DNA of 64,000 nucleotides from positions 1,614,501-1,678,500 of the forward strand of contig NZ_JASPFK010000001.1 in assembly GCF_036855935.1 (NCBI RefSeq), read 5' to 3'. The DNA comes from Sphingomonas sp. LR60 (GTDB lineage Bacteria > Pseudomonadota > Alphaproteobacteria > Sphingomonadales > Sphingomonadaceae). A program made the position numbers and the translations under genes. This document shows positions 1 through 64,000 of this stretch, in pieces. Numbering within the stretch: the stretch's first letter is position 1; each line of letters starts with the position of its first letter. The notes under the pieces are model-generated. The model worked only from the letters and a program-made list of their open reading frames with translations. It was not told the origin of the DNA and made no database searches.

Positions 1-1
1 G

Positions 2-2614
2 CTGCAGCGCTTGCCCGGCGCAGCGGGCGGGCTCAACTCGCGCTTCAACCGGTCGGGCAACAATGGCAACCCGCCCGATGGCGGCGGCGTCGGCGCGGGT
101 TCGTCGGAAATCGACCTGCGCTATCTCGGCAGCCGGCGGACGCTGGTGCTGGTCGATGGTCTTCGCTTCATCAACGGCAGCGCGGCGAGCGGCGTTCCCG
201 GCGCGGTCGACCTGAACGCGATCCCTGACAGCATGATCGACCGGGTCGAGGTGCTGCGCGACGGTGCCTCGACGATCTACGGCTCCGATGCGATCGCGGG
301 CGTCGTCAACATCATCACCAAGAAGCGCCAGGACGGCTTCGTCGCTTCGGCGCAGGGCGGCGCCTATCCGCAGGGCGATGGCGTGACCCAGAACTATCAG
401 CTCAGCTGGGGGCATCGCGACGAAGAGGCCGGTGTCTCGTTCGTGGCCGGCGTCAACTATATCAAGCAAGGCTCGGTCTTCGCAGGCGACCGCAGCTATT
501 ACGCCTTCCCCGATCCGGGCGCGACGGCCTGTACCACCAGCTGTAGCTCAGGCACTCCGAACGGCCGCTTTCTCATCAACAACCCGGTCACCGGCGCCGG
601 GATGAACCTTACGCTCAAGTCGAACCCGCTCGGACGTCCGCGCTTCGACCCGGCCGATCCGACCGGCGCGAACAGTGATTTCAAGCAATTCACCGTCGCC
701 GACCGGTTCAACTTCAGACCGTACAATTATCTGCTCACCCCGCAGGAGCGATTCGGCGCATTCGTCAACTTCCAGGGCGATCTCGGCGACGACGTCCGTC
801 TCACGACGCGGATGATCTATAATCGACGCACCTCGGACAATCAGGCGGCACCGCTCCCGCTGTTCGTCGGACCCGATGCCGGCAATGGCAATCTGCTCGA
901 CACGATCTCGATCGACGCCACCAACCCGTACAATCCGTTCGGCGTCACGCTGGCGACCGGCAACGCCGGCCTTCCCCGCAACTACGACTTCATCGGTCGG
1001 CGCTTCGTCGAAAACGGCCCGCGGCATTACAGCCAGAAGGTCGATACCATGTATCTCGGCGGCACACTCGACGGGAAGTTCGCGGTGGGCAGCGGGACGT
1101 GGTATTGGGACGCAAACGTCATCTACGCCTCGAACACCGCCAAGCAGGTGGTGCAAGGGAACGTCAACGCCGCCAATCTTGCGCGGGCGCTCGGACCGGT
1201 TGCCAATTGCACCGGCGAGTGCGTGCCGTTCAACATCTTCGGCGGCGAGGATTCGATCACGCAAGCGATGATCGACTACGTCACCTTCCAGCAGCGCGAC
1301 CGCAGCGAACAGTCGATGGTCGACGCGACCTTGAACGTCACCGGCACGCTCTTCGAGCTACCTGCGGGGCCGCTCGGTCTCGCCGCCGGCTATGAATATC
1401 GGCGTCAGGCGGGGTCGTTCTCGCCCGATCCGCTCGTCGCAGCCGGGCTGGGCTCGGACATCCCGGCGCAGGCGACAAAGGGCAGTTTCGACGTCAACGA
1501 GGTCTACGGCGAGTTGAGCATCCCGGTGCTCAAGGACGTCCCGTTCTTCCAGTTGCTCGAAGGATCGTTCGCAGCGCGCTACTCCGATTACTCGACGAGC
1601 GGCAGCCGCACGACAATGAAGGCGGGGGTCAGCTGGAAGCCGATCGACGACCTGCGGCTCCGCGGCACCTGGGCGCAGGGCTTCCGCGCGCCCTCGATCG
1701 GTGAGCTGTTCGGCACGCCCTCGCGCTTCGATGGCGGCGTGATCGATCCCTGTTCCGCCGACGCAGCCGGAGCATCGGCGACGGTGCGACAGAATTGCGC
1801 AACACAGGGCGTACCCGCCGGCTATGTGCAGACCAATCAGCAATTGCCGATCCTGACCGGCGGCAACCGCGCGCTGAAGGCGGAAACATCCGAAAGCTGG
1901 ATCGTCGGCGGCGTCTACAGCCCGTCATGGGCCGGCGGCGTCGGTCGCCTGTCGCTTGAGGTCGATTATTATACGATCAAGGTCGACAATGCGATCTCGT
2001 CGATTGGCGCCGACGTGCTGCTCGCCAATTGTACGCAGACCAACGATCCGACTGCGTGCGGTGCGATCACGCGTTCCACGTCGGGTGCCATCACACAGAT
2101 CCGCGGGCTTCTCCAGAACATCGCCTCGCTCAAAAGCGAAGGCTTGGACGCGATTTTGACGTGGCGCTCGCCGTCGGTCGGGGCGGGGACGTTCGGACTG
2201 TTGTGGTCGAACAACTTCCTGTTCGAATATTCGACCACCCTGCCGACCGCTCCCGGCAGCCAGACCGTCCGGCGGCAAGGCACCGAGCGCGGCGATCAGG
2301 CCTATCCGCGCTTCAAGAGCAATGCGACGATCGACTGGTCGAGCCCGAGCTTCGCGGCATCGATTACCGGTCGCTATATCGGGCGCGTGATCGAGCCGGC
2401 CTATGACAATCATGTCATGCGCCCGACGCTCTATCTCGATGCGCAGGTCGGCTGGACGCCGGGGATGTGGGACGATCGCCTTACGCTGACGCTCGGGGTC
2501 AATAACATCCTCGGCAAGCGTGCGCCGGACTGTCTCAGCTGCGGCGGGTTCGATCCGACCACCTACGATCTGCCCGATCAGTTCGGCTACGCCCGGATCG
2601 CGGTGAAGTTCTGA
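2..2614 (+). CDS. TonB-dependent receptor (5' end outside window)
   Basis: Outer-membrane beta-barrel receptor that imports a bound ligand with TonB/ExbBD energy. The reading frame is open from base 2, so the signal peptide and first part of the plug are missing. The plug is recognised by the run LVLVDGLRF, then AVDLNAIP, RVEVLRDGAS and YGSDAIAGVVN, which is the usual plug end in sphingomonad and Caulobacter receptors. The rest, about 750 residues, alternates short turns and aromatic strands. It ends in Phe (IAVKF), as expected for a barrel terminus recognised by the BAM machinery. A GC-rich hairpin follows directly. The next gene is a convergent sodium/solute symporter, which suggests a carbohydrate or peptide ligand, but the substrate cannot be read from sequence. 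Confidence 0.93.
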   Translation: MQRLPGAAGGLNSRFNRSGNNGNPPDGGGVGAGSSEIDLRYLGSRRTLVLVDGLRFINGSAASGVPGAVDLNAIPDSMIDRVEVLRDGASTIYGSDAIAGVVNIITKKRQDGFVASAQGGAYPQGDGVTQNYQLSWGHRDEEAGVSFVAGVNYIKQGSVFAGDRSYYAFPDPGATACTTSCSSGTPNGRFLINNPVTGAGMNLTLKSNPLGRPRFDPADPTGANSDFKQFTVADRFNFRPYNYLLTPQERFGAFVNFQGDLGDDVRLTTRMIYNRRTSDNQAAPLPLFVGPDAGNGNLLDTISIDATNPYNPFGVTLATGNAGLPRNYDFIGRRFVENGPRHYSQKVDTMYLGGTLDGKFAVGSGTWYWDANVIYASNTAKQVVQGNVNAANLARALGPVANCTGECVPFNIFGGEDSITQAMIDYVTFQQRDRSEQSMVDATLNVTGTLFELPAGPLGLAAGYEYRRQAGSFSPDPLVAAGLGSDIPAQATKGSFDVNEVYGELSIPVLKDVPFFQLLEGSFAARYSDYSTSGSRTTMKAGVSWKPIDDLRLRGTWAQGFRAPSIGELFGTPSRFDGGVIDPCSADAAGASATVRQNCATQGVPAGYVQTNQQLPILTGGNRALKAETSESWIVGGVYSPSWAGGVGRLSLEVDYYTIKVDNAISSIGADVLLANCTQTNDPTACGAITRSTSGAITQIRGLLQNIASLKSEGLDAILTWRSPSVGAGTFGLLWSNNFLFEYSTTLPTAPGSQTVRRQGTERGDQAYPRFKSNATIDWSSPSFAASITGRYIGRVIEPAYDNHVMRPTLYLDAQVGWTPGMWDDRLTLTLGVNNILGKRAPDCLSCGGFDPTTYDLPDQFGYARIAVKF

Positions 2615-2621
2615 TCGTGAA

Positions 2622-2650
2622 GGGGCGGGGGCTTCCTGGCTCCCCGCCCC
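2622..2650. terminator. GC hairpin between convergent genes
   Basis: GGGGCGGGG is followed 11 nt later by CCCCGCCCC, a perfect 9-bp stem lying between the stops of the receptor and the symporter. There is no clear T-run, so it may be a bidirectional attenuating hairpin rather than a classical intrinsic terminator. Confidence 0.55.
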
Positions 2651-2658
2651 GAAACGCC

Positions 2659-4254
2659 TCACCACCAGGTTGCGTAAAGCGCGATCAGGATCAGCACGAT
2701 GCCGAGGCAGGCGACGTTGAACCCGGTCGCCGTGCGGAAGTCGACGTCCTGCACCGTCACGCGATTGGCGTTGGCTCGCGAAGGCACCAACAACGACAGC
2801 ACCACCGCAAGCGCGAGGCTGAGCAGGAACACGAGGCTCATGCGGTTGAGGAACGGCAGGTCCGGCAATGCGGCGCGGAGCACGTAGGACAACACCACCG
2901 ACGCCACTGCCGCCGCGATCGCCCCCGCTTCGTTGGCACGCTTCCAAAACAGGCCCAGCAGGAAGATCACCGTGATCCCCGGCGTGAAGAAGCCGGAGAA
3001 TTCCTGGATGAACTGAAACGCCTGATCGGACTGCCCGATCAACGGCCGCGCGGTCAGCATCGCGATCACGATCGATACGCACGCCGCGATCCGCCCGACC
3101 AGCACCAGTCGTCGCTCCTGCGCCGGATCGGCGCGGCCGTCTTCGGCGACGGTCCTGCCGCCGAACTGCTTCGCGTACAGGTCGAGCGTGAAGATCGTGG
3201 CGATCGCGTTGATCTTCGAGGCGGTGGACGCGATGATCGCCGCGATCAGCGCCGCGAATACCAGCCCGAGCAGCCCGGGCGGCAGCAGCCGCAGCATCGC
3301 CGGATACGCTTCGTCGGGCTTGGCAAGGTCTGGCGCCAGGACAACCGCCGCGATGCCGGGCAGAACGATGACCAGCGGCATGAGCAGCTTCAGGAACGCG
3401 GCGAACACGATGCCCTTTTGCGCTTCCGGCAGGCTCTTCGCCGCCAGCGCTCGCTGAATGATGTACTGGTTGAACCCCCAATAGCTCAAGTTCGCGATCC
3501 ACATGCCGCCGATGAGCACCGCGAGCCCCGGAAGCTCCTTATAATGGGGGTTGTCGGGGGACAGGATCATGTCGAAGTGATCCGGAACGCGCCGCGTCAG
3601 CTCGCCGAACCCGCCGATGATTCCGGCATCCCCACCGATCGCCCGCAACGTCAGCGCCGAGACCAGCAATCCGCCCAGCACCAGCAGCGTCACCTGCACG
3701 ATATCGGTCAACGCCACTGCTTTTAGCCCGCCACGCAGCTGATAAAGCACGGCAAATGCGCCAAGCCCGACCAGCGCCACATTCTGGTTGATCCCCGCCA
3801 CCTGCGTCACTGCGATCGAGCCGAGCCAGATGATCGAGGTCAGGTTGACGAAAATGTACAGCGCCAGCCAGAATATCGCCATGATCGTACGGATCGACGT
3901 GCCATACCGCTGCTCAAGGAATTGCGGCATCGTGTAGATGCGATTGTGGAGGAAGATCGGCAGGAAGAACTTGCCGACGATCAACAGCGTAGCACCCGCC
4001 ATCCACTCATAGGAGGCGATTGCCAGCCCGATGGCGTAGCCCGATCCGGCCATGCCGACGATCTGCTCGGCCGAAATGTTCGCCGCGATCAGCGACGCAC
4101 CGACCGCCCACCAGGGCAAAGCCTTCGAAGCGAGGAAATAGTCCGACGTATCCTTGCTCTCGCCCGCTTTGTCGCGGCTAACCCATTGCGCGAGCACGAA
4201 GATGCCGATCGCATAGCCGATCACCACGACCAGATCGATCGTCTGCAACGTCAT
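2659..4254 (-). CDS. Sodium:solute symporter (SSS family, SGLT-like)
   Basis: Inner-membrane carrier of the SSS/SLC5 family that couples Na+ entry to uptake of a small solute, commonly a sugar. The 531 residues give about 14 hydrophobic segments. The first helix contains VVVIGYAIGIFVLAQW, and the region DYFLASKALPWWAVGASL followed by ANISAEQIVGMAG is the family signature around TM1-TM2. RIYTMPQFLEQRYG is the conserved cytoplasmic loop. The length fits SGLT-type members rather than PutP (about 500). The ATG at 4254 starts the first helix directly. It is convergent with the preceding receptor. A sugar substrate is plausible from the neighbouring ABC importer and isomerase, but is inference. Confidence 0.9.
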   Translation of the reverse strand: MTLQTIDLVVVIGYAIGIFVLAQWVSRDKAGESKDTSDYFLASKALPWWAVGASLIAANISAEQIVGMAGSGYAIGLAIASYEWMAGATLLIVGKFFLPIFLHNRIYTMPQFLEQRYGTSIRTIMAIFWLALYIFVNLTSIIWLGSIAVTQVAGINQNVALVGLGAFAVLYQLRGGLKAVALTDIVQVTLLVLGGLLVSALTLRAIGGDAGIIGGFGELTRRVPDHFDMILSPDNPHYKELPGLAVLIGGMWIANLSYWGFNQYIIQRALAAKSLPEAQKGIVFAAFLKLLMPLVIVLPGIAAVVLAPDLAKPDEAYPAMLRLLPPGLLGLVFAALIAAIIASTASKINAIATIFTLDLYAKQFGGRTVAEDGRADPAQERRLVLVGRIAACVSIVIAMLTARPLIGQSDQAFQFIQEFSGFFTPGITVIFLLGLFWKRANEAGAIAAAVASVVLSYVLRAALPDLPFLNRMSLVFLLSLALAVVLSLLVPSRANANRVTVQDVDFRTATGFNVACLGIVLILIALYATWW

Positions 4255-4430
4255 AGAATTTCCTCCCCACGATCGTCAGCGACGCGCGATCCGTTCTCCC
4301 CTGTTTAGCGCGAACGACGATGACGTCCACGGCCTCTCATTCGCCAGCCTGTCCTCGTCCGGACCGTGACAAGCGATGACGCTGAGTTTTCGCGAGATTC
4401 GAGCGTCCTAACTCCGTCGACAAGACCGAG

Positions 4431-5351
4431 CTATGCGTCGGACAAAGGCGGCCCGAACACTGACCAGCCGGTGCGCGCCACCAGCATCTCCAAAGCGCGA
4501 ACGCCAAGAATCGAGTTGCCGTGCTGGTCGAGGTTCGGCGACCACGCTGCCATCGACGCAATTTGCGGGGCGATCGCAAGAATGCCGCCGCCGACTCCGC
4601 TCTTGGCGGGCAAGCCTACGCGCACTGCGAAGTCACCGGAGGCATCATAGTGTCCGCATGTCATCATCAACGCCAGCACCGTGCGGGTCTGCCGTGCTCG
4701 ACAATCCCCGGCTAAATCATCGGGATCTCGGCGGGTTGCCGCCAGAAATCGTCCCGCGCGTGCCAGCCCGGCGACGTCGAGAGAGATCGCGCACTGCCGC
4801 GCATAAGCGCCCATGATCGCGTCATCAGCAGACAAGATATTCTCGTGATGGCGCATGAAGCTGAGCATCGCGCGATTGAGGTCGCCGCCTTCGCTCAGCA
4901 CCGCTTCGTCCAGCGTCACTGCGCCATCGACCTCACCCTCGATCAGCTTGACGATACCGCCCTGCGCCGCCTCGCCATATTCCTCGACGAGCATGTCGAC
5001 GACCACCAACGCCCCGGCATTGATGAAGGGGTTGCGCGGAAGCCCGTGCGTACGCTCCAGATCCACGAGGGAATTGAAGGGATCACCCGAAGGTTCGCGC
5101 CCGACCCGTTCGAACACGCGATCCTCACGAGCGCGCAACGCGAGGTCGACGGCGAACACCTTGCCGATGCTCTGAATCGGAAACTTATCGACAGAACCGG
5201 CCGTGAGGACCTCGCCACTACACAGCGCAACCGCAATCCCGAACGGTCCCGGCGCGGCTTCGGCGTCCTTCGCGTCGGCCTCGGCCTCGATCGCCGCGGC
5301 GTTGGCGTCAATCTCTTCCGCGATGTCGGCAAGCGTTCGTGCAAGGTCCAT
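4431..5351 (-). CDS. glsA: Glutaminase A
   Basis: Hydrolyses L-glutamine to glutamate and ammonia in the cytoplasm. It belongs to the serine-dependent beta-lactamase-like glutaminase family. At 306 residues it has the usual size. The nucleophile motif SIGK lies at residues 61-64, preceded by KFPIQ. NPFINAGA, a tyrosine- and cysteine-containing YARQCAI segment, GVGGGI and SPNLDQHGNS follow in the order expected for the family. The N-terminal 35 residues are Ala/Glu/Asp-rich and probably not part of the fold. It is transcribed away from the DUF2490 gene and stands alone. No regulatory site was recognised. Confidence 0.92.
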   Translation of the reverse strand: MDLARTLADIAEEIDANAAAIEAEADAKDAEAAPGPFGIAVALCSGEVLTAGSVDKFPIQSIGKVFAVDLALRAREDRVFERVGREPSGDPFNSLVDLERTHGLPRNPFINAGALVVVDMLVEEYGEAAQGGIVKLIEGEVDGAVTLDEAVLSEGGDLNRAMLSFMRHHENILSADDAIMGAYARQCAISLDVAGLARAGRFLAATRRDPDDLAGDCRARQTRTVLALMMTCGHYDASGDFAVRVGLPAKSGVGGGILAIAPQIASMAAWSPNLDQHGNSILGVRALEMLVARTGWSVFGPPLSDA

Positions 5352-5499
5352 GTCGTCTCCCTTCCGGCATCACCGCCGGCATCGCGCCAACGTTGGGGGC
5401 AGGGCGGAGGCTCCCCACATGGATGACGATCGACGGGGGCGTCGTCAGCCGTGAATGGTCAAGGCGCACGGGTTGCTTTAGGGCGGCGAAAAAACGGGG

Positions 5500-6195
5500 G
5501 TGTACGTGTCTGAATTCCGCTTGGCAGCGTTGCTCTTAGGTGCGGTGCTGTTCGCGACGCCTGCGTCGGCGCAGGTGGAAGACGAACAGTTTTGGGAACA
5601 GGTCAACGTCAACGTTCCACTGACGCCCGATGTAAGGGTCACGTTCGAACAGATCGGGCGATGGGGGGATCGTGCCGACGGGATCAGCCAGACCGAATAT
5701 GGCGCTTTACTCGGCTGGAAGGCCAGCAAGGCGTTTGAATTCGGTTTCGGTTATCGCCGCGTCGGGCTCTTCACGGCGACGGGACCGTCGGTGCACGAGG
5801 ATCGCCTTCGCCAGCAGGTCGTCTTCACACACGGCAACCTGCTCGGTCGTTTCCGCGTCGACGAGCGGTTCAATCCCGGTGGCGATCAGGTCGGGGTGCG
5901 CATTCGGCCGCTACTCCGTCGTAACTTCCCGCTAAGAAGCGGAAAGCTGGCATTCTTCGCCTCGCATGAGAGCTTCGTTCTGCCCAATTCGACCCGGTGG
6001 GGACAACGATCGGGCTATGAGCGGATGCGCAACATGCTTGGCATCACGGTGCCGCTGATCGCGCGCAAGGCGATCCTCGATATCGGCTATCTAAACCAAT
6101 TCCGCTTCGGTCGCACCGGGGCGAGGCCCGTCATGGAACATGCGCTGAGCCTGCAACTGACGATCAACGCGATCGGGCCGATCCTGCACGATTGA
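5500..6195 (+). CDS. DUF2490 family protein, exported
   Basis: Uncharacterised exported protein of 231 residues. A signal peptide is clear: FRLAALLLGAVLFATPASAQ, with predicted cleavage after the final AQ. The mature part starts with a FWEQVNVNVPL-like segment followed by alternating hydrophobic strands such as FEFGFGYRRVGLF, and ends in hydrophobic strands near SLQLTINAIGPIL. That matches DUF2490, whose members are thought to be small outer-membrane barrels. The start is a GTG at 5500; a second in-frame GTG lies at 5506. The function is unknown. Confidence 0.75.
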   Translation: MYVSEFRLAALLLGAVLFATPASAQVEDEQFWEQVNVNVPLTPDVRVTFEQIGRWGDRADGISQTEYGALLGWKASKAFEFGFGYRRVGLFTATGPSVHEDRLRQQVVFTHGNLLGRFRVDERFNPGGDQVGVRIRPLLRRNFPLRSGKLAFFASHESFVLPNSTRWGQRSGYERMRNMLGITVPLIARKAILDIGYLNQFRFGRTGARPVMEHALSLQLTINAIGPILHD

Positions 6196-6222
6196 ACCGG
6201 CCACGTATCGTTGCGCGTTAAG

Positions 6223-7062
6223 CTAGACCGTGCAGGTCCGAACCGCTTGCGCGAGGGCGGTCAACGGATCGCCGGTGGGCACGAACTCGTGCGCGAAATA
6301 GCCGTCGAAGCCGAGATCGGCGATGCTGCGCGCCACGGCGTGCCAATTGACCTCCTGCGTATCGTCGAGATTATGACGACCGGGCACGCCACCGGTGTGG
6401 AAGTGCCCGAGCCATTTGATGTTCTTCTTGATGGTGGCGATCAGGTCGCCTTCCATGATCTGCATATGGTAGATGTCGTAGAGCAGCTTGACCCGCGGCG
6501 ATCCGACCTCTTCGGCGACGCGCACGCCCCAGGCCGTGTGATCGGCCATATAGTCGGCGTGATCGACCTTGCTGTTGAGCAACTCGATGCAGATCGTAAC
6601 GCCATGATCCTCTGCGATCCGCTTCACGCGGTTCAGCCCGATGACGGCGTTTGCGGCGCCTTCGTCGTCCGACATACCCTTGCGATTGCCGGAGAAGGCG
6701 ATGACGTTGGGCACGCCGGCCTTGGCCGCCTGCGGGATGCCGACACGGAACGCTTTCTCGATTGCGTCATGATTTTCGCGGCGGTTCAACCCATTGGGGA
6801 TCGTCATGACGTCGGCAGCATAGCCCATCGTGCAGCGCAGCCCATGGCGGCGTGGAATCTCATACTCGCCCGGTTGCAACAGATCGATGCCCTGCAGCCC
6901 CATCCGCGCCGCGGCGACGCAGAGTTTGTCGAGCGGAATGTCCTGATAACACCAGCGACTGACAGACTGTTTCAGCCGACCGGCGCGCGGCGGCGCGGCT
7001 GCCGATCCCGCGGTTGCCGAGAGGGCCAGAGACGAGGCGACGATTTGGCGACGGGTCATCAT
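6223..7062 (-). CDS. Hydroxypyruvate isomerase-like TIM-barrel protein with Tat-type leader
   Basis: A 279-residue member of the xylose-isomerase-like TIM-barrel superfamily, closest by eye to hydroxypyruvate isomerase (Hyi), which interconverts hydroxypyruvate and tartronate semialdehyde. The N-terminus MTRRQIVASSLALSATAG resembles a twin-arginine leader, so the protein may be periplasmic, unlike cytoplasmic Hyi. Barrel landmarks are GLQGIDLLQP, NVIAFSGN, ICIELLNSKVDH (probable metal-binding Glu), LLYDIYHMQIMEGD and HFHTGGVPGRH. The substrate of secreted sphingomonad paralogues is not established. It sits between receptor, symporter and sugar ABC genes, which supports a carbohydrate-related role. 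Confidence 0.82.
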   Translation of the reverse strand: MMTRRQIVASSLALSATAGSAAAPPRAGRLKQSVSRWCYQDIPLDKLCVAAARMGLQGIDLLQPGEYEIPRRHGLRCTMGYAADVMTIPNGLNRRENHDAIEKAFRVGIPQAAKAGVPNVIAFSGNRKGMSDDEGAANAVIGLNRVKRIAEDHGVTICIELLNSKVDHADYMADHTAWGVRVAEEVGSPRVKLLYDIYHMQIMEGDLIATIKKNIKWLGHFHTGGVPGRHNLDDTQEVNWHAVARSIADLGFDGYFAHEFVPTGDPLTALAQAVRTCTV

Positions 7063-7137
7063 ACCGCATCAATACGTTAGATGACGCCCTCGTCAAATGG
7101 CTTGCGATGGCGCGCAAGACGCCTTCGCATTATCGGG

Positions 7138-10035
7138 TCATCGCCCGGCCAGCGCGACGCGTGCACCGACGTAGAAGAAGCGCCCAAGTGGAGAGATCGG
7201 CACATTGGTGCCATAGGCGGCCGGGTCCGGCTTCTGGTCGGTCAGATTGGTGATGCCGCCGTAGAAACCGAAGCCGTCCGGCACCTGATAGGCAATCTGA
7301 AGATCATGCTGCCACAGCGGCGCATTACGGAGATATTCAGCGGCGGCGATGTCGGGATTGGCGGCGGTTTCGTTGCGCGTGAAGGCGCGCGTCGCGTTCA
7401 GCCAGCGCAGATTGTAGTTCACCGAGACGCGGTCGAGCGTCCAGGATGGTGCGAAGTTCGCGTTCCACTGCGGCGCGCCGAGCGTGTCGAGAGTGTTGGT
7501 GGGCGGCGCACCGGGGCTGGCGATGATCGACAGCCGATTGAGATAGCCACCGATCAGCCGCAGGTCGAACGTCCCGATCCGGGTGGCCGGAAGGCGGTAC
7601 GTGATGTTGAGATCAAGGCCGGCGGTACGGAAGCTCGCGACGTTCTGCGGTCCCACGGTGAAGCCGTTGATCCGGCCTGTGCCGGACGCGCGTGTGTACG
7701 ATCGGCAAAAGGCATTATCGAGCGTCGGTTGGTCGACGCACAGGTTGATGACGTCTCCAGCCCCCACGGTGTTGATCGCATCCGTCAGGTTGATATCGTA
7801 CCAGTCTGCCGACGCGGTCAGCCCCGGCAAGAAGCGTGGTCGCAGGACGACGCCGGCAGTCCAGGTGCGCGCTCGCTCGGGGCGAAGCGTCAGATTGCCT
7901 TGAGACACGCCGTTGAGGACGAAGCCGGTGTCGCTTTCGCCCAGTAGGGTCGTGCGCCCCGCGGCGGCGAGTTGCGCCCGACAGTTCGCCTCGCGGAATT
8001 GCGTCCCGTTGCCGACCGAGCGCGTGGTGCAGGGATCGTCGAGGAAACCTTGCGCGGTACTGCGTGGCTGGAACAGTTCGCCGAGGTTCGGCGCGCGTAC
8101 CGCCTGTCCGTAGGACCCCCGGAAGGAGATGTCGCGGATCGGTGCATAGATGCCGGTGAACTGCCACGTCTCCGTCTTCCCGACCGTCGAATAGTGGGAA
8201 TAGCGTCCCGCTGCGCCCACCGACAGCAACTCCGCGAAGGGACGATCGCGCACGATCGGCACATTCAACTCCCCGAACGCTTCCCAAACGTCGAAACTGC
8301 CGCGGCTGGGCAAGACGACGGTCGGCTCGTCGCTGCCGAAATAAGCGGCGGCAACAAGGTTGGGGTTGGGGTCGAACCGGCTGCTTTCCCGACGATATTC
8401 ACCGCCGAAGGAGAATTGGATCGGTCCGCCGGGCAGGCTGAAGAACTGGCCGAAGTCACCGCTTATCGACGCGCTGGCGACATGCTGGTCGATCCGTACG
8501 AAGCTTTGGTCGTTACGCTGGAAATAGGCGAGTTGCGCGTCGCTGGTCGGGCCGGCCCCGAACGGATGGATCGGCAGGCAGCCGTTGCCCGGATTGCTTA
8601 GCGTCGAACGGCAGATCGCGGAGCCGTCCGGCCCCGACACTGCGTCCAGCGCCTCGAGATAAGGGGCGGCAAGACGGCTGCCGAGCCGAGTGATCCGCAC
8701 GTCGGTGCGACCATATTGGTAATAGGCGTCATAGGTCGCATGATCGGACAGGCGCCCGGATGCGGCGATGACGCCACGATAGGTTTGGCGAAGATCGTTC
8801 TCGCCCAGTCGTCCAAAGTCGATGTTGTGGCGATTGAAGAATAATCCGTCCGCACCCGCCGCGGTTGCCGCGGCGCGAATGCTTTGCGGGATGAACGGGT
8901 TATCAAGCGCAATCGGCAGATAATAGGTTTCCGGATACTGGCCGAAGGTCGTCGCATCGGATCGCGCATACTTAGCGTCGACCGACAGCTTCAGCGCATC
9001 CGAAACTTCGAATGACGAGAGGAGGTTGACGACATGACGCTCGATGCCGGGCGACAGATCGCCTTGATAGAAGCCGGGTACGTCGGTGCTGACGCCACCC
9101 TGCCAATAATAAGCGATCGGCTGGCCTGGATCGTATGGCCGGCCAAGCCCGTCGAAGCTCGGGTTCGACTCGCCACCCACAAAGATTGCACCAAGAGGGG
9201 AGACGTAAGTGTAGTGCAGATTGCCGGCGAGGATCTGATCCGGGACCTTGGGATCGTCGGGCTGGTCGGCCGGATTAGGCACCAGATACCGGCGTCGGCC
9301 TTGCTGAAGGTATTTGCGGGCCTCGTACGGCACGCGTTCCTCCGCGCTATACTCATACGCCAGCGTCACATTGCCGCGTCCGTCCGCGAAATTCCGCCCG
9401 GCCAGCAGCGAGGCGAAGCGGGTGGCACCGTCGCCATATTGCGAGACGCCCATCTGCGCCCGCGCGCTCACGCCCTGAAAATCGCGCCGCAGCACGAAAT
9501 TGACCACCCCGGTAACGCCATCGGCGCCGTAGATCGCGGAAACCGCTCCGGTCAGAACGTCGACCCGGCTGATCAGGTCGGTAGGAATGGCGTTGATGTC
9601 GACCGCGGCGTTGCTCGCCTCGGCGGCGACATGGCGACGACCATCGACCAGGGTCAGCGTGCGGTTCGCGCCGAGATTGCGCAGGTTCAGCTGGTTGAGC
9701 CCCGATTGGCCGAGTTGGGCGCTGGATACCGCATCGCCACCGCCCGCGCGCGTGCTGTCCCGCGAGTTGACCAGCGCGGGGACGCGAACGAGGAAGTTGG
9801 TCAGGTTGGTGTTTCCCGACTGCCGGATGTCCGCGGCATCGTTCGAGATGATCGGGCTGGGGGCCTCATAGTCCGGACGCTGAATACGCGACCCGGTCAC
9901 GACGATATCGCTGACCGCGCTGTCGCTTTCCGCAGCGGCGGATGCGGGCGGGGCCGGCAGTGTCGTTTGCCCAAGCGCCGGTTGCGCCAGCGTGGTCGTG
10001 CACATCAGCAAGGCACCGATGGTCGTCTTGGTCAT
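7138..10035 (-). CDS. TonB-dependent receptor
   Basis: Complete 965-residue outer-membrane receptor. The signal peptide MTKTTIGALLMCTTTLAQPA is cleaved near ALGQ. A DIVVTGSRIQRPDYE stretch marks the start of the plug, typical of the oar-like/iron-complex receptor group common in sphingomonads. The plug continues with LNLRNLGANRTLTLVDGRR, VDINAIP and IYGADGVTGVVNFVLR. The remainder is a large barrel with long loops. The C-terminus is VGARVALAGR rather than a terminal Phe. It is divergent from the ABC substrate-binding lipoprotein (181 bp between starts), so the two may share control and ligand, though this is inference. Confidence 0.94.
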   Translation of the reverse strand: MTKTTIGALLMCTTTLAQPALGQTTLPAPPASAAAESDSAVSDIVVTGSRIQRPDYEAPSPIISNDAADIRQSGNTNLTNFLVRVPALVNSRDSTRAGGGDAVSSAQLGQSGLNQLNLRNLGANRTLTLVDGRRHVAAEASNAAVDINAIPTDLISRVDVLTGAVSAIYGADGVTGVVNFVLRRDFQGVSARAQMGVSQYGDGATRFASLLAGRNFADGRGNVTLAYEYSAEERVPYEARKYLQQGRRRYLVPNPADQPDDPKVPDQILAGNLHYTYVSPLGAIFVGGESNPSFDGLGRPYDPGQPIAYYWQGGVSTDVPGFYQGDLSPGIERHVVNLLSSFEVSDALKLSVDAKYARSDATTFGQYPETYYLPIALDNPFIPQSIRAAATAAGADGLFFNRHNIDFGRLGENDLRQTYRGVIAASGRLSDHATYDAYYQYGRTDVRITRLGSRLAAPYLEALDAVSGPDGSAICRSTLSNPGNGCLPIHPFGAGPTSDAQLAYFQRNDQSFVRIDQHVASASISGDFGQFFSLPGGPIQFSFGGEYRRESSRFDPNPNLVAAAYFGSDEPTVVLPSRGSFDVWEAFGELNVPIVRDRPFAELLSVGAAGRYSHYSTVGKTETWQFTGIYAPIRDISFRGSYGQAVRAPNLGELFQPRSTAQGFLDDPCTTRSVGNGTQFREANCRAQLAAAGRTTLLGESDTGFVLNGVSQGNLTLRPERARTWTAGVVLRPRFLPGLTASADWYDINLTDAINTVGAGDVINLCVDQPTLDNAFCRSYTRASGTGRINGFTVGPQNVASFRTAGLDLNITYRLPATRIGTFDLRLIGGYLNRLSIIASPGAPPTNTLDTLGAPQWNANFAPSWTLDRVSVNYNLRWLNATRAFTRNETAANPDIAAAEYLRNAPLWQHDLQIAYQVPDGFGFYGGITNLTDQKPDPAAYGTNVPISPLGRFFYVGARVALAGR

Positions 10036-10216
10036 GTCGTTCGAGCCCCTCCGCTTGCGGGCGGCCAGTTCGGACGACTTCGCCTGTCCCGCGTCTGTCG
10101 ATACGTATGAACCCGTCGCGGGGCTCCCGCACGAAATAATTTAAATATGCGATGTAGATAACACCACTTCGCTTTTCGCTGTTCGAGCTGATCGTGCGCT
10201 GTCACAACGATCGCAC

Positions 10217-11491
10217 ATGGACGAACGGACAGCGGAGGGATGGACGCGGCGCTGCACGCTGCGCGCGATGTCGGTCGCGGGCACGACCATGCTGCTGCCG
10301 GGCTGTATGACCCGCCGCGACCCGGAAGCACTGACTTTTTGGGCGACCGGCTACGAGGGCGACTATGCGCCGCACCTGATGACGGCGTTCACCGCGCGCA
10401 CCGGCATTGCGGTCGAAACCCAGTCGCTGCCCGGCACTGCCGCGCACGAGAAATTCCTGACCGCTCGCGCCGGCGGCTCGCTGCCGGACGTGATGATGCT
10501 TCCCTCGGGATGGGTCGCTGAGTTCGCGATGATCGGCGCCATCGCGCCGCTGCCCGACCCAGCGCTCGGCGAAGACACGTTTCCCGACGTCATGCGCGCG
10601 CTGACCTATGCAGGGCAGGGCTATGCGATGCCGTGGTCGGTCGGCAGTCAGGTGCAATTCTACCGCCGGGATTTGCTCGGTGAGCTTGGCTATGAGACGG
10701 CGCCTGTCAATTGGGACGGCTGGCGGAAGCTGGGCGCGAAACTCAAGCGTCGTCATCCCGACCGCTACGCGATGTTGATGTTCCTCAACTGGTGGGACAC
10801 GCTGATCACTTTTGCAGGGCAAGCGGGCGCTTATCCGCTGCGCGACAACGACACGCGCGGCAATTTCCGCACCCCCGCCTATCGCCGCGCGCTGGCCTTC
10901 TACGTTTCGCTCTTCGTGGACGGCTACGCGCCGCGGGTGTCATCGAACGAGGTGCAGGATCCGGTGGCGGCCTTTGCGCAGGGGTGGTTCGCAATCTATC
11001 CGAGCGGGCCGACGCTGCTGACCGACCTGCATCGTCGCACTGCAGAGATCGCCCCGGAACAATGGGGTGTGGTGCGGATGCCCGGCCCTGATGGCCACGG
11101 AGCAGTGTCGGCGATCAATAATAGCATCGCTGTTTCCGCGACGACACCGCGGCCCGCCGCCGCATGGGCGCTCGCACGGCATCTGACCTCTGCGGCGAGC
11201 GAGTTGCGGTTCCAGCGGATGATCGGTGTGCTGCCGGCCCGGCGCAGCGCGTGGCGAAGTCCGCAACTCGCCGACCCGGTTATCCGTCCGTTCGCCGAAC
11301 AGGTCGAGCAGCCCGCCCGCCAGCCGACGATCGTCGAGTGGGAACGCATCCGGCTGGAGGTGCAGATCATCGCCGAGCGGGTGGTGCGCGGCGGGCTGAC
11401 GATAGACGAGGGACTCGCCACGATGGACGCTCGCGTCGATGTTCTGCTCGCGCAGCGGCGGCGATTGGTCGCAGCGGGGAAGATCATATGA
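10217..11491 (+). CDS. ABC transporter sugar-binding lipoprotein (family 1)
   Basis: Extracellular solute-binding protein of the MalE/UgpB type, 424 residues. The N-terminus has RR followed by a hydrophobic stretch and the lipobox LLPGC at about residues 27-30, so Cys30 should be lipidated. LTFWATGYEGDYAPHLMTAF and DVMMLPSGWVAEFA are the usual beginning of lobe 1; YAMPWSVGSQVQFYRRD is the cross-over segment. It is the first gene of a three-gene run: its stop overlaps the start of the first permease (ATGA). A carbohydrate is the likely substrate; which one is unknown. Confidence 0.9.
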   Translation: MDERTAEGWTRRCTLRAMSVAGTTMLLPGCMTRRDPEALTFWATGYEGDYAPHLMTAFTARTGIAVETQSLPGTAAHEKFLTARAGGSLPDVMMLPSGWVAEFAMIGAIAPLPDPALGEDTFPDVMRALTYAGQGYAMPWSVGSQVQFYRRDLLGELGYETAPVNWDGWRKLGAKLKRRHPDRYAMLMFLNWWDTLITFAGQAGAYPLRDNDTRGNFRTPAYRRALAFYVSLFVDGYAPRVSSNEVQDPVAAFAQGWFAIYPSGPTLLTDLHRRTAEIAPEQWGVVRMPGPDGHGAVSAINNSIAVSATTPRPAAAWALARHLTSAASELRFQRMIGVLPARRSAWRSPQLADPVIRPFAEQVEQPARQPTIVEWERIRLEVQIIAERVVRGGLTIDEGLATMDARVDVLLAQRRRLVAAGKII

Positions 11492-12369
11492 CCCGGCAAT
11501 CGCGCGCGGCGTGGCTGTTCGCGACTCCGGTACTCGCGGTGATCGCACTCGTCTTCGTGCTGCCGACCGTTCTCGCGCTAGGGCTTAGCGTCACCGATTA
11601 CAGCATCTATGCGCTGGCGGACTGGTCCAATCTGCGCTTCATCGGCTTCGACAACTTCACGGATCTGCTGGCCACTCCGTTGTTCTGGCGCGCGTTGGGC
11701 AACACCGCGATCTTCGCCGTGCTCGGCGTACCGATGGCGATCGGCACCTCGTTGTTCACCGCGTTGCTGCTCAATGATGCCACGGTGCGCTGGAAGCCGC
11801 TCTGGCGCGTGGCCTTGTTCGCGCCCTATGTCACCGGCATCGTCGCGACGGCGGTGGTATGGCGCTTTCTGCTCAACACACGCTTCGGCCTGCTCAACTG
11901 GTTCCTTGGGCAGGTGGGGATCACGCCGGTCGACTGGTTGGGCGATCCGCGCTGGTCGATCCCGGCGATCCTGCTGTTCGTGACGTGGAAAGTCTTCGGC
12001 TACAACATGATCGTGTTCACCGCCGCGTTGGCGGCGGTGCCGGAGGAACTGATGGAGGCGGCGCGGCTCGACGGGGCGGGGCCGTGGACACGTTTTCGCC
12101 ACGTCACCTTGCCGGCGATCGGGCCAACGCTGTTGCTCGCCGCGGTGCTGAGCGTCGCGGGGTTCCTGCAACTCTTTGCCGAGCCCTATGTCATGACGCT
12201 GGGTGGGCCGTCGCAATCGACGGTGACGATCCTGTACTTCATGTTCGACGAAGGGTTCAAATGGTGGAACCTGGGACAGGCATCGGGGGTGGCGTTCGTG
12301 CTGCTGATCCTGATCCTGTCGCTGACGCTGATCCAGACCCGTATCGGACGGCGTTACGAATGGCTGTGA
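11488..12369 (+). CDS. ABC transporter permease, MalF-like
   Basis: Inner-membrane permease of a carbohydrate importer, 293 residues with six predicted helices. I placed the start at the ATG whose bases overlap the preceding TGA (ATGA). The frame stays open upstream of it, but those residues are a shadow of the binding protein. The first helix begins AAWLFATPVLAVIALVFVLP. The cytoplasmic EAA loop, which docks on the ATPase, is EAARLDGAGPWTRFRHV near residues 190-206. Its 3' end overlaps the second permease by 10 bp. Confidence 0.92.
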   Translation: MTRQSRAAWLFATPVLAVIALVFVLPTVLALGLSVTDYSIYALADWSNLRFIGFDNFTDLLATPLFWRALGNTAIFAVLGVPMAIGTSLFTALLLNDATVRWKPLWRVALFAPYVTGIVATAVVWRFLLNTRFGLLNWFLGQVGITPVDWLGDPRWSIPAILLFVTWKVFGYNMIVFTAALAAVPEELMEAARLDGAGPWTRFRHVTLPAIGPTLLLAAVLSVAGFLQLFAEPYVMTLGGPSQSTVTILYFMFDEGFKWWNLGQASGVAFVLLILILSLTLIQTRIGRRYEWL

Positions 12370-13217
12370 ACCCGCGCCGCCTGCGCGCGATCGTGCTGAA
12401 CGCCGTGGTGGCGTGCGTGACGTTCGTGACGCTGGTGCCGTTCGTATGGATGGTCATCGTCTCGTTCATGCCGCGCTATGAATCGAGCCGTTACCCGCCG
12501 CCGCTCTGGCCGACCCGCTGGACGCTCGGCAACTACTACGAATTGCTTGTGCGCCGGCAGTATGACGGGGCGTGGTTCGACTATCGCATCCTGCCCGCGA
12601 TGGGGAACAGTCTGCTGGTCGCGACGATCTCGACGCTGCTCGGGCTCTTGTTGACGGTGCCGGCCGGCTACGCCTTCGCCAAGCTGCGCTTTCGCGGGCG
12701 CGAATGGTTGCTGAAGGTCTTGATCGCCAGCCTCGTCATACCGGGGCAGGTGGCGATGTTGCCGTTGTTCCTGATCTTCCGCGAACTGGGACTGGTCGAC
12801 AGCTATGCCGGGGTGATCCTGCCCAGCCTCGCCGGTATCTTCGCGATCCTGTTCGTCCGGCAGGCGACCTTGGGCATCCCCGACGAGATGATCGACGCAG
12901 CGCGGCTCGACGGGGCAGGGGAGATACGCATCTTCGTATCGATCGTGCTGCCGTTGCTGATGCCGATCACCGTGACGTTAGCAGTGTTCCTGTTTCTAGG
13001 GAGCTGGAACGACTTCCTGTGGCCGCTGATCGTGTTGTCCGATCAGCACCATTATACGCTGCCCGTCGCGGTCGCGGCGATCTCGCGCGAACATGCCGCC
13101 GACGGAGAGTTGATGATGGCGGCGGCGGTGGTGACGACGCTGCCGGTGCTGGCATTGTTCCTGGCGTTGCAGCGCTATTATATCGGTGGGCTGCTGGGCG
13201 GCAGTATCAAAGGGTAA
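12360..13217 (+). CDS. ABC transporter permease, MalG-like
   Basis: Second inner-membrane permease of the importer, 285 residues. The ATG at 12360 lies inside the end of the upstream permease gene, consistent with translational coupling; the long open frame before it is not coding. The N-terminal helix VVACVTFVTLVPFVWMVIVS is followed by the MalG-type periplasmic stretch. The EAA motif reads DAARLDGAGEIRIFVSIVLP. The protein ends in a Lys-Gly tail (GGSIKG) as in many MalG homologues. The 3' end overlaps the convergent ATPase gene by 11 bp. Confidence 0.92.
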   Translation: MAVNPRRLRAIVLNAVVACVTFVTLVPFVWMVIVSFMPRYESSRYPPPLWPTRWTLGNYYELLVRRQYDGAWFDYRILPAMGNSLLVATISTLLGLLLTVPAGYAFAKLRFRGREWLLKVLIASLVIPGQVAMLPLFLIFRELGLVDSYAGVILPSLAGIFAILFVRQATLGIPDEMIDAARLDGAGEIRIFVSIVLPLLMPITVTLAVFLFLGSWNDFLWPLIVLSDQHHYTLPVAVAAISREHAADGELMMAAAVVTTLPVLALFLALQRYYIGGLLGGSIKG

Positions 13218-14289
13218 GACGCGGAAGCGCGCGCCCGTCCTCCCCGAAGACGTGAAGATGCGCTGCTTCGCCGCGAAAACTCAGGATTTCACCAAGCGCG
13301 ATCCGCCGATCGCCGGGCAGTTGCGCGACGATCGTCGTGCCCAGCCCCGGCGAGCCGAGATGCGCGAAGGATAACGGCCCAAGCCGTTCGAACAACTCGA
13401 CCGCGCCGCCGAACGCGCCACCGGCATCGGGCACCAGATGTTCCGGCCGAATACCCAGCGTCACCGGCTGTCCGGCTTCGCCAGCGACCGCGACAGGCAT
13501 CAGTGCGCCGCTCGGCAGCCGAATGTCTGCGCCGTTGCTGTGGACCGCGGCGATCGTCGCCGGCAAAAGGTTCATGCGCGGCGAGCCGATCGCGCGCGCC
13601 ACCGCCAATGTCGCGGGCTTGTCGTACAGCGCCAAAGGCGCGCCGACCTGCTCGATCCTGCCCGCATTCATCACGACGATCCGGTTGGCGAGCGTCATGG
13701 CCTCAACCTGGTCGTGCGTTACATAGATCATCGTCACCGCAAGCTGGCCGTGCAATCGCGCGAATTCGTGCCGCATCTTCACGCGCAGATCGACATCGAG
13801 GTTGGACAGCGGCTCGTCGAGCAGCAACACCTTGGGCTCGCGAACGATCGCGCGCGCGATCGACACACGCTGCCGCTGTCCGCCCGACAGAGCCCGCGGT
13901 CGCCGCGATAGAAACGGGGTAAGCCCCAGCGTCTCCGCCACAGCGCCGACGCGTTCGGCCACCTCGGCCTTCGGCTTCTTGGCGACACGCAACGGGAAGG
14001 CGATGTTCTCGGCGACCGTAAGATGGGGGTAGAGCGCGTAGGATTGAAAGACCATCGCGAGCCCGCGCTCGGCCGGCGCCACGTCGGTGACGTCGCGGCC
14101 ATCGATCATGATCCGACCGCCGCTCGGCTCCTCCAGCCCGGCGATCAGGCGCAGCAACGTCGATTTGCCACACCCGGACGGCCCGACAATCGCGACGAAC
14201 TCGCCGTCATCTATCGAGAGGCTGCTCGGCTCCAACGCGGTGATCGCGCCGAAGCGCTTGGTCAATTCGCTGAGGACGACATCTGCCAC
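13207..14289 (-). CDS. ABC transporter ATP-binding protein, UgpC/MalK-like
   Basis: Cytoplasmic ATPase that powers a carbohydrate importer, about 360 residues. Walker A is GPSGCGKST, the signature is LSGGQRQRVSIARA, Walker B is VLLLDEPLSNLD, and the H-loop is in VTHDQVEAM. A C-terminal TOBE/MalK-type regulatory domain follows with LGIRPEHL. I chose the GTG at 14289 (V-A-D-V-V-L-S-E-L), which matches the usual UgpC N-terminus; an upstream GTG/ATG pair at 14343/14340 would add about 18 unconserved residues. It is convergent with, not part of, the permease operon, which is unusual for a partner ATPase. Confidence 0.9.
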   Translation of the reverse strand: MADVVLSELTKRFGAITALEPSSLSIDDGEFVAIVGPSGCGKSTLLRLIAGLEEPSGGRIMIDGRDVTDVAPAERGLAMVFQSYALYPHLTVAENIAFPLRVAKKPKAEVAERVGAVAETLGLTPFLSRRPRALSGGQRQRVSIARAIVREPKVLLLDEPLSNLDVDLRVKMRHEFARLHGQLAVTMIYVTHDQVEAMTLANRIVVMNAGRIEQVGAPLALYDKPATLAVARAIGSPRMNLLPATIAAVHSNGADIRLPSGALMPVAVAGEAGQPVTLGIRPEHLVPDAGGAFGGAVELFERLGPLSFAHLGSPGLGTTIVAQLPGDRRIALGEILSFRGEAAHLHVFGEDGRALPRLTL

Positions 14290-14640
14290 GTGTATATCCC
14301 ATCGGCCGATTACCGGTGCAGTGATGCCGGCGATCGGCATCACACTCAGCTCAACGATGGGAGAGCGCGTATCGACGCGCCCGGAGAAGGGAAAGGCGCA
14401 TTATCCTGTTGATGCACGGCCTTTTATCAGGTCGGTCGTCAAACGAGCCTACGCGTGCCAGAACGACAGTGAAGCCCACGGGTCGCACAGGCAGACGATG
14501 AGGCTGTGCTGAGCCGAGGTGGTCAATGCCGATGGCAGCGTTGACCCGCACGACCTACGCGTCGCCGCCAAGTCGTTTGGTTCGAAAATCGAAGCAAATA
14601 TACCGCGGCAAACGGAGCGACGCGCAAGAAAGGCGCTCGC
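14290..14640. other. Intergenic region without recognised gene
   Basis: About 350 bp between the ATPase start and the tRNA-Glu 3' end. Short open frames here have no recognisable motif or good ribosome-binding site. It should contain the promoter of the ATPase gene near its left end; I could not define it. Confidence 0.5.
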
Positions 14641-14715
14641 TGGTGACCCCTACGAGAATCGAACTCGTGTTTTCGCCGTGAGAGGGCGACGTCCTAACCG
14701 CTAGACGAAGGGGCC
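14641..14715 (-). tRNA. tRNA-Glu (anticodon CTC)
   Basis: Read on the minus strand the gene starts GGCCCCTTCGTCTAGC and ends GTAGGGGTCACCA. The seven acceptor pairs form (one G-U), the anticodon loop CTCTCAC gives CUC, and the T-arm contains the GTTCGATTC consensus. The 3' CCA is encoded. Confidence 0.95.
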
Positions 14716-14813
14716 GTGCGCGGTGTGAGGCGCGTCGTTAGGAGGCGGGGGCGGGCGCGTCAAGCGACTTTCACTCCGCCCCTGCATTTATGTCCTTCGA
14801 CGGCTTCAGTCGA

Positions 14814-16180
14814 TCATGCCGCCTTGCGGCGCTCCGCCATTTCATCGTTCAGCATCTCGGCCAGCAGGAACGCCAGCTCGAGACTCTGCCCGGCGTTGAG
14901 GCGCGGATCGCAGTGCGTGTGATAGCGATCGGCAAGGCTCTGCTCCGTCACGTCGATCGCCCCACCGGTGCATTCGGTCACGTTTTGTCCGGTCATCTCG
15001 GCATGGATGCCGCCCGCGTGCGTGCCCTCCGCGCGATGAACCGCGAAGAAGCCGCGCACCTCGGACAGGATGCGCTCGAACGGCCGCGTCTTGTACCCGC
15101 TGGTCGCCTTGACGGTGTTGCCGTGCATCGGGTCGCAGCTCCACACCACCGGATGCCCCTCGCGCTTCACGGCGCGCACCAGCTTCGGCAGATGCGCCTC
15201 GATCTGGTCGTAGCCATAGCGGGTGATAAGGGTCATCCGCCCCGCGACACGCGCGGGATTGAGCGTATCGAGCATCCGGAGCAGCGCGTCGGGGTCGAGC
15301 GACGGCCCGCACTTCACACCGATGGGGTTGCCGATTCCGCGAAGGAATTCGACGTGCGACGACCCCTCGAAGCGGGTGCGATCGCCGATCCACAGGAAGT
15401 GTGCTGACGTGTCGTACCAGTCGCCGGTCAGCGAGTCCTGCCGGGTAAGTGCTTGCTCGAACGGCAGCAGCAGCGCCTCGTGGCTGGTATAGAAGGTCGT
15501 CTGCGAAAGCTGCGGGACGGTGTCCGGGCTGATCCCGCACGCTTCCATGAAGTCGAGCGCCTCACCGATCCGATCGGCGGTTTCGGCATATTTCTTCGCC
15601 CATGGGCTGCGGCCCATGAAGTCGTGCGTCCAGCGGTGCACCTGATGAAGATTTGCATAGCCGCCCTGCGCGAACGCGCGAAGCAGGTTCAGCGTCGCTG
15701 CCGATTGCGCATAAGAGCGGATCATCCGTTCCGGATCGGGAACGCGCGACTCCGGCGTGAATGCGATGTCGTTGACGTTGTCACCGCGATAGCTCGGCAG
15801 CTCGACGCCATCGATCGTCTCGGTATTGGCCGAGCGCGGCTTGGCGAATTGCCCCGCCATGCGGCCGACCTTCACCACCGGCAGCTTCGAAGCGAAGGTC
15901 AGCACCACCGCCATCTGCAGGATGACGCGAAACGTGTCGCGGATGTTGTTGGGATGGAATTCCGCAAAGCTCTCGGCACAATCGCCACCCTGCAGAAGGA
16001 AAGCCTTTCCTTCCGCGACCTTGGCGAGATCCGCCGTCAAGTTGCGCGCCTCACCCGCAAAGACCAGCGGGGAAAGGAAGCCAGCCGCCGCGTCGCATCA
16101 TCCAGCGCAGCGGCGTCGGGATAGACGGGGAGCTGGCGCGCTTCGGCATTGGTCCAGCTATGCGGGGCCCAGGTGGCCAT
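14814..16180 (-). CDS. aroG: Class II DAHP synthase, interrupted by a probable one-base deletion
   Basis: 3-deoxy-D-arabino-heptulosonate-7-phosphate synthase, the first step of the shikimate pathway (phosphoenolpyruvate plus erythrose-4-phosphate). The N-terminus [20 protein letters not shown] starts at 16180 behind an AAAGGA site. After ASFP the frame breaks and resumes as [20 protein letters not shown]. The remaining residues carry the family motifs [33 protein letters not shown] and [15 protein letters not shown]. The break sits in a run of four G on the plus strand (16069-16072); one more base restores a 455-residue protein of normal length. Because this is normally essential, a sequence error is likelier than a true pseudogene. 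It lies downstream of cysS and an SDR on the same strand. Confidence 0.88.
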
Positions 16181-16249
16181 GGTATTCATCCTTTCAACTA
16201 ATGCCCGCGCCTTGAACCAACCGCGCGCAGGCCGCAATCAACTTCCTCT

Positions 16250-17029
16250 TTACAGCACGCCGGGATAGGCGCCGCCGTCGATCAGCAGACTTTGCCCGGT
16301 GATGAACCCGGACGAGGCCGCGCACAGGAAGGCGCAGGCGTCACCGAATTCGCGCGGATCGCCGAAGCGGCGGGCCGGGATACGTTGCCGCGCGTTTTCC
16401 GCGGCTTCCTCGACCGATACGCCATTTGCCTCCGCGTTGAAGGCGTGCACGCCAGCAAGCCGACGCGTTTCGAACAGTCCAGGAAGCAGGAAGTTGATCG
16501 TCACATTGGCATGCGCGACCTGCCGAGCCACCCCGGCCAGAAAGCCGGTCAGCCCGACTCGCGCGCCGCTCGACAGATCGAGGCCCGGTACTGGCGCCTT
16601 CACCGATCCGGATGTGATGCAGACGATCCGCCCGAACTGGCGCTCGATCATGCCATCGATCACCTTCTGAACCAGTCGGATCGGGGTGACCATATTCGCG
16701 TCAACCCCGGCGTGGATCGCGGCGCTGTCCAAAGCACGGAAGTCGCGGAGTGGCGGACCGCCGTTGTTGTTTACCAGAATGTCCACTTGCCCGCCCGCTG
16801 CGTCGAGCAACGCCTCTTGTACACGGTCGTCACCGACGTCGCCGGCAACCGTCCGCACGTCCGCACCACCGGCGCGTAAGGCAGACGCCGTCTCCTCCAG
16901 CGCGGGGGCGTCGCGCCCGTTGAGCACGATCACGCAACCGGCCTCCGCAAGCGCGGAGGCGCAGGCCCGCCCAAGGCCATGGCTCGATGCACAGACGATC
17001 GCCGTCCGCCCTGTCAGCCCGAGATCCAT
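16250..17029 (-). CDS. SDR-family oxidoreductase lacking the usual YxxxK
   Basis: Short-chain dehydrogenase/reductase fold of 259 residues. The cofactor-binding start is ASSHGLGRACA, a variant of TGxxxGxG, and NNNGGPP replaces the common NNAG. The segment after the conserved TSGS is LDLSSGARVGLTGF, where classical enzymes carry YxxxK: both Tyr and Lys are absent (Ser and Arg instead). A related group of annotated 3-oxoacyl-ACP reductase-like proteins shows the same SN/SGAR pattern, so this is probably a subfamily trait. The C-terminal GQSLLIDGGAYPGVL is typical of SDRs. It lies 23 bp after cysS. Substrate unknown, and catalysis by the classical mechanism is doubtful. Confidence 0.82.
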   Translation of the reverse strand: MDLGLTGRTAIVCASSHGLGRACASALAEAGCVIVLNGRDAPALEETASALRAGGADVRTVAGDVGDDRVQEALLDAAGGQVDILVNNNGGPPLRDFRALDSAAIHAGVDANMVTPIRLVQKVIDGMIERQFGRIVCITSGSVKAPVPGLDLSSGARVGLTGFLAGVARQVAHANVTINFLLPGLFETRRLAGVHAFNAEANGVSVEEAAENARQRIPARRFGDPREFGDACAFLCAASSGFITGQSLLIDGGAYPGVL

Positions 17030-17052
17030 ATCGATCGTCCTTCCTGTTGCCG

Positions 17053-18479
17053 TTAGCTCGGCAGTTTCCAGTCCCAGCCGAGCGGATCGCCGTCCATCAC
17101 CTCGACCCCGGCTTCGACAAGTTCGTCGCGGATCGAATCCGAACGCGCGAACTCCTTGGCTGCGCGTGCCGCCTTGCGCTCTTCAAGGCGGGCTTCGATC
17201 GCGGACTCGTCGATACTTGCGTCGATTGGCCGAACCCGCAGCGCCCCGCGATCGAGCCGCGCGAGGTCGAGACCCAGTACGTTGTCGAACGCAGCGAGCG
17301 TCGCCAGCCGATCCGCGGCCGACGCCTTCTTGTCGCTTAACAGCGCATCGAGAACGGGAAGCGCCCGCGGTGTGGCCAGATCGTCGCTGAGTGCGGCGTC
17401 GAGCTGATCGGTATACGCCGTCATGACCGTGCCGGCTGCAGCGGCGCGTGTCCGCAACGCCTCGACGGCGTAGACCCAGCGCTTGAGCCGCACCTGCGCC
17501 GCGGCCAGGTTTTCCCAAGAGAATTCCAGCTCACTGCGATAATGCGCCTGCAGGCACATCAGCCGGTAGGAGAGGGGATGGAAGCCGCGCTCCACCAAGC
17601 GAGAGAGCGTCAGGAACTCACCCGAGGATTTGCTCATCTTTCCCGTACGATCGACGAGGAAGTTGTTGTGCAGCCAGAACGTCGCGCCGGTATCGGCGCA
17701 GCCGCAATGCGCCTGGTTCTGCGCGATCTCATTGGGATGATGGATCTCGCGATGATCGATCCCGCCGGTATGGATGTCGAACGCCGCGCCAAGATATTTC
17801 GCTGCCATCACCGAGCATTCGAGGTGCCACCCCGGTGCCCCACGGCCCCAAGGAGACTCCCACTCCATCTGGCGCGTCTCGCCGGGCGAGGTCGTGCGCC
17901 AGATTGCAAAATCCTGTGGATGACGCTTGCCGGCGACGGTTTCGATCCGCCCCTGCGCGGCATCGTCGACGGCACCCGCAAGTCGTCCGTAGTCCTGCAC
18001 CGTCGTCGTGTCGAAGTAGAGGCCATCGTCCAGCAGGTAGCAATGCTTCGCCGCGATCTGCTCGCCCCACGCAATCATCTCGGCGACATGATCGGTGGCC
18101 AGCGGCATATGCGTCGGTGTGCGGATGTTCAGATCGCTGAGGTTCTGCTTGAAGGCATCGGTATAATGCCTTGCGATCGCCCAGATATCCTGGCCAAGCG
18201 CGCGTGCCGCCGCCTCCATCTTGTCGTCGCCGGCATCCGCATCCGACGTCAGGTGTCCGACGTCAGTGATGTTGATGACATGGGTCAGCGGCCAGCCCTT
18301 TGCGGTGATTGTGCGGCTGAGCGTGTCGGTGAAGACATAAGCGCGGAGATTGCCGAGATGCGCATAATGGTAGACGGTCGGCCCACACGAGTAGATGCGA
18401 ACGTTGTCGGGATCGAGCGGAGTGAACGTCTCCTGCTGTCGCGAGAGGCTGTTATAGAGTGTGAGGGGGCGCCGGTCAT
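17053..18479 (-). CDS. cysS: Cysteinyl-tRNA synthetase, probable one-base deletion near the start
   Basis: Charges tRNA-Cys with cysteine. Class I features are clear: the zinc/active-site start YSCGPTVYHYAHLGN (HIGH variant HLGN), zinc-binding GWHLECSVM, the HTGGIDHREIHH motif and the KMSKSSGE (KMSKS) loop. The C-terminal 60 residues match the family end. The long frame has no ATG near the natural N-terminus. An ATG at 18479, behind AAGAG, reads MTGAP and then leaves the frame at a run of five G on the plus strand (18465-18469). One extra base gives M-T-G-A-P-L-T-L-Y-N and a 475-residue protein. I therefore infer a missing base; a CTG start is the alternative. Downstream on the same strand are the SDR and DAHP synthase. 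Confidence 0.9.
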
Positions 18480-18598
18480 GCAGCGCTCTTAATCCGCCGA
18501 CCGCATCGCGCCAACCATTTGCGGCCTGTGCGACCGTGCAACGCTTGCGCCGATGATGCGCTTGCTGTTCGGAACAGCGCAACAGCAAGGAGCCATGC

Positions 18599-19426
18599 GT
18601 GACGAAGATTGCCGTCGTACAGACCACGACCGGGATCGATCCTGCCGAGAATGCCGCGACGCTGGTGGCGGCGATCGACGAGGCGGGCAGGGAAGGTGCC
18701 GCCATGGTCTTCACGCCGGAAATGTCGGGGCTGCTCGACCGCGATCGCGCGCGTGCGGCGTCGTCGATCGTACGCGAGGCCGACGATCGCGTATTGGTGG
18801 CGGTGCGCGAGGCGGCGGCGCGCGCCGGCATTTGGGTGCATCTCGGCTCGCTCGCGCTCCGGCGCCCTGACGGGCGGTTCTCCAACCGCAGCTTCGTGAT
18901 CGACGCGGTCGGCAACATCCGCGCCCGCTATGACAAAATGCATCTCTTCGACGTCGACCTTCCGACCGGCGAGAGCTGGCGCGAGTCGGCGAGCTATGCG
19001 GCGGGTGATCGACCGGTGGTTGTCGGCACGCCACTTGGGCCGATGGGGCTGTCGATCTGTTACGACATGCGCTTTCCCGACCTGTTCCGCGCGCTGACCG
19101 ATGCTGGTGCGCAATTGCTGTCGGTTCCCGCCAGCTTCACCCGCCCGACCGGCGCAGCGCACTGGCATATCCTGCTGCGTGCGCGTGCGATCGAGGCGGG
19201 TGTCCATCTGGTTGCGGCGGCGCAGACCGGAGTGCACCCGGACGGTCGCGCCACCTACGGGCATTCGCTCATCATCGATCCCTGGGGCGAGGTGCTGCTC
19301 GATATGGGCGAAGCACCGGGGATCGGCTATGCTGAAGTCGACCCCGCTCGGATGCAGGATGTGCGCGCACGTATCCCGGCGTTGAAGCATCGCCGGGTGG
19401 TGACCGCACCGATCGTGATCGCGTGA
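18599..19426 (+). CDS. Nitrilase-superfamily amidase (Nit1/Nit2-like)
   Basis: Carbon-nitrogen hydrolase of 275 residues, closest by motif to the deaminated glutathione amidase group. The Glu-Lys-Cys triad is visible: Glu in FTPEMSG, Lys in RYDKMHLFDVD, and Cys in SICYDMRFPD. AGVHLVAAAQTG and YGHSLIIDPWG are further family motifs. The start is GTG 18599, with AAGGAG six bases upstream; an ATG at 18595 is out of frame. It is divergent from cysS, separated by 119 bp. The substrate is inferred only from family resemblance. Confidence 0.9.
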   Translation: MTKIAVVQTTTGIDPAENAATLVAAIDEAGREGAAMVFTPEMSGLLDRDRARAASSIVREADDRVLVAVREAAARAGIWVHLGSLALRRPDGRFSNRSFVIDAVGNIRARYDKMHLFDVDLPTGESWRESASYAAGDRPVVVGTPLGPMGLSICYDMRFPDLFRALTDAGAQLLSVPASFTRPTGAAHWHILLRARAIEAGVHLVAAAQTGVHPDGRATYGHSLIIDPWGEVLLDMGEAPGIGYAEVDPARMQDVRARIPALKHRRVVTAPIVIA

Positions 19427-19525
19427 ACGCTTGCGAGGCCCGGCACTTGCTGCTAGGGCCGCTGTGTTCGGCGCGAGCCTCGCTCGCCGCCGCATTACTT
19501 GTTTGATCCGGAGTTGAAGGTTCCA

Positions 19526-19732
19526 ATGCAGATCATCGTTCGCGACAACAATGTTGACCAGGCCCTCCGCGCGCTCAAGAAGAAGCTGCAGCGTGAAGGC
19601 GTGTATCGCGAAATGAAGCTGCGCCGCCACTACGAGAAGCCCTCGGAGAAGCGTGCGCGCGAGCGTGCGGCTGCGGTGCGTCGGGCACGCAAGCTGGAGC
19701 GCAAGCGTGCGGAGCGTGACGGCGCACGGTAA
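19526..19732 (+). CDS. rpsU: 30S ribosomal protein S21
   Basis: Small-subunit ribosomal protein, 68 residues, highly basic. [20 protein letters not shown], then [16 protein letters not shown], is diagnostic of alphaproteobacterial S21. The ATG at 19526 follows GAAGG with five bases spacing; an open frame nine codons upstream is not part of the protein. It is expressed alone between the amidase and FKBP genes and is followed by a hairpin. Confidence 0.97.
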
Positions 19733-19749
19733 GACGCTGCGTCGATCGT

Positions 19750-19770
19750 AGCGCCGCAAGATACGGCGCT
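19750..19770 (+). terminator. Hairpin after rpsU
   Basis: AGCGCCG and CGGCGCT form a perfect 7-bp stem with a 7-nt loop, 17 bp after the rpsU stop. No T-run follows, so it may stabilise the transcript rather than terminate it. Confidence 0.42.
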
Positions 19771-19835
19771 GCGGTCACACCGTTTCTGCCAGCGCGTCGT
19801 CGCGATGACGCGTGCAAGCCTAAGGTTGCCCGCCG

Positions 19836-20390
19836 ATGTCGACTGTCACCGCCGTCCCGATCGCTCCCGTCCGGCGCGCCTATGTGCTCTGGCTGGTAGC
19901 GGGGCTGCTGGTCGCCCTGGTGGCCGGCATCGCATTGGCGCGCGCGGGAGATACCGGCATCCTCACGACGCCGTCGGGACTGCGCTATCAGGTGCTCAAG
20001 GCCGGTGACGAAAAGGGTGCGCGGCCTACCGACACAGACGTGTCGCTCGTGAATTACGAGGGGCGGCTGGTGGACGGAACCGTCTTCGACAAGTCGCAGC
20101 AGCCTACCCCGCTGCCGGTCGCCGGCGTTGTACCGGGCTTCTCCGAAGGCCTGAAGCTGATGCACAAGGGCGCCAAGTACCGGCTCTGGATCAAGCCGGA
20201 ACTCGGGTATGGTGAGCGCGCCAACGGCCCGATCCCTGCCAACTCGACGCTGGTCTTCGACGTCGAGCTTCAGGACTTTCTCCCTGAGGCAACCGTCCGT
20301 CAGCTTCAGATGCAGCAAAGCATGATGGGTGGGATGCCGGGCATGGGTGGTCCGGGCGGTCCTGGGGGACCTGCTCCCGCCGGACGCTGA
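19836..20390 (+). CDS. FKBP-type peptidyl-prolyl isomerase, membrane anchored
   Basis: Accelerates prolyl cis-trans isomerisation of exported proteins. The 184 residues have an N-terminal helix (YVLWLVAGLLVALVAGIALA) acting as anchor or uncleaved signal, then one FKBP domain: LRYQVLKAGD, VNYEGRLVDGTVFDKS, PGFSEGLKLMHKGAKY, and the characteristic GYGERANGPIPANSTLVFDV. The C-terminal tail is Met/Gly/Pro-rich (MMGGMPGMGG and similar), probably disordered. The domain should face the periplasm. Confidence 0.92.
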   Translation: MSTVTAVPIAPVRRAYVLWLVAGLLVALVAGIALARAGDTGILTTPSGLRYQVLKAGDEKGARPTDTDVSLVNYEGRLVDGTVFDKSQQPTPLPVAGVVPGFSEGLKLMHKGAKYRLWIKPELGYGERANGPIPANSTLVFDVELQDFLPEATVRQLQMQQSMMGGMPGMGGPGGPGGPAPAGR

Positions 20391-20415
20391 GCGGCGGCAC
20401 GAACGAGATGATCGA

Positions 20416-20440
20416 GGGCGGCCGGATTGGTCGCCCTTTT
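20416..20440 (+). terminator. Intrinsic terminator after FKBP gene
   Basis: GGGCGGCC, a short loop, then GGTCGCCC followed by TTTT. The stem has one G-T pair. It lies 25 bp after the FKBP stop and is the best classical terminator in this part of the window. Confidence 0.65.
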
Positions 20441-20663
20441 CGTTGGGCAAGCGCAAGCGACGCCTCCAAGCGCTGCGCTCTGATCTCAGTTCCGGTTTGT
20501 CTCCGGCGAGAGTGACCAACCCTCGCCGTTCGTGCCAAGCCTACCGAAATACGCTCACGCAGCACGCCCTTCGTCACGCTGAGGACGAACAAAGGGTGCA
20601 TTTAAGCTTGCTGCTGCTTGCCGGTGATGGTTCGAAACCGCGAAGCGGACGGTCGCCAAGCGC

Positions 20664-21893
20664 CTATAGCAAGGCACCCGGAGCCGGGGCCCCATTTGGC
20701 TCTTCACGGCGGCGTACCCCGTCCAATGCCCCGGGACCGCGCAGGGCCGGTGTCGCGCTGGGAGCCGGGGCAGGGAAGGCCTGCCGGCGCATGCATAGGC
20801 CGGGGCCCGTGCGCGGGAACTCCCGGCAATTCCACAGTTCGCGTTCCAACCCGGCGTCCTTGTCGCGCAGATAGCTGAACGACATGCTCGCCATTTGTAC
20901 CGGGGTCATCGGCGTCCCACCGGGCAGCATCGTGCGATCGGTCCAGCCGAGGAACTTGCACTTCGGCCGCTGCCCGCAGGCGGCCTTCGCGATCGCCGCA
21001 TAGCTTTCGGGTGCCCCCGCCGTCAGCAAGGCCGTGAAACTATCCGGCTCGCCGGCGACGGCGCTGGTCGCCAGCGGCGCACCGGCCGATCCCGGTCCTG
21101 CCGCAGCAACTGCAACAGCAGCCTCGTCCAGCGCGCCGCCAAGCCGATGCACCGGTGAGATAGCGCCTAGCTTGGCGATCACCGGCTCGTCGCTCGAGAC
21201 GACCCGCCGGAACGCGGCGGGGGTGCCCCACCAGCCGGTCCAACGGAAAAACAAATGCGTGTTTACCTCGGCGAGCTTGTCGAGGCTCGCGCTCCAATAC
21301 GGCACGACCCAATCGGTATGGTAATGCGTGGCATAGCCGATCTTGCTGAAAACCTCACCATTCATCGCCTTGGTCGCGATCTGCCGCGCGCGCTCCCAAG
21401 CCGGCTCGGATGGTCGCCGCGTCAACGCGCCGTCGCAGGTGAAGGTGAACTGGCAGCCGGTCGAACGCTCCTGGCCCTGGAAGACGACCCCACACACCGT
21501 CTTCGGAAACGCCGGGTGCCGCAGCCGGTTGAGCACGACCTGCACCACCGCTCGCTCCCCGACGGGATCGTCCCCGGCCTCGTACCAGGCGGCCGCTGCG
21601 AGGCAATCGGTCGCACGCGAACGCTCCGTCTCGTCACCCGCGAAGAGGAACGGACGCGCCGCCGGACGCGGGCCCCGCACGAACGGAATGGCCGCGTTGA
21701 AGAGCCGCGCGTCGGCAGGGGTAAGGTCTTGAAGCTCGACAGGTTCAACCGCCGGAACCTCGCTCGCCGCCACCACGCGTTGTGGGCGCACGACCTTCGC
21801 CGCGATCGCACGCGGCACCTCAGGCGCGCGACGTGCGATCAGGGCGGGCGCGACCAGCGCCGATGTCGCGATCCCGACAAGGATCGCGCGCAT
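20664..21893 (-). CDS. Cell wall hydrolase, SleB-like (Hydrolase_2)
   Basis: Probable peptidoglycan-cleaving enzyme of 409 residues. The start MRAILVGIATSALVAPALI at 21893 gives a membrane/signal segment; the frame upstream of it is a shadow of cysK. The catalytic domain at about residues 95-210 contains AAAWYEAGDDPVGERAV (putative catalytic Glu), VVLNRLRHPAFP, CGVVFQG and CQFTFTCDG, the pattern of SleB/Hydrolase_2 proteins. The C-terminal 180 residues are Ala/Pro-rich with ELWNCREFPRTGPGLCM near the end. It begins 22 bp after cysK, so the two may be cotranscribed. Confidence 0.85.
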   Translation of the reverse strand: MRAILVGIATSALVAPALIARRAPEVPRAIAAKVVRPQRVVAASEVPAVEPVELQDLTPADARLFNAAIPFVRGPRPAARPFLFAGDETERSRATDCLAAAAWYEAGDDPVGERAVVQVVLNRLRHPAFPKTVCGVVFQGQERSTGCQFTFTCDGALTRRPSEPAWERARQIATKAMNGEVFSKIGYATHYHTDWVVPYWSASLDKLAEVNTHLFFRWTGWWGTPAAFRRVVSSDEPVIAKLGAISPVHRLGGALDEAAVAVAAAGPGSAGAPLATSAVAGEPDSFTALLTAGAPESYAAIAKAACGQRPKCKFLGWTDRTMLPGGTPMTPVQMASMSFSYLRDKDAGLERELWNCREFPRTGPGLCMRRQAFPAPAPSATPALRGPGALDGVRRREEPNGAPAPGALL

Positions 21894-21915
21894 CTTCCAG
21901 CTCAGATCGGACAGG

Positions 21916-22836
21916 TCAGTTCTCCGGCAGGAAGTCCGGCACCGACAGATAGCGCTCGCCGGTATCGTAATTGAAACCGAGCACCCGCACGTCGTCGGGC
22001 AGATCGGGCAGCTTCTGGAGGATCGCCGCCAGCGTCGCACCCGAGGAAATGCCGACCAGCAACCCCTCTTCACGCGCCGATCGCCGCGCCATGTCCTTGG
22101 CGACGGCGGCATCCACCTCGATCACCCCGTCAAGCACCTGCGTGTGCAGGTTCGAAGGGATGAAGCCCGCGCCGATCCCCTGGATCGGGTGCGGCCCGGC
22201 CTGTCCACCGGAGATCACCGGCGATGCCTGCGGCTCGACCGCGAACACCTTCAGGTTCGGCCACTCCTTCTTCAGCACCTCGGCGACGCCGGTGATATGG
22301 CCGCCGGTGCCGACGCCGGTGATGATGACGTCGATCGGGGTCTCGCGGAAATCGTTCAGGATTTCCTGTGCTGTCGTGCGGACATGCACGTCGATGTTCG
22401 CGGGATTTTCGAACTGCTGCGGCATCCACGCGCCGGGGGTCTGCTCGACCAATTCGAGCGCGCGCTCGATGGCGCCCTTCATGCCCTTTTCGCGCGGGGT
22501 CAGGTCGAACTCGGCGCCATAGGCCAGCATCAACCGCCGCCGCTCGATGCTCATGCTCTCGGGCATGACCAATACCAGCTTGTAGCCCTTGACCGCCGCG
22601 ACCATCGCCAGGCCGATACCGGTGTTGCCGCTGGTGGGCTCGATGATTGTCCCGCCCGGCTGCAACGCGCCGGACGCCTCGGCCGCCTCGATCATCGCCA
22701 GCGCGATGCGATCCTTGATCGAGCCGCCGGGGTTCCCGCGCTCGGACTTGATCCACACTTCCGAGCCGGGGAACAGCTTCTGAATGCGAATATGCGGCGT
22801 GTTGCCGATCGTCGCGAGGACGTTCTGGGCCTTCAT
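21916..22836 (-). CDS. cysK: Cysteine synthase A
   Basis: PLP enzyme that makes L-cysteine from O-acetylserine and sulfide. The PLP lysine is Lys41 in [13 protein letters not shown]. The substrate loop TSGNTGIG and the phosphate-binding glycine loop [10 protein letters not shown] are intact, and ISSGATLAA lies near the C-terminus. At 306 residues it has normal length. The start overlaps the stop of the upstream MFS gene (ATGA), and the cell-wall hydrolase follows 22 bp downstream, so the three minus-strand genes probably share a transcript. Confidence 0.95.
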
Positions 22837-24188
22837 GGCTGCGCTACTCCATGTTGTGGTTCGATGTCGAACATGTCGGGCGGATCAAAGGTCCGCGCCC
22901 GTCGGAGTTCCGGAAACAGCCGCGACCATAGCAAAGTCACTGCGATCGCGCCGACGCCGCCGAACACCACCGCGCCGACCGGGCCGAGCAGCGAAGCGAG
23001 CAGCCCGCTTTCCGCCTCTCCGAGTTCGTTCGATGCCGAGATCGTCAACTGCGACACCGCACTGACGCGACCACGCATCGCGTCGGGCGTGTGGAGCTGG
23101 ATCAGCGAGGTGCGAACATAGACCGAAACCATGTCCGCACCGCCCGCGATGATCAGCGCGATCAGGCTGATGACGAAATCGACCCGGATCGCGCCGCCCG
23201 CGCCGAGGCGCGTGATGCCCAGCAGCTCGGTCAGTTGCGTCGCGATGCCGAAGGTCAGGATCGCAAGTCCGAAAACCACCACTGCTGCCAGCATCTTGAC
23301 GCCGACGTTCGACTTCATCGGCCGGAAGGAGAACCAGATTGCGGTCGTGCCGGCGCCGATCCCCATTCCCGCAGCAAGGAAGCCGAGACCGCTCGCGCCG
23401 ACATGCAGGATGTCGCGGGCATAGATCGGCAGCAATGCCGTGGCCCCCGCCAGCAGGACCGCGAACAGGTCCAAGGTAATCGTCGCCAGAACCAGTCGGT
23501 TACGGCGAACATAGGAGAAGCCGTCGAGGATGCGCTGGATCGGGTGTCGATCCTTTTGCGCGGCCGGTTGGGGCACCTTGCCGATCATGAACATCGTCGC
23601 GAGCGCCAGCAGGAGCAACGCCGAGATCACGCCATACGCGACGTCCCGGTGGATCGCATAAAGCAGTCCGCCGATGCTTGGGCCCGCCACCGTCCCGAAC
23701 TGCCATGCAATCGACGAAATCGCGATCGCGGTCGGCAGGCTTTCCTTCGGCACGAGGTTCGGAGCAAGCGCCGAATAGGCCGGTCCGGAGAAGGCACGCG
23801 CGATCCCGATCAGCACCGCCGCGCCGAACAGCGCCGGCAACGAAAGATTACCTGACCAGGTCAAAACCCCCAACACTGCGGCGTTGACGCACAGCAATGT
23901 GGTCGTTCCCCGCACGATCCAGCGCCGGTCGACGCTATCCGCGACCAGCCCGACGACCGGCGTCAGCAGGAACAGCGGGATGAACTGCACCAACCCGATC
24001 ATGCCGAGCATGAACGCGGCCTGCCGGATGTCCATCGTCTCGCGAGCGAGACCGTAGACCTGCCAACCGATGATAATCGCCTGCGCGCTGACCGCGATCG
24101 TGCCAGCGAAGCGGGAAAGCCAATATGCGCGGAAGTTCGCAATCCGCAGCGGATGTTGCGGGGCAGGCGAGGGGTCCGGCACACTCAT
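22833..24188 (-). CDS. MFS transporter, MFS_3/enterobactin-exporter-like
   Basis: Inner-membrane carrier of about 451 residues with 12 predicted helices. N-terminal helices include [20 protein letters not shown] and [19 protein letters not shown], followed by [13 protein letters not shown], the MFS loop 2-3 motif of the MFS_3 (EntS-like) group. [20 protein letters not shown] and [13 protein letters not shown] are other hallmarks of that group. I chose ATG 24188 ([10 protein letters not shown]), since residues further upstream are not membrane-like. It is coupled to cysK by a 4-bp overlap. The substrate is unknown; export is more likely than import for this family. Confidence 0.88.
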
Positions 24189-24301
24189 CGACGTTCGCCT
24201 AGACCGCGCCCCAATCCCTTGCAACCCGGTGGGGTTTGCAGTCTGTGCCATGCCGTGGCTATAGGCCGCTACGTCTTTCAAGAAACGAGGTAGTGTCCAT
24301 C

Positions 24302-25360
24302 GTGGCAAAAGCCCCAGCAGCACGCAGCGAAGCACCGGCTGCCGACCCGCAGAAAACGAATCGCGAGCGTCCCGCCGAGCCACGCCCCTATGAGGCGAGC
24401 AAGGACGAACTCCTCAAATTCTACGAGGACATGCTGCTGATCCGCCGTTTCGAGGAAAAGGCTGGGCAGCTTTACGGCCTCGGCCTGATTGGCGGCTTCT
24501 GCCACCTGTACATCGGTCAGGAAGCGGTCGCGGTCGGGCTTCAGTCGGCACTGACCGAGAAGGACTCGGTCATCACCGGTTATCGCGACCACGGCCACAT
24601 GCTGTTGTGCGGGATCCCGCCCAAGGACGTCATGGCGGAGCTGACCGGGCGTCAGGCCGGCATCTCGAAGGGCAAGGGCGGCTCGATGCACATGTTCAGC
24701 GTCGAGCATAAGTTCTACGGCGGCCACGGCATCGTCGGTGCGCAGGTCTCGCTCGGCGCGGGTCTCGCCTTCAGCCACAAGTACAACAACGACGGTGGCG
24801 TGTGCCTCGCCTATTTCGGCGACGGCGCGGCCAACCAGGGCCAGGTGTACGAAAGCTTCAACATGGCCGAGCTGTGGAAGCTCCCGATCATCTTCGTGAT
24901 CGAGAACAACCAATACGCCATGGGCACCAGCGTGAACCGTGCCTCCGCCGAGGATCAGCTGTATCGCCGGGGCGAGAGCTTCCGCATTCCCGGCATCCAG
25001 GTCGACGGCATGGACGTGCTGGCGTCGCGCGGTGCGGCCGAAGAGGCGCTGGCATGGGTCCGCGCCGGCAAGGGGCCGATCATCCTCGAGATGAAGACCT
25101 ATCGCTATCGCGGCCACTCGATGTCCGATCCGGCCAAATACCGGTCGCGCGATGAGGTGCAGGCTGTCCGCGACAAGTCCGACCCGATCGAGCACGTCAA
25201 GAAGCTGCTGTCCGAAGGCCACGGGGTCAAGGAAGAGGACTTCAAGGCGGTGGAGCAGCGCATCCGCAAGCAAGTCGCCGAATCGGCCGATTTCGCCGAG
25301 AGCACGCCGGAGCCGGATCCGGCCGAACTGTATACCGACGTTCTGGTGGAGAAGTACTGA
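24302..25360 (+). CDS. pdhA: Pyruvate dehydrogenase E1 component, alpha subunit
   Basis: With PdhB forms thiamine-diphosphate-dependent E1 of the pyruvate dehydrogenase complex. Motifs include [28 protein letters not shown], the MHMFS segment, and the ThDP-binding [17 protein letters not shown] followed by [23 protein letters not shown] contains the conserved phosphorylation-loop region. The GTG at 24302 is preferred (GAGG 11 bases upstream); a GTG at 24293 is too close to that site. PdhB starts two bases after the stop. No E2 or E3 gene is in the window. Confidence 0.96.
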
Positions 25361-25361
25361 G

Positions 25362-26780
<1,419 letters not shown>

Positions 26781-26790
26781 GTGACCGCCC

Positions 26791-26825
26791 CACCTCTCCG
26801 TCGCCGCTCAGGTGGCGGAGAGGTG
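26791..26825. terminator. Hairpin between convergent pdhB and tadE-like gene
   Basis: CACCTCTCCG and CGGAGAGGTG form a perfect 10-bp stem with a 15-nt loop. It begins 10 bp after the pdhB stop and includes the last codons of the convergent gene, so it may end both transcripts. Confidence 0.55.
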
Positions 26826-27488
26826 CGCGGCATCACACAGGCGGCGTTTCGCGTCGGGTATGTTGGTGCTGTTGGTCAGCGTCTGCGAAGAGCGATCGCG
26901 CACCGTGAAGGACTGGAGCGCCGTCAGCTCACGCGCTGCCAGAAAGCCAGTGCCGACGATCGGTCGGTAGGTGTACCGCAATTCCGCGAAGATCAGCGCC
27001 GAATTGTTGACCGGCTTCACCTTGTTCGCCGCAGGGCCGATGCCCGTCGCCAATGTAGCGTTGGTGGCTCCGGCGCCTTCGGCACCATAAGACGATGTGA
27101 CGTTCTTCGCGCCGAAGCAACGTTGCCAGGTAATCTTATAGCCTGCCTGCGTGCCGGTCTGCCCGTTGGCTTCGACGGTGGAAACGATCACGCGGCCTTG
27201 CTGGCCGAAGTCGATCCCGCGCCCTGCAAAGGCCACCCCGGTCATCACCTCGTCGACCTGCGCTTCGTCGATGCCGCCGCGATACCGCGCGACATTGTCC
27301 GAGACCATCATCGCGAGCTGGTTCAGCCGCAACGTCGCCACCGCAAAATTGGCGAGTTCAATCCCGGTCAGCGCGATCGGCAGCAGGAATACCAGCGACA
27401 GCGCGAACTCGATCATCGCGACCCCGGAATGGTCACGCCGCAGGCGTCCCCACACTTCGGCCGTCACCAGCACCCAGCTCACGAACAT
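26808..27488 (-). CDS. TadE/TadG-type pseudopilin-like protein
   Basis: Envelope protein of 226 residues. The N-terminal part RRDHSGVAMIEFALSLVFLLPIAL is the TadE domain: a short basic leader, a Glu five residues into the hydrophobic helix, and a single membrane segment. TadE-like minor pilins assist Flp/Tad pilus assembly. The rest is periplasmic, with an even spread of polar residues. The start overlaps the 3' end of the upstream TadE-like gene by 10 bp, placing it last in a three-gene operon. No Tad ATPase or secretin is nearby, so participation in a real Tad pilus is not shown. Confidence 0.8.
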   Translation of the reverse strand: MFVSWVLVTAEVWGRLRRDHSGVAMIEFALSLVFLLPIALTGIELANFAVATLRLNQLAMMVSDNVARYRGGIDEAQVDEVMTGVAFAGRGIDFGQQGRVIVSTVEANGQTGTQAGYKITWQRCFGAKNVTSSYGAEGAGATNATLATGIGPAANKVKPVNNSALIFAELRYTYRPIVGTGFLAARELTALQSFTVRDRSSQTLTNSTNIPDAKRRLCDAAHLSAT

Positions 27489-28087
27489 TTCACCCGGATC
27501 TGCTGGTCGCCATATGGCTGGTTGCGGACCAGCGTTCGTGCACCCACGATGGTGAACGGGCTCAGCCCGATCGCTCCGGCGAACGGAAACAGTCGCGGCA
27601 CCTTCACAAGCACGTCGTAATAGATGACGTCGTCCGCCGTCCCCATATCGTCGCCACCGCCGAACGTGGCGTCATAGCGGCCGTTGTTGTTGCGATCCTC
27701 GTAGCAGTCGGTCGAATTATACTGGCCGACCGGTGCTGTATCGGCAACGATCCGCTCGCCTTTGCCGACCGACGCGAAATTTGTGTAGCTCAGCGGGGTT
27801 ACCGTCACCGCGCCGGGATCGTCACGACTGCCGTTGGGCAGGATCGTGCGAACCTCCGAGCGGATCGCCGCCACGACCTGATCCTTGCTTATGCTGCCGA
27901 CCGTCGCGCGGCGTGCAGCGCGCTCCATCGCGCCGTTCGTGAGCGCGCTGAGATACACCTGGAAGCCAAGATCGAGCGCACCCATCAACAGCGTCAGGAA
28001 CGGCAGCACCACCAACCCGAACTCGACCAAGGTCGCGCCATCGGACGCATGCAATAGCGCGGCGAGGGATCGTCGATCCCGCTTCAC
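27479..28087 (-). CDS. TadE-type pseudopilin-like protein
   Basis: A 202-residue protein with the TadE signature: HASDGATLVEFGLVVLPFLTLLMGALDLGFQ, that is Glu at the start of one hydrophobic helix. I chose the GTG at 28087, whose bases overlap the stop of the upstream TadG-like gene (GTGA); the open frame further upstream is its shadow. The periplasmic part contains an Asn/Gly/Asp-rich stretch DRNNNGRYDATFGGGDD that could bind calcium. It is the middle gene of the operon. Confidence 0.8.
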   Translation of the reverse strand: MKRDRRSLAALLHASDGATLVEFGLVVLPFLTLLMGALDLGFQVYLSALTNGAMERAARRATVGSISKDQVVAAIRSEVRTILPNGSRDDPGAVTVTPLSYTNFASVGKGERIVADTAPVGQYNSTDCYEDRNNNGRYDATFGGGDDMGTADDVIYYDVLVKVPRLFPFAGAIGLSPFTIVGARTLVRNQPYGDQQIRVKCS

Positions 28088-29771
28088 GACGACAACCGCA
28101 AGCCGCCGATCGTCTGCGCGATCTTGGCAAAGGATTGACGAAGCGCCGCAGTATCGGTGGCGATCGACCAATGATCGGGATCGGTCGCGCATTCCTTCAG
28201 CTCCTGCGACAATCCTTGATTTCCGAAGCCGACGATCCAGATGATGAAGCCACGCTTCTTCATCTCGTTGCAGATGATCTGCGTACGACGCAGATGGCTC
28301 GCATAAATGCGGGCCTCACTTGCCGAAGGCGGCGCGACGGCATTGTCCGCCTGAACCCTGTTCATGATCGCATTCACGCCCCAGGCGTCGGCCAATTTCC
28401 CATCCGTATCCAATTGACCATCGGTCATGAAGACGATGTGGCGAGACACCTGGTAGCCACCCGGCGCTACGGCGTCGGCGTTCGTCGCGCTGTAGATACC
28501 GTCGGGTGCGAGAAGACGCGCGCCCCAGATCAGACCGATATCATGATAGGTCTGACCTGTCGGGACAAAGGCGTTCACATACGAGTCGAGACTCGGTGAG
28601 CTTTTCGAAGTGGCGTTATAATCGCTCGTATACTGCCGAAGCGGATTTACCTCCTTCGGGCAGCTGTAACCGACCGCCCGCAACGTGTCGTCGGGCCAAG
28701 GGTATTGCTGATATTGCAGCTGAGACAAAGCCGGCTTCCAGCGCGTGGCGGCGCTCGTCGGCTTCAGATCGATTTGAAGATCATAGGCGCTCGACGGCAC
28801 CTCCAGCGACGAGGTTCCCGTGATATCCTGCACCGTGCTTGCTTCACGAATGCAGCCGTTCCACGCGAAAGAGGACGGAGCGCTGCCGTTCTGGCCCGTG
28901 GGATCGCCTTGCCAAAAGCCGGGTTGGTGACCCTTCCGGTCGTACGGACCCAGTCTGAAACATCGACCGAAAGATTGGTCCACGACCATTGCACATAATC
29001 GCAATTGCTCCGGCCGTCGCTGCACTTGCTCGCTTTGTATTCGCCACGTCGCGATGGAAAATTGATGTATTCGTCGCCTAATCCGCCGGCGATGTAAGCA
29101 GGATTGAGCGCGTAAAGAACCCGCCCGACATTGACGTTCGAGGAATAGGGCACGAAGCCGTAACGGATACGGCCAGCGCCCGTCGACGGGCCCGGGCCCA
29201 GCGCCGCATAGAAGTCTTTTACCGCCTGCTTCAGTCCGTCGATCTTGCTCGGATTTTGGCTGGTCTCCGCGCCACCCGCCGGATTGGCCGACATCGAGCC
29301 CGTCACATCGAGCACGAACATGATGTCGGTATTCGGAATATGCAGTTCCGCCTTGCGCGTCGTGCTCACCGGAACCGCACCGAAGCCGAACATCCGCATC
29401 AACGTCGTCGGCATCGACAGCGATGCGCGGCCGACCACGACACCGTTTGCGCCCTTGTCGTAGACTGCGGTGACCTGTTCGGCCGAATAGGTGCCGGCGG
29501 GAAAGTTGAAGCGGAAGAACTCGTTGGCCTTGGCTTTCTCGGCAGCGGTCAGGGTGGTGACGTTCGCCATCGCCTTGCGCCCGGCGAGCGCGCCGGCATC
29601 GCACGCCTGTTGCAGACGCGTCGCGGCCATGTACGTTCGGCTGGCGTCGATCGCACCACCGATCATCGCCAGCAGCGGAATGACCGCGAATGCCGCCATG
29701 ATCGCGACGTTGCCAGAGACGTCGCGTATCAATCGAGGCAGGGAACGCGGTAGGGTAAACGGCACGCGCAT
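28084..29771 (-). CDS. TadG-like protein with VWA domain, interrupted by a probable one-base deletion
   Basis: Membrane-anchored surface protein of about 562 residues once the frame is repaired. The N-terminus RLIRDVSGNVAIMAAFAVIP is a Tad-like segment, followed by ASRTYMAATRLQQACDAGAL, typical of TadG/Flp-locus proteins. A von Willebrand A domain begins at FVLDVTGSMS (a MIDAS-type DxSxS variant) and continues with HIVFMTDGQLD. The first reading frame ends after NPAFGKA; the second begins as GDPTGQNGSAPS, joined by one missing base near 28907 where aaGGcg should be aaGGGcg. First gene of the operon. Confidence 0.82.
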
Positions 29772-29841
29772 GTCTCGTCACGGTCGGTCGGCGGAGGCGC
29801 ACGGCCATGCGGCCGAAATGGGTAAGGATGGCTGAAGCCGA

Positions 29842-30513
29842 ATGGTTAATGAGGAAAAGATCCCGATCGTCAGCGATTTGGAGCGAGCGCTGGCGATGAC
29901 CTATGCCGCGCCCGCGCATCGCGCGGCGCTGGACGCATTGTGGCAGCTCGATGATCGGCTGGCGGCGATCCTGCGCACCACACGCGAGCCGATCGTCGGA
30001 CAGATGCGGCTGACGTGGTGGCACGAGGCCCTGCTCGCGCTCGACACGGCCCCGCCGCCCGCCGAGCCGGTGCTTCAGGCCCTTGCGCGCGATGTCGTGC
30101 CGCGCGTGCCCGCCCGTCGCCTTGCCGATCTCGTCGAGGGCTGGGAGGCGCTGCTCGAACCCACCTTGGACCAGGACGCGATACAGGCTCATGCGACGCA
30201 CCGCGGCCGCGGGATATTCGCCGCAATGGCGACGATCGTAAGTGTCGAGGATGCCGCGATCCCCGCGTCGGGGGAGGGGTGGGCGCTGGCCGATCTGGCG
30301 CGGCACCTCGAAGCGCCAGCGACCGCCGATCTGGCGCGCAACATGGCCCGCGATACCTTCGCAGCGGTTGACAACTATCGTTGGCCGGCCGCGGCGCGAG
30401 CGATCGGTGCGATCGCCCAATCCGCGCGACTCGATCTCGCGACCGATCCAAGGCCCCGCGGCCACCCTGCGCGCGCCGCGCGGCTGTTATGGCTTCGGGT
30501 CACTGGACGCTGA
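29842..30513 (+). CDS. Squalene/phytoene synthase family protein, short form
   Basis: A 223-residue protein related to squalene/phytoene synthases, which condense prenyl diphosphates head to head. LDDRLAAILRTTREPIVGQMRLTWWHEAL matches the GQMRLxWW(R/H)(E/D) segment of the short NDUFAF6-like branch. The first aspartate-rich motif is reduced to DDRL, and the second (DxxxD) is not obvious, so prenyl transfer is uncertain. In mitochondria the related NDUFAF6 acts in complex I assembly. The protein is about 60 residues shorter than typical phytoene synthases. Confidence 0.75.
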   Translation: MVNEEKIPIVSDLERALAMTYAAPAHRAALDALWQLDDRLAAILRTTREPIVGQMRLTWWHEALLALDTAPPPAEPVLQALARDVVPRVPARRLADLVEGWEALLEPTLDQDAIQAHATHRGRGIFAAMATIVSVEDAAIPASGEGWALADLARHLEAPATADLARNMARDTFAAVDNYRWPAAARAIGAIAQSARLDLATDPRPRGHPARAARLLWLRVTGR

Positions 30514-30579
30514 CCGCCATCTTGCCCTCGTCGACGTGGACGCTAGCCTGTGCGCGATCGAAACGGGGGACATGGGGGC

Positions 30580-31047
30580 ATGTGGCGTTATTTGGTCGGC
30601 GGCGTGGCGGCGCTCGCGCTGGTCGGGGCAGGGTGGCTGATCTTCGACGGGGTCGCGCGCCCCGATCCGCTATCCGCGCCGATGGGCGCCGCTCGCCAAA
30701 CCGCCGCGGGCGTGCAGGACGATCCGCAAGCGACGTCCCTGCCCGAAGCACCGGCGCGAGACCGTGAGCAAAAGCGCTTCGACCGCTACGACAAGGATCG
30801 GGACGGCAAGGTCACGCGGGACGAATATCTCGTCCCACGCCGCAAGGCTTTCGCCAAACTCGACGTGAACGGCGACGGGCGCCTCTCGTTCGACGAATGG
30901 GCAATCAAGACCACCACGCACTTTTCGGATGCCGACCACGATCGCTCGGGCGCAATGGATGCCAAGGAGTTCGCGACGACCGCTCCGAAGCGTAAGACGC
31001 AGCGCCCAACCTGCCGTAGCGACGACGCCGTCAAATCAGATGAGTGA
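30580..31047 (+). CDS. EF-hand calcium-binding protein, exported or anchored
   Basis: A 155-residue protein with an N-terminal hydrophobic helix (YLVGGVAALALVGAGWLIF) and three EF-hand loops: DKDRDGKVTRDE, DVNGDGRLSFDE and DADHDRSGAMDAKE. The first two have the full Dx(D/N)xDG pattern; the third is one residue off the canonical spacing. I chose ATG 30580; an in-frame ATG at 30550 would add ten residues before the helix. It is probably periplasmic and binds Ca2+. Nothing nearby suggests a partner. Confidence 0.82.
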   Translation: MWRYLVGGVAALALVGAGWLIFDGVARPDPLSAPMGAARQTAAGVQDDPQATSLPEAPARDREQKRFDRYDKDRDGKVTRDEYLVPRRKAFAKLDVNGDGRLSFDEWAIKTTTHFSDADHDRSGAMDAKEFATTAPKRKTQRPTCRSDDAVKSDE

Positions 31048-31058
31048 CGCCCGACGGG

Positions 31059-32549
31059 TCAGACCGGTGCCTCGATCTCGAACCGCGCGCCTGATGGCGG
31101 ATAGCTCATCGCTGCCTTGCCGCTGACGTGAGCCGCAAGCACCCGCTCGATCATCCGCGTACCAAAGCCGATCCGTGTTGGCGGCACGACCGGTGGCCCG
31201 TTCTGCTCGATCCACGAGAAGCAGAAACGCCGCTCCCCCGCGAGACCCGCCAGCGCCCAACGGATGTGCACGACTCCATCGGAAACCGACAAGGCACCAT
31301 ATTTGATCGCGTTGGTTGCAAGCTCGTGTAACGCCATCGACATCGCCAGCGTGATTTCGGGCGACAAGCGGATCATCGGTCCTTCGATCGAAAAGCGGCT
31401 GCCGCCAGTATCGATGAACGGAGCCAGCACGCGCTCGACGATTTCGTTGATCGCCGCGCCCTCGACCTCGTCGCGCACCAGCAATTCATGCGCGGTGCCG
31501 AGGCTTGCGATCCGACCCGCGACTGCGCGGCGTCCTTCGTCGAGCGATGCAGCGTCGCGGAGCGTCTGGCTGACCACCGCGCCGACCGTCGCTAGCGTAT
31601 TCTTGACGCGGTGGGTCAATTCGCGTGCAAGCACCGCGCGATGCTCCTCCGCGAACTTGCGCACCGAGATGTTCGAGGAGAAGCCGGACAGGAGGAGCGG
31701 CGATCCGTCCGCGCGATATTGCAATGCGCCTTGCGCGTGAATCCAGCGTTGCTCCCCATCCGGGGTCAGCACGCGATATTCGATATCGTACGGCGCACCA
31801 TTCTCGACCGTATCGGTCAACGCCGCACAGACGCGCTGATAGTCTTCCGGATGCAGGCTTCGCTCGAAGTCGGCGAAGCTGAATCGCTCGTCTGCCGGCT
31901 GACCGAAATTGTCCAGATACGCCGGCGAAGCCGTGAGATTGAGGTCGGGCAGCGCAAGCGACCATGTGCCGAGCCCGCCCGCCTTCAGCGCCATCGCCAA
32001 CCGCGCCTCGCGCTCGACGAGCGCCGTCTCGCGACGTTCCACTTCGGCGGTCAGCGCGTCGCGATCCTCCTGCAACCGGCGCAGTCGATGGCGCTCGATC
32101 GTCACGTCGAGCTGGGTGGCGACGAAATAGCGTAATGCGCCGGCTGGGTCGAAGACCGGCGCGACCATCAACCGGTTCGAGAACGGCGTCCCGTCCCGGC
32201 GGTGGTTGAGCAGATCGATGTCAATGCGCTCGCGTCGCGCAATCGCTGCACGCAGGCGCTGTATATCCGCTTCCTCGGTCAGGGGGCCTTGCATGAAGCG
32301 ACAATTGCGACCGATCACCTCACTGGCCGGGAAGCCGGTCAGCGCCTCGAACGCCTGGTTGACGAAAATGATCGGGTTATCCGGCAGCCGAGGATCGCTG
32401 ACGACCATCGGCGTGATCGAGTGGATTACCGCTGCCAGGAACGGGTCGCTTGGATCCAGCGAAGATTCAAACGCCGCGATCGCCGCGGTTACCTCGAGCG
32501 GCGCGACGTACGGCGTGACAGGGTGAGGGGCGAGAGGAGAACGATCCAA
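31059..32549 (-). CDS. LOV-PAS-HWE/HisKA_2 sensor histidine kinase
   Basis: Soluble blue-light-type histidine kinase, 496 residues. The first PAS domain (about 40-150) has FVNQAFEALTGFPASEVIG followed by GRNCRFMQG: the LOV signature, with Cys83 as the photoactive flavin-adduct cysteine. A helical linker follows (about 150-190). A second PAS with PAC motif lies at about 190-295. The kinase begins with ELTHRVKNTLATV (phospho-acceptor His313), then LHELATNAIKYGAL, an N-box with the HWE-type spacing, and a C-terminal GFGTRMIERVL. No membrane helix. HWE-type LOV kinases in alphaproteobacteria typically feed the general stress response; no response regulator is nearby. Confidence 0.92.
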   Translation of the reverse strand: MDRSPLAPHPVTPYVAPLEVTAAIAAFESSLDPSDPFLAAVIHSITPMVVSDPRLPDNPIIFVNQAFEALTGFPASEVIGRNCRFMQGPLTEEADIQRLRAAIARRERIDIDLLNHRRDGTPFSNRLMVAPVFDPAGALRYFVATQLDVTIERHRLRRLQEDRDALTAEVERRETALVEREARLAMALKAGGLGTWSLALPDLNLTASPAYLDNFGQPADERFSFADFERSLHPEDYQRVCAALTDTVENGAPYDIEYRVLTPDGEQRWIHAQGALQYRADGSPLLLSGFSSNISVRKFAEEHRAVLARELTHRVKNTLATVGAVVSQTLRDAASLDEGRRAVAGRIASLGTAHELLVRDEVEGAAINEIVERVLAPFIDTGGSRFSIEGPMIRLSPEITLAMSMALHELATNAIKYGALSVSDGVVHIRWALAGLAGERRFCFSWIEQNGPPVVPPTRIGFGTRMIERVLAAHVSGKAAMSYPPSGARFEIEAPV

Positions 32550-32630
32550 GGCTTCTCCAACCTAGATCAGTAAGCATTACGATACAATGTCATGCCGTAG
32601 CGGAAGCGCGTTTTATTACGTTGCTTCTGA

Positions 32631-34031
32631 TCAATCCGCGGCCTGTTTGCCGTCCATGTCCTTGGCCGCGCTCCACAACATCACATAGCCGAACAAACCC
32701 GCGATCAGCGAGGCGGTCAAGATCGCCAGCGCGGCCACTTCGGTGCGTTCCGCGCCCGCAAAGGCCAGTTCGGCGATAAACAGCGAGATCGTGAAGCCAA
32801 TCCCCGCAACGCCGCCGACGCCGACGATCATCCGCCACGTCACGCCTTCGGGCAACTTGCCGATCCCCACCGCCGCGGCCATGCGGGTCGCAGCGAAGAA
32901 GCCTACCGGTTTGCCGATCACCAGCCCGACAACGATCCCCAGCGCGAGCGGCGACTGCAGCGCCTCACCGATCAGTTCGCCCGACAAGTGGATCCGGACG
33001 TTCGACAGCGCGAACAGCGGCAGCACGAAATACGACACCCACGGCGTCAGGATACGAACCAGCCGTTCCGCCGGCTCGTCGGTGGCCGCTGCCATCTCGT
33101 GGATGTAGCCAAGCTGGCTCTGCGCCTCTTCGCGCCCGCGCTCTGCCGTTTCGCCGTCGGTGGCGGTGCTCGCCACCTTCTGCGCGCGGCGCAATCGGTC
33201 GACCGGACGCTGCACGCGCTCGACGAAGCGTTGCTCCGACAGTCGCGAGCTGGTCGGAAGCAGCAAACCGATCGCCACCCCCGCGATCGTCGGATGGACG
33301 CCGGAGCCGAGCACCCCGATCCACACCGCGGCGCCCAGCAGCACATAGGCCACCGACGCCACCCATCCGAGCCGCAGCAGGATCAGGATTCCGATATAGC
33401 CCGCGCCCGCCAGCAGCAGGTAGCTGGCCTGCAACGTCTCGGTATAAGCGAAGGCGATCACCAACAGCCCGAAGACGTCGTCGATCGCCGCAAACGCCAG
33501 CAACACGGCGCGGACCGCCGGGGGCAGGCGGGTGGTAAAGATCGCCACGATCGCAAGGCTGAACGCCGTGTCCATCGCCGCGACCACACCCCAGCCGTGC
33601 TGAGTGTCCGTCCCGTAGTTGAAGGCAAAATAGATGCCGATCGGCACCACCAGCCCGCCGATCGCGCCCGCCACAGGCAGGACGGCCGTCTTGAGTGACG
33701 AGAGCGAGCCCTTGCTGAACTCGCGCTTCACCTCCGTGCCGATGATGAGGAAGAACAACGGCATCAGCGCGTCGTTGACCCATTCCGCAAGCGGCAGCGC
33801 GATCGCTTGCCCACCGTAGCTCAGTCGCAGCGGCGTATCCCAGATCTGCTCATATCCAGCACTCAACGGCGAGTTGACGAGAGCGAGCGCGATCAGCGAG
33901 GCGATCAGCAGCGGACCGCCCGACACCTCGCCGATCGCGAAGAACGGCGCGGCACGTTTAAGCAGGCGTGCCGCACCGGAATGATGCGCCCGGGCGGCAA
34001 CCTGCCCGGAAAGGCGCGGAGTGAGCGCCAT
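32631..34031 (-). CDS. nhaA: Na+/H+ antiporter NhaA
   Basis: Inner-membrane antiporter that exports Na+ in exchange for H+. The 466 residues are longer than E. coli NhaA (388), with a charged cytoplasmic insert around residues 240-290. Functional aspartates are visible: AAMDTAFSL and the AAIDDVFGLL pair that binds the ion. LMPLFFLIIGTEVKREF and KPVGFFAATRMA are family motifs. It stands alone between the LOV kinase and putA, on the same strand as both but with intergenic gaps. Confidence 0.93.
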   Translation of the reverse strand: MALTPRLSGQVAARAHHSGAARLLKRAAPFFAIGEVSGGPLLIASLIALALVNSPLSAGYEQIWDTPLRLSYGGQAIALPLAEWVNDALMPLFFLIIGTEVKREFSKGSLSSLKTAVLPVAGAIGGLVVPIGIYFAFNYGTDTQHGWGVVAAMDTAFSLAIVAIFTTRLPPAVRAVLLAFAAIDDVFGLLVIAFAYTETLQASYLLLAGAGYIGILILLRLGWVASVAYVLLGAAVWIGVLGSGVHPTIAGVAIGLLLPTSSRLSEQRFVERVQRPVDRLRRAQKVASTATDGETAERGREEAQSQLGYIHEMAAATDEPAERLVRILTPWVSYFVLPLFALSNVRIHLSGELIGEALQSPLALGIVVGLVIGKPVGFFAATRMAAAVGIGKLPEGVTWRMIVGVGGVAGIGFTISLFIAELAFAGAERTEVAALAILTASLIAGLFGYVMLWSAAKDMDGKQAAD

Positions 34032-34117
34032 TAAATCCCTCGATTGTGTGTCGGGACTATACGGCTCACTCCCAGCGCCGTTCCGGTCGGCGCGATCGGG
34101 CTTTACTCACATCAACG

Positions 34118-37100
34118 TCAATTCAGGCTCATCAGGCTCGCATTGCCGCCGGCGGCGGTGGTGTTGATCGACGTCGAGACTTCCTCGACGAGCCAGTCGA
34201 GCCGATAGCCAGCACTCGCCGCCTGGGGGAGCACGATCGGTCCCGGTAGCGCCGCAAGCGACTGCAGCACCTTGCCGACGCGGTCGCTATCGCCTTCGAT
34301 CAACGCGCCCGCGAAGGCCGGCTCTCGCCGCCAGTCGTCCGCGACGCGGACTCGCGCTGCCACCGTCTCAGGCAAGAGCGCGAGCGTGTCGCGGACCGCG
34401 TCGCCGTTGCCGATCACCACTTCGTTGCCGGTCGCCAGCGCGACGCCCAGCTGATCGATCAACCCGTCCCGCGTCTCAGGCAGCGCCAGCACGCGCCCGC
34501 GTGGATGCAGCGCATACAGATTGCGCTCGCCCACCGGCCCGCCAAGCTCGACCTCTGCGCCCAGCATCGACGCCGCGATCGCTGCACGCACCCGCGTCGC
34601 CGCATCGCTGTCGCCGCGCTCTTCGAGCCGCGTCGCCAGATCGCGCGCCGCCGGATCGGCATGATCGCACACCACCGCCGGGGGCAGGGCCGCGCCGCCA
34701 ACCAGCCGCCCGAGATACAGCGGCCCGCCTGCCTTGGGGCCCGTCCCGGAAAGCCCACGTCCGCCGAACGGCTGAACACCGACGACAGCGCCGATGACAT
34801 TGCGGTTGATGTACAGATTGCCCGCTTTCACCCGGCTGGTGACATGCGCGATCGTCTCGTCGAGCCGTGTGTGCAAACCGAAGGTCAGGCCATAACCGGT
34901 GGCGTTGATCCGGTCGATCAACCGGTCGAGATCGGCACGGCGGAAGCGCACGACATGGAGCACCGGGCCGAACACCTCGCGCTCCAACTCGGCGATGTCG
35001 CTCAGCTCGATGATCGTCGGCGGAACGAAGGTGCCGTTCGCGGTATCCCCCGACAGCGCCACCTGCTCGACGCGATGCCCGCCCGCCCGCATCCCCGCGA
35101 CATGCGCCTCGATTGTCGCCTGCGCCTCGGCAGAGATGACCGGGCCAATGTCGACTGCCAGCCGGTCGGTACGCCCGATCGACAGCTCGTGGAGCGCACC
35201 GCGGATCATCGTCAGCGTGCGATCCGCGACCTCTTCCTGGAGACAGAGGATCCGCAACGCCGAGCACCGTTGCCCGGCGCTGTCGAAGGCGGAAGCGATC
35301 ACGTCCGCGACCACCTGTTCGGCGAGCGCCGACGAGTCGACGACCATCGCATTCTGGCCACCCGTTTCGGCGATGAACGGGATCGGCGCCCCGTCGGGAA
35401 GCAGGCGCGTCGCCAGCTCACGCTGGATCAGCCGTGCAACCTCGGTCGAGCCGGTGAACATCACCGCAGACGTCTCGGGTGCCGCTACTAGCGCTGCACC
35501 GATCGCGCCGTCGCCGGTGATAAGGTGCAGCACGTCACGCGGTACGCCGGCCTCGTGCAGGATCGCGACGCCCTGCGCGGCGATCAGCGGCGTCTCTTCC
35601 GCGGGCTTGGCGAGCACCGCATTGCCTGCGACCAGTGCCGCCGCGATCTGACCGGTGAAGATCGCGAGCGGGAAGTTCCACGGACTGATGCACGTCACCA
35701 CGCCCAATGCGCGATGCCCGGCGCCCAAGGTCGAGCGCGCCTGCTCGGCATAATAGCGCAAGAAGTCGATCGCCTCGCGCACCTCGGCGATTGCGTTGGG
35801 CAACGACTTGCCCGCCTCGCGGACGATCAAGGCCAGCAGCTGCGGCATCCGCGCCTGCATCGCATCGGCGGCGCGGTCGAGGGTCGCAGCGCGTTCGGCC
35901 GGCAGGCGCGCAGCCCAGCCCGCCGCCGCACCCGCAGCACGTTGCGCTGCGTCGCGCGCTTGCTCGACCGACATCTCGCGCACGACGCCAACCTGATCGC
36001 GATGATCTGCCGGGTTCAGCACCACGCGCTCGGCCCCGTCATCGCCCGCCTGCCACGGCCCTTCTGCCGCCAGCGTCCGGCTCAGTGAGGAGAGCACCGT
36101 CTCGTCGCTGAGGTCCAGCCCGGCGGAATTGCGCCGAATGCCGTATAGCTCGTGCGGCAAGGCAATCTGCGGGTTTTTCTGCCCCGGCACCGCCATCCGC
36201 CGCACCGTCTCGACCGGGTCGGCGACCAGATCCGCGATCGCCACATCGGGATCGGCGATGCGGTTCACGAACGAGGAGTTGGCCCCATTTTCCAGCAGCC
36301 GCCGGACGAGATAGGCCAGCAGCGTCTCATGCGTCCCAACCGGCGCATAGATGCGGCACGGCCGGTTCAGCTTCGCAGGTCCCACGACTTCATCGTACAG
36401 CGGCTCGCCCATGCCGTGCAGGCACTGGAACTCGTAATCGCCGACCGTGAAGTCCGGGCCGGCAAGCTGATAGATCGCGCTCAGCGTCTGTGCATTGTGC
36501 GTCGCGAACTGCGGGAACACCGCGTCGCGCGCCGCGAGCAGCTTGCGCGCGCAGGCGGTGTAGGCGACGTCGGTGTGGACCTTGCGCGTGTAGACCGGGA
36601 AGTCGACAAGCCCGTCGACCTGCGCGCGCTTGATCTCGGCATCCCAATAGGCACCTTTGACCAGCCGTACCATGATCCGTCGTCCGGCCCGCCGCGAGAG
36701 ATCGACGATCCAGTCGATGACCAACGGGCAGCGCTTGCCATAAGCCTGCACAACGAAGCCGAGCCCGTTCCAACCCGCAAGATCGGGATCGGTCGCGAGG
36801 CTTTCGAGCAAATCGAGCGACAGCTCGAGCCGATCCGCTTCCTCGGCATCGATGTTGAAACCAATGTCATAGCTCTTGGCGAGCAACGCCAGCGCCTTCA
36901 CGCGCGGCAGCAACTCGTCCATTACGCGTCCGGCCTGCACCCGCACATAGCGCGGGTGGAGCGCGGAAAGCTTGATCGAGATGCCCGGACCTTCGTAGAT
37001 CCCGCGCCCTGCGGACGCCGCACCGATCGCGTTCACTGCGACCTCGTAATCGCGATAATAGCGATCGGCATCCGCTGCGGTGGTCGCGGCCTCTCCGAGC

Positions 37101-37735
37101 ATGTCGTAGCTATAGCCGAACCCACGCGCCTCCAGCGGACGCGCGCGCTTCAGCGCCTCGCCGATCGTCTCGCCGGTGACGAACTGCTCGCCCATCATCC
37201 GCATCGCCATATCGACGCCGCGACGGATCACCGGCTCCCCGGCGCGCGCGATCAGCCGCGTCAGCGCCGCGCTCAACCCGCTGTCGTTGACGCTACCGGT
37301 CAATTTACCGGTGACAACCAGCCCCCATGTGGCGGCGTTGACGAACAGCGACCGCCCGTCGCCGACGTGACTGCGCCAGTCGCCTCCGGAGATCTTGTCG
37401 CGGATCAGCGCGTCACGGGTCGCGACATCGGGGATGCGCAGCAACGCCTCGGCGAGGCACATTAATGCCACGCCTTCCTGGCTCGACAGCGCATATTCCT
37501 GCACCAGCCCTTCGACGCCCGTACCCTTGTGCTTGGCGCGCAGCGCGGTGACGAGCGCAGTCGCGGTGGCGGCGGTTGCCGCACGAACGTCGTCCGGGAG
37601 CGTCGCTGCGTCGAGCAACGGGGCGAGGCACTCCGGTTCACGGCGGCGGTAGGCAGCGGTGATCGCCTGTCGCAACGCGCTTTGCGTGCGGATCGGCGGG
37701 GCGAAATCAGCGAACGGGGGCAAAGCGGCGCGCAT
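34118..37735 (-). CDS. putA: Bifunctional proline dehydrogenase / P5C dehydrogenase
   Basis: Oxidises proline to glutamate in two steps: the FAD proline dehydrogenase domain (about 170-500) and the NAD-dependent pyrroline-5-carboxylate dehydrogenase domain (about 540-1010). Proline dehydrogenase motifs include YSYDMLGEAA and MVRLVKGAYWDAEIK. The dehydrogenase has ETGGQNAMVVD (general base Glu) and SAGQRCSALR (catalytic Cys). The 1205-residue form starts at ATG 37735, with GAGG about 11 bases upstream. It lacks the N-terminal ribbon-helix-helix domain of E. coli PutA, so it should not regulate itself. A divergent Lrp-type gene lies 103 bp away. The last 180 residues form the conserved C-terminal domain of long PutA proteins. 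Confidence 0.95.
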   Translation of the reverse strand: MRAALPPFADFAPPIRTQSALRQAITAAYRRREPECLAPLLDAATLPDDVRAATAATATALVTALRAKHKGTGVEGLVQEYALSSQEGVALMCLAEALLRIPDVATRDALIRDKISGGDWRSHVGDGRSLFVNAATWGLVVTGKLTGSVNDSGLSAALTRLIARAGEPVIRRGVDMAMRMMGEQFVTGETIGEALKRARPLEARGFGYSYDMLGEAATTAADADRYYRDYEVAVNAIGAASAGRGIYEGPGISIKLSALHPRYVRVQAGRVMDELLPRVKALALLAKSYDIGFNIDAEEADRLELSLDLLESLATDPDLAGWNGLGFVVQAYGKRCPLVIDWIVDLSRRAGRRIMVRLVKGAYWDAEIKRAQVDGLVDFPVYTRKVHTDVAYTACARKLLAARDAVFPQFATHNAQTLSAIYQLAGPDFTVGDYEFQCLHGMGEPLYDEVVGPAKLNRPCRIYAPVGTHETLLAYLVRRLLENGANSSFVNRIADPDVAIADLVADPVETVRRMAVPGQKNPQIALPHELYGIRRNSAGLDLSDETVLSSLSRTLAAEGPWQAGDDGAERVVLNPADHRDQVGVVREMSVEQARDAAQRAAGAAAGWAARLPAERAATLDRAADAMQARMPQLLALIVREAGKSLPNAIAEVREAIDFLRYYAEQARSTLGAGHRALGVVTCISPWNFPLAIFTGQIAAALVAGNAVLAKPAEETPLIAAQGVAILHEAGVPRDVLHLITGDGAIGAALVAAPETSAVMFTGSTEVARLIQRELATRLLPDGAPIPFIAETGGQNAMVVDSSALAEQVVADVIASAFDSAGQRCSALRILCLQEEVADRTLTMIRGALHELSIGRTDRLAVDIGPVISAEAQATIEAHVAGMRAGGHRVEQVALSGDTANGTFVPPTIIELSDIAELEREVFGPVLHVVRFRRADLDRLIDRINATGYGLTFGLHTRLDETIAHVTSRVKAGNLYINRNVIGAVVGVQPFGGRGLSGTGPKAGGPLYLGRLVGGAALPPAVVCDHADPAARDLATRLEERGDSDAATRVRAAIAASMLGAEVELGGPVGERNLYALHPRGRVLALPETRDGLIDQLGVALATGNEVVIGNGDAVRDTLALLPETVAARVRVADDWRREPAFAGALIEGDSDRVGKVLQSLAALPGPIVLPQAASAGYRLDWLVEEVSTSINTTAAGGNASLMSLN

Positions 37736-37783
37736 CGCGGAATATCCTCTCGTGGTCAGCGCTCCATAGCGAGTCACAGCGTG

Positions 37784-37802
37784 GCAATCCGTCCGGATTT
37801 GC
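37784..37802. promoter_or_regulatory. Candidate PutR operator between putA and the Lrp-family regulator
   Basis: GCAATCCGTCCGGATTTGC is an imperfect inverted repeat (GCAA-TCCG / CGGA-TTTGC) in the middle of the 103-bp divergent region. Lrp/AsnC proteins bind such A/T-flanked palindromes. Assignment rests on position and symmetry only. Confidence 0.42.
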
Positions 37803-37838
37803 GGCATCGTTGCGCTGAACGAAGCTATTTAGGCAGCC

Positions 37839-38324
37839 ATGGTAGACCGAATGGACCAGAAAACGTCGATAGCCGGACCGATCGACGCGTTCGATCGGCG
37901 GATCATCGAGGCGCTGCGCGCCGAAGGGCGGTTGTCGGTCACCGAACTGGCGAAACGCGTGGGGTTGTCGAAGACCCCATGCCAGGTGCGGCTGCGGCGG
38001 CTGATCGACGGCGGCTACATCCTCGGCTTCCGGGCGATCGTCGACCCGGCGCGGCTCGGGCTCGATCACATCGCCTTCACCGAGGTCAAACTGTCGGACA
38101 CCCGCGAGACCGCGCTCGAGGAATTTCGTCGCGCGGTGTTGCGCATCCCTGAGGTCGAGGAATGTCATATGATCGCCAGCAGCTTCGATTATCTGCTCAA
38201 AGTGCGCACCGCCGACATCCGCCGCTATCGTGAGGTACTCGGCGAGCGCATTTCCTCGCTCCCGCATGTCGCGAGCACCTCGACCTTCGTGGCGATGGAG
38301 ACGATCCGCGACGCAGCGGTCTGA
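37839..38324 (+). CDS. putR: Lrp/AsnC-family regulator, probable putA activator
   Basis: A 161-residue feast/famine regulator. An N-terminal winged helix-turn-helix (DAFDRRIIEALRAEGRLSVTELAKRVGLSK) is followed by an RAM ligand domain with VEECHMIASSFDYLLKVRTADI. It is divergent from putA. In several alphaproteobacteria the gene at this place (PutR) activates putA in response to proline; I transfer that role because putA here lacks its own DNA-binding domain. The start ATG 37839 has a second Met five codons in. Confidence 0.9.
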   Translation: MVDRMDQKTSIAGPIDAFDRRIIEALRAEGRLSVTELAKRVGLSKTPCQVRLRRLIDGGYILGFRAIVDPARLGLDHIAFTEVKLSDTRETALEEFRRAVLRIPEVEECHMIASSFDYLLKVRTADIRRYREVLGERISSLPHVASTSTFVAMETIRDAAV

Positions 38325-38542
38325 ACCCGCTTGCTCAGCCCTTCAGCGCGAACAGGCATAGTCCCGCGCCGGCGAGCCCCACGCCGATCAGGACGATCAT
38401 GAAAACGAGCGCCTTGGTCCGTCGACGCAGGCGCTGGGGGCGGTGATACCGACTATAAATGGCGCGACCTCGACCGTTTTGGTTTTATGTACTCGTGGGG
38501 CAGCACGGATTGCCCTGCGATGAAGCGCGCGGCTCGACCGCC

Positions 38543-39416
38543 TTATCGGCCGCAGCCGCCATTGGTGGTGATGGCATCATGCGCGGATTGCTGTAGCGCG
38601 ACGGTTTCCGCTTCCGAAAAGCCCAGATCGCCCGCCGCCGCCTCGCGTGCGCCAAGGCTAAGCGGATCGACGCCGGTCACGCGCGCGAACACCACCAGCG
38701 CCTCGATATAATAGCCGTAGCTGCTGGCGTGATAATGATCGTAGGACCACAAAGGCACACGCGTATAATCGATCCCGTCATACGGGTTTGCGTCGGCGAC
38801 TCCGCTTCGGATCGCACACGTGAATGCCTGTCCGACGGGTGCGACATCCGCCTTCGCGCGCCGCGCCGCGGCATCGATCACGCGCCGTACGTCGATCGCC
38901 ATCTTTTCGATCGGCGTACCCGACCATGGCTTGTTTGGCAGGAATACGAGGTCGGGTCGCGTCCAGGTCGAGGTCAGCGTGATCGCGACCTTCGGATTAC
39001 GCGTGCGCAGCACCTCGGCGATGCGCGCCGCGTCGGCAATCGTCGCCGCGCCGTCACCGGGCCGCGCCGGATCGAGCGTGCTATATTCCTGCAGGACGAC
39101 ATGATCCCAAAGGCGGTCGAGCACCGCGCGTCGCTCGGCCAGATGCCAGCCCAGCGTCTTGCCGCCGGACGTTTCGAGCGACACCTGCCAATCGAGCCCG
39201 GCCTGTTCGGTGAAGCGTTTGAAGAGGCCCGGTACGCCCCCGATCTCGCTCGTTGTTGAGGTCGGTGACACGGTCGGCGTTCAATACCCGCACCGGCGTA
39301 TTGGCGCCGAAGGTGAAGCTGTTACCGATGAAGAGGATCGTCTCCGCCCGTGCCTGCGCTGTGGTGGTAAGAAGAGCAGCAAGCCCCAGGAGGATCGTTC
39401 GCATGGCGCTGCTCAT
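38543..39416 (-). CDS. SGNH/GDSL-like hydrolase (DUF4886-type), frameshifted
   Basis: Exported hydrolase of about 290 residues. Signal peptide MRTILLGLAALLTTTAQARA is followed directly by ILFIGNSFTFGAN, with the serine of the GNS motif. The frame breaks after RVTDLNNE and resumes as EIGGVPGLFKRFTEQAG around 39250-39270. The second part includes DHVVLQEYSTL and, near the end, YDHYHASSYGYYIEA with the catalytic Asp-His pair. The total length is one base more than a multiple of three, so one extra base (or two missing) is needed. Unlike most other frameshifts here, it is not in a long homopolymer. It may be a true pseudogene. Confidence 0.7.
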
Positions 39417-39458
39417 AGCGCCGCCGCCGCGATCCGTGAACCGCGGCGGCTGGCGGGA

Positions 39459-41879
39459 TCACCAAGTCAGGTTAAGACGGCCGTAGACCTGCCGGCCGTT
39501 GAACCCGAACGGCGAGTAATAGGGGAAGGCTGTCACCCCGTTGTTGTTGAGCGCGGCTGGCGTCGTGTTCGGGTAGATATCGAGCAGGTTCTCTGCACCC
39601 AGCGCCAGCGTGACGTTGTCGTTGAAGCGATAACGCCCCTCCAGATCGATGATCGTACGCCGTCCCGTATAGATGTCGTTCGCAACGACGGTGCCGGGTT
39701 GCAGCACGTTGCCGTAATGCACCGCGCGGAGCGTCGCGCCCAGCGCCTCGCCGCGCCAGTCCACTGCGCCGACGATCTTGGTGCGTGGCGTCCCTTGCTC
39801 GATCGTCAGGACACGGTTGCGACCGAACAGGCTAGGGGCAGGGTTGAGCGATGCCGTGGAGGTCGGGACACGATCGACCGAAATGTCGTTCAGGTTCGCC
39901 GCCGCGCTCAGGTTGAAGCTACCCAGATTCTGCGTGCGCAACGTATAGGCCGCGACGATATCCAGCCCCTTGGTGGTCGTCTGGACACCGTTGATGAAGA
40001 AGCGCGCCGCCTGCACCCGGAACGGCGCGAGCAGACTGCCGACCTGCGTGCTCGCCGTCGCCTGGATGTTCTCCGACAGCGCGATCTGGTCGCGGATGCG
40101 GATGTGATAGCCATCCACCGTCAGGCTGAACCCGCCGAAGCGCACGACCGTACCGGCCGAATAGTTGCGTGACTTCTCGGGATCGAGCGGCAACGCGCCC
40201 AGCGCCCGCGCGATATCGCTGGAAACCGGGTAGAGGCCCGTTTCCTGAAGCACGTTGCCGTTCACCAGCGACTGGGTCGAGGTATAATATTGCTGCTGGA
40301 GCGACGGCGCGCGGAAGCCGGTCGAGACCGACCCGCGAAACGCCAGCCACGGTGCGATGTCATAGCGTGCCGAGAGCTTGGCGGTCGCCGTCTCGCCGAA
40401 ATCCGAATAGGTCTCCCCACGTGCGGCCGCACCGAGCGTCAATTTGTCCCAAAGCCGTGCCTCGACGTCGAGGTACAGGCTGCCATTGCTGCGATGGACG
40501 TCGACCTCGTTCTCCGGCCGAAACCCGACGAACCCCTGCGCCCCTGACGCCAGCCGCGTGTCGGCACCCGCCGCGCGATCATAGCTTTCCGATTGCCCGG
40601 CACCGATCGCGAAGCCCTCGCGACGATATTCGCCACCCGCCGCGATGTTGATGACCGCCGCACCGAGCGTATATTCGCGCGCCAGGTCGAGCCCGGCGGT
40701 CAGCTGATCGTAGCGAAGCCGCCCGCTGTCGAAATTCTGCGGCGATGCAATGCCATAGGTCGCATTGCCCGAGTTGCGCGTCTCGAAGTCGATCGTGTTG
40801 CGTCCATAGCTGACGGTCAGGTCGGCGTTCCAGCCGCCCAGCTCTCCGCGTACCCCCGCTGTCGCGTTATAGTCCTTCGACCGTGACCCGATCAGCGGCA
40901 GGAAGCCGTCCGGGTAGAGGCCGATCAGCGCCTCCGCGTTCAGATTGTTGGCGTTGACCACGCGCGGGAAGGCGCCGCTCTCGCTGTCGCGTTGCTGGAA
41001 CCCGCCGTTGGCATATGCAGTCCAGTTTCCGTCGCCGAGCGGCACCGCGGCATTGACGTAGACCGTGCCCTGTTCGACCTCCGGATCGCCGAACCGCGCG
41101 CGGATCCGGTTGGGCGCCGTCCCACGCGGATCGATATCGGCGCGATTGGTCGGCTGGCGCGAGACATATTCGCCCGAAACGGTCAGGAAGCCCTCGCTGC
41201 CGATCGCGAAGCCCTTCCATCCGCTGAACGTCGCCGTCTCGCCATCGCGTACCGACCGCGAGGTGCGGGCGGCATCGTACTTGGTCGCATAGGTGCCGAA
41301 GGTCACGTTCGCGCCGCCACCCTCGCGTGCCTCGCGCAGCCGCAGGTTGATCACCCCCGCGATCGCGTCCGAACCATATTGCGCCGATGCACCTTCGCGC
41401 AGCACTTCGACGCGGTCGAGCGCGACGGTCGGGATCGTATTGAGATCGACCGCCGCCGACCCGCGACCGATCGAACCGTTGATGTTGAGCAGCGCCGACG
41501 TATGCGCGCGCGCCCCGTTGATGAGCACCAGCGTCTGGTCCGGCGAGAGACCGCGCAGCGTAGCGGGGCGGATCGCATCGGTGCCGTCGACCGCCGCCTG
41601 CCGCGGGAAATCGATCGATGGCGCCACTGTTGACAGCGCATCGGCCAGCTCGGTCGTGCCCTGCGCCCGCAGCGCGTCACCGGTCAGCACGTCGACCGGC
41701 GAAACCGTATCCAGCCGGCTGCGACCCGGTGCACGCGTACCCGTGACGACCACCTCATTGTCGGCTTGCGCTTCGGCATCCGTGGTAGCAGCAGGTGCGG
41801 TCTGCGCGACGACGGGCGTGGTCAGCGCAGGCAGCAACAGCGCGGCGCTGGCCAGCAGCGCGGCTTGAGTGGTGCTCAT
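39459..41879 (-). CDS. TonB-dependent receptor
   Basis: Outer-membrane receptor, 806 residues. The ATG at 41879 is preceded by GGGGA six bases upstream and opens a signal peptide (MSTTQAALLASAALLLPALT, cleavage near VVAQ). The plug starts with NEVVVTGTRAPGRSRLD and includes TLRGLSPDQTLVLINGAR, AVDLNTIPTVALDRVEVL and YGSDAIAGVINLRLR. The barrel ends in QVYGRLNLTW, with a terminal Trp in the aromatic position. It belongs to the group without an iron-specific marker, so the ligand is unknown. It borders the accessory region and is probably the last chromosomal gene before it. Confidence 0.94.
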   Translation of the reverse strand: MSTTQAALLASAALLLPALTTPVVAQTAPAATTDAEAQADNEVVVTGTRAPGRSRLDTVSPVDVLTGDALRAQGTTELADALSTVAPSIDFPRQAAVDGTDAIRPATLRGLSPDQTLVLINGARAHTSALLNINGSIGRGSAAVDLNTIPTVALDRVEVLREGASAQYGSDAIAGVINLRLREAREGGGANVTFGTYATKYDAARTSRSVRDGETATFSGWKGFAIGSEGFLTVSGEYVSRQPTNRADIDPRGTAPNRIRARFGDPEVEQGTVYVNAAVPLGDGNWTAYANGGFQQRDSESGAFPRVVNANNLNAEALIGLYPDGFLPLIGSRSKDYNATAGVRGELGGWNADLTVSYGRNTIDFETRNSGNATYGIASPQNFDSGRLRYDQLTAGLDLAREYTLGAAVINIAAGGEYRREGFAIGAGQSESYDRAAGADTRLASGAQGFVGFRPENEVDVHRSNGSLYLDVEARLWDKLTLGAAARGETYSDFGETATAKLSARYDIAPWLAFRGSVSTGFRAPSLQQQYYTSTQSLVNGNVLQETGLYPVSSDIARALGALPLDPEKSRNYSAGTVVRFGGFSLTVDGYHIRIRDQIALSENIQATASTQVGSLLAPFRVQAARFFINGVQTTTKGLDIVAAYTLRTQNLGSFNLSAAANLNDISVDRVPTSTASLNPAPSLFGRNRVLTIEQGTPRTKIVGAVDWRGEALGATLRAVHYGNVLQPGTVVANDIYTGRRTIIDLEGRYRFNDNVTLALGAENLLDIYPNTTPAALNNNGVTAFPYYSPFGFNGRQVYGRLNLTW

Positions 41880-42038
41880 GGGAATTCCCCTTCTTTTTAT
41901 ATGCGACGGTCTTTGATCCGTCATTCTCTACCGCGCTGATGGTGATTACGCGTCCAAGGCTTGCTTTCGCGCGAATAAGCGCGGCTTGGCCCGGGTCGCT
42001 ACAGTCGATCGCGCGATGCGAATGATCGGGAAGATACC

Positions 42039-42062
42039 CGTAAGCCATTGGCGGAAGAGGTG
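42039..42062. repeat. Direct repeat of tRNA-Ser 3' end, outer attachment-site copy
   Basis: The last 16 bases are ATTGGCGGAAGAGGTG, identical to the 3' end of the tRNA-Ser gene at 57780-57795. The full 24 bp is also identical to the copy at 47687-47710. It marks the left border of the accessory region. Confidence 0.8.
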
Positions 42063-42314
42063 GTGGGGCGGTGGCGTGGCTACGCTGAAGGTGCTGGCCG
42101 AGCTGGGGATTGAGTTGGAGGCTACGGCTCGGCGTACGCCGGAGCTGGTCTTACGAGGGTGTCAGTCGCGCATGCACGCGATGCTGCGCCCGATGGTTGG
42201 TGGATGACGCAGCGGCCTGTTCGATGCCGGCGTGAGTGGGGCAGGGTGGGTATCGCTCGGGTACCGGGGTGATCTAAAGCGGAAGATGGCCAGTGTTTCC
42301 GCAGCTTTGAGACG
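42063..42314. other. Non-coding stretch at the left edge of the outer segment
   Basis: A short open frame runs through the attachment repeat and continues to 42207 but has no domain or convincing ribosome-binding site; I do not call it. No insertion sequence or RNA gene was recognised. Confidence 0.45.
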
Positions 42315-42343
42315 ACCGAGGCGGAGGAATCCTCCGCCTCGGT
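42315..42343 (-). terminator. Perfect 14-bp hairpin after the amidohydrolase
   Basis: ACCGAGGCGGAGGA and its exact complement TCCTCCGCCTCGGT are separated by one base. It lies seven bases beyond the amidohydrolase stop. There is no T-run on either strand. Related half-hairpins recur at 44065 and 46631. Confidence 0.55.
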
Positions 42344-42349
42344 GCTTCT

Positions 42350-43632
42350 CTACGGCAAAAGCTTGCGCGAGACTGCGTAGCCGTTTTTCCAGATCAGCCG
42401 GATACGCCGGGTGGCGGCGATATCCTTGGTCGGGTCGCCGTCCAGCAGCAGCATGTCTGCCTTACGCCCTGGAACGATGCGTCCCCGATCCTCGGCGTGG
42501 AAGAACGATGCTGGGGCAGACGTGGCCGAGATCAGCGCCTGCGTGGGCGTCAAGCCAGCCCGTTCCAAGAGCGACAACTCGAGATGAAGCGACGGCCCGA
42601 ACGCAGTAGTTGGATTGGGAGCATCGGTGCCCGCGATCATCATCACGCCTGCGCGCGCCAGCCGACCGACGTTCGCAAACGCGATGTTGTAATCCGCCGC
42701 GCGGGGGTGCGGCCAATCCAGCTCGAGCATACCACGCTGGCGCGCGCCCAGGTAAGGAGCGATTACAGGGTCAGCGGCCAAATTGCGTGCGTCAGGCAGC
42801 CCGGCCAATCCTGCATAAACTGCGAGCGTCGCGGTTTGCGCAACACCCCGTCGTTTCATCTCCGTGGCAAGCGCGTCACTGATCAATTCGTCGCAGACCG
42901 CATGCTCCAGCGCGTCGGCACCGTGCTCCACAGCAAGCTTCGCATCCGCCAGCCGCTGGACGTGAACAACAACCCGCCGCCCTGTCGCCTTCGCCGCCGC
43001 CAATACGGTGACGAAGCGAGCTGGGGAGAACGCAGGCAAGCTCGGGGCCCTACCTGGACGGGAGCCATCGTCCTGAAGCACCTTGATGTAGTCCGAGCCC
43101 CCCGCCACGCGAGCGCGCATGAAGGCGTTCGCATCACCATCGGACGCGAGCGTCGGCGGCGGGGGCACATCGGACGGAAGGTCCTTCAGCAACTCGGTAG
43201 GATGACCCCCGGCGGCGTGGCGCCGATCGCCGCGGTGTAGGTATCAGCCTCGCCTACCTCTCCATCTGCAACGCGCTGCTGGCGCCAACGCTCGATTGTT
43301 GGTCGATCAGCGAGCGAGTACATGTCGAAGACCGTCGTGACGCCGAAGCGAAGCGCATCGGCCTGTGCGCCAGGGAAGACATGGACGTGCCCGTCAATCA
43401 GCCCTGGTATCAGAACCCGTTCATGCGCTTCGACGACTTCGATCCCGCTTGGGGCGCCGATATGGCGGGCGACCGAGGTGATCCGGCCAGCTTGAACCAA
43501 CACGTCACGCGTTCCCAGCATGCGAGTGCCGTCGAATACGCGAGCATTGCGGATGAGCACGCTACCGTCGCGCGCGATCGCTGGCGACGATATGAGCAGC
43601 GCCGCGATACTCCCGATGATCGTCCGACGCAT
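42350..43632 (-). CDS. Amidohydrolase-family protein, exported, interrupted by a probable one-base deletion
   Basis: Metal-dependent hydrolase of the imidazolonepropionase/prolidase-like branch, about 427 residues when repaired. Signal peptide MRRTIIGSIAALLISSPAIA. The metal site starts at PGLIDGHVHVF (HxH); later come a carboxylated-lysine candidate in SDYIKVLQDDG, HADALEH-like GADALEHAVC, and the conserved Asp in MIAGTDAPNP. The C-terminal DRGRIVPGRKADMLLLDGDP is a family hallmark. The frame breaks at GATPPG where five C on the plus strand (43206-43210) should be six; the next frame reads GHPTELLKDL. Lies in the outer accessory segment. Confidence 0.83.
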
Positions 43633-43827
43633 GCTGCCCCCTTATCGCATCAACAGGATGCGCCTGGTTTCATCTTGAGCGCTCTGCAGGGCAGCCTCAA
43701 GAGCGCCACGTTGGTGCGCGGGTATTTGACGGGTACGATCGGCTCCAGCACGGCTGACACTCCAAGGGCTGCGTTGAGCAAGGCGGATTGCCTTCGCAAG
43801 ATCCCGTCTTACCCTCTACATCACCGC

Positions 43828-45278
<1,451 letters not shown>

Positions 45279-45500
45279 CGCTGCTGAAGGCACGGTGGCT
45301 GTTGGCAAAGGCCGGCGAGCACGCCGGGGTATCGGACGGGTAAAATCGCGCTTGTTCACCCTTCCGGATGAGTGAGGAAGGCGACCGAGGCGGGGTGCCG
45401 CTCCGCTCAACCGTAAAAGCTGGAAGCTTCGAGGATGGCTGGATCAGTGCGATGTTCAGACGGTCTTTGGCGTGTCGATCGGGTCGGCTACTGACGACAA

Positions 45501-46551
45501 ATGATCGTCACGATTGTCTTTGTGGCCGCCGTTCTTGCCTTCATCGTCAGCTCGGTGGCTGGCGGTGGCGCGGGCCTGGTGCTCGTTCCGCTGTTGCGCC
45601 TTATTCTTCCGATCGCGTCGATACCGGGAGCGCTCTCGATCGGGACCGCCGCGAGTTCGATGTCGCGGATCTGGCTGTTTCGCACCCGCATCCGCTGGGA
45701 CGTCGTACGCCGTTTCGTCCCGACGGCGCTGCCCGCCGCAGCGCTGGGTGCATGGCTGCTTACGAGGTTCGACGCAGTCTATGTCGAGTTTCTGCTGGGC
45801 TGTTTCCTGCTCCTCAACCTTCCCGCGCTGTTTCGACGCATGCCGGCACCGAAGACAGAGCAGCCTTTGCCGCTTCACCATCTTCCGGCCCTCGGCGCCG
45901 CAGCCGGGCTTTACCGGAGCGGTGGGGGTCGTTTTCAACCGCGCTTATTACCGGATGGGACTGACCAAGGACGAGATCGTCGCGACCCGTGCGACCAACG
46001 AGGTGCTGCTTCACCTCCTCAAAATCGCGCTCTACGGCATGTTCGGGCTATTGCCGCGATCGGCATTGATCGCGGGTGCGCTGATCGCGACGGCCGCGGT
46101 ACTGGCCTCGCTGGTCTCCCGCAGGGTCCTGTCGTTGATGCGTGAGAGCATGTTCCGGCGTGCCGGTCTGATCGCGATGGTGGCGTCCGGCGTTGCGATG
46201 TTCACCCTGTCGGGCGGCCAGATCATGGCGATCCACCGCGCTTGGGTCGCGTATGTTGCTCCTGGAGACGAGCAGGAGATCCAGTTGTACTGGGGCGGCG
46301 CCCGCACGGCTGCGATCGAGCGCGAAGACAATGGGCGATTGGTCGTGGAGCGTGTCGTCCGGGCGTCGGAGCTACCGCCTGCCGTCCGCGCGGCGTTGCC
46401 CTCCATCGCTGCAGGTGGCGAAATCCTGATGATCGAGGAGGTGCGCGGCGAAGGTCGGTACTATGAGATCTATCGGAGACAATCCGGTGACGTCCGTAAG
46501 TTCGAGGTCAGCCCGGATGGAACACCGCGTCATCGCGCGATGATCCCTTGA
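45501..46551 (+). CDS. TSUP-family permease with C-terminal PepSY-like domain, frameshifted
   Basis: Sulfite/sulfonate-type exporter fold (TauE/SafE/YfcA family), about 350 residues once joined. The first half has IVSSVAGGGAGLVLVPLLRL; the second half repeats the pattern with AGLTGAVGVVFNRAYY, KDEIVATRATNEVLLH and later hydrophobic helices. The frame breaks near 45910-45912, where CTTTACC reads better as CTTACC (one extra T). The last 95 residues, from about APGDEQEIQLYWGG, are soluble and end in a PepSY-like arrangement (GRYYEIYRRQSGDVRKFEV). Such a fusion is uncommon. The substrate is unknown. It may be a real pseudogene because it lies in mobile DNA. Confidence 0.72.
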
Positions 46552-46630
46552 GAGTTTGCTCAGAAAGCGGCCTCCAGCGTGGGGTACAACCATCATTTTC
46601 TCGTCCTGCGACGGAGGAGAAAACGGAAGT

Positions 46631-46653
46631 GAGGCGGAGGGCTTCTCCGCTTC
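46631..46653. repeat. Intergenic GAGGCGGAG hairpin repeat
   Basis: GAGGCGGAG and CTCCGCTTC form a 9-bp stem (one G-T pair), 80 bp after the TSUP stop. It resembles the hairpins at 42315 and 44065. Its neighbourhood (46552-46759) holds no recognised gene. Confidence 0.4.
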
Positions 46654-46759
46654 AGTGTCCGGGTAGGACAGAAACGCCGACCAAATTATTTCGGCAAGAC
46701 TGCAGCGAACTTACCTTGCCTCGCCAAGCTCATCTCTGGGTTCCTCGCCGTCTCTCCCG

Positions 46760-46892
46760 TTACAGCTTGTTGTAGAAGTCCTCAGCGACCGTCTCGAGCC
46801 AGGTCACGGACGTACCGTCAAGTGTTTCGGACACTGCCACATGCGTCATCACGCTATCACGCGCCGCGCCATGCCAGTGCTTGACGCCGGGT
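46760..46892 (-). pseudogene. C-terminal remnant of a cupin-domain protein
   Basis: The minus strand encodes PGVKHWHGAARDSVMTHVAV and then SETLDGTSVTWLETVAEDFY, ending N-K-L-stop. This matches the end of cupin / carboxymuconolactone-decarboxylase-associated proteins (KHWHG is the metal-binding cupin strand). Nothing of the N-terminal part is present; upstream sequence switches abruptly into the decayed integrase, indicating a deletion junction near 46892. Confidence 0.7.
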
Positions 46893-47537
46893 GACGCGTT
46901 TCCGCTCGATCCCCAGCGTCATCTTCGCGGCCGGGATGCGCCAGATCGGCTCGGGGCCGTCCAGTCCTTCAAACTCGTGCCGCTCGGCCAGGCGGACCGG
47001 CGCCGAGCGCGCGCGAACACCTCGGAGATCCGCTGACGCATCCGGTGCGCGGTTTAGACCGCGCCGCGCGCCTCGATCGGCTGCAGCACCTCCAGCACCA
47101 ACGGCGTCGTGATCGACGCGACCGGAAGCTTGCCGATCTTCGGAAAGATGTCGTTCTTGAAGCTGCTCAGCACAAGATCCGCGTGGCGCTTCGACCAGAT
47201 CGTCGTCTGGCTCCCCATGCAATTCGAGCGCCACCGCCTCGAAGGTGCTGCCTGCGGCCACCGCCTGCTCGGCGGCACGCTGGCGTTTCGAGATCGCCGG
47301 ATCCTCGCCTTTGCGGAGGACACGAGCGGCATCGTTCCGAATCTCCCGCGCCTCGTTCAGCGAGATCGAAGGGTAGGGCCGAAGACTAGCCGCTTCTCCT
47401 TTTGCGCGGATCGAGATTTTCCAGCGCCAGGATTTGTAGCCGCTTGGGAGCACTTAAAGGTACAATCCGCCGGCATCGCCCAATTTGTAGGGCTTGGCCT
47501 TTGCTGCGGCTTTCCGACAGGCTACGTCGGTCGGCAT
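46893..47537 (-). pseudogene. Decayed tyrosine integrase (P4/DUF4102 type)
   Basis: The natural start MPTDVACRKAAAKAKPYKLG is at 47537, followed by DAGGLYL, an in-frame TAA at 47454-47456, then VLPSGYKSWRWK and SLRPYPSISLNEAREIRNDA: the integrase N-terminal domain. A frame change near HGE leads to WSKRHADLVLSSFKND and PIEARGAV-stop-TAHRMRQRISEVF. A second change reaches LDGPEPIWRIPAAKMTL, but about 90 residues between these parts are missing, and the catalytic C-terminus is absent. It lies directly inside the attachment repeat at 47687-47710, the expected place for the integrase of the outer segment. Confidence 0.85.
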
Positions 47538-47686
47538 TCGGTGCCCCCAACGCAGAAAGCCTGTGCCCCCAAAGTGCCCCCAGAATCGTCGCGCTGCATC
47601 GATGCATGTTGCGACGAACTGAGACGCTGGACAAGTCGTTCGCAGAGGGTGGGGCCGGTCCTACGAGGTCGTCTGAGACAATCCGA

Positions 47687-47710
47687 CGTAAGCCATTGGC
47701 GGAAGAGGTG
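47687..47710. repeat. Internal attachment-site copy between two integrated segments
   Basis: Identical over 24 bp to 42039-42062, and over its last 16 bp to the tRNA-Ser 3' end at 57780-57795. It separates the outer segment (42063-47686) from the inner one (47711-57779). Confidence 0.82.
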
Positions 47711-48147
47711 TCCGACAATGCCAGTAGCTAAACAACTGTGATAGCTTGATAAACCGTGCTTTCCGCGTTTTATGGCTAACCCCCTGCCTGACCCCGGAAT
47801 GACCCTGTAGCCGGGATCAGCCAAGAAAAATTCTGGGTAAAGCCAGCATCAGTTGACCCCGCCGCCGGTGAATTGCCGGTCAGCCGCGTTGACGCGATCC
47901 TATTGCATAGCCGCCCGCGCAACGGTGGTGTCATCAGCGTTAGGCGCGCTGATGTGATGGACCGGAGAATAGCTCAGGTTGCCATTTGCGCAGCTATCGG
48001 GGCAGCAGCACGGTTGTCGCTGGCGAAGCTGCCCACATTGCTGCAGCTGGTGCATTAGGCGGGGGTGCGCTGTCGAAGAAGCGATGGCAGATCGCTTCCG
48101 TTAGAGGCTGATCGCGCTTTGCAGGTTAGCTGTTGTGTACATATGGT
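47711..48147. other. Left arm of inner element, no convincing gene
   Basis: An ORF of 61 codons at 47873-48058 has no motif and only a weak start. The region contains the candidate arm site below and is the place where left-arm integrase or replication signals would lie. Nothing else recognised. Confidence 0.45.
47838..47849 (+). promoter_or_regulatory. Candidate integrase arm-type site (left end)
   Basis: TAAAGCCAGCAT, 128 bp inside the left repeat of the inner element. It resembles TAAAAGCCAGCAT at 57724, 43 bp inside the right repeat. Confidence 0.4.
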
Positions 48148-48177
48148 GGAATTCCTCACCCGAGTGTGAGGAATTCC
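48148..48177. terminator. Perfect 12-bp inverted repeat downstream of avcD and its small partner
   Basis: GGAATTCCTCAC and GTGAGGAATTCC enclose a 6-nt loop. It lies 66 bp beyond the stop of the 58-codon ORF, on the side where the deaminase transcript would end. There is no T-run, so an operator or RNA-stability role is also possible. Confidence 0.5.
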
Positions 48178-48243
48178 GAGTGGCACTTATTTCTTCATAC
48201 TGCCAACGCAGGAGCATTATTCCAAGCAGGCAGGAAGATTTGA

Positions 48244-48420
48244 TTATGCGGTAAGCCGCTCTTCAATGGCGAGCGGAAGATTATACACGTCACGGTAAGG
48301 TGATGTTCTAAGAATTTGGACCTGCTTGTCTAGGACGTACTGAAACTCGACTGTCAAACCAAGAAATTCTTCCTTATCTGTTTGATTCTGCTGACGGATT
48401 TGCTCCAAGCTAACCCGCAT
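48244..48420 (-). CDS. Uncharacterised 58-residue protein overlapping the avcD 3' end
   Basis: Begins MRVSLEQIRQQNQTDKEEFL, has the middle part GLTVEFQYVLDKQVQILR, and ends IEERLTA. It is charged and predicted helical, with no membrane segment. The ATG at 48420 lies inside the last codons of the deaminase gene (11-bp overlap), and AGGGGAG sits about 8 bases upstream in the right place for a ribosome-binding site. Overlap plus this site suggest translational coupling. No family recognised. It could be an accessory or inhibitory partner of the deaminase, but no motif says which. Confidence 0.68.
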   Translation of the reverse strand: MRVSLEQIRQQNQTDKEEFLGLTVEFQYVLDKQVQILRTSPYRDVYNLPLAIEERLTA

Positions 48421-50131
48421 TGTCCTGCTCCCCTTGCGATGGCAAACACGCTTCTAGACCCACCTTGGGTAAGCTATCAAGGCCTAGAGCGATCCTACGC
48501 TCGACCTGCAAATTCGAATCAGGGAGTTCGAAAATTTTCGGTTTGGCGAAGGCTCTTTGCCAATTGACCGTATAGCCCTGACTATCCTTGCGGCTGTCTG
48601 GCGCACGGAAAAGTGGCCCGTACAAGCGAGGCGCGACGCCTTCATAAGGCTCAAACCGAACGGTTGTGATAGCGGTTGGCATTCCCTCCAATCGCTTCCC
48701 CGAGTCATCCGTTGCAAAGTCCTTGTGGTCGATCATCACCGACTCAGGGAACAGTTCTGAAGTCATACTCTTGGGGTAAGGCTCTATATAGATAACCTTT
48801 GTGATACCCGAAGCAATAATGTGCCTAGCACACATATGGCAAGGGAACGTTGTGCTGAATATAGTGGAGTTATCTACACTGATTCCACGTTGGGCCGCTC
48901 GCATAAGTGCAAACATTTCAGCATGGACAACTCTGCCAAACTCTATGAGATTAGAAATCCTTAGTTCCTTAAAGGTGCTTTTGAACTTCCCCGTAACAAG
49001 TTGCCTAGTGATTTCCGCGGGATCGTCTTCACTCGTTCTCTTGTACAGATTATTATCTTCTAGGAATTTGAGCATCTCGTTGATAATGTCGAACTTTTTA
49101 ACCGAATTAAAATCTTGGCCAGTTTTGAAATCTCTGTTGTCAAGAGACGCGGGATCGTCGGGCCAATATGTCCCACCACCTGCCATGGGAACGTCATTAC
49201 AGCCTGAAGACACGATTTCATTTTGCGGGCTAACAATTACCGCGCCGATCTGCCTTGATAGATCAACAGAGCGCAATGAGGCGGCGCTTGCCTCAAACAT
49301 GAAATACTCGTATCGATAAGGGGTAAGGTAAGGACTACCGAAGAGAAGGTCTATGAACCGTCCAACTTTTATCTCGTAGTCACCGGCAACTCTTACAAAG
49401 AAGTCCCCTAGGGGAAAAGAATCGCGAACATTTTGACCAATTCCGCCGCCGGGCCTTTTTGAGTCGATGTTAATTAGGTTGACCGCTTCCTTTCGGTACC
49501 TTTCAAGGTCGGTACTGACATTTTCTTTTGCAATATCACGTTGCAGTTTAGAGGTTCTTGAGTCCACCGCGTCGAATGCTGACACAAGGATGAAGCCGCT
49601 TCCGTAAAGCCGTCGCAGCGTTGATATTTCGTCAGGGTGCTTAAGAGAATCTACTATGTAGCAAGCGTTTTCTGCATGAATATCTTCCGTCACCCCATCT
49701 TCTTTGTTAAATTCGACTCTTGCCGCCCTGATTGCCGCTACAATCAACGGCACCAGAGCATCACCTTTATCGGACTGACCGCGCAGGAAATCGCCCGCAT
49801 TCATAAGCAGCCTCGTCCGCTCGCCGCCCTTGATGTTATTTAAATGCTCAGAAAGTTTTTCGTCGCACATGCTTCTAATCAAAGCACTAACACGGACTTT
49901 CTCACAGCGGTATTTAAACGCCGCCATCTTCTCTTCAATTAAAGTAGCTAACGCGTGTAGGTCTGTGCCAACCGGGCCAACTAAGCCGATAACGATCTCT
50001 GGCTTGGACCGCTCGCGACCGACCTTTTTCAATATTGGCCCATGCTTTGTCGGAGCTTGCTGACCTAAGCTAGATCCTTCGAGCTTCGCATTCTCAGTTC
50101 TCTTATCTGCTACTTCGCCGACCCCAGTCAC
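48410..50131 (-). CDS. avcD: Anti-phage dCTP/dCMP deaminase with N-terminal P-loop domain (AvcD-like)
   Basis: 573-residue fusion protein. A P-loop kinase-like domain starts at IVIGLVGPVGTDLHAL (about residues 47-61); the loop is atypical because Thr replaces the Walker Lys. A cytidine/deoxycytidylate-deaminase domain covers about 280-450: LSRQIGAVIVS, the zinc motif HAE (His403, Glu405) and PCHMC (Cys431, Cys434). Proteins of this architecture deplete deoxycytidine nucleotides on phage infection (AvcD of Vibrio; anti-phage dCTP deaminases in E. coli). GTG start at 50131 with GGGGAGAGG just upstream. Base composition is visibly less G+C-rich than the chromosomal genes, consistent with transfer. 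It lies in an integrative element, the usual home of defence genes. Confidence 0.9.
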   Translation of the reverse strand: MTGVGEVADKRTENAKLEGSSLGQQAPTKHGPILKKVGRERSKPEIVIGLVGPVGTDLHALATLIEEKMAAFKYRCEKVRVSALIRSMCDEKLSEHLNNIKGGERTRLLMNAGDFLRGQSDKGDALVPLIVAAIRAARVEFNKEDGVTEDIHAENACYIVDSLKHPDEISTLRRLYGSGFILVSAFDAVDSRTSKLQRDIAKENVSTDLERYRKEAVNLINIDSKRPGGGIGQNVRDSFPLGDFFVRVAGDYEIKVGRFIDLLFGSPYLTPYRYEYFMFEASAASLRSVDLSRQIGAVIVSPQNEIVSSGCNDVPMAGGGTYWPDDPASLDNRDFKTGQDFNSVKKFDIINEMLKFLEDNNLYKRTSEDDPAEITRQLVTGKFKSTFKELRISNLIEFGRVVHAEMFALMRAAQRGISVDNSTIFSTTFPCHMCARHIIASGITKVIYIEPYPKSMTSELFPESVMIDHKDFATDDSGKRLEGMPTAITTVRFEPYEGVAPRLYGPLFRAPDSRKDSQGYTVNWQRAFAKPKIFELPDSNLQVERRIALGLDSLPKVGLEACLPSQGEQDNAG

Positions 50132-50217
50132 AAACCTCTCCCCGATGATTGTCGTTCACATCACAGCCAACGTGATCCCATAATCGTTACATCGAACAAA
50201 ATTGTTTGGAAATGCAA

Positions 50218-50303
50218 CAGGTTTGACGGACATATAATCCGCCACATGTGGGCATAATTTGGCTGATTTGCTGGCATTTACGGCTAGCAGCGCGTCAAAC
50301 CTG
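50218..50303 (-). ncRNA. Candidate structured RNA or operator upstream of avcD
   Basis: CAGGTTTGACG (50218-50228) and CGTCAAACCTG (50293-50303) are an 11-bp inverted repeat. Between them is the palindrome CCACATGTGG (50242-50251). The arrangement sits 87 bp upstream of the deaminase start. In Vibrio, AvcD is held inactive by a small RNA (AvcI) encoded next to it, so this is a candidate for an equivalent; equally it could be a repressor site. Confidence 0.35.
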
Positions 50304-50318
50304 ACTATCGGGCTGACC

Positions 50319-50489
50319 CTACTGCTTTCGCCGCCATCCTAAATTCCAAAGTTCATGCGCCTTGCGCAACTCCCGCTCTGCGTCACTACCTGACGGATCG
50401 CCGTAGCCGTATGGGTTGGCTACCACCGGGTAGCCATGCGCCTTGGCCATACGACCTTGCCGGTACGCTGGCTGTTCCGATGGTGCCAT
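50319..50489 (-). CDS. Small hypothetical protein of the inner element
   Basis: 56 residues from ATG 50489: MAPSEQPAYRQGRMAKAHGY, then VVANPYGYGDPSGSD and ELRKAHELWNLGWRRKQ at the end. It starts two bases after the stop of the preceding gene, so it is probably cotranscribed and coupled. No recognised family. Basic and Gly/Tyr-rich. Confidence 0.55.
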   Translation of the reverse strand: MAPSEQPAYRQGRMAKAHGYPVVANPYGYGDPSGSDAERELRKAHELWNLGWRRKQ

Positions 50490-50491
50490 GA

Positions 50492-50905
50492 CTACATCAA
50501 CCTCTCGGCTGGCACGGCGATAACGCCCCAGCGCTCCAACTCCTCCCGGGTGGCTTGGCGTCCGATGCCGGACAAGCCTGACCAATCGTCCATTGGCTCT
50601 GGCTCGGGTTCTGGCTCAGGGCGGGTGAAGGCCGAAGCGGGTAGCTCTTCCTCCCGGTTGCTGAATTCGTCGGCGTAGACTTCCCACATGGCGACAGGCG
50701 ATCCGAGGATACCCCGTGCGCGCTCATGGAGGGCTAACAGAGGCTCTCCCGGTTCCCGACGGACGATCACCCCGGTTGGGTCGCTCATGCCCTCACAGAA
50801 CGGCTCAGCGTCGAAAATACGGCAGGCCATGCGCGGGAACGTCCTAGGAGCCTTCTGGCGTTCGTAACGAGCAACCCGCGCGATCAAGCTGGCATGGCGA
50901 GCCAC
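50492..50905 (-). CDS. Hypothetical phage-type protein
   Basis: 137 residues from GTG 50905, which is two bases after the upstream stop. The first 30 residues are basic; the centre has GEPLLALHERARGILG and AMWEVYADEFSNREEE. A low-complexity Glu-Pro repeat (EPEPEPEPEP) is followed by a small C-terminal part with REELERWGVIAV. No recognised family. It belongs to a run of short coupled minus-strand genes between the primase and the deaminase. Confidence 0.6.
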   Translation of the reverse strand: MARHASLIARVARYERQKAPRTFPRMACRIFDAEPFCEGMSDPTGVIVRREPGEPLLALHERARGILGSPVAMWEVYADEFSNREEELPASAFTRPEPEPEPEPMDDWSGLSGIGRQATREELERWGVIAVPAERLM

Positions 50906-50907
50906 GG

Positions 50908-51227
50908 TTAACGCCCCTCGATCTTATCCAAACGTTCGCTCAATGCCTCGACGGCTTCGCGCTCCAACGCGCGGCTAATTTCAGTAAGCGCATAGATCAA
51001 CTTTGAGCCTTTGGTAACATCAAGCTCGCCACTGGCCATCTGGCGATAGACCTTGACCATCTGACGGCGAGCAGCAGCACCAGTTTCAATACGCAGCCGC
51101 TTGCCCGGCACTTTACCGATGGCAGGGGGAGGTCAGCCAAAAAAGCACCGCTGTTCGTCGATAATGACGAAACAGCAGCGCCATTAGTTGCCTCTACCGG
51201 CGGGTATGAAGACCATCCTTTTGCCAT
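50908..51227 (-). CDS. Hypothetical protein, interrupted by a probable one-base deletion
   Basis: ATG 51227 begins MAKGWSSYPPVEATNGAAVS and the frame then reads through an Ala/Leu/Pro segment into nonsense. One missing base in a run of five G on the plus strand (51125-51129) would join it to IGKVPGKRLRIETGAAARRQ and then MVKVYRQMASGELDVTKGSKL, giving 106 residues. The C-terminal half is helical, charged and ends SERLDKIEGR. No family recognised; the helical part looks like a small phage regulator or terminase-small-subunit-like protein, but this is only an impression. Confidence 0.55.
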
Positions 51228-51242
51228 TTTTCGTCTCTAACC

Positions 51243-51581
51243 TCACTGAGGCTTAGATGGCTTGTCTTCACCGGTCTGTCCATAGCCCGCGCCCCAATTC
51301 TGCTCCAAGTTCGGCCTAGGGTCGCAAAAGCCGCAATGACACTGATCGAATATTGCAGCTATTTCATTGTGACCCGCCAACAGCTTTCGCTTCTTAAGAT
51401 CATTGTCGCATCGCAAAGAAGCCATGAACGACGCACACATGGTTCTACGTTCACCGAGCGGTAAACTTAGAGCCTCCACCATGTCACGTTCAATCCTTAC
51501 CGCCTCTTTTTCACACTTGGCTAACTCATTACAACGGTAAATCTCATATGCGCTGGCTTTGCTATTATCGTTTGCAGTCAT
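51243..51581 (-). CDS. Hypothetical protein with Cys cluster
   Basis: 112 residues: MTANDNSKASAYEIYRCNEL at the start, a helical region with KEAVRIERDMVEALSLPLGE, and a cysteine-rich segment FDQCHCGFCDP that could bind zinc. The C-terminal tail is Gly/Pro/Lys-rich. No family recognised. Same strand and spacing as its neighbours in the inner element. Confidence 0.55.
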   Translation of the reverse strand: MTANDNSKASAYEIYRCNELAKCEKEAVRIERDMVEALSLPLGERRTMCASFMASLRCDNDLKKRKLLAGHNEIAAIFDQCHCGFCDPRPNLEQNWGAGYGQTGEDKPSKPQ

Positions 51582-51649
51582 GAGGCCAAGCCTTCTGTCG
51601 GAAGTGAGCCGCTAGCCCACATTAATGGGCTAGCGGTTTGAGGTTAAAG

Positions 51650-52387
51650 TTACTCGGCTTCGGGTTCCGGGTCATTCTGAAAGCCGGTCGGCTCATACGA
51701 TGCCAGCAGAGACTTGCGCTTTGCGGCCGCAGCAGCATGACCACCCGTACCAGCCGTTGCCTTAACCTCCCAATTCAGCATTGCCTTATGCTGCATGTCG
51801 GCAAAGCTGAGATATCGCTGATGCTGCTTGATCGCAGCCATTTCCGCAGGAGCCGTCTTGAGCTTGAACTGATTGTAGAGAGGGTCACTCACGCTACGGT
51901 CAACACCCGTCAGAATAGCAGGAGCGTCGCCGCCGTAGATCGCGCCGATGACGTTCATGTCTCCATCATTAAATGCCTTTCTGACCGTGGCCAGCCTTTC
52001 TTCAGCCGGCATAGCCAGCAACACCCGGCGGACTTCGCTGGCATAAGCGGTTTCACGAACGCTGAGCTTGCCAGCCAGCTTGCGAGTGGCATCGGCCAAG
52101 GAAGCTTCAAGCTCTTGCCGGGCAACCTTGTAGGAACGTTCAAATTCAGCAACGACCCGCTCGGTTCGCCGTTCGATATTAGCCAGATGGGCAGCACGGG
52201 TTACGGTCGGGTCAGGGTTCTTGCGCAGATAGTCAACTGCCTCAGCCGCCTTCATGGTGCCCACACTATGAGCCTTGAAAGCCGTAGCGCCGGCGGACAC
52301 ATTATCGTCAATGCCAAAAGCGCCATGGTTGAGGTCAGGCTGACCCGCAGGAGCAAGGTTCGGAGCTTCGGGTTGATAAGTAGCCAT
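51650..52387 (-). CDS. Hypothetical protein of the inner element, mostly helical
   Basis: 245 residues from ATG 52387. An N-terminal Pro/Ala-rich stretch precedes a long helical region with ERRTERVVAEFERSYKVARQ and a segment RRVLLAMPAEERLATVRKAF; the C-terminus is acidic (NDPEPEAE). The composition resembles small phage scaffold or head-associated proteins, but I see no diagnostic motif. It is the first gene downstream of the iteron region and may be the first of the run leading to the deaminase. Confidence 0.62.
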   Translation of the reverse strand: MATYQPEAPNLAPAGQPDLNHGAFGIDDNVSAGATAFKAHSVGTMKAAEAVDYLRKNPDPTVTRAAHLANIERRTERVVAEFERSYKVARQELEASLADATRKLAGKLSVRETAYASEVRRVLLAMPAEERLATVRKAFNDGDMNVIGAIYGGDAPAILTGVDRSVSDPLYNQFKLKTAPAEMAAIKQHQRYLSFADMQHKAMLNWEVKATAGTGGHAAAAAKRKSLLASYEPTGFQNDPEPEAE

Positions 52388-52543
52388 GTCAGTTACTTCC
52401 TTCAGAGTTGAGTTGGTTAAGCAATTCGGTAATCATGGATCGTTCGGCAAAGGCAATGTTACCAAGCCAAGAGGTCAGAAAACCAGCAAGCCGGTTCTCC
52501 ATTAGATTAGCCCACATGGGGGCGGTGGAGACTTCCTCTATTC

Positions 52544-52739
52544 TATCAGGCGCTCCCTAGAGGGAGCCTGATATATATATTTTATAGGGGGGGCTCGTGG
52601 TGCGTATGGTGCAAGGGTAGGTGCAAGCAAAGTCAAGCACTTAGCCATTGTTACTGTGAGGGGGTTGGTGCGGGTTGGTGCAGGGTTCAGTGCAGGGGTA
52701 GGTGCAGAGCAAAATCAAGCACTTAGCCGGAGGGGTCGG
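52544..52739. repeat. Hairpin plus iteron array, putative replication origin
   Basis: A hairpin (TATCAGGC...CCTGATA around a CTCCCT/AGGGAG core, 52544-52573) is followed by an A+T stretch ATATATATTTTATA. Then GGTGCA-type repeats occur about seven times between 52608 and 52739, including a longer pair at 52608-52646 and 52690-52728 sharing TCAAGCACTTAGCC. The block lies beside the primase-helicase gene. Repeats, A+T stretch and location together fit an origin. The remainder of 52388-52750 has no gene. Confidence 0.6.
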
Positions 52740-52750
52740 TGCAGCCGGGG

Positions 52751-54811
52751 TCATAGCGCGACGCCCGATGCGGCAAGTCTAATGCCCTTGACCCATGCCC
52801 GATTATCTCTCTGCCAAACCCTTTGTTCGAGCAGAATAACACCCGCACCGTTGAGCCGCTCGAAAGCCCGCTTAAATGCCGCTTTTTTAAGGCCACCCGC
52901 TTCAGGCATTCCCTCGAAGATCTTAGGCGCGTAGTTGACCCCCTCTACATGCCCAACGTTTCGTTTTTGGGCCGCGCAAACTGCCAAGCAACGTAGGAAT
53001 GCTTCATTCTCAAAGTTCGCTTGTGAGTGAGTAGCGATCCGGCCACGCTCAAGCTCGGCAATGTCAGCTTCTCGAATGAACGCCCCTTCATGCCAACGAA
53101 AGGTCAAGCTCTCGCCAGCGCGCCCGTAATTTGACTTGGCGCGTACCAGATAACGAGCGTCACGGTCCCGGATTGTCCCATCGGCTTCCTGTGGGATGCC
53201 AAGGTTAAGACGGGTGCGGACTTGGTTTTCCCAAGCCGTTGAACCGCTGAAGCCAGCACCGCTTTTATTAGGATGGCCAATCAAGATGATTGCTGCACCC
53301 GTTTCCTTGGCCAAACCGGTCAGCAGGTTTAGGAATGCAGCGACTTGGTTGCGGACATTCTCATTGCCGCTGAAAAAGTGAGCAACATTATCCAGCACCA
53401 CAAGCCCGGCACCCATTTCGCGAATGGTCTTGCCAAGCCACTGGTAGGCCGGCGACGGTGCCATTCGCCCGCTTGCGTCAAAGGTAGCCAGTTCGGCGTT
53501 CAGCGCACCAGCGAGGCTGACCACGCCCATCCAGCCATCGAGGTCCGCGATCTGGATACCGGTGGACTCGAGGATGGCGCTCTGACGCCTGTGAAGCTCG
53601 CTGCTGTCATCCTCGCACGTCACGTACAGCGAGACAGCCCGGCGCGTCTGAAGGCCCATCCACAAGGCTCCTGCGGCGACGCTGGTGCATATCTGCTGGC
53701 TCAGCAGCGACTTACCCGCGCCACCCGGCGCGTAGAGCATCGTGACCTCACGAGAGGCGACCCAATCCACTACCGTCCAAACGCGCTGCTCAGGCGCTTT
53801 CCTCGCCCAAGCGGCAACGTTGATGACGTCAGGTTCATCAACCATCTGGACCGGTACAGGAGCGGCGGCGACTTCGTTGCGAAGCGGCGCGCCGTTGACA
53901 GTCACATTGGACGTATCGACAAGCTTAATCTCAGGCCGGTTAAAAGCCGTCTCAATCGTTCTACGGCGGTAGTAAGGTCGGGCTTGCGTCTTGTCCTTGT
54001 TGTTAGCAGCATTGACACGATGGCCAAGCGGCGATGCCAGCCAAATGCGTTCAACCTGCTCACGATTTCCAGACAGGATAGCCAAGGAATTGACTAGCGC
54101 TTGGTCGGCGCGACTATTATCTTTGCCATCGTGCGAAATGTCGCCATTGTAGCGCGCGGCCATCACCGGGTCACGGTAAAGCAAGGCTACAACTTCAGCA
54201 TCGCTTTTATTGACAGCGCGGTCAGCCTGAATACCAGCGTCAGCCTCTTTGCCGCCACCCATCTCCTGATGTAAAGTATCAAGAAGCTCTTGGCGACTGG
54301 CAATAGGCGCATTGTTGACGATATTGCCGGTCATGGTGAAGAAGCGGTCAGACGAATAAACTTCAACACCGTCGCGACGACGCCCGCACGAGACGTTGCC
54401 CTTGACAATGATGTGCAAGCCGGTGCCGCTGGGACTTACCTCAGTATAGCTGTCAAACTCACGACAAATCTTCTCTTGAAGTCGGTTCGCCTCGGGGTCG
54501 CCATGCGTGTCGTCAAGGTCAATGCCGGTATAAGGGTCATCGTCACCGAACATAAAGCCGATGCCGCTAAACCCTGTTTCCTCGACAGGCGCGATAGGGC
54601 TGCAAGGTCCGACTAGCGATAGAGGCGCTGAGCAAGCTTGCTCAAAGCTACCCCATTCGGCGGGCCGATTAGCAGCCGCTTTCTTGCCGCCGGGCCAAGG
54701 CTGGTAAGGAACCTTTGTGGGCTTGGAGCCACCACGAACCTCAAGACGCCAGCACACCCACTGTGAGAGATTACGCAGTTCATTGGGAATGTTGTCGTAG
54801 CACGTAGACAT
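52751..54811 (-). CDS. Primase-helicase fusion, phage/plasmid type
   Basis: 686 residues. The N-terminal part starts PNELRNLSQWVCWRLEVR and contains KPTKVPYQP and FMFGDDDPYTGIDLDD, the pattern of NrS-1-polymerase/D5-like primase modules; DLDD is a candidate metal-binding pair. GSGLHIIVKG-like GTGLHIIVKG follows. A RepA/AAA_25-type helicase begins near 355 with Walker A APGGAGKSLLSQQ and has a Walker-B-like LVVLDNVAHF, then AIILIGHPNKSGAG. Such fusions start replication of satellites and integrative plasmids. The likely origin is immediately downstream of its 3' end. Confidence 0.85.
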   Translation of the reverse strand: MSTCYDNIPNELRNLSQWVCWRLEVRGGSKPTKVPYQPWPGGKKAAANRPAEWGSFEQACSAPLSLVGPCSPIAPVEETGFSGIGFMFGDDDPYTGIDLDDTHGDPEANRLQEKICREFDSYTEVSPSGTGLHIIVKGNVSCGRRRDGVEVYSSDRFFTMTGNIVNNAPIASRQELLDTLHQEMGGGKEADAGIQADRAVNKSDAEVVALLYRDPVMAARYNGDISHDGKDNSRADQALVNSLAILSGNREQVERIWLASPLGHRVNAANNKDKTQARPYYRRRTIETAFNRPEIKLVDTSNVTVNGAPLRNEVAAAPVPVQMVDEPDVINVAAWARKAPEQRVWTVVDWVASREVTMLYAPGGAGKSLLSQQICTSVAAGALWMGLQTRRAVSLYVTCEDDSSELHRRQSAILESTGIQIADLDGWMGVVSLAGALNAELATFDASGRMAPSPAYQWLGKTIREMGAGLVVLDNVAHFFSGNENVRNQVAAFLNLLTGLAKETGAAIILIGHPNKSGAGFSGSTAWENQVRTRLNLGIPQEADGTIRDRDARYLVRAKSNYGRAGESLTFRWHEGAFIREADIAELERGRIATHSQANFENEAFLRCLAVCAAQKRNVGHVEGVNYAPKIFEGMPEAGGLKKAAFKRAFERLNGAGVILLEQRVWQRDNRAWVKGIRLAASGVAL

Positions 54812-54979
54812 AGTAAGCCTTCGGGTCGCTCACCGGTCTTTTCTAGTTCACCCTCTTTACAGGGGATGCCTTCGCAACTAAAAAATACGGGTTCGCAGAT
54901 TTGGATCGTTTGCGGATCGTTTGTCAGGAAGCCTCAGACCCTCACGGTGCGTGCTGTCACCGTGAGGGTTTTTACTGGC

Positions 54980-55174
54980 TCACGCGGCAACTTTGGAGTT
55001 AATCCACTCTGAGATTTGCGCCTCGGTGAAAAGCGTTCGCCGGCCAAACTTTAGCGGCTTCAACTCGCCGGCTTGAACGGCTCGGTAAATTGTAGCGCGT
55101 CCAAGCTTGGTGAACTTCATAACACCCTGAACATCAATCAATTGCGGTAGGGCTGGTGTGGTGTCGATTTGCAT
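54980..55174 (-). CDS. AlpA/excisionase-type helix-turn-helix protein
   Basis: 64 residues with a winged helix-turn-helix of the MerR/AlpA superfamily: LIDVQGVMKFTKLGRATIYR, then AVQAGELKPLKFGRRTLF and TEAQISEWI. P4-type AlpA activates the integrase and such proteins often act as excisionase. It is on the same strand as, and between, the primase and integrase genes. The start ATG 55174 faces a repeat-rich divergent region. Confidence 0.82.
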   Translation of the reverse strand: MQIDTTPALPQLIDVQGVMKFTKLGRATIYRAVQAGELKPLKFGRRTLFTEAQISEWINSKVAA

Positions 55175-55320
55175 TGTGCATGCTCCCGAATGATCTAATG
55201 ACCACTCAGGTGCCTCAACGTCCCAAATTGCGTCAAGGGAAAAACAGTGTCAAAGCCCAGAAATCGCGCCTGTTCTTTATACGTTCTGCTATTCGTGCTT
55301 AAGTTTGCTTATAGTTGCTT

Positions 55321-55442
55321 TAAAAGCCAGCCTAATACTTGCGATAAAAGCCAGCGAGCTAGCCAGCCAAGCCAGCAGGGTCAGCCTGAAAGCCAGCCAA
55401 GTGGGCCAGATACGCAAAAGGGCCAGCATTTCTGCCAGCCCT
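55321..55442. repeat. AGCCAGC repeat block upstream of the AlpA-like gene
   Basis: TAAAAGCCAGC occurs at 55321 and 55345, then further AGCCAGC/GCCAGCC copies run to 55440, about eight in all. The 14-mer GCCAGCATTTCTGC (55422-55435) recurs at 57729-57742 near the attachment site. The block lies in the 350-bp gap between the AlpA-like gene and the divergent membrane-protein gene. An ORF of 85 codons across it is repetitive and has no convincing start, so it is not called. Likely operators or integrase/excisionase binding sites. Confidence 0.5.
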
Positions 55443-55521
55443 TAGCGGATGATATAGAAGCCAAGCCCACATTGAAGCAGATGAGTATGCCGGCTACGTG
55501 CTGATAAGGGGGTATCGTCTC

Positions 55522-56343
55522 GTGCTTCAGATCATTTTCGGGGATGATGAGCATACGGCAGCGGATGGGCCGTACGCGCGGCTGATGAAGACCCGTAAGT
55601 GGCTTTACCTCTCATCCGCGACCTTGTCGATCGTACACGGCGGACTTTACAACGAAAAGGCTGCATCAAGCCTGCTAAAATTCGTTAAAGCGCCAACATC
55701 GGTTGTTGAGCCGGCTCTTGCGATAGGTGTTGCCTATCTTTTGCTGCAATATAGCCTCTTGGTCGGACAGCTCTTATCGACCTACGACATTGTTATTTCT
55801 GATAGGTTCATCTTCCGACGATCAGATGACTTAACCTCTGCTCGCGACAGAATTAAAGAGGCAACGAGCCAGCTTCAATCCAGCATCAATGCTTTTCGGC
55901 AGGATTTTGCAGTTGCACTTCAAGCTCGACAGAATGAACTTGTAAATCAGATTGCGTTAGAAGGTAAGAAGCTAAACGCCCTGACCGAACAGAGAGTTAA
56001 GCTTCAGCAGCAATTATCGGGCAACGGCTCTCTCGCAAAGGTAATGCACGATGAGGGTCGGCAAAACGCGATAAGGGCAAGGCTAATCAACTCTTTAAAG
56101 AAGCTAAAATCCTCGCCTTTAGAGGAGCTTGATCCTTCCTACGACCCAAATGTCAAGCTATGCCAGTCGGCACTTCTGGAAGCGGAGCAGGCTTTTAAAA
56201 TCTTACGCTCCGAAATGCCGTCTGAGAGGCATGGATATAGGTTTGCAGAAGTGATTATCGATACTCTACGTTTGGGGCCGCCTTGGTTATTTGCCGCCCT
56301 CGCCTTGCTGCATTATCTGGTGATTTGGCCCTTCAACGGCTGA
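55522..56343 (+). CDS. Membrane protein with central coiled coil, unknown function
   Basis: 273 residues from GTG 55522 (AAGGGGG nine bases upstream); a GTG at 55498 is in frame but lacks such a site. Hydrophobic helices lie at about 65-90 (VVEPALAIGVAYLLLQYSLLV) and at the extreme C-terminus (LFAALALLHYLVIW). Between them is a long coiled-coil region with QLQSSINAFRQDFAVALQAR and NQIALEGKKLNAL. It is the only plus-strand gene of the inner element and its 3' end overlaps the convergent integrase by 11 bp. No family recognised. It may be a second defence or an immunity gene. Confidence 0.65.
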   Translation: MLQIIFGDDEHTAADGPYARLMKTRKWLYLSSATLSIVHGGLYNEKAASSLLKFVKAPTSVVEPALAIGVAYLLLQYSLLVGQLLSTYDIVISDRFIFRRSDDLTSARDRIKEATSQLQSSINAFRQDFAVALQARQNELVNQIALEGKKLNALTEQRVKLQQQLSGNGSLAKVMHDEGRQNAIRARLINSLKKLKSSPLEELDPSYDPNVKLCQSALLEAEQAFKILRSEMPSERHGYRFAEVIIDTLRLGPPWLFAALALLHYLVIWPFNG

Positions 56344-57622
56344 CCTCTCTTTGTAATTGAACTTGTCCTTCGTTGATAAAATTCTCCCAAGCCGACATAA
56401 GCTCGATTCTCCGCTCAAGATAATTCGTGCGCAGATACGCCGCCCGCACGGCATTCGTATCCTTGTGGGCAAGTGCCGTTTCCAGCACCTCACCGGGGAA
56501 TGACGTTGCCTCAGCGCCCCAATCGCGAAAGCAGGAGCGAGCCAATCCATGAGCCGTAATAGCCGGCATAACGGCATGAAGCGTCTTGTTGATGGCCACA
56601 TCCGATAGCAGCCCGCCGGTAGGGCCGGGGAAGACCCTGCCCACAATAGGCGCGTCGTCGGGCTGGCCAGCGCTGGTGAGCTTCGCACGCGCCCGCTCAG
56701 CCATCGTGGAGAGGATCGACAGCGCTTCAGCGCTCAGCGGGACCGTGTGAGCCTCGCGTGCCTTCATGCGCGCCTCAGGGACGTGCCAGAGCGCCTTGTC
56801 GCGGTCGATCTCGCTCCACTGAGCGCCGCGTACCTCCATCGACCGTGCGGCGGTCAGGACGCTGAAGCGGAGAGCGAGGGCGGACGTGCTGTCCTTCTCC
56901 CTGAGCGCTGCCATGATCGTCGGCACCTCCTGCCATGGCGGCGCTGCGTGGTGCTTGACCTTGCCGGCTACCTCGCGAGGCGATGGCATGATTTTGTCCA
57001 GGTGGTTTTTCCACCGGGCCGGATTGCGCCGGTCAATTTCCTCAGTGATGTAAGCGTAATCAATGACAGCCTCGACCCGCTGACGGACTCGCGTAGCCGT
57101 CTCGGTCTTGGTGGCCCAAATGGGTGTCAGGATCGCCATTATGTCCGCAACCGTAATGGCAGCGGGCCGTTTGGCTCCAATGTGGGGATATGCGTAAGCC
57201 TGAAGCGTGGATGGCCATTGAGCAAGGTGCTTGGCGTTAGGCTCGTTGCCGTTCCTGCCACGCTTGCCTTGACGGTTGGCGATATACTCGACCGCGTAAT
57301 CCTTGAAGGTTTTCGCCATCGGCTCAGCCGCCGGCTTCAGAATCAAAGCCGGGTTACGATCCGCCGCAACCTCAGCGCGTAGCCGCTCAGCAATCTCGCG
57401 AGCCGCTTTAAGCGACTTGGCAGGGTAAGACCCCAAGCCAATCTCAACCGGCTTACCCTTGGCCGCTTCGCCAGCCCAAGTGGCGGTCAGTCTGACCTTG
57501 AAGCGGAAAACGAAGTTGATGCCTGACCCGCGACGCCGGACATAAAGATTGCCGCCATCGCTGGTGTAGCCCTCTTTGGCCTTCTTAACCTGAGAGTCGG
57601 ACAGTAGGTTGATAGCCGCCAT
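56333..57622 (-). CDS. int: Tyrosine integrase (P4/DUF4102 type)
   Basis: Site-specific recombinase of 429 residues that inserts the inner element at tRNA-Ser. The N-terminal DUF4102-type arm-binding domain has INLLSDSQVKKAKEG and IGLGSYPAKSLKAARE. The catalytic domain shows TAARSMEVRGAQW (first Arg), HGLARSCFRDWGAEA (HxxR), a His/Lys in ALAHKDTN, and the nucleophile Tyr in VRAAYLR. ATG 57622 has GGAAGG seven bases upstream; an upstream ATG at 57637 lacks such spacing. It lies 160 bp from the tRNA gene and is intact, unlike the related copy at 47 kb. Confidence 0.92.
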   Translation of the reverse strand: MAAINLLSDSQVKKAKEGYTSDGGNLYVRRRGSGINFVFRFKVRLTATWAGEAAKGKPVEIGLGSYPAKSLKAAREIAERLRAEVAADRNPALILKPAAEPMAKTFKDYAVEYIANRQGKRGRNGNEPNAKHLAQWPSTLQAYAYPHIGAKRPAAITVADIMAILTPIWATKTETATRVRQRVEAVIDYAYITEEIDRRNPARWKNHLDKIMPSPREVAGKVKHHAAPPWQEVPTIMAALREKDSTSALALRFSVLTAARSMEVRGAQWSEIDRDKALWHVPEARMKAREAHTVPLSAEALSILSTMAERARAKLTSAGQPDDAPIVGRVFPGPTGGLLSDVAINKTLHAVMPAITAHGLARSCFRDWGAEATSFPGEVLETALAHKDTNAVRAAYLRTNYLERRIELMSAWENFINEGQVQLQREVSR

Positions 57623-57723
57623 AAACCCGCCTTCCACCCGCCTATTCGGGCCATCCCTCAGCCTTACCCTAGGGCTGAGAAATGGGCAAACAGGGGGAAA
57701 CGTCCTGAGACGCTGAAGTTAGC

Positions 57724-57742
57724 TAAAAGCCAGCATTTCTGC
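57724..57742 (+). promoter_or_regulatory. Candidate integrase arm-type site (right end)
   Basis: TAAAAGCCAGCATTTCTGC. It shares 11 bp with 55321 and 55345, 14 bp with 55422, and TAAAGCCAGCAT with 47838 at the other end of the element. Confidence 0.42.
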
Positions 57743-57779
57743 GGGTTTGAGCTAATTTCTGGCTGTTTTGCATGGCGTA

Positions 57780-57795
57780 ATTGGCGGAAGAGGTG
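57780..57795. repeat. Attachment site at the tRNA-Ser 3' end
   Basis: ATTGGCGGAAGAGGTG is the minus-strand 3' end of tRNA-Ser plus two bases. It recurs at 42047-42062 and 47695-47710. Because the tRNA end is restored, the tRNA stays functional after integration. Confidence 0.85.
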
Positions 57796-57871
57796 GGATT
57801 CGAACCCACGGAGAGCTTGCACCCTCGCTGGTTTTCAAGACCAGTGCCTTAAACCGCTCGGCCACTCTTCC
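57782..57871 (-). tRNA. tRNA-Ser (anticodon TGA)
   Basis: Minus strand from GGAAGAGTGGCCGAGCGG to CACCTCTTCCGCCA, 90 nt with an encoded CCA and a long variable arm. The anticodon loop CTTGAAA gives UGA. Its 3' end is the insertion point of the accessory region. Confidence 0.96.
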
Positions 57872-58008
57872 TGACGTGCGGTGCGGCTGCCTATGGCAGC
57901 AACGCTTGGCCGTGTTCAAGCCCCTGACCAACGCTGCGGTCATCCGTGCCCGCCCTGCGACGATTTGCGGTACCGCTGTTGCGCGCGCTGTGTCAGAACC
58001 GGGCGATC

Positions 58009-59037
58009 ATGAAAGCGGTAACAACTCTCACGCGCGGCCTGGCAGCAGCAGTGTGCCTGATCGCGCCGGCGGCGGCGTCGGCACAGGACGACAGCGGATT
58101 CAGCACCTATCTGGCGCAGGTGCGCGGACGCGCGGCGGCGGCAGGCGTGACGAACGCCACGCTCGACAACGTGCTGCCCGCGCTGACCTTCAACCCGCGT
58201 GTCGTCGCGCTCGATCAACAGCAGCCGGAGGCGCGCCCCAACGCGCCGGTCCCACGCTTCGCACCGTACCGTACCACGCACGTCGACACCGCCCGTATCT
58301 CCCGCGGGCGCGCCACCTACGAGGCGCAGCGTGCCCGGCTGGCGCGCGTCGAGGCGGCGACCGGCGTGCCCGAACAGATCATGGTCGCGATCTGGGGCCA
58401 CGAAACCAATTACGGGTCGTACACCGGCGATTTCGACACGATCCGCAGCCTCGCCAGCCTCGCCTATGAAGGGCGGCGGCGGCCGTTGTTCGAGGGCGAG
58501 CTGATCGCGGCGCTGAAGATGATCGACCGTGGCGTGTCGCGGACGCAGCTCACCGGCAGCTGGGCCGGGGCGATGGGCAATCCGCAATTCCTGCCCTCGG
58601 TCTACCTCCGGCTCGCGCGCGACGGCGATGGCGACGGACGGGCCGACATCTGGAACTCCGCGGCGGACACGCTGGCGTCGATCGGCAATTACTTCGTCCA
58701 GGCCGGCTGGCGCCGCGGCCAGCCGTGGGGCGTCGCCGCCAACGTCCCGGCCGCCTTCGACCGCACCGAGGTCCGCAACCGGCTCGTCTCGCCACGCTGC
58801 CCGCGCGTATTCGAGCGGCATAGCGGCTGGCGGTCGATGGCCGAATGGCGCGCGCTTGGCGTGTCCGCGCAGGGCCGCACGCTCGCCGACGACGTACAGG
58901 CGACGCTGATCGAACCCGATGGCCCCGGCCAGACCGCCTATCTGCTGACCGGCAATTACCGCGTGATCCTCGACTATAATTGCTCGAATTTCTACGCGCT
59001 CTCGGTCGGTCTGCTCGCCGATGCGATTGCGTCATAG
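58009..59037 (+). CDS. Lytic murein transglycosylase, MltB-like (SLT_2)
   Basis: Cleaves the glycan strands of peptidoglycan. 342 residues with a signal peptide (TTLTRGLAAAVCLIAPAAASA) rather than the lipobox of E. coli MltB. GVPEQIMVAIWGHETNYGSYTGDF contains the catalytic Glu of the MltB/SLT_2 family, followed by LSGSWAGAMG-like LTGSWAGAMGNPQFLPS. ATG 58009 is chosen because it opens the signal peptide; the open frame 21 codons earlier is upstream sequence. It is followed by the D,D-carboxypeptidase gene, 61 bp later on the same strand. Confidence 0.9.
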   Translation: MKAVTTLTRGLAAAVCLIAPAAASAQDDSGFSTYLAQVRGRAAAAGVTNATLDNVLPALTFNPRVVALDQQQPEARPNAPVPRFAPYRTTHVDTARISRGRATYEAQRARLARVEAATGVPEQIMVAIWGHETNYGSYTGDFDTIRSLASLAYEGRRRPLFEGELIAALKMIDRGVSRTQLTGSWAGAMGNPQFLPSVYLRLARDGDGDGRADIWNSAADTLASIGNYFVQAGWRRGQPWGVAANVPAAFDRTEVRNRLVSPRCPRVFERHSGWRSMAEWRALGVSAQGRTLADDVQATLIEPDGPGQTAYLLTGNYRVILDYNCSNFYALSVGLLADAIAS

Positions 59038-59098
59038 CGGCGGCGCGCTATGGCATGATGCCGACCAATTCTCTTCGCTTCGACACACGGAACCATCG

Positions 59099-60265
59099 AT
59101 GACCAAGCTGCTGACCGTTCTTGCGCTTCCCGCTGCCGTCGTTGCGCTGGCGATGCCCGCCGTCGCCTCCGCGCCGCAGTTCGACACGCCTGCGCCGGTC
59201 GCGTTCCTTGAGGATGTGTCGACGGGCGCGGTGCTGTTCGCGCGCGACGCCGATCGCCGGATGCCCCCGGCGTCGATGGCGAAGATGATGACGGTCTATA
59301 CCGCGTTCGAGATGATCAAGCGCGGCGACCTGAAGCTCGACACCGAGTTCGAGGTGCGGCCTGAGACCTGGAAGAGGTGGCACGGCCCGCAGGCGGGATC
59401 GACGATGTTCCTGTCGTCGGGCGAGCGCGTTTCGGTCGCCAACCTGCTCTATGGCATCGTCACCTTGTCGGGGAACGACGCGTGCATCGTGCTGGCCGAG
59501 GGCATCTCCGGCACCGAGCAGGCGTTCGTCGAGCGGATGAACGAGGATGCCGCGAAGCTCGGCCTGAAGAACAGCCACTTCGGCACCGCGAACGGTTGGC
59601 CGGATGGCGGCGTCACCTATGTTACCGCGCGTGATCTCGCCACGCTGGCCGCCGCGACGATCCAGCAGCATCCGAAGCTCTACAAGCAATTCTATTCGCG
59701 CCGCGATTTCACTTGGGGCAAGACGATGGGCGCCGGTCAGGCGATCACCCAGGCCAATCGTGATCCGCTGCTCGGCCGCGTCGCCGGGGCCGATGGACTG
59801 AAGACCGGCCACACCGACGAGGCCGGCTATGGCTTCACCGGGTCGGCGGAGCAGAACGGCCGCCGGTTGGTCATGGTGCTGGCCGGCCTGACCAGCTTCA
59901 ACCAGCGCGCGAGTGAATCGGTGCGCTTCATGGAATGGGGCTTTCGCGCCTGGCAGGCCAAGCCGGTCGTCAAGGCCGGCCGCGAGGTCGGCACCGCCAC
60001 GGTACAGCTCGGCAGCGCGCGCGAGGTGAAGCTCGTCGCGCCGAAGGATCTGAGCGTCACCATCCCGTCGGGCAGCCGTCCGAAGCTCGCCGCCAAGATC
60101 GTCTATGACGGTCCGATCAAGGCGCCGATCAAGCAGGGCGCGCATATCGCCGATCTCGTCGTGTCGTCGCCCGGCCTGCCCGAGCAGCGGATGCCGCTGG
60201 TCGCCGGTGGCGACGTCGGCGAGGCGGGCTTCTTCGGTCGCGCGTGGCAGGGCCTGTTCGGCTGA
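59099..60265 (+). CDS. dacA: D-alanyl-D-alanine carboxypeptidase (PBP5/DacA-like)
   Basis: Trims the terminal D-Ala of peptidoglycan stems in the periplasm. 388 residues: signal peptide ending ALAMPAVASA, then SMAK (catalytic Ser, SxxK), SGN in LSGNDACIVLAEG, and KTG in DGLKTGHTDEAGYGF. The C-terminal domain is the PBP5-type beta-rich domain, ending in an amphipathic tail GFFGRAWQGLFG that can anchor to the membrane. Start ATG 59099 is the one that opens the signal peptide. It heads the tmk-holB-metG-tatD cluster. Confidence 0.94.
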   Translation: MTKLLTVLALPAAVVALAMPAVASAPQFDTPAPVAFLEDVSTGAVLFARDADRRMPPASMAKMMTVYTAFEMIKRGDLKLDTEFEVRPETWKRWHGPQAGSTMFLSSGERVSVANLLYGIVTLSGNDACIVLAEGISGTEQAFVERMNEDAAKLGLKNSHFGTANGWPDGGVTYVTARDLATLAAATIQQHPKLYKQFYSRRDFTWGKTMGAGQAITQANRDPLLGRVAGADGLKTGHTDEAGYGFTGSAEQNGRRLVMVLAGLTSFNQRASESVRFMEWGFRAWQAKPVVKAGREVGTATVQLGSAREVKLVAPKDLSVTIPSGSRPKLAAKIVYDGPIKAPIKQGAHIADLVVSSPGLPEQRMPLVAGGDVGEAGFFGRAWQGLFG

Positions 60266-60279
60266 CCGGCAGCAGCGGG

Positions 60280-60909
60280 ATGACGAAAGGGCGGTTTCTT
60301 AGCCTCGAAGGCGGGGAGGGGGCGGGCAAGTCGACGCAGGTCCGCGCGCTCGCCGCCGCCCTCGCCGAACGCGGCATCGACACCGTCGTGACCCGCGAAC
60401 CCGGCGGCAGCGAGGGGGCGGAGGCGATCCGCGCTCTGCTGATGCAGGGCGACACCACGCGCTGGAGCGCGCGCGCCGAGGCGTTGCTGTTCGCCGCCGC
60501 GCGCGCCGATCATGTCGAGAAGGTGATCCGCCCCGCGCTCGACGCCGGTCGCTGGGTAATCTGCGACCGTTATATCGATTCGACACGCGCCTATCAGGGG
60601 GTCGCGGGCGGGATCGACGACGCCGCAATCCTCATGCTGCATGGGTTCGGCGCATCGGGGCTGCTTCCCGATCGTACCTTCCTGCTCACGCTTCCGGCGG
60701 ACGTGGGGGCAGCGCGCGCCGCGGCGCGCGACGGGACCGCCGCCGATCGCTTCGCGCGCCGCGATCCGGGCTTCCACGGCGCGGTCACCGCCGCCTTCGA
60801 CGCGTTCGCGGTCAGCGATCCGGAGCGGTTCCGCCAGATTGACGCGACCATGCCCGCTTCCGCGGTGACCGCTGCGATGCTCGACGCGTTGGCGGACTTG
60901 CTGCCGTGA
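60280..60909 (+). CDS. tmk: Thymidylate kinase
   Basis: Phosphorylates dTMP to dTDP. 209 residues starting MTKGRFLSLEGGEGAGKSTQ, with Walker A GGEGAGKST; TREPGGSEGAEAIR is the DRX-type substrate motif, and CDRYIDSTRAYQG is the conserved DRY segment. The LID region is RDGTAADRFARRD, with Arg residues in the LID, as in type II enzymes. ATG 60280 is 14 bp after the upstream stop. Its stop overlaps the GTG start of holB. Confidence 0.95.
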   Translation: MTKGRFLSLEGGEGAGKSTQVRALAAALAERGIDTVVTREPGGSEGAEAIRALLMQGDTTRWSARAEALLFAAARADHVEKVIRPALDAGRWVICDRYIDSTRAYQGVAGGIDDAAILMLHGFGASGLLPDRTFLLTLPADVGAARAAARDGTAADRFARRDPGFHGAVTAAFDAFAVSDPERFRQIDATMPASAVTAAMLDALADLLP

Positions 60910-61945
60910 CGACGGTGCGTGGCCACCGCGCCGCGATCGACGCATTTCTGGCCGCGAGCACCGGTGGCGCGCTCCACCATGCCTGGTTGCTTGCCGGGCC
61001 GCACGGCGTCGGCAAGGGGACGTTCGCGCAGGCCGCGGCATTGCGATTGCTCGCCGACGCAATGACGCCCGGCGCTCTGCCTCCCGGCTTTAGCGTGCCT
61101 GACGAGCATCCCGCGGCAAGGCTTGCGGCGGCAGGATCGCACCCCGATCTGCGCGTGCTGCGGCGGCTCGCGAAGAAGGACAAGGAAGACGAACTCGCAC
61201 GGTCGATCACCGTCGACCAGATCCGCAGCCTCGGGCCGTTCCTCGGCACGATGCCGTCGCTGTCGCCGCGCCGTGTGATCGTGATCGACGCCGCCGACGA
61301 TCTCGAACGCCCCGGCGCGTCGAACGCGCTGCTCAAGAGTCTGGAGGAGCCGCCCGCCGGCACGGTGTTTCTGCTGGTCAGTCATGCGCCCGGCCGGCTG
61401 CTGCCGACGATCCGCTCCCGCTGCCGGCTGCTCCGCTTCGATCCGCTCGACGATGCCGACATGGCCGCGGTCCTTGCCGAAGCCTTGCCGGAGGCCGATG
61501 CCGAGGAGCGCGCGGCGCTGGTGCGGATCGGGGAGGGGCGCCCGGCCGCGCGATCGGCTATGCCGGGCTCGATCTCGGCGCGCTCGACACCGCGGTCGAG
61601 GCGATCGGGCGCGATGGCGATCCGATGCTCTCGCGCCGCGCCGCCCTCGCGCGGGCCTTGTCACCCAAGACCGCACAAGCCCGTTACGAGGCGTTCCTCG
61701 ATCGCGTGCCGACCGTCATCGCGCGAATGACCGCACTGCGCGTCGGTGAAGATTTGCGTGCTGCGCTCGATGCCTATGACGAGGCACGCCAAGTCGCGGC
61801 CGCCGCGCGCAGCCTGTCGCTAGACACGCAAGGTACCGTCTACGAGCTGACCGGAATCGTCGCGCGACTGGCGGAGCCCGGTAAGCTTCACGAAGTCAGC
61901 CCGTCATTGCGAGCGCAGCGAAGCAATCCAGAACCGGGCCCGTAA
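60906..61945 (+). CDS. holB: DNA polymerase III delta-prime subunit, interrupted by a probable one-base deletion
   Basis: Clamp-loader subunit, about 346 residues when repaired. It starts at GTG 60906 (overlapping the tmk stop). The AAA+ core has HAWLLAGPHGVGKGTFAQAA, SITVDQIR and NALLKSLEEPPAGTVFLLVS, the last being diagnostic of delta-prime/HolB. The frame breaks after RIGEGRP at a GG pair (61544-61545); one more G gives GRAIGYAGLDLGALDTAVEA and then LSRRAALARALSP through LAEPGKL. The last 20 residues run into a dispersed palindromic repeat, so the original stop may have been earlier. Essential in bacteria, so an assembly indel is likely. Confidence 0.85.
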
Positions 61946-61977
61946 GACGTCGTGTGCCTCGCTGCACTCGCAATGGA
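61902..61977. repeat. Dispersed palindromic repeat after holB
   Basis: CGTCATTGCGAGCGCAGCGA followed by AGCAATCCA, and about 25 nt later TCGCTGCACTCGCAATG, forming a long imperfect stem. This TCATTGCGAGCG...CAATCC form is a widespread REP-like element in alphaproteobacteria. It forms the last codons of holB. Confidence 0.65.
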
Positions 61978-62074
61978 GGCAGATAGCCGACCGTTCAAGC
62001 CGTACGGGTCGAGCCAGCGTCCCACACGCCACCGCGCGCTTGTTCTACCGATCGTCAAACCCTAGGACGACGCC

Positions 62075-63624
62075 ATGGGCGAACCCTTCTACATCACCAC
62101 CGCGATCAGCTATCCTAATGGCCGTCCGCATATCGGCCATGCCTATGAAGCGATCGCCGCCGACGCCATCGCACGGTTCCAGCGGCAGGCCGGGCGCGAC
62201 GTCCGCTTTCAGACCGGCACCGACGAGCACGGGCTGAAGATGGTGCAGACCGCGCGCGACAAGGGCGTCGAGGTCCGCGCACTCGCCGATGAAATGTCCG
62301 GCTATTTCAGGTCGATGTGCGACGCCTTGAGCATCAGCTATGATCGCTTCATCCGCACGACCGATGCCGATCATCATCTCGCCAGCCAGGCGCTGTGGCG
62401 CGCGATGGCGGCCGCAGGCGACCTGTACCTCGACCGTTACGAGGGCTGGTACTCGGTTCGCGACGAAGCCTTCTACGACGAGAAGGAACTGGTCGACGGG
62501 CAGGGGGCGAGAAGTTGTCGCCGCAGGGCACGCCGGTGACATGGACCGCGGAAGAGACATGGTTCTTCCGCCTGTCCAAATACCAGCAGCCGCTGCTCGA
62601 CTTCTACGCCGCCAACCCCGACTTCATCCGGCCGGACTCCCGCCGAAACGAGATTCTGCGCTTCGTCGAGGGCGGGCTGTCCGACTTGTCGGTGTCGCGT
62701 ACCAGCTTCGATTGGGGTGTGCCGGTCCCCGACAGCCCCGGACACGTCATGTACGTCTGGGTCGATGCACTGACCAATTACCTGACCGGCGCGGGTTATC
62801 CCGATGGCGACATGCCGCATTGGCCGGCCGATCTGCATCTGATCGGCAAGGATATCGTCCGCTTCCACGCTGTTTACTGGCCGGCGTTCCTGATGTCCGC
62901 CGGCGTTGCGTTACCGAAGACTGTCTTCGGCCACGGCTTCCTGCTCCACCGCGGCGAGAAGATGTCGAAGAGCCTCGGCAACGTCGTCGATCCGCTCGAT
63001 CTGGCGAACGCCTTCGGCGTCGACGGTCTACGCTATTTCCTTCTCCGTGAGGTCAGCTTCGGACAGGACGGCAGCTACGCCGCCGATGCGATCGTCACCC
63101 GCGTCAACGCCGAACTGGCGAATGCCTTCGGCAATCTCGCGCAGCGCACCCTGTCATTCATCGCCAAGAACCTTGGCGGTACGTTCCCAGAGGCCGGGCG
63201 CACCGACGTCGCAGACGGGCAGTTGATCGAGGAGGTCGTCGTCGCCTGTGCCGGCTTCAAGGCGGCGTTCGCCGATCTGATGCTCAGCCAGGGCATCGAG
63301 GCTTGGATGCGCGGCGTCTTTGCGTGCAACCAATATATCGACGCACAGGCGCCATGGGCGTTGCGCAAGACCGATCCGGAGCGGATGCACGCCGTGCTCG
63401 GCACGTTGGTCCGCGCGATCCGGATGCTCGCGATTACGATCCTGCCGGTGGTGCCGGCCGGGGCGGGGCGCGTGCTCGATCTGCTCGGCGCCGACGATCG
63501 AACGCACGCGGCGGTCGACGATGACGGCTGGTACGCTCGGCAGGTCGCTGCCGGCTTCGTACTCGCGACGCCGACGCCGGCTTTCCCGCGGCTTGAAATG
63601 CCTGTCGAGGCGGAGCCGGCCTGA
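62075..63624 (+). CDS. metG: Methionyl-tRNA synthetase, interrupted by a probable one-base deletion
   Basis: Charges tRNA-Met. ATG 62075 has AGGA seven bases upstream. The class I catalytic site starts [15 protein letters not shown] (HIGH variant HIGH intact), and the KMSKS loop is EKMSKSLGN. The frame breaks after ELVDGQG in a run of five G (62503-62507); with six, [14 protein letters not shown] continues, giving a 516-residue protein of the short MetG type. The total length of 1550 bp is exactly one base short of a codon multiple. The stop overlaps the tatD start (TGATG). Confidence 0.92.
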
Positions 63625-64000
63625 TGCTCGCGGACAGCCATTGCCACCTCAACTACAAGGGGTTGGTCGAGGAACAGCAGGCGGTGCTCGAACGCGCCCG
63701 CGCGCGCGGCGTAACCGCGATGCTCAACATCGCCACCAGAGAGAGCGAGTGGGATGCGGTGCTGGCCACCGCCGAACGCGAGCCCGATGTCTGGGCGACG
63801 GTGGGCATCCACCCCCACGAGGCGGACGCCCACCCGCACGTCGACACCGCCAAGCTTGTGGCGCGCGGCCAGCACCCCCGCGTTGTCGGCGTCGGTGAGA
63901 GTGGGCTCGACTATCATTACGAGCATTCAGATCGCGCGCGGCAGCAGGCGAGCTTCCGCGCGCACATTGCCGCCGCGCGCGCTCTGCAGGTGCCGATCGT
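63624..64000 (+). CDS. tatD: TatD-family metal-dependent deoxyribonuclease (3' end outside window)
   Basis: Metal-dependent hydrolase/DNase related to TatD/YcfH; YcfH-type genes commonly follow metG-tmk-holB clusters. It starts at ATG 63624, overlapping the metG stop by one base. LADSHCHLNYKGL holds the HxH metal pair, TVGIHPHEAD a third ligand region, and VGVGESGLDYHY is the family motif with the Glu ligand. Only the first 125 codons are in the window. Confidence 0.9.
   Translation, partial: MLADSHCHLNYKGLVEEQQAVLERARARGVTAMLNIATRESEWDAVLATAEREPDVWATVGIHPHEADAHPHVDTAKLVARGQHPRVVGVGESGLDYHYEHSDRARQQASFRAHIAAARALQVPI

What the first reader, a model, noticed from the sequence alone, without database searches (positions are those of the whole stretch)
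48244..50131. AvcD-type anti-phage deaminase with an overlapping, undescribed 58-residue partner
The deaminase domain and P-loop head are clear from motifs (HAE, PCxxC, GxxGPVGT). The small ORF begins inside the last codons of the deaminase gene, has a good ribosome-binding site there, and ends 177 bp later. Known systems of this type are described as deaminase plus regulatory RNA; a coupled small protein would be new and could be an inhibitor, activator or subunit. The first half follows from family knowledge; the role of the small ORF is inference.
Basis: partly seen in the sequence, partly recalled or inferred. Interest (0 to 1): 0.85.

Follow-up and report, generated by a model that had tools for sequence, protein, structure and literature searches.

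The report
Anti-phage deaminase with tiny protein partner
A bacterial anti-phage enzyme that destroys a DNA building block is encoded together with a tiny helical protein that seems not to have been described, and relatives of the pair occur in other bacteria including E. coli, so the tiny protein is probably a built-in regulator of the enzyme that can now be tested.

Summary
At 48410-50131 (-) lies an anti-phage dCTP deaminase (AvcD type). A 58-codon ORF (48244-48420, -) overlaps its last 11 nt behind a good ribosome-binding site. Alone, the 58-residue sequence is almost an orphan. Loci of related deaminases show a fast-evolving partner family: of 94 AvcD loci in a tree, all 27 outside two strongly supported partner-free clades (36 and 30 rows) and one long single branch carry a 46-74 residue ORF at this place (-104 to +45 nt); a profile finds it in 0 of the other 67. 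One related E. coli AvcD, not in the tree, lacks it. Two of three pairs tested show purifying selection. In 12 of 5,426 E. coli genomes the ORF lies beside avcD, annotated 'hypothetical protein'. AlphaFold predicts a helical hairpin. Evidence that the window's own copy belongs is moderate: good against its nearest genomic relative, weak against the whole family. Its role is inferred: most likely a protein inhibitor (antitoxin-like) lost when phage shuts down the host; a stabilising or activating subunit is the main rival. My searches of open papers found no protein partner of AvcD; published AvcD is held by an RNA, AvcI. The pair ends a 10.1-kb satellite-like island in tRNA-Ser.

The parts
48410..50131 (-). 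anti-phage dCTP deaminase (AvcD type), 573 aa, GTG start; N-terminal P-loop domain and C-terminal zinc deaminase domain
   Evidence: NF041025 408.5 bits (cut-off 400), PADLOC dCTPase, PF00383; conserved GPVGT, HAE, PCHMC
48244..48420 (-). small partner protein, 58 aa, ATG start; predicted helical hairpin (helices 5-20 and 24-39) with a low-confidence C-terminal tail
   Evidence: presence of the ORF class by clade; similarity to L116 partner
48410..48420 (-). 11-nt overlap of the two genes (probable translational coupling; inferred)
48428..48433 (-). Shine-Dalgarno sequence GGGGAG of the small ORF, 7 nt before ATG, inside the deaminase gene
   Evidence: read from the sequence
47695..57795 (.). 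10.1-kb integrated satellite-like island that carries the pair at its far end; bounded by the 16-bp direct repeat ATTGGCGGAAGAGGTG (47695-47710 and 57780-57795)
   Evidence: GC 0.54 against 0.65-0.68 in the flanks
57782..57871 (-). tRNA-Ser (tga), integration site of the island
56333..57637 (-). tyrosine integrase with Arm-DNA-bind_3 domain
   Evidence: Pfam
54980..55174 (-). AlpA-like helix-turn-helix regulator
   Evidence: PF12728 3e-10, PF05930 1.1e-4
52751..54811 (-). AAA_25 protein, probably a replication helicase/primase (function inferred)
   Evidence: PF13481 5.4e-34

Best explanation
The locus is a two-gene defence module: an AvcD-type dCTP/dCMP deaminase and a small, rapidly evolving helical-hairpin protein translated from the same mRNA by overlap coupling. 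Shown: both reading frames are there; the ORF class is a trait of particular AvcD lineages; in two of three pairs tested it is kept as protein; the window's copy is predicted to fold as a hairpin. Inferred: the small protein binds the deaminase and keeps it silent (a protein counterpart of the AvcI RNA), and is short-lived, so that when a phage stops host gene expression the inhibitor is lost and the deaminase empties the dCTP/dCMP pool. The system travels as cargo of a phage-satellite-like island.
For: Deaminase family. Partner ORF in 27 of 27 tree rows outside the partner-free clades and by profile in 0 of 67 other AvcD loci. Leave-one-out profile test: 20 of 24 members rank first among about 2,900 control ORFs, three more rank 2, 3 and 5. 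Purifying selection: L055/L057 6 synonymous to 3 non-synonymous changes, omega 0.10, p 0.002; L130/L131 p 0.0008. Window copy against L116 partner: z 5.1, p 0.004; rank 4 of 2,910 with L116 alone, rank 1 of 2,353 with L116 plus five sphingomonad partners. Hairpin model, block means of pLDDT 89-96 over residues 1-30. Inhibitor role by analogy: AvcD is held by an antitoxin lost on transcription shut-off (PMC10511110, passages); a 47-aa protein encoded just downstream of Sofic suppresses its toxicity (PMC12249575, section 2.1).
Against: Against whole-family profiles the window copy ranks only 339 of 2,916 or 437 of 2,277, 1,044 of 2,196 against the WPxWK members alone, and 419 of 2,174 against L116+L130+L131. 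No homologue among 5.8 billion proteins by shared words. E. coli L171 AvcD, whose best matches are partner-bearing AvcDs, has no such ORF. A read-through fusion model gave the partner part pLDDT of about 30-56, so no docking is seen. L170/L069: 4 synonymous and 8 non-synonymous changes, p 0.16. No experiment bears on inhibition; an AvcI-like RNA upstream is not excluded.
Confidence: 0.5

Rival explanations
1. The small protein is a real subunit, but positive: it stabilises or activates the deaminase, or senses a phage product and switches it on. Without it the deaminase is inert.
For: Same conservation and coupling evidence. An overlapping second gene is also typical of stoichiometric subunits (general knowledge). 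One related E. coli AvcD lives without it, which is easier if it is not an essential antitoxin.
Against: The AvcD studied elsewhere is toxic when made without its inhibitor (passages of PMC9455884, and PMC10511110); whether that AvcD falls in a partner-free lineage was not tested.
Confidence: 0.27
2. The window's own 58-codon ORF is a chance or decayed reading frame, although the family elsewhere is real.
For: Weak whole-family scores; no database homologue; no DNA of a closer relative was available.
Against: Chance rate of such an ATG plus SD ORF is 8 of 67, and 1 of 67 once the second partner type is set aside; the three nearest tree relatives L116, L130 and L131 carry the ORF; confident hairpin; similarity to L116 partner.
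Confidence: 0.1
3. The conserved thing is an RNA element or coupling signal at the 3' end, and the peptide is incidental (type III-like control as with AvcI).
For: Published AvcD is controlled by RNA (PMC10511110). Terminator-like hairpins follow the ORF in L055, L057, L069, L116 and L170 (read by eye).
Against: Synonymous changes are in excess in L055/L057 and L130/L131; members are recognisable as proteins; no Rfam match at the gathering score and one weak unrelated match at E 0.39; the fold of 306 nt upstream is ordinary, z -1.04.
Confidence: 0.05
4. The small protein acts on the phage or on something else (second effector, anti-anti-defence) and merely shares the operon.
For: Tail is variable (by eye).
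Against: Tied to particular AvcD lineages: 0 of 67 other AvcD loci, 0 of 29 Fic loci, and a plasmid search with a Vibrio member found it only beside avcD (2 of 2 records).
Confidence: 0.08

Closest known systems
AvcID (Vibrio cholerae, V. parahaemolyticus, E. coli): dC deaminase AvcD with RNA antitoxin AvcI, called type III TA
   Same: Same deaminase family
   Different: Described regulator is a noncoding RNA encoded upstream (PMC10511110 and PMC9455884, passages); here a protein-coding ORF lies downstream and overlaps. No AvcI was recognised here, but there was no AvcI model to search with.
Anti-phage dCTP deaminase of NF041025 and PADLOC dCTPase (founding 2022 papers recalled, not held)
   Same: Window protein passes the NF041025 cut-off
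   Different: No model of these two libraries matched the partners searched at cut-off
Sofic with AS1 (E. coli), 47-aa protein encoded downstream that suppresses toxicity (PMC12249575, abstract and section 2.1)
   Same: Size, downstream position, toxic defence effector
   Different: Effector is a Fic AMPylase; AS1 letters were not available to compare; no family-A ORF behind 29 Fic genes
phrog_38465 (phage protein family, unknown function, 55 positions)
   Same: Matches partners L115 (1e-14), L108 (1.9e-4), L069 (0.0013) and L095 (0.0069)
   Different: No hit to the window copy, L094 or L055; no function recorded there

Membership tests
anti-phage dCTP deaminase (AvcD) | NF041025 score at or above 400 bits | tested here: met
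   408.5 bits, residues 45-515; PADLOC 482 bits
anti-phage dCTP deaminase (AvcD) | Zinc deaminase motifs HAE and PCxxC, and N-terminal P-loop | tested here: met
   H403 A404 E405, P430 C431, C434 and G55 among invariant columns of 24 rows
anti-phage dCTP deaminase (AvcD) | deaminates dCTP/dCMP and protects from phage | not testable with these tools
   no assay
AvcID type III toxin-antitoxin | structured AvcI RNA upstream of avcD | tested here: inconclusive
   no relevant Rfam hit; 306-nt upstream fold z -1.04; no AvcI model to search with
AvcD downstream partner family A (defined here) | same-strand ORF of 46-74 codons starting -104 to +45 nt from the deaminase stop | tested here: met
   -11 nt, 58 codons
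AvcD downstream partner family A (defined here) | sequence similarity to other members above control ORFs | tested here: inconclusive
   rank 1 of 2,353 with L116 plus five sphingomonads, 4 of 2,910 with L116, 7 of 2,471 with nine clade members, but 419 of 2,174 with L116+L130+L131 and 339 of 2,916 with all
AvcD downstream partner family A (defined here) | two-helix hairpin | tested here: met
   AlphaFold2 H5-20, H24-39; only this member was folded alone, so that the fold defines the family is assumed
type II toxin-antitoxin | small protein directly neutralises the toxic partner | not testable with these tools
   needs co-expression and binding assays
Sofic-AS1 | homology of the small protein to AS1 | not tested
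   AS1 letters not in the text read; indirect check behind 29 Fic genes found no family-A ORF

The most novel reading that the evidence does not exclude
AvcD deaminases have exchanged regulators: some lineages use a helical-hairpin protein antitoxin encoded downstream, others carry a second, unrelated kind of downstream partner with a QLxLxL motif, and others, as published, the RNA AvcI. That would make AvcD a toxin that has moved between RNA and protein control.
Probability: 0.4. Interest if true: 0.8.

Novelty: new variant of a known kind. Interest (0 to 1): 0.6.

Why it matters
dCTP-deaminase defence is described as a deaminase with an RNA regulator. If a coupled small protein controls a good part of the family, annotation by the deaminase alone misses half of the system, deaminases cloned without it may be unregulated or inactive, and the trigger may differ: a labile protein would respond to translation arrest as well as transcription arrest. 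An E. coli version beside a satellite integrase makes this directly testable in laboratory strains.

Tried and rejected
AS1 of Sofic as a family-A member: the 30 fetched Fic_N loci (one without the Fic motif, so 29 examined) gave no family-A ORF behind the Fic gene (best E 0.27); not supported, and it served as a negative control. A general WPxWK protein outside AvcD loci: phrog_38465 hit 2 of 200 genomes of the phylum weakly, and 1 of 14 control genomes. L138, whose ORFs were listed, lies beside a TraG/VirD4-like ORF as I read it by eye, not avcD; L137 was not examined; not pursued. Direct searches with the 58-aa protein: none in genome contigs, in 5.8 billion proteins, in plasmids, and outside the window's own genome nothing better than E 0.057 in 396 genomes of the order. 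The deaminase as a single query in genome contigs also found nothing. Small-ORF scans of viral contigs with L115 and L095 found nothing. Plasmid and phage searches with P0132 found nothing. Docking by a read-through fusion model was uninformative. Foldseek of the hairpin in the PDB: best E 8.6. The L055/L057 upstream comparison to look for AvcI was useless because the shared DNA begins inside the deaminase gene. L059 was first counted as lacking the ORF because my search window stopped at -62; the ORF is at -104.

Full report
Observation. The two reading frames are exactly as described: deaminase 48410-50131 (-), 573 aa; small ORF 48244-48420 (-), 58 aa, starting 11 nt before the end of the deaminase gene, with GGGGAG 7 nt before its ATG. 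The deaminase passes the NCBIfam model for anti-phage dCTP deaminase (408.5 against 400 bits) and matches PADLOC dCTPase. 2,479 relatives were found and the best 120 listed, the nearest 80% identical over 92% (P0002); the DNA of P0002-P0005 (70-80%) was not within reach. No solved structure matched more than the deaminase domain.

The small protein alone looks like an orphan. No Pfam, NCBIfam, PADLOC or PHROG hit, no protein sharing three 5-residue words among 5.8 billion, none in plasmids, nothing convincing in 396 genomes of the order.

Relatives of the deaminase changed the picture. I collected AvcD loci from genomes of the family (24 of 397), class (17 of 385) and genus (15 of 295), all three counts including the window's own genome; from genus-level searches around G609, G352, G279 and G471 (3 of 32, 1 of 3, 3 of 45, 1 of 7); from viral contigs (36 loci); and from eight plasmid or phage records. 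Scripts listed ORFs around each deaminase stop. A recurrent 46-74 residue ORF stood out, beginning from -62 to +45 nt of the stop (one more at -104), often in an overlap. Nine members carry a W(P/S)xW motif; several sphingomonad ones have FxxL(S/P)-like residues there instead (by eye).

Is the family real? Members were first picked by eye, so I tested them. Leave-one-out profiles against about 2,900 control ORFs from the same loci put 20 of 24 members first; L131, L032 and L058 came second, third and fifth, and the window copy 339th. For a tree, 103 loci had a deaminase match. I dropped five repeats (L070, L082, L091, L113, L117) and four partial or split ones (L054, L106, L107, L123), leaving 94; L132-L134 and L169 are re-fetches and were never counted. 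In the tree (quick method, midpoint root for drawing) 26 rows bear the trait: a 6-row clade (support 99), 15 of a 16-row group (87) that holds the window, and five single branches beside that group whose order is not resolved. The remaining row of the 16, L059, has the ORF at -104, so it is 27 of 27. The other 67 rows are a 36-row clade (99), a 30-row clade (100) and the long branch L096. A profile search around their stops found nothing (best E 1.1 among 372 ORFs). The window's own 12-row clade (99) bears the trait in every row. L035 and L059 were added by resemblance and were not in the leave-one-out test. Independent of sequence resemblance, an ATG ORF of 43-80 codons with a Shine-Dalgarno-like 4-mer occurs in 24 of 27 against 8 of 67 loci (Fisher p 1.5e-12; L131 counts through an earlier in-frame start at -89; misses L035, L090, L130). 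Six of those 8 have the QLxLxL motif of another partner type and L097 a related C-terminal pattern, leaving L044. One exception is known: an E. coli AvcD next to yecA (L171; a related sequence lies in 18 of the 5,426 genomes, of which one was read). Its best matches are L115, L108 and L069, and it has no such ORF. It is not in the tree.

Is it protein? L055/L057: 6 synonymous and 3 non-synonymous changes, omega 0.10, p 0.002. L130/L131: 21 to 37, p 0.0008, with synonymous sites saturated. L170/L069: 4 to 8, p 0.16, most of the non-synonymous ones in the last residues, which also carry an indel. NCBI annotates the E. coli copy as a hypothetical protein (WP_000021256.1), one base behind avcD; in the one locus read it lies between a psu-like gene and an integrase at tRNA-Sec, which I recognise (recalled) as a P4-like satellite (L170). 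Deaminase, hypothetical protein and integrase together are listed in 12 of 5,426 complete E. coli genomes. A profile search with nine partners found 39 proteins; those with a name are called hypothetical or uncharacterized, in Burkholderia, Klebsiella, Vibrio, Pseudomonas and others. Among the Vibrio and Photobacterium ones the N-terminal core is conserved and the tail varies.

Does the window copy belong? For: it sits in a 4-row subclade (99) with L116, L130 and L131, all with the ORF. Its deaminase is 52, 45 and 47% identical to theirs. Pairwise with the L116 partner z 5.1, p 0.004; with the other nine partners tried z was 1.8 or less; L116 in turn resembles the WPxWK member L094 with z 5.1. 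Rank 4 of 2,910 control ORFs with L116 alone, 1 of 2,353 with L116 and five sphingomonad partners, 7 of 2,471 with nine clade members, 11 of 2,704 with thirteen. Against composition-matched shuffles it ranked 9 of 2,860 to 41 of 2,926 in those tests. AlphaFold2 gives helices 5-20 and 24-39 with block means of 89-96 over residues 1-30 and a low-confidence tail, on an alignment that already assumes the family. Against: rank 419 of 2,174 with L116+L130+L131 and 54 of 2,463 with L055 added, 339 of 2,916 with the whole family, and 1,044 of 2,196 with the WPxWK members only. I put it at about 0.85-0.9 that the window ORF is a real partner gene.

Mechanism. Published AvcD is a toxic deaminase held by the RNA AvcI, which vanishes after transcription shut-off (PMC10511110, passages; PMC9455884, passages). 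The Sofic defence toxin is held by a 47-aa protein encoded just downstream (PMC12249575, abstract and section 2.1). The size, downstream coupling, tie to AvcD and variable tail of family A fit a labile protein inhibitor best; a positive subunit is the main rival. Neither is shown. A fusion model of L076 showed no confident partner fold or docking, which says little because that part of the alignment was almost empty and the tool gives no contact confidence. An upstream RNA was not detected, but I had no AvcI model, so RNA control in addition is possible.

Setting. The pair is the last cargo of a 10.1-kb island bounded by a 16-bp repeat of the tRNA-Ser 3' end, with integrase, AlpA-like regulator and AAA_25 protein, GC 0.54 against 0.65-0.68 in the flanks. 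This parallels the E. coli locus L170.

Literature. Seven searches of the open PMC library gave no description of a protein partner of AvcD. The two founding 2022 papers are not held, so absence from print is not established. The paper on P4-satellite hotspots (PMC9122126, word search only) has no 'deaminase' in its main text.

Verdict.

Noticed in passing
L048, L049, L050, L051, L052, L053, L089, L098, L099, L124, L126, L129, L136, just downstream of avcD: A second kind of AvcD partner: ORFs of 58-93 or about 170-183 aa that start near the deaminase stop and share a Q(L/F/M)x(L/F)x(L/F) motif, in 13 of 67 non-family-A loci against 67 of 2,409 control ORFs. Six were searched in Pfam and four in PADLOC without a convincing match.
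   Followed up: partly
L110:705-887 and L111:124-306 (also L109, L114), upstream of avcD: In these E. coli, Klebsiella and Photobacterium plasmid loci a 56-61 aa annotated ORF lies upstream of avcD, where AvcI would be expected, ending in (L/I)(K/T/R)W. Between L110 and L111 changes favour synonymous sites (pS 0.63, pN 0.31, p 0.008), so the region may also encode a protein.
   Followed up: partly
L032 and L036, upstream of avcD: avcD plus partner sits close behind an nrdB-like gene (ribonucleotide reductase small chain) in two genera; 80-residue pieces matched PF00268 at 42.5 and 31.6 bits, cut-off 33.6. That enzyme feeds the very pool the deaminase depletes.
   Followed up: no
48148-48177: Perfect 12-bp palindromic hairpin GGAATTCCTCAC-GTGAGGAATTCC 66 nt after the small ORF, without a T run; possible terminator or mobile-element mark (read; not among the terminator-like sites).
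   Followed up: no
46857-47453: Integrase N-terminal remnant (Arm-DNA-bind_3) outside the left end of the island, perhaps from an older insertion.
   Followed up: no
50319-51581: Four small ORFs without a Pfam match at cut-off between avcD and the AAA_25 gene of the island.
   Followed up: no
L171 (E. coli, beside yecA): AvcD related to the partner-bearing ones but without the downstream ORF; its annotated protein has a long N-terminal extension before the P-loop.
   Followed up: partly
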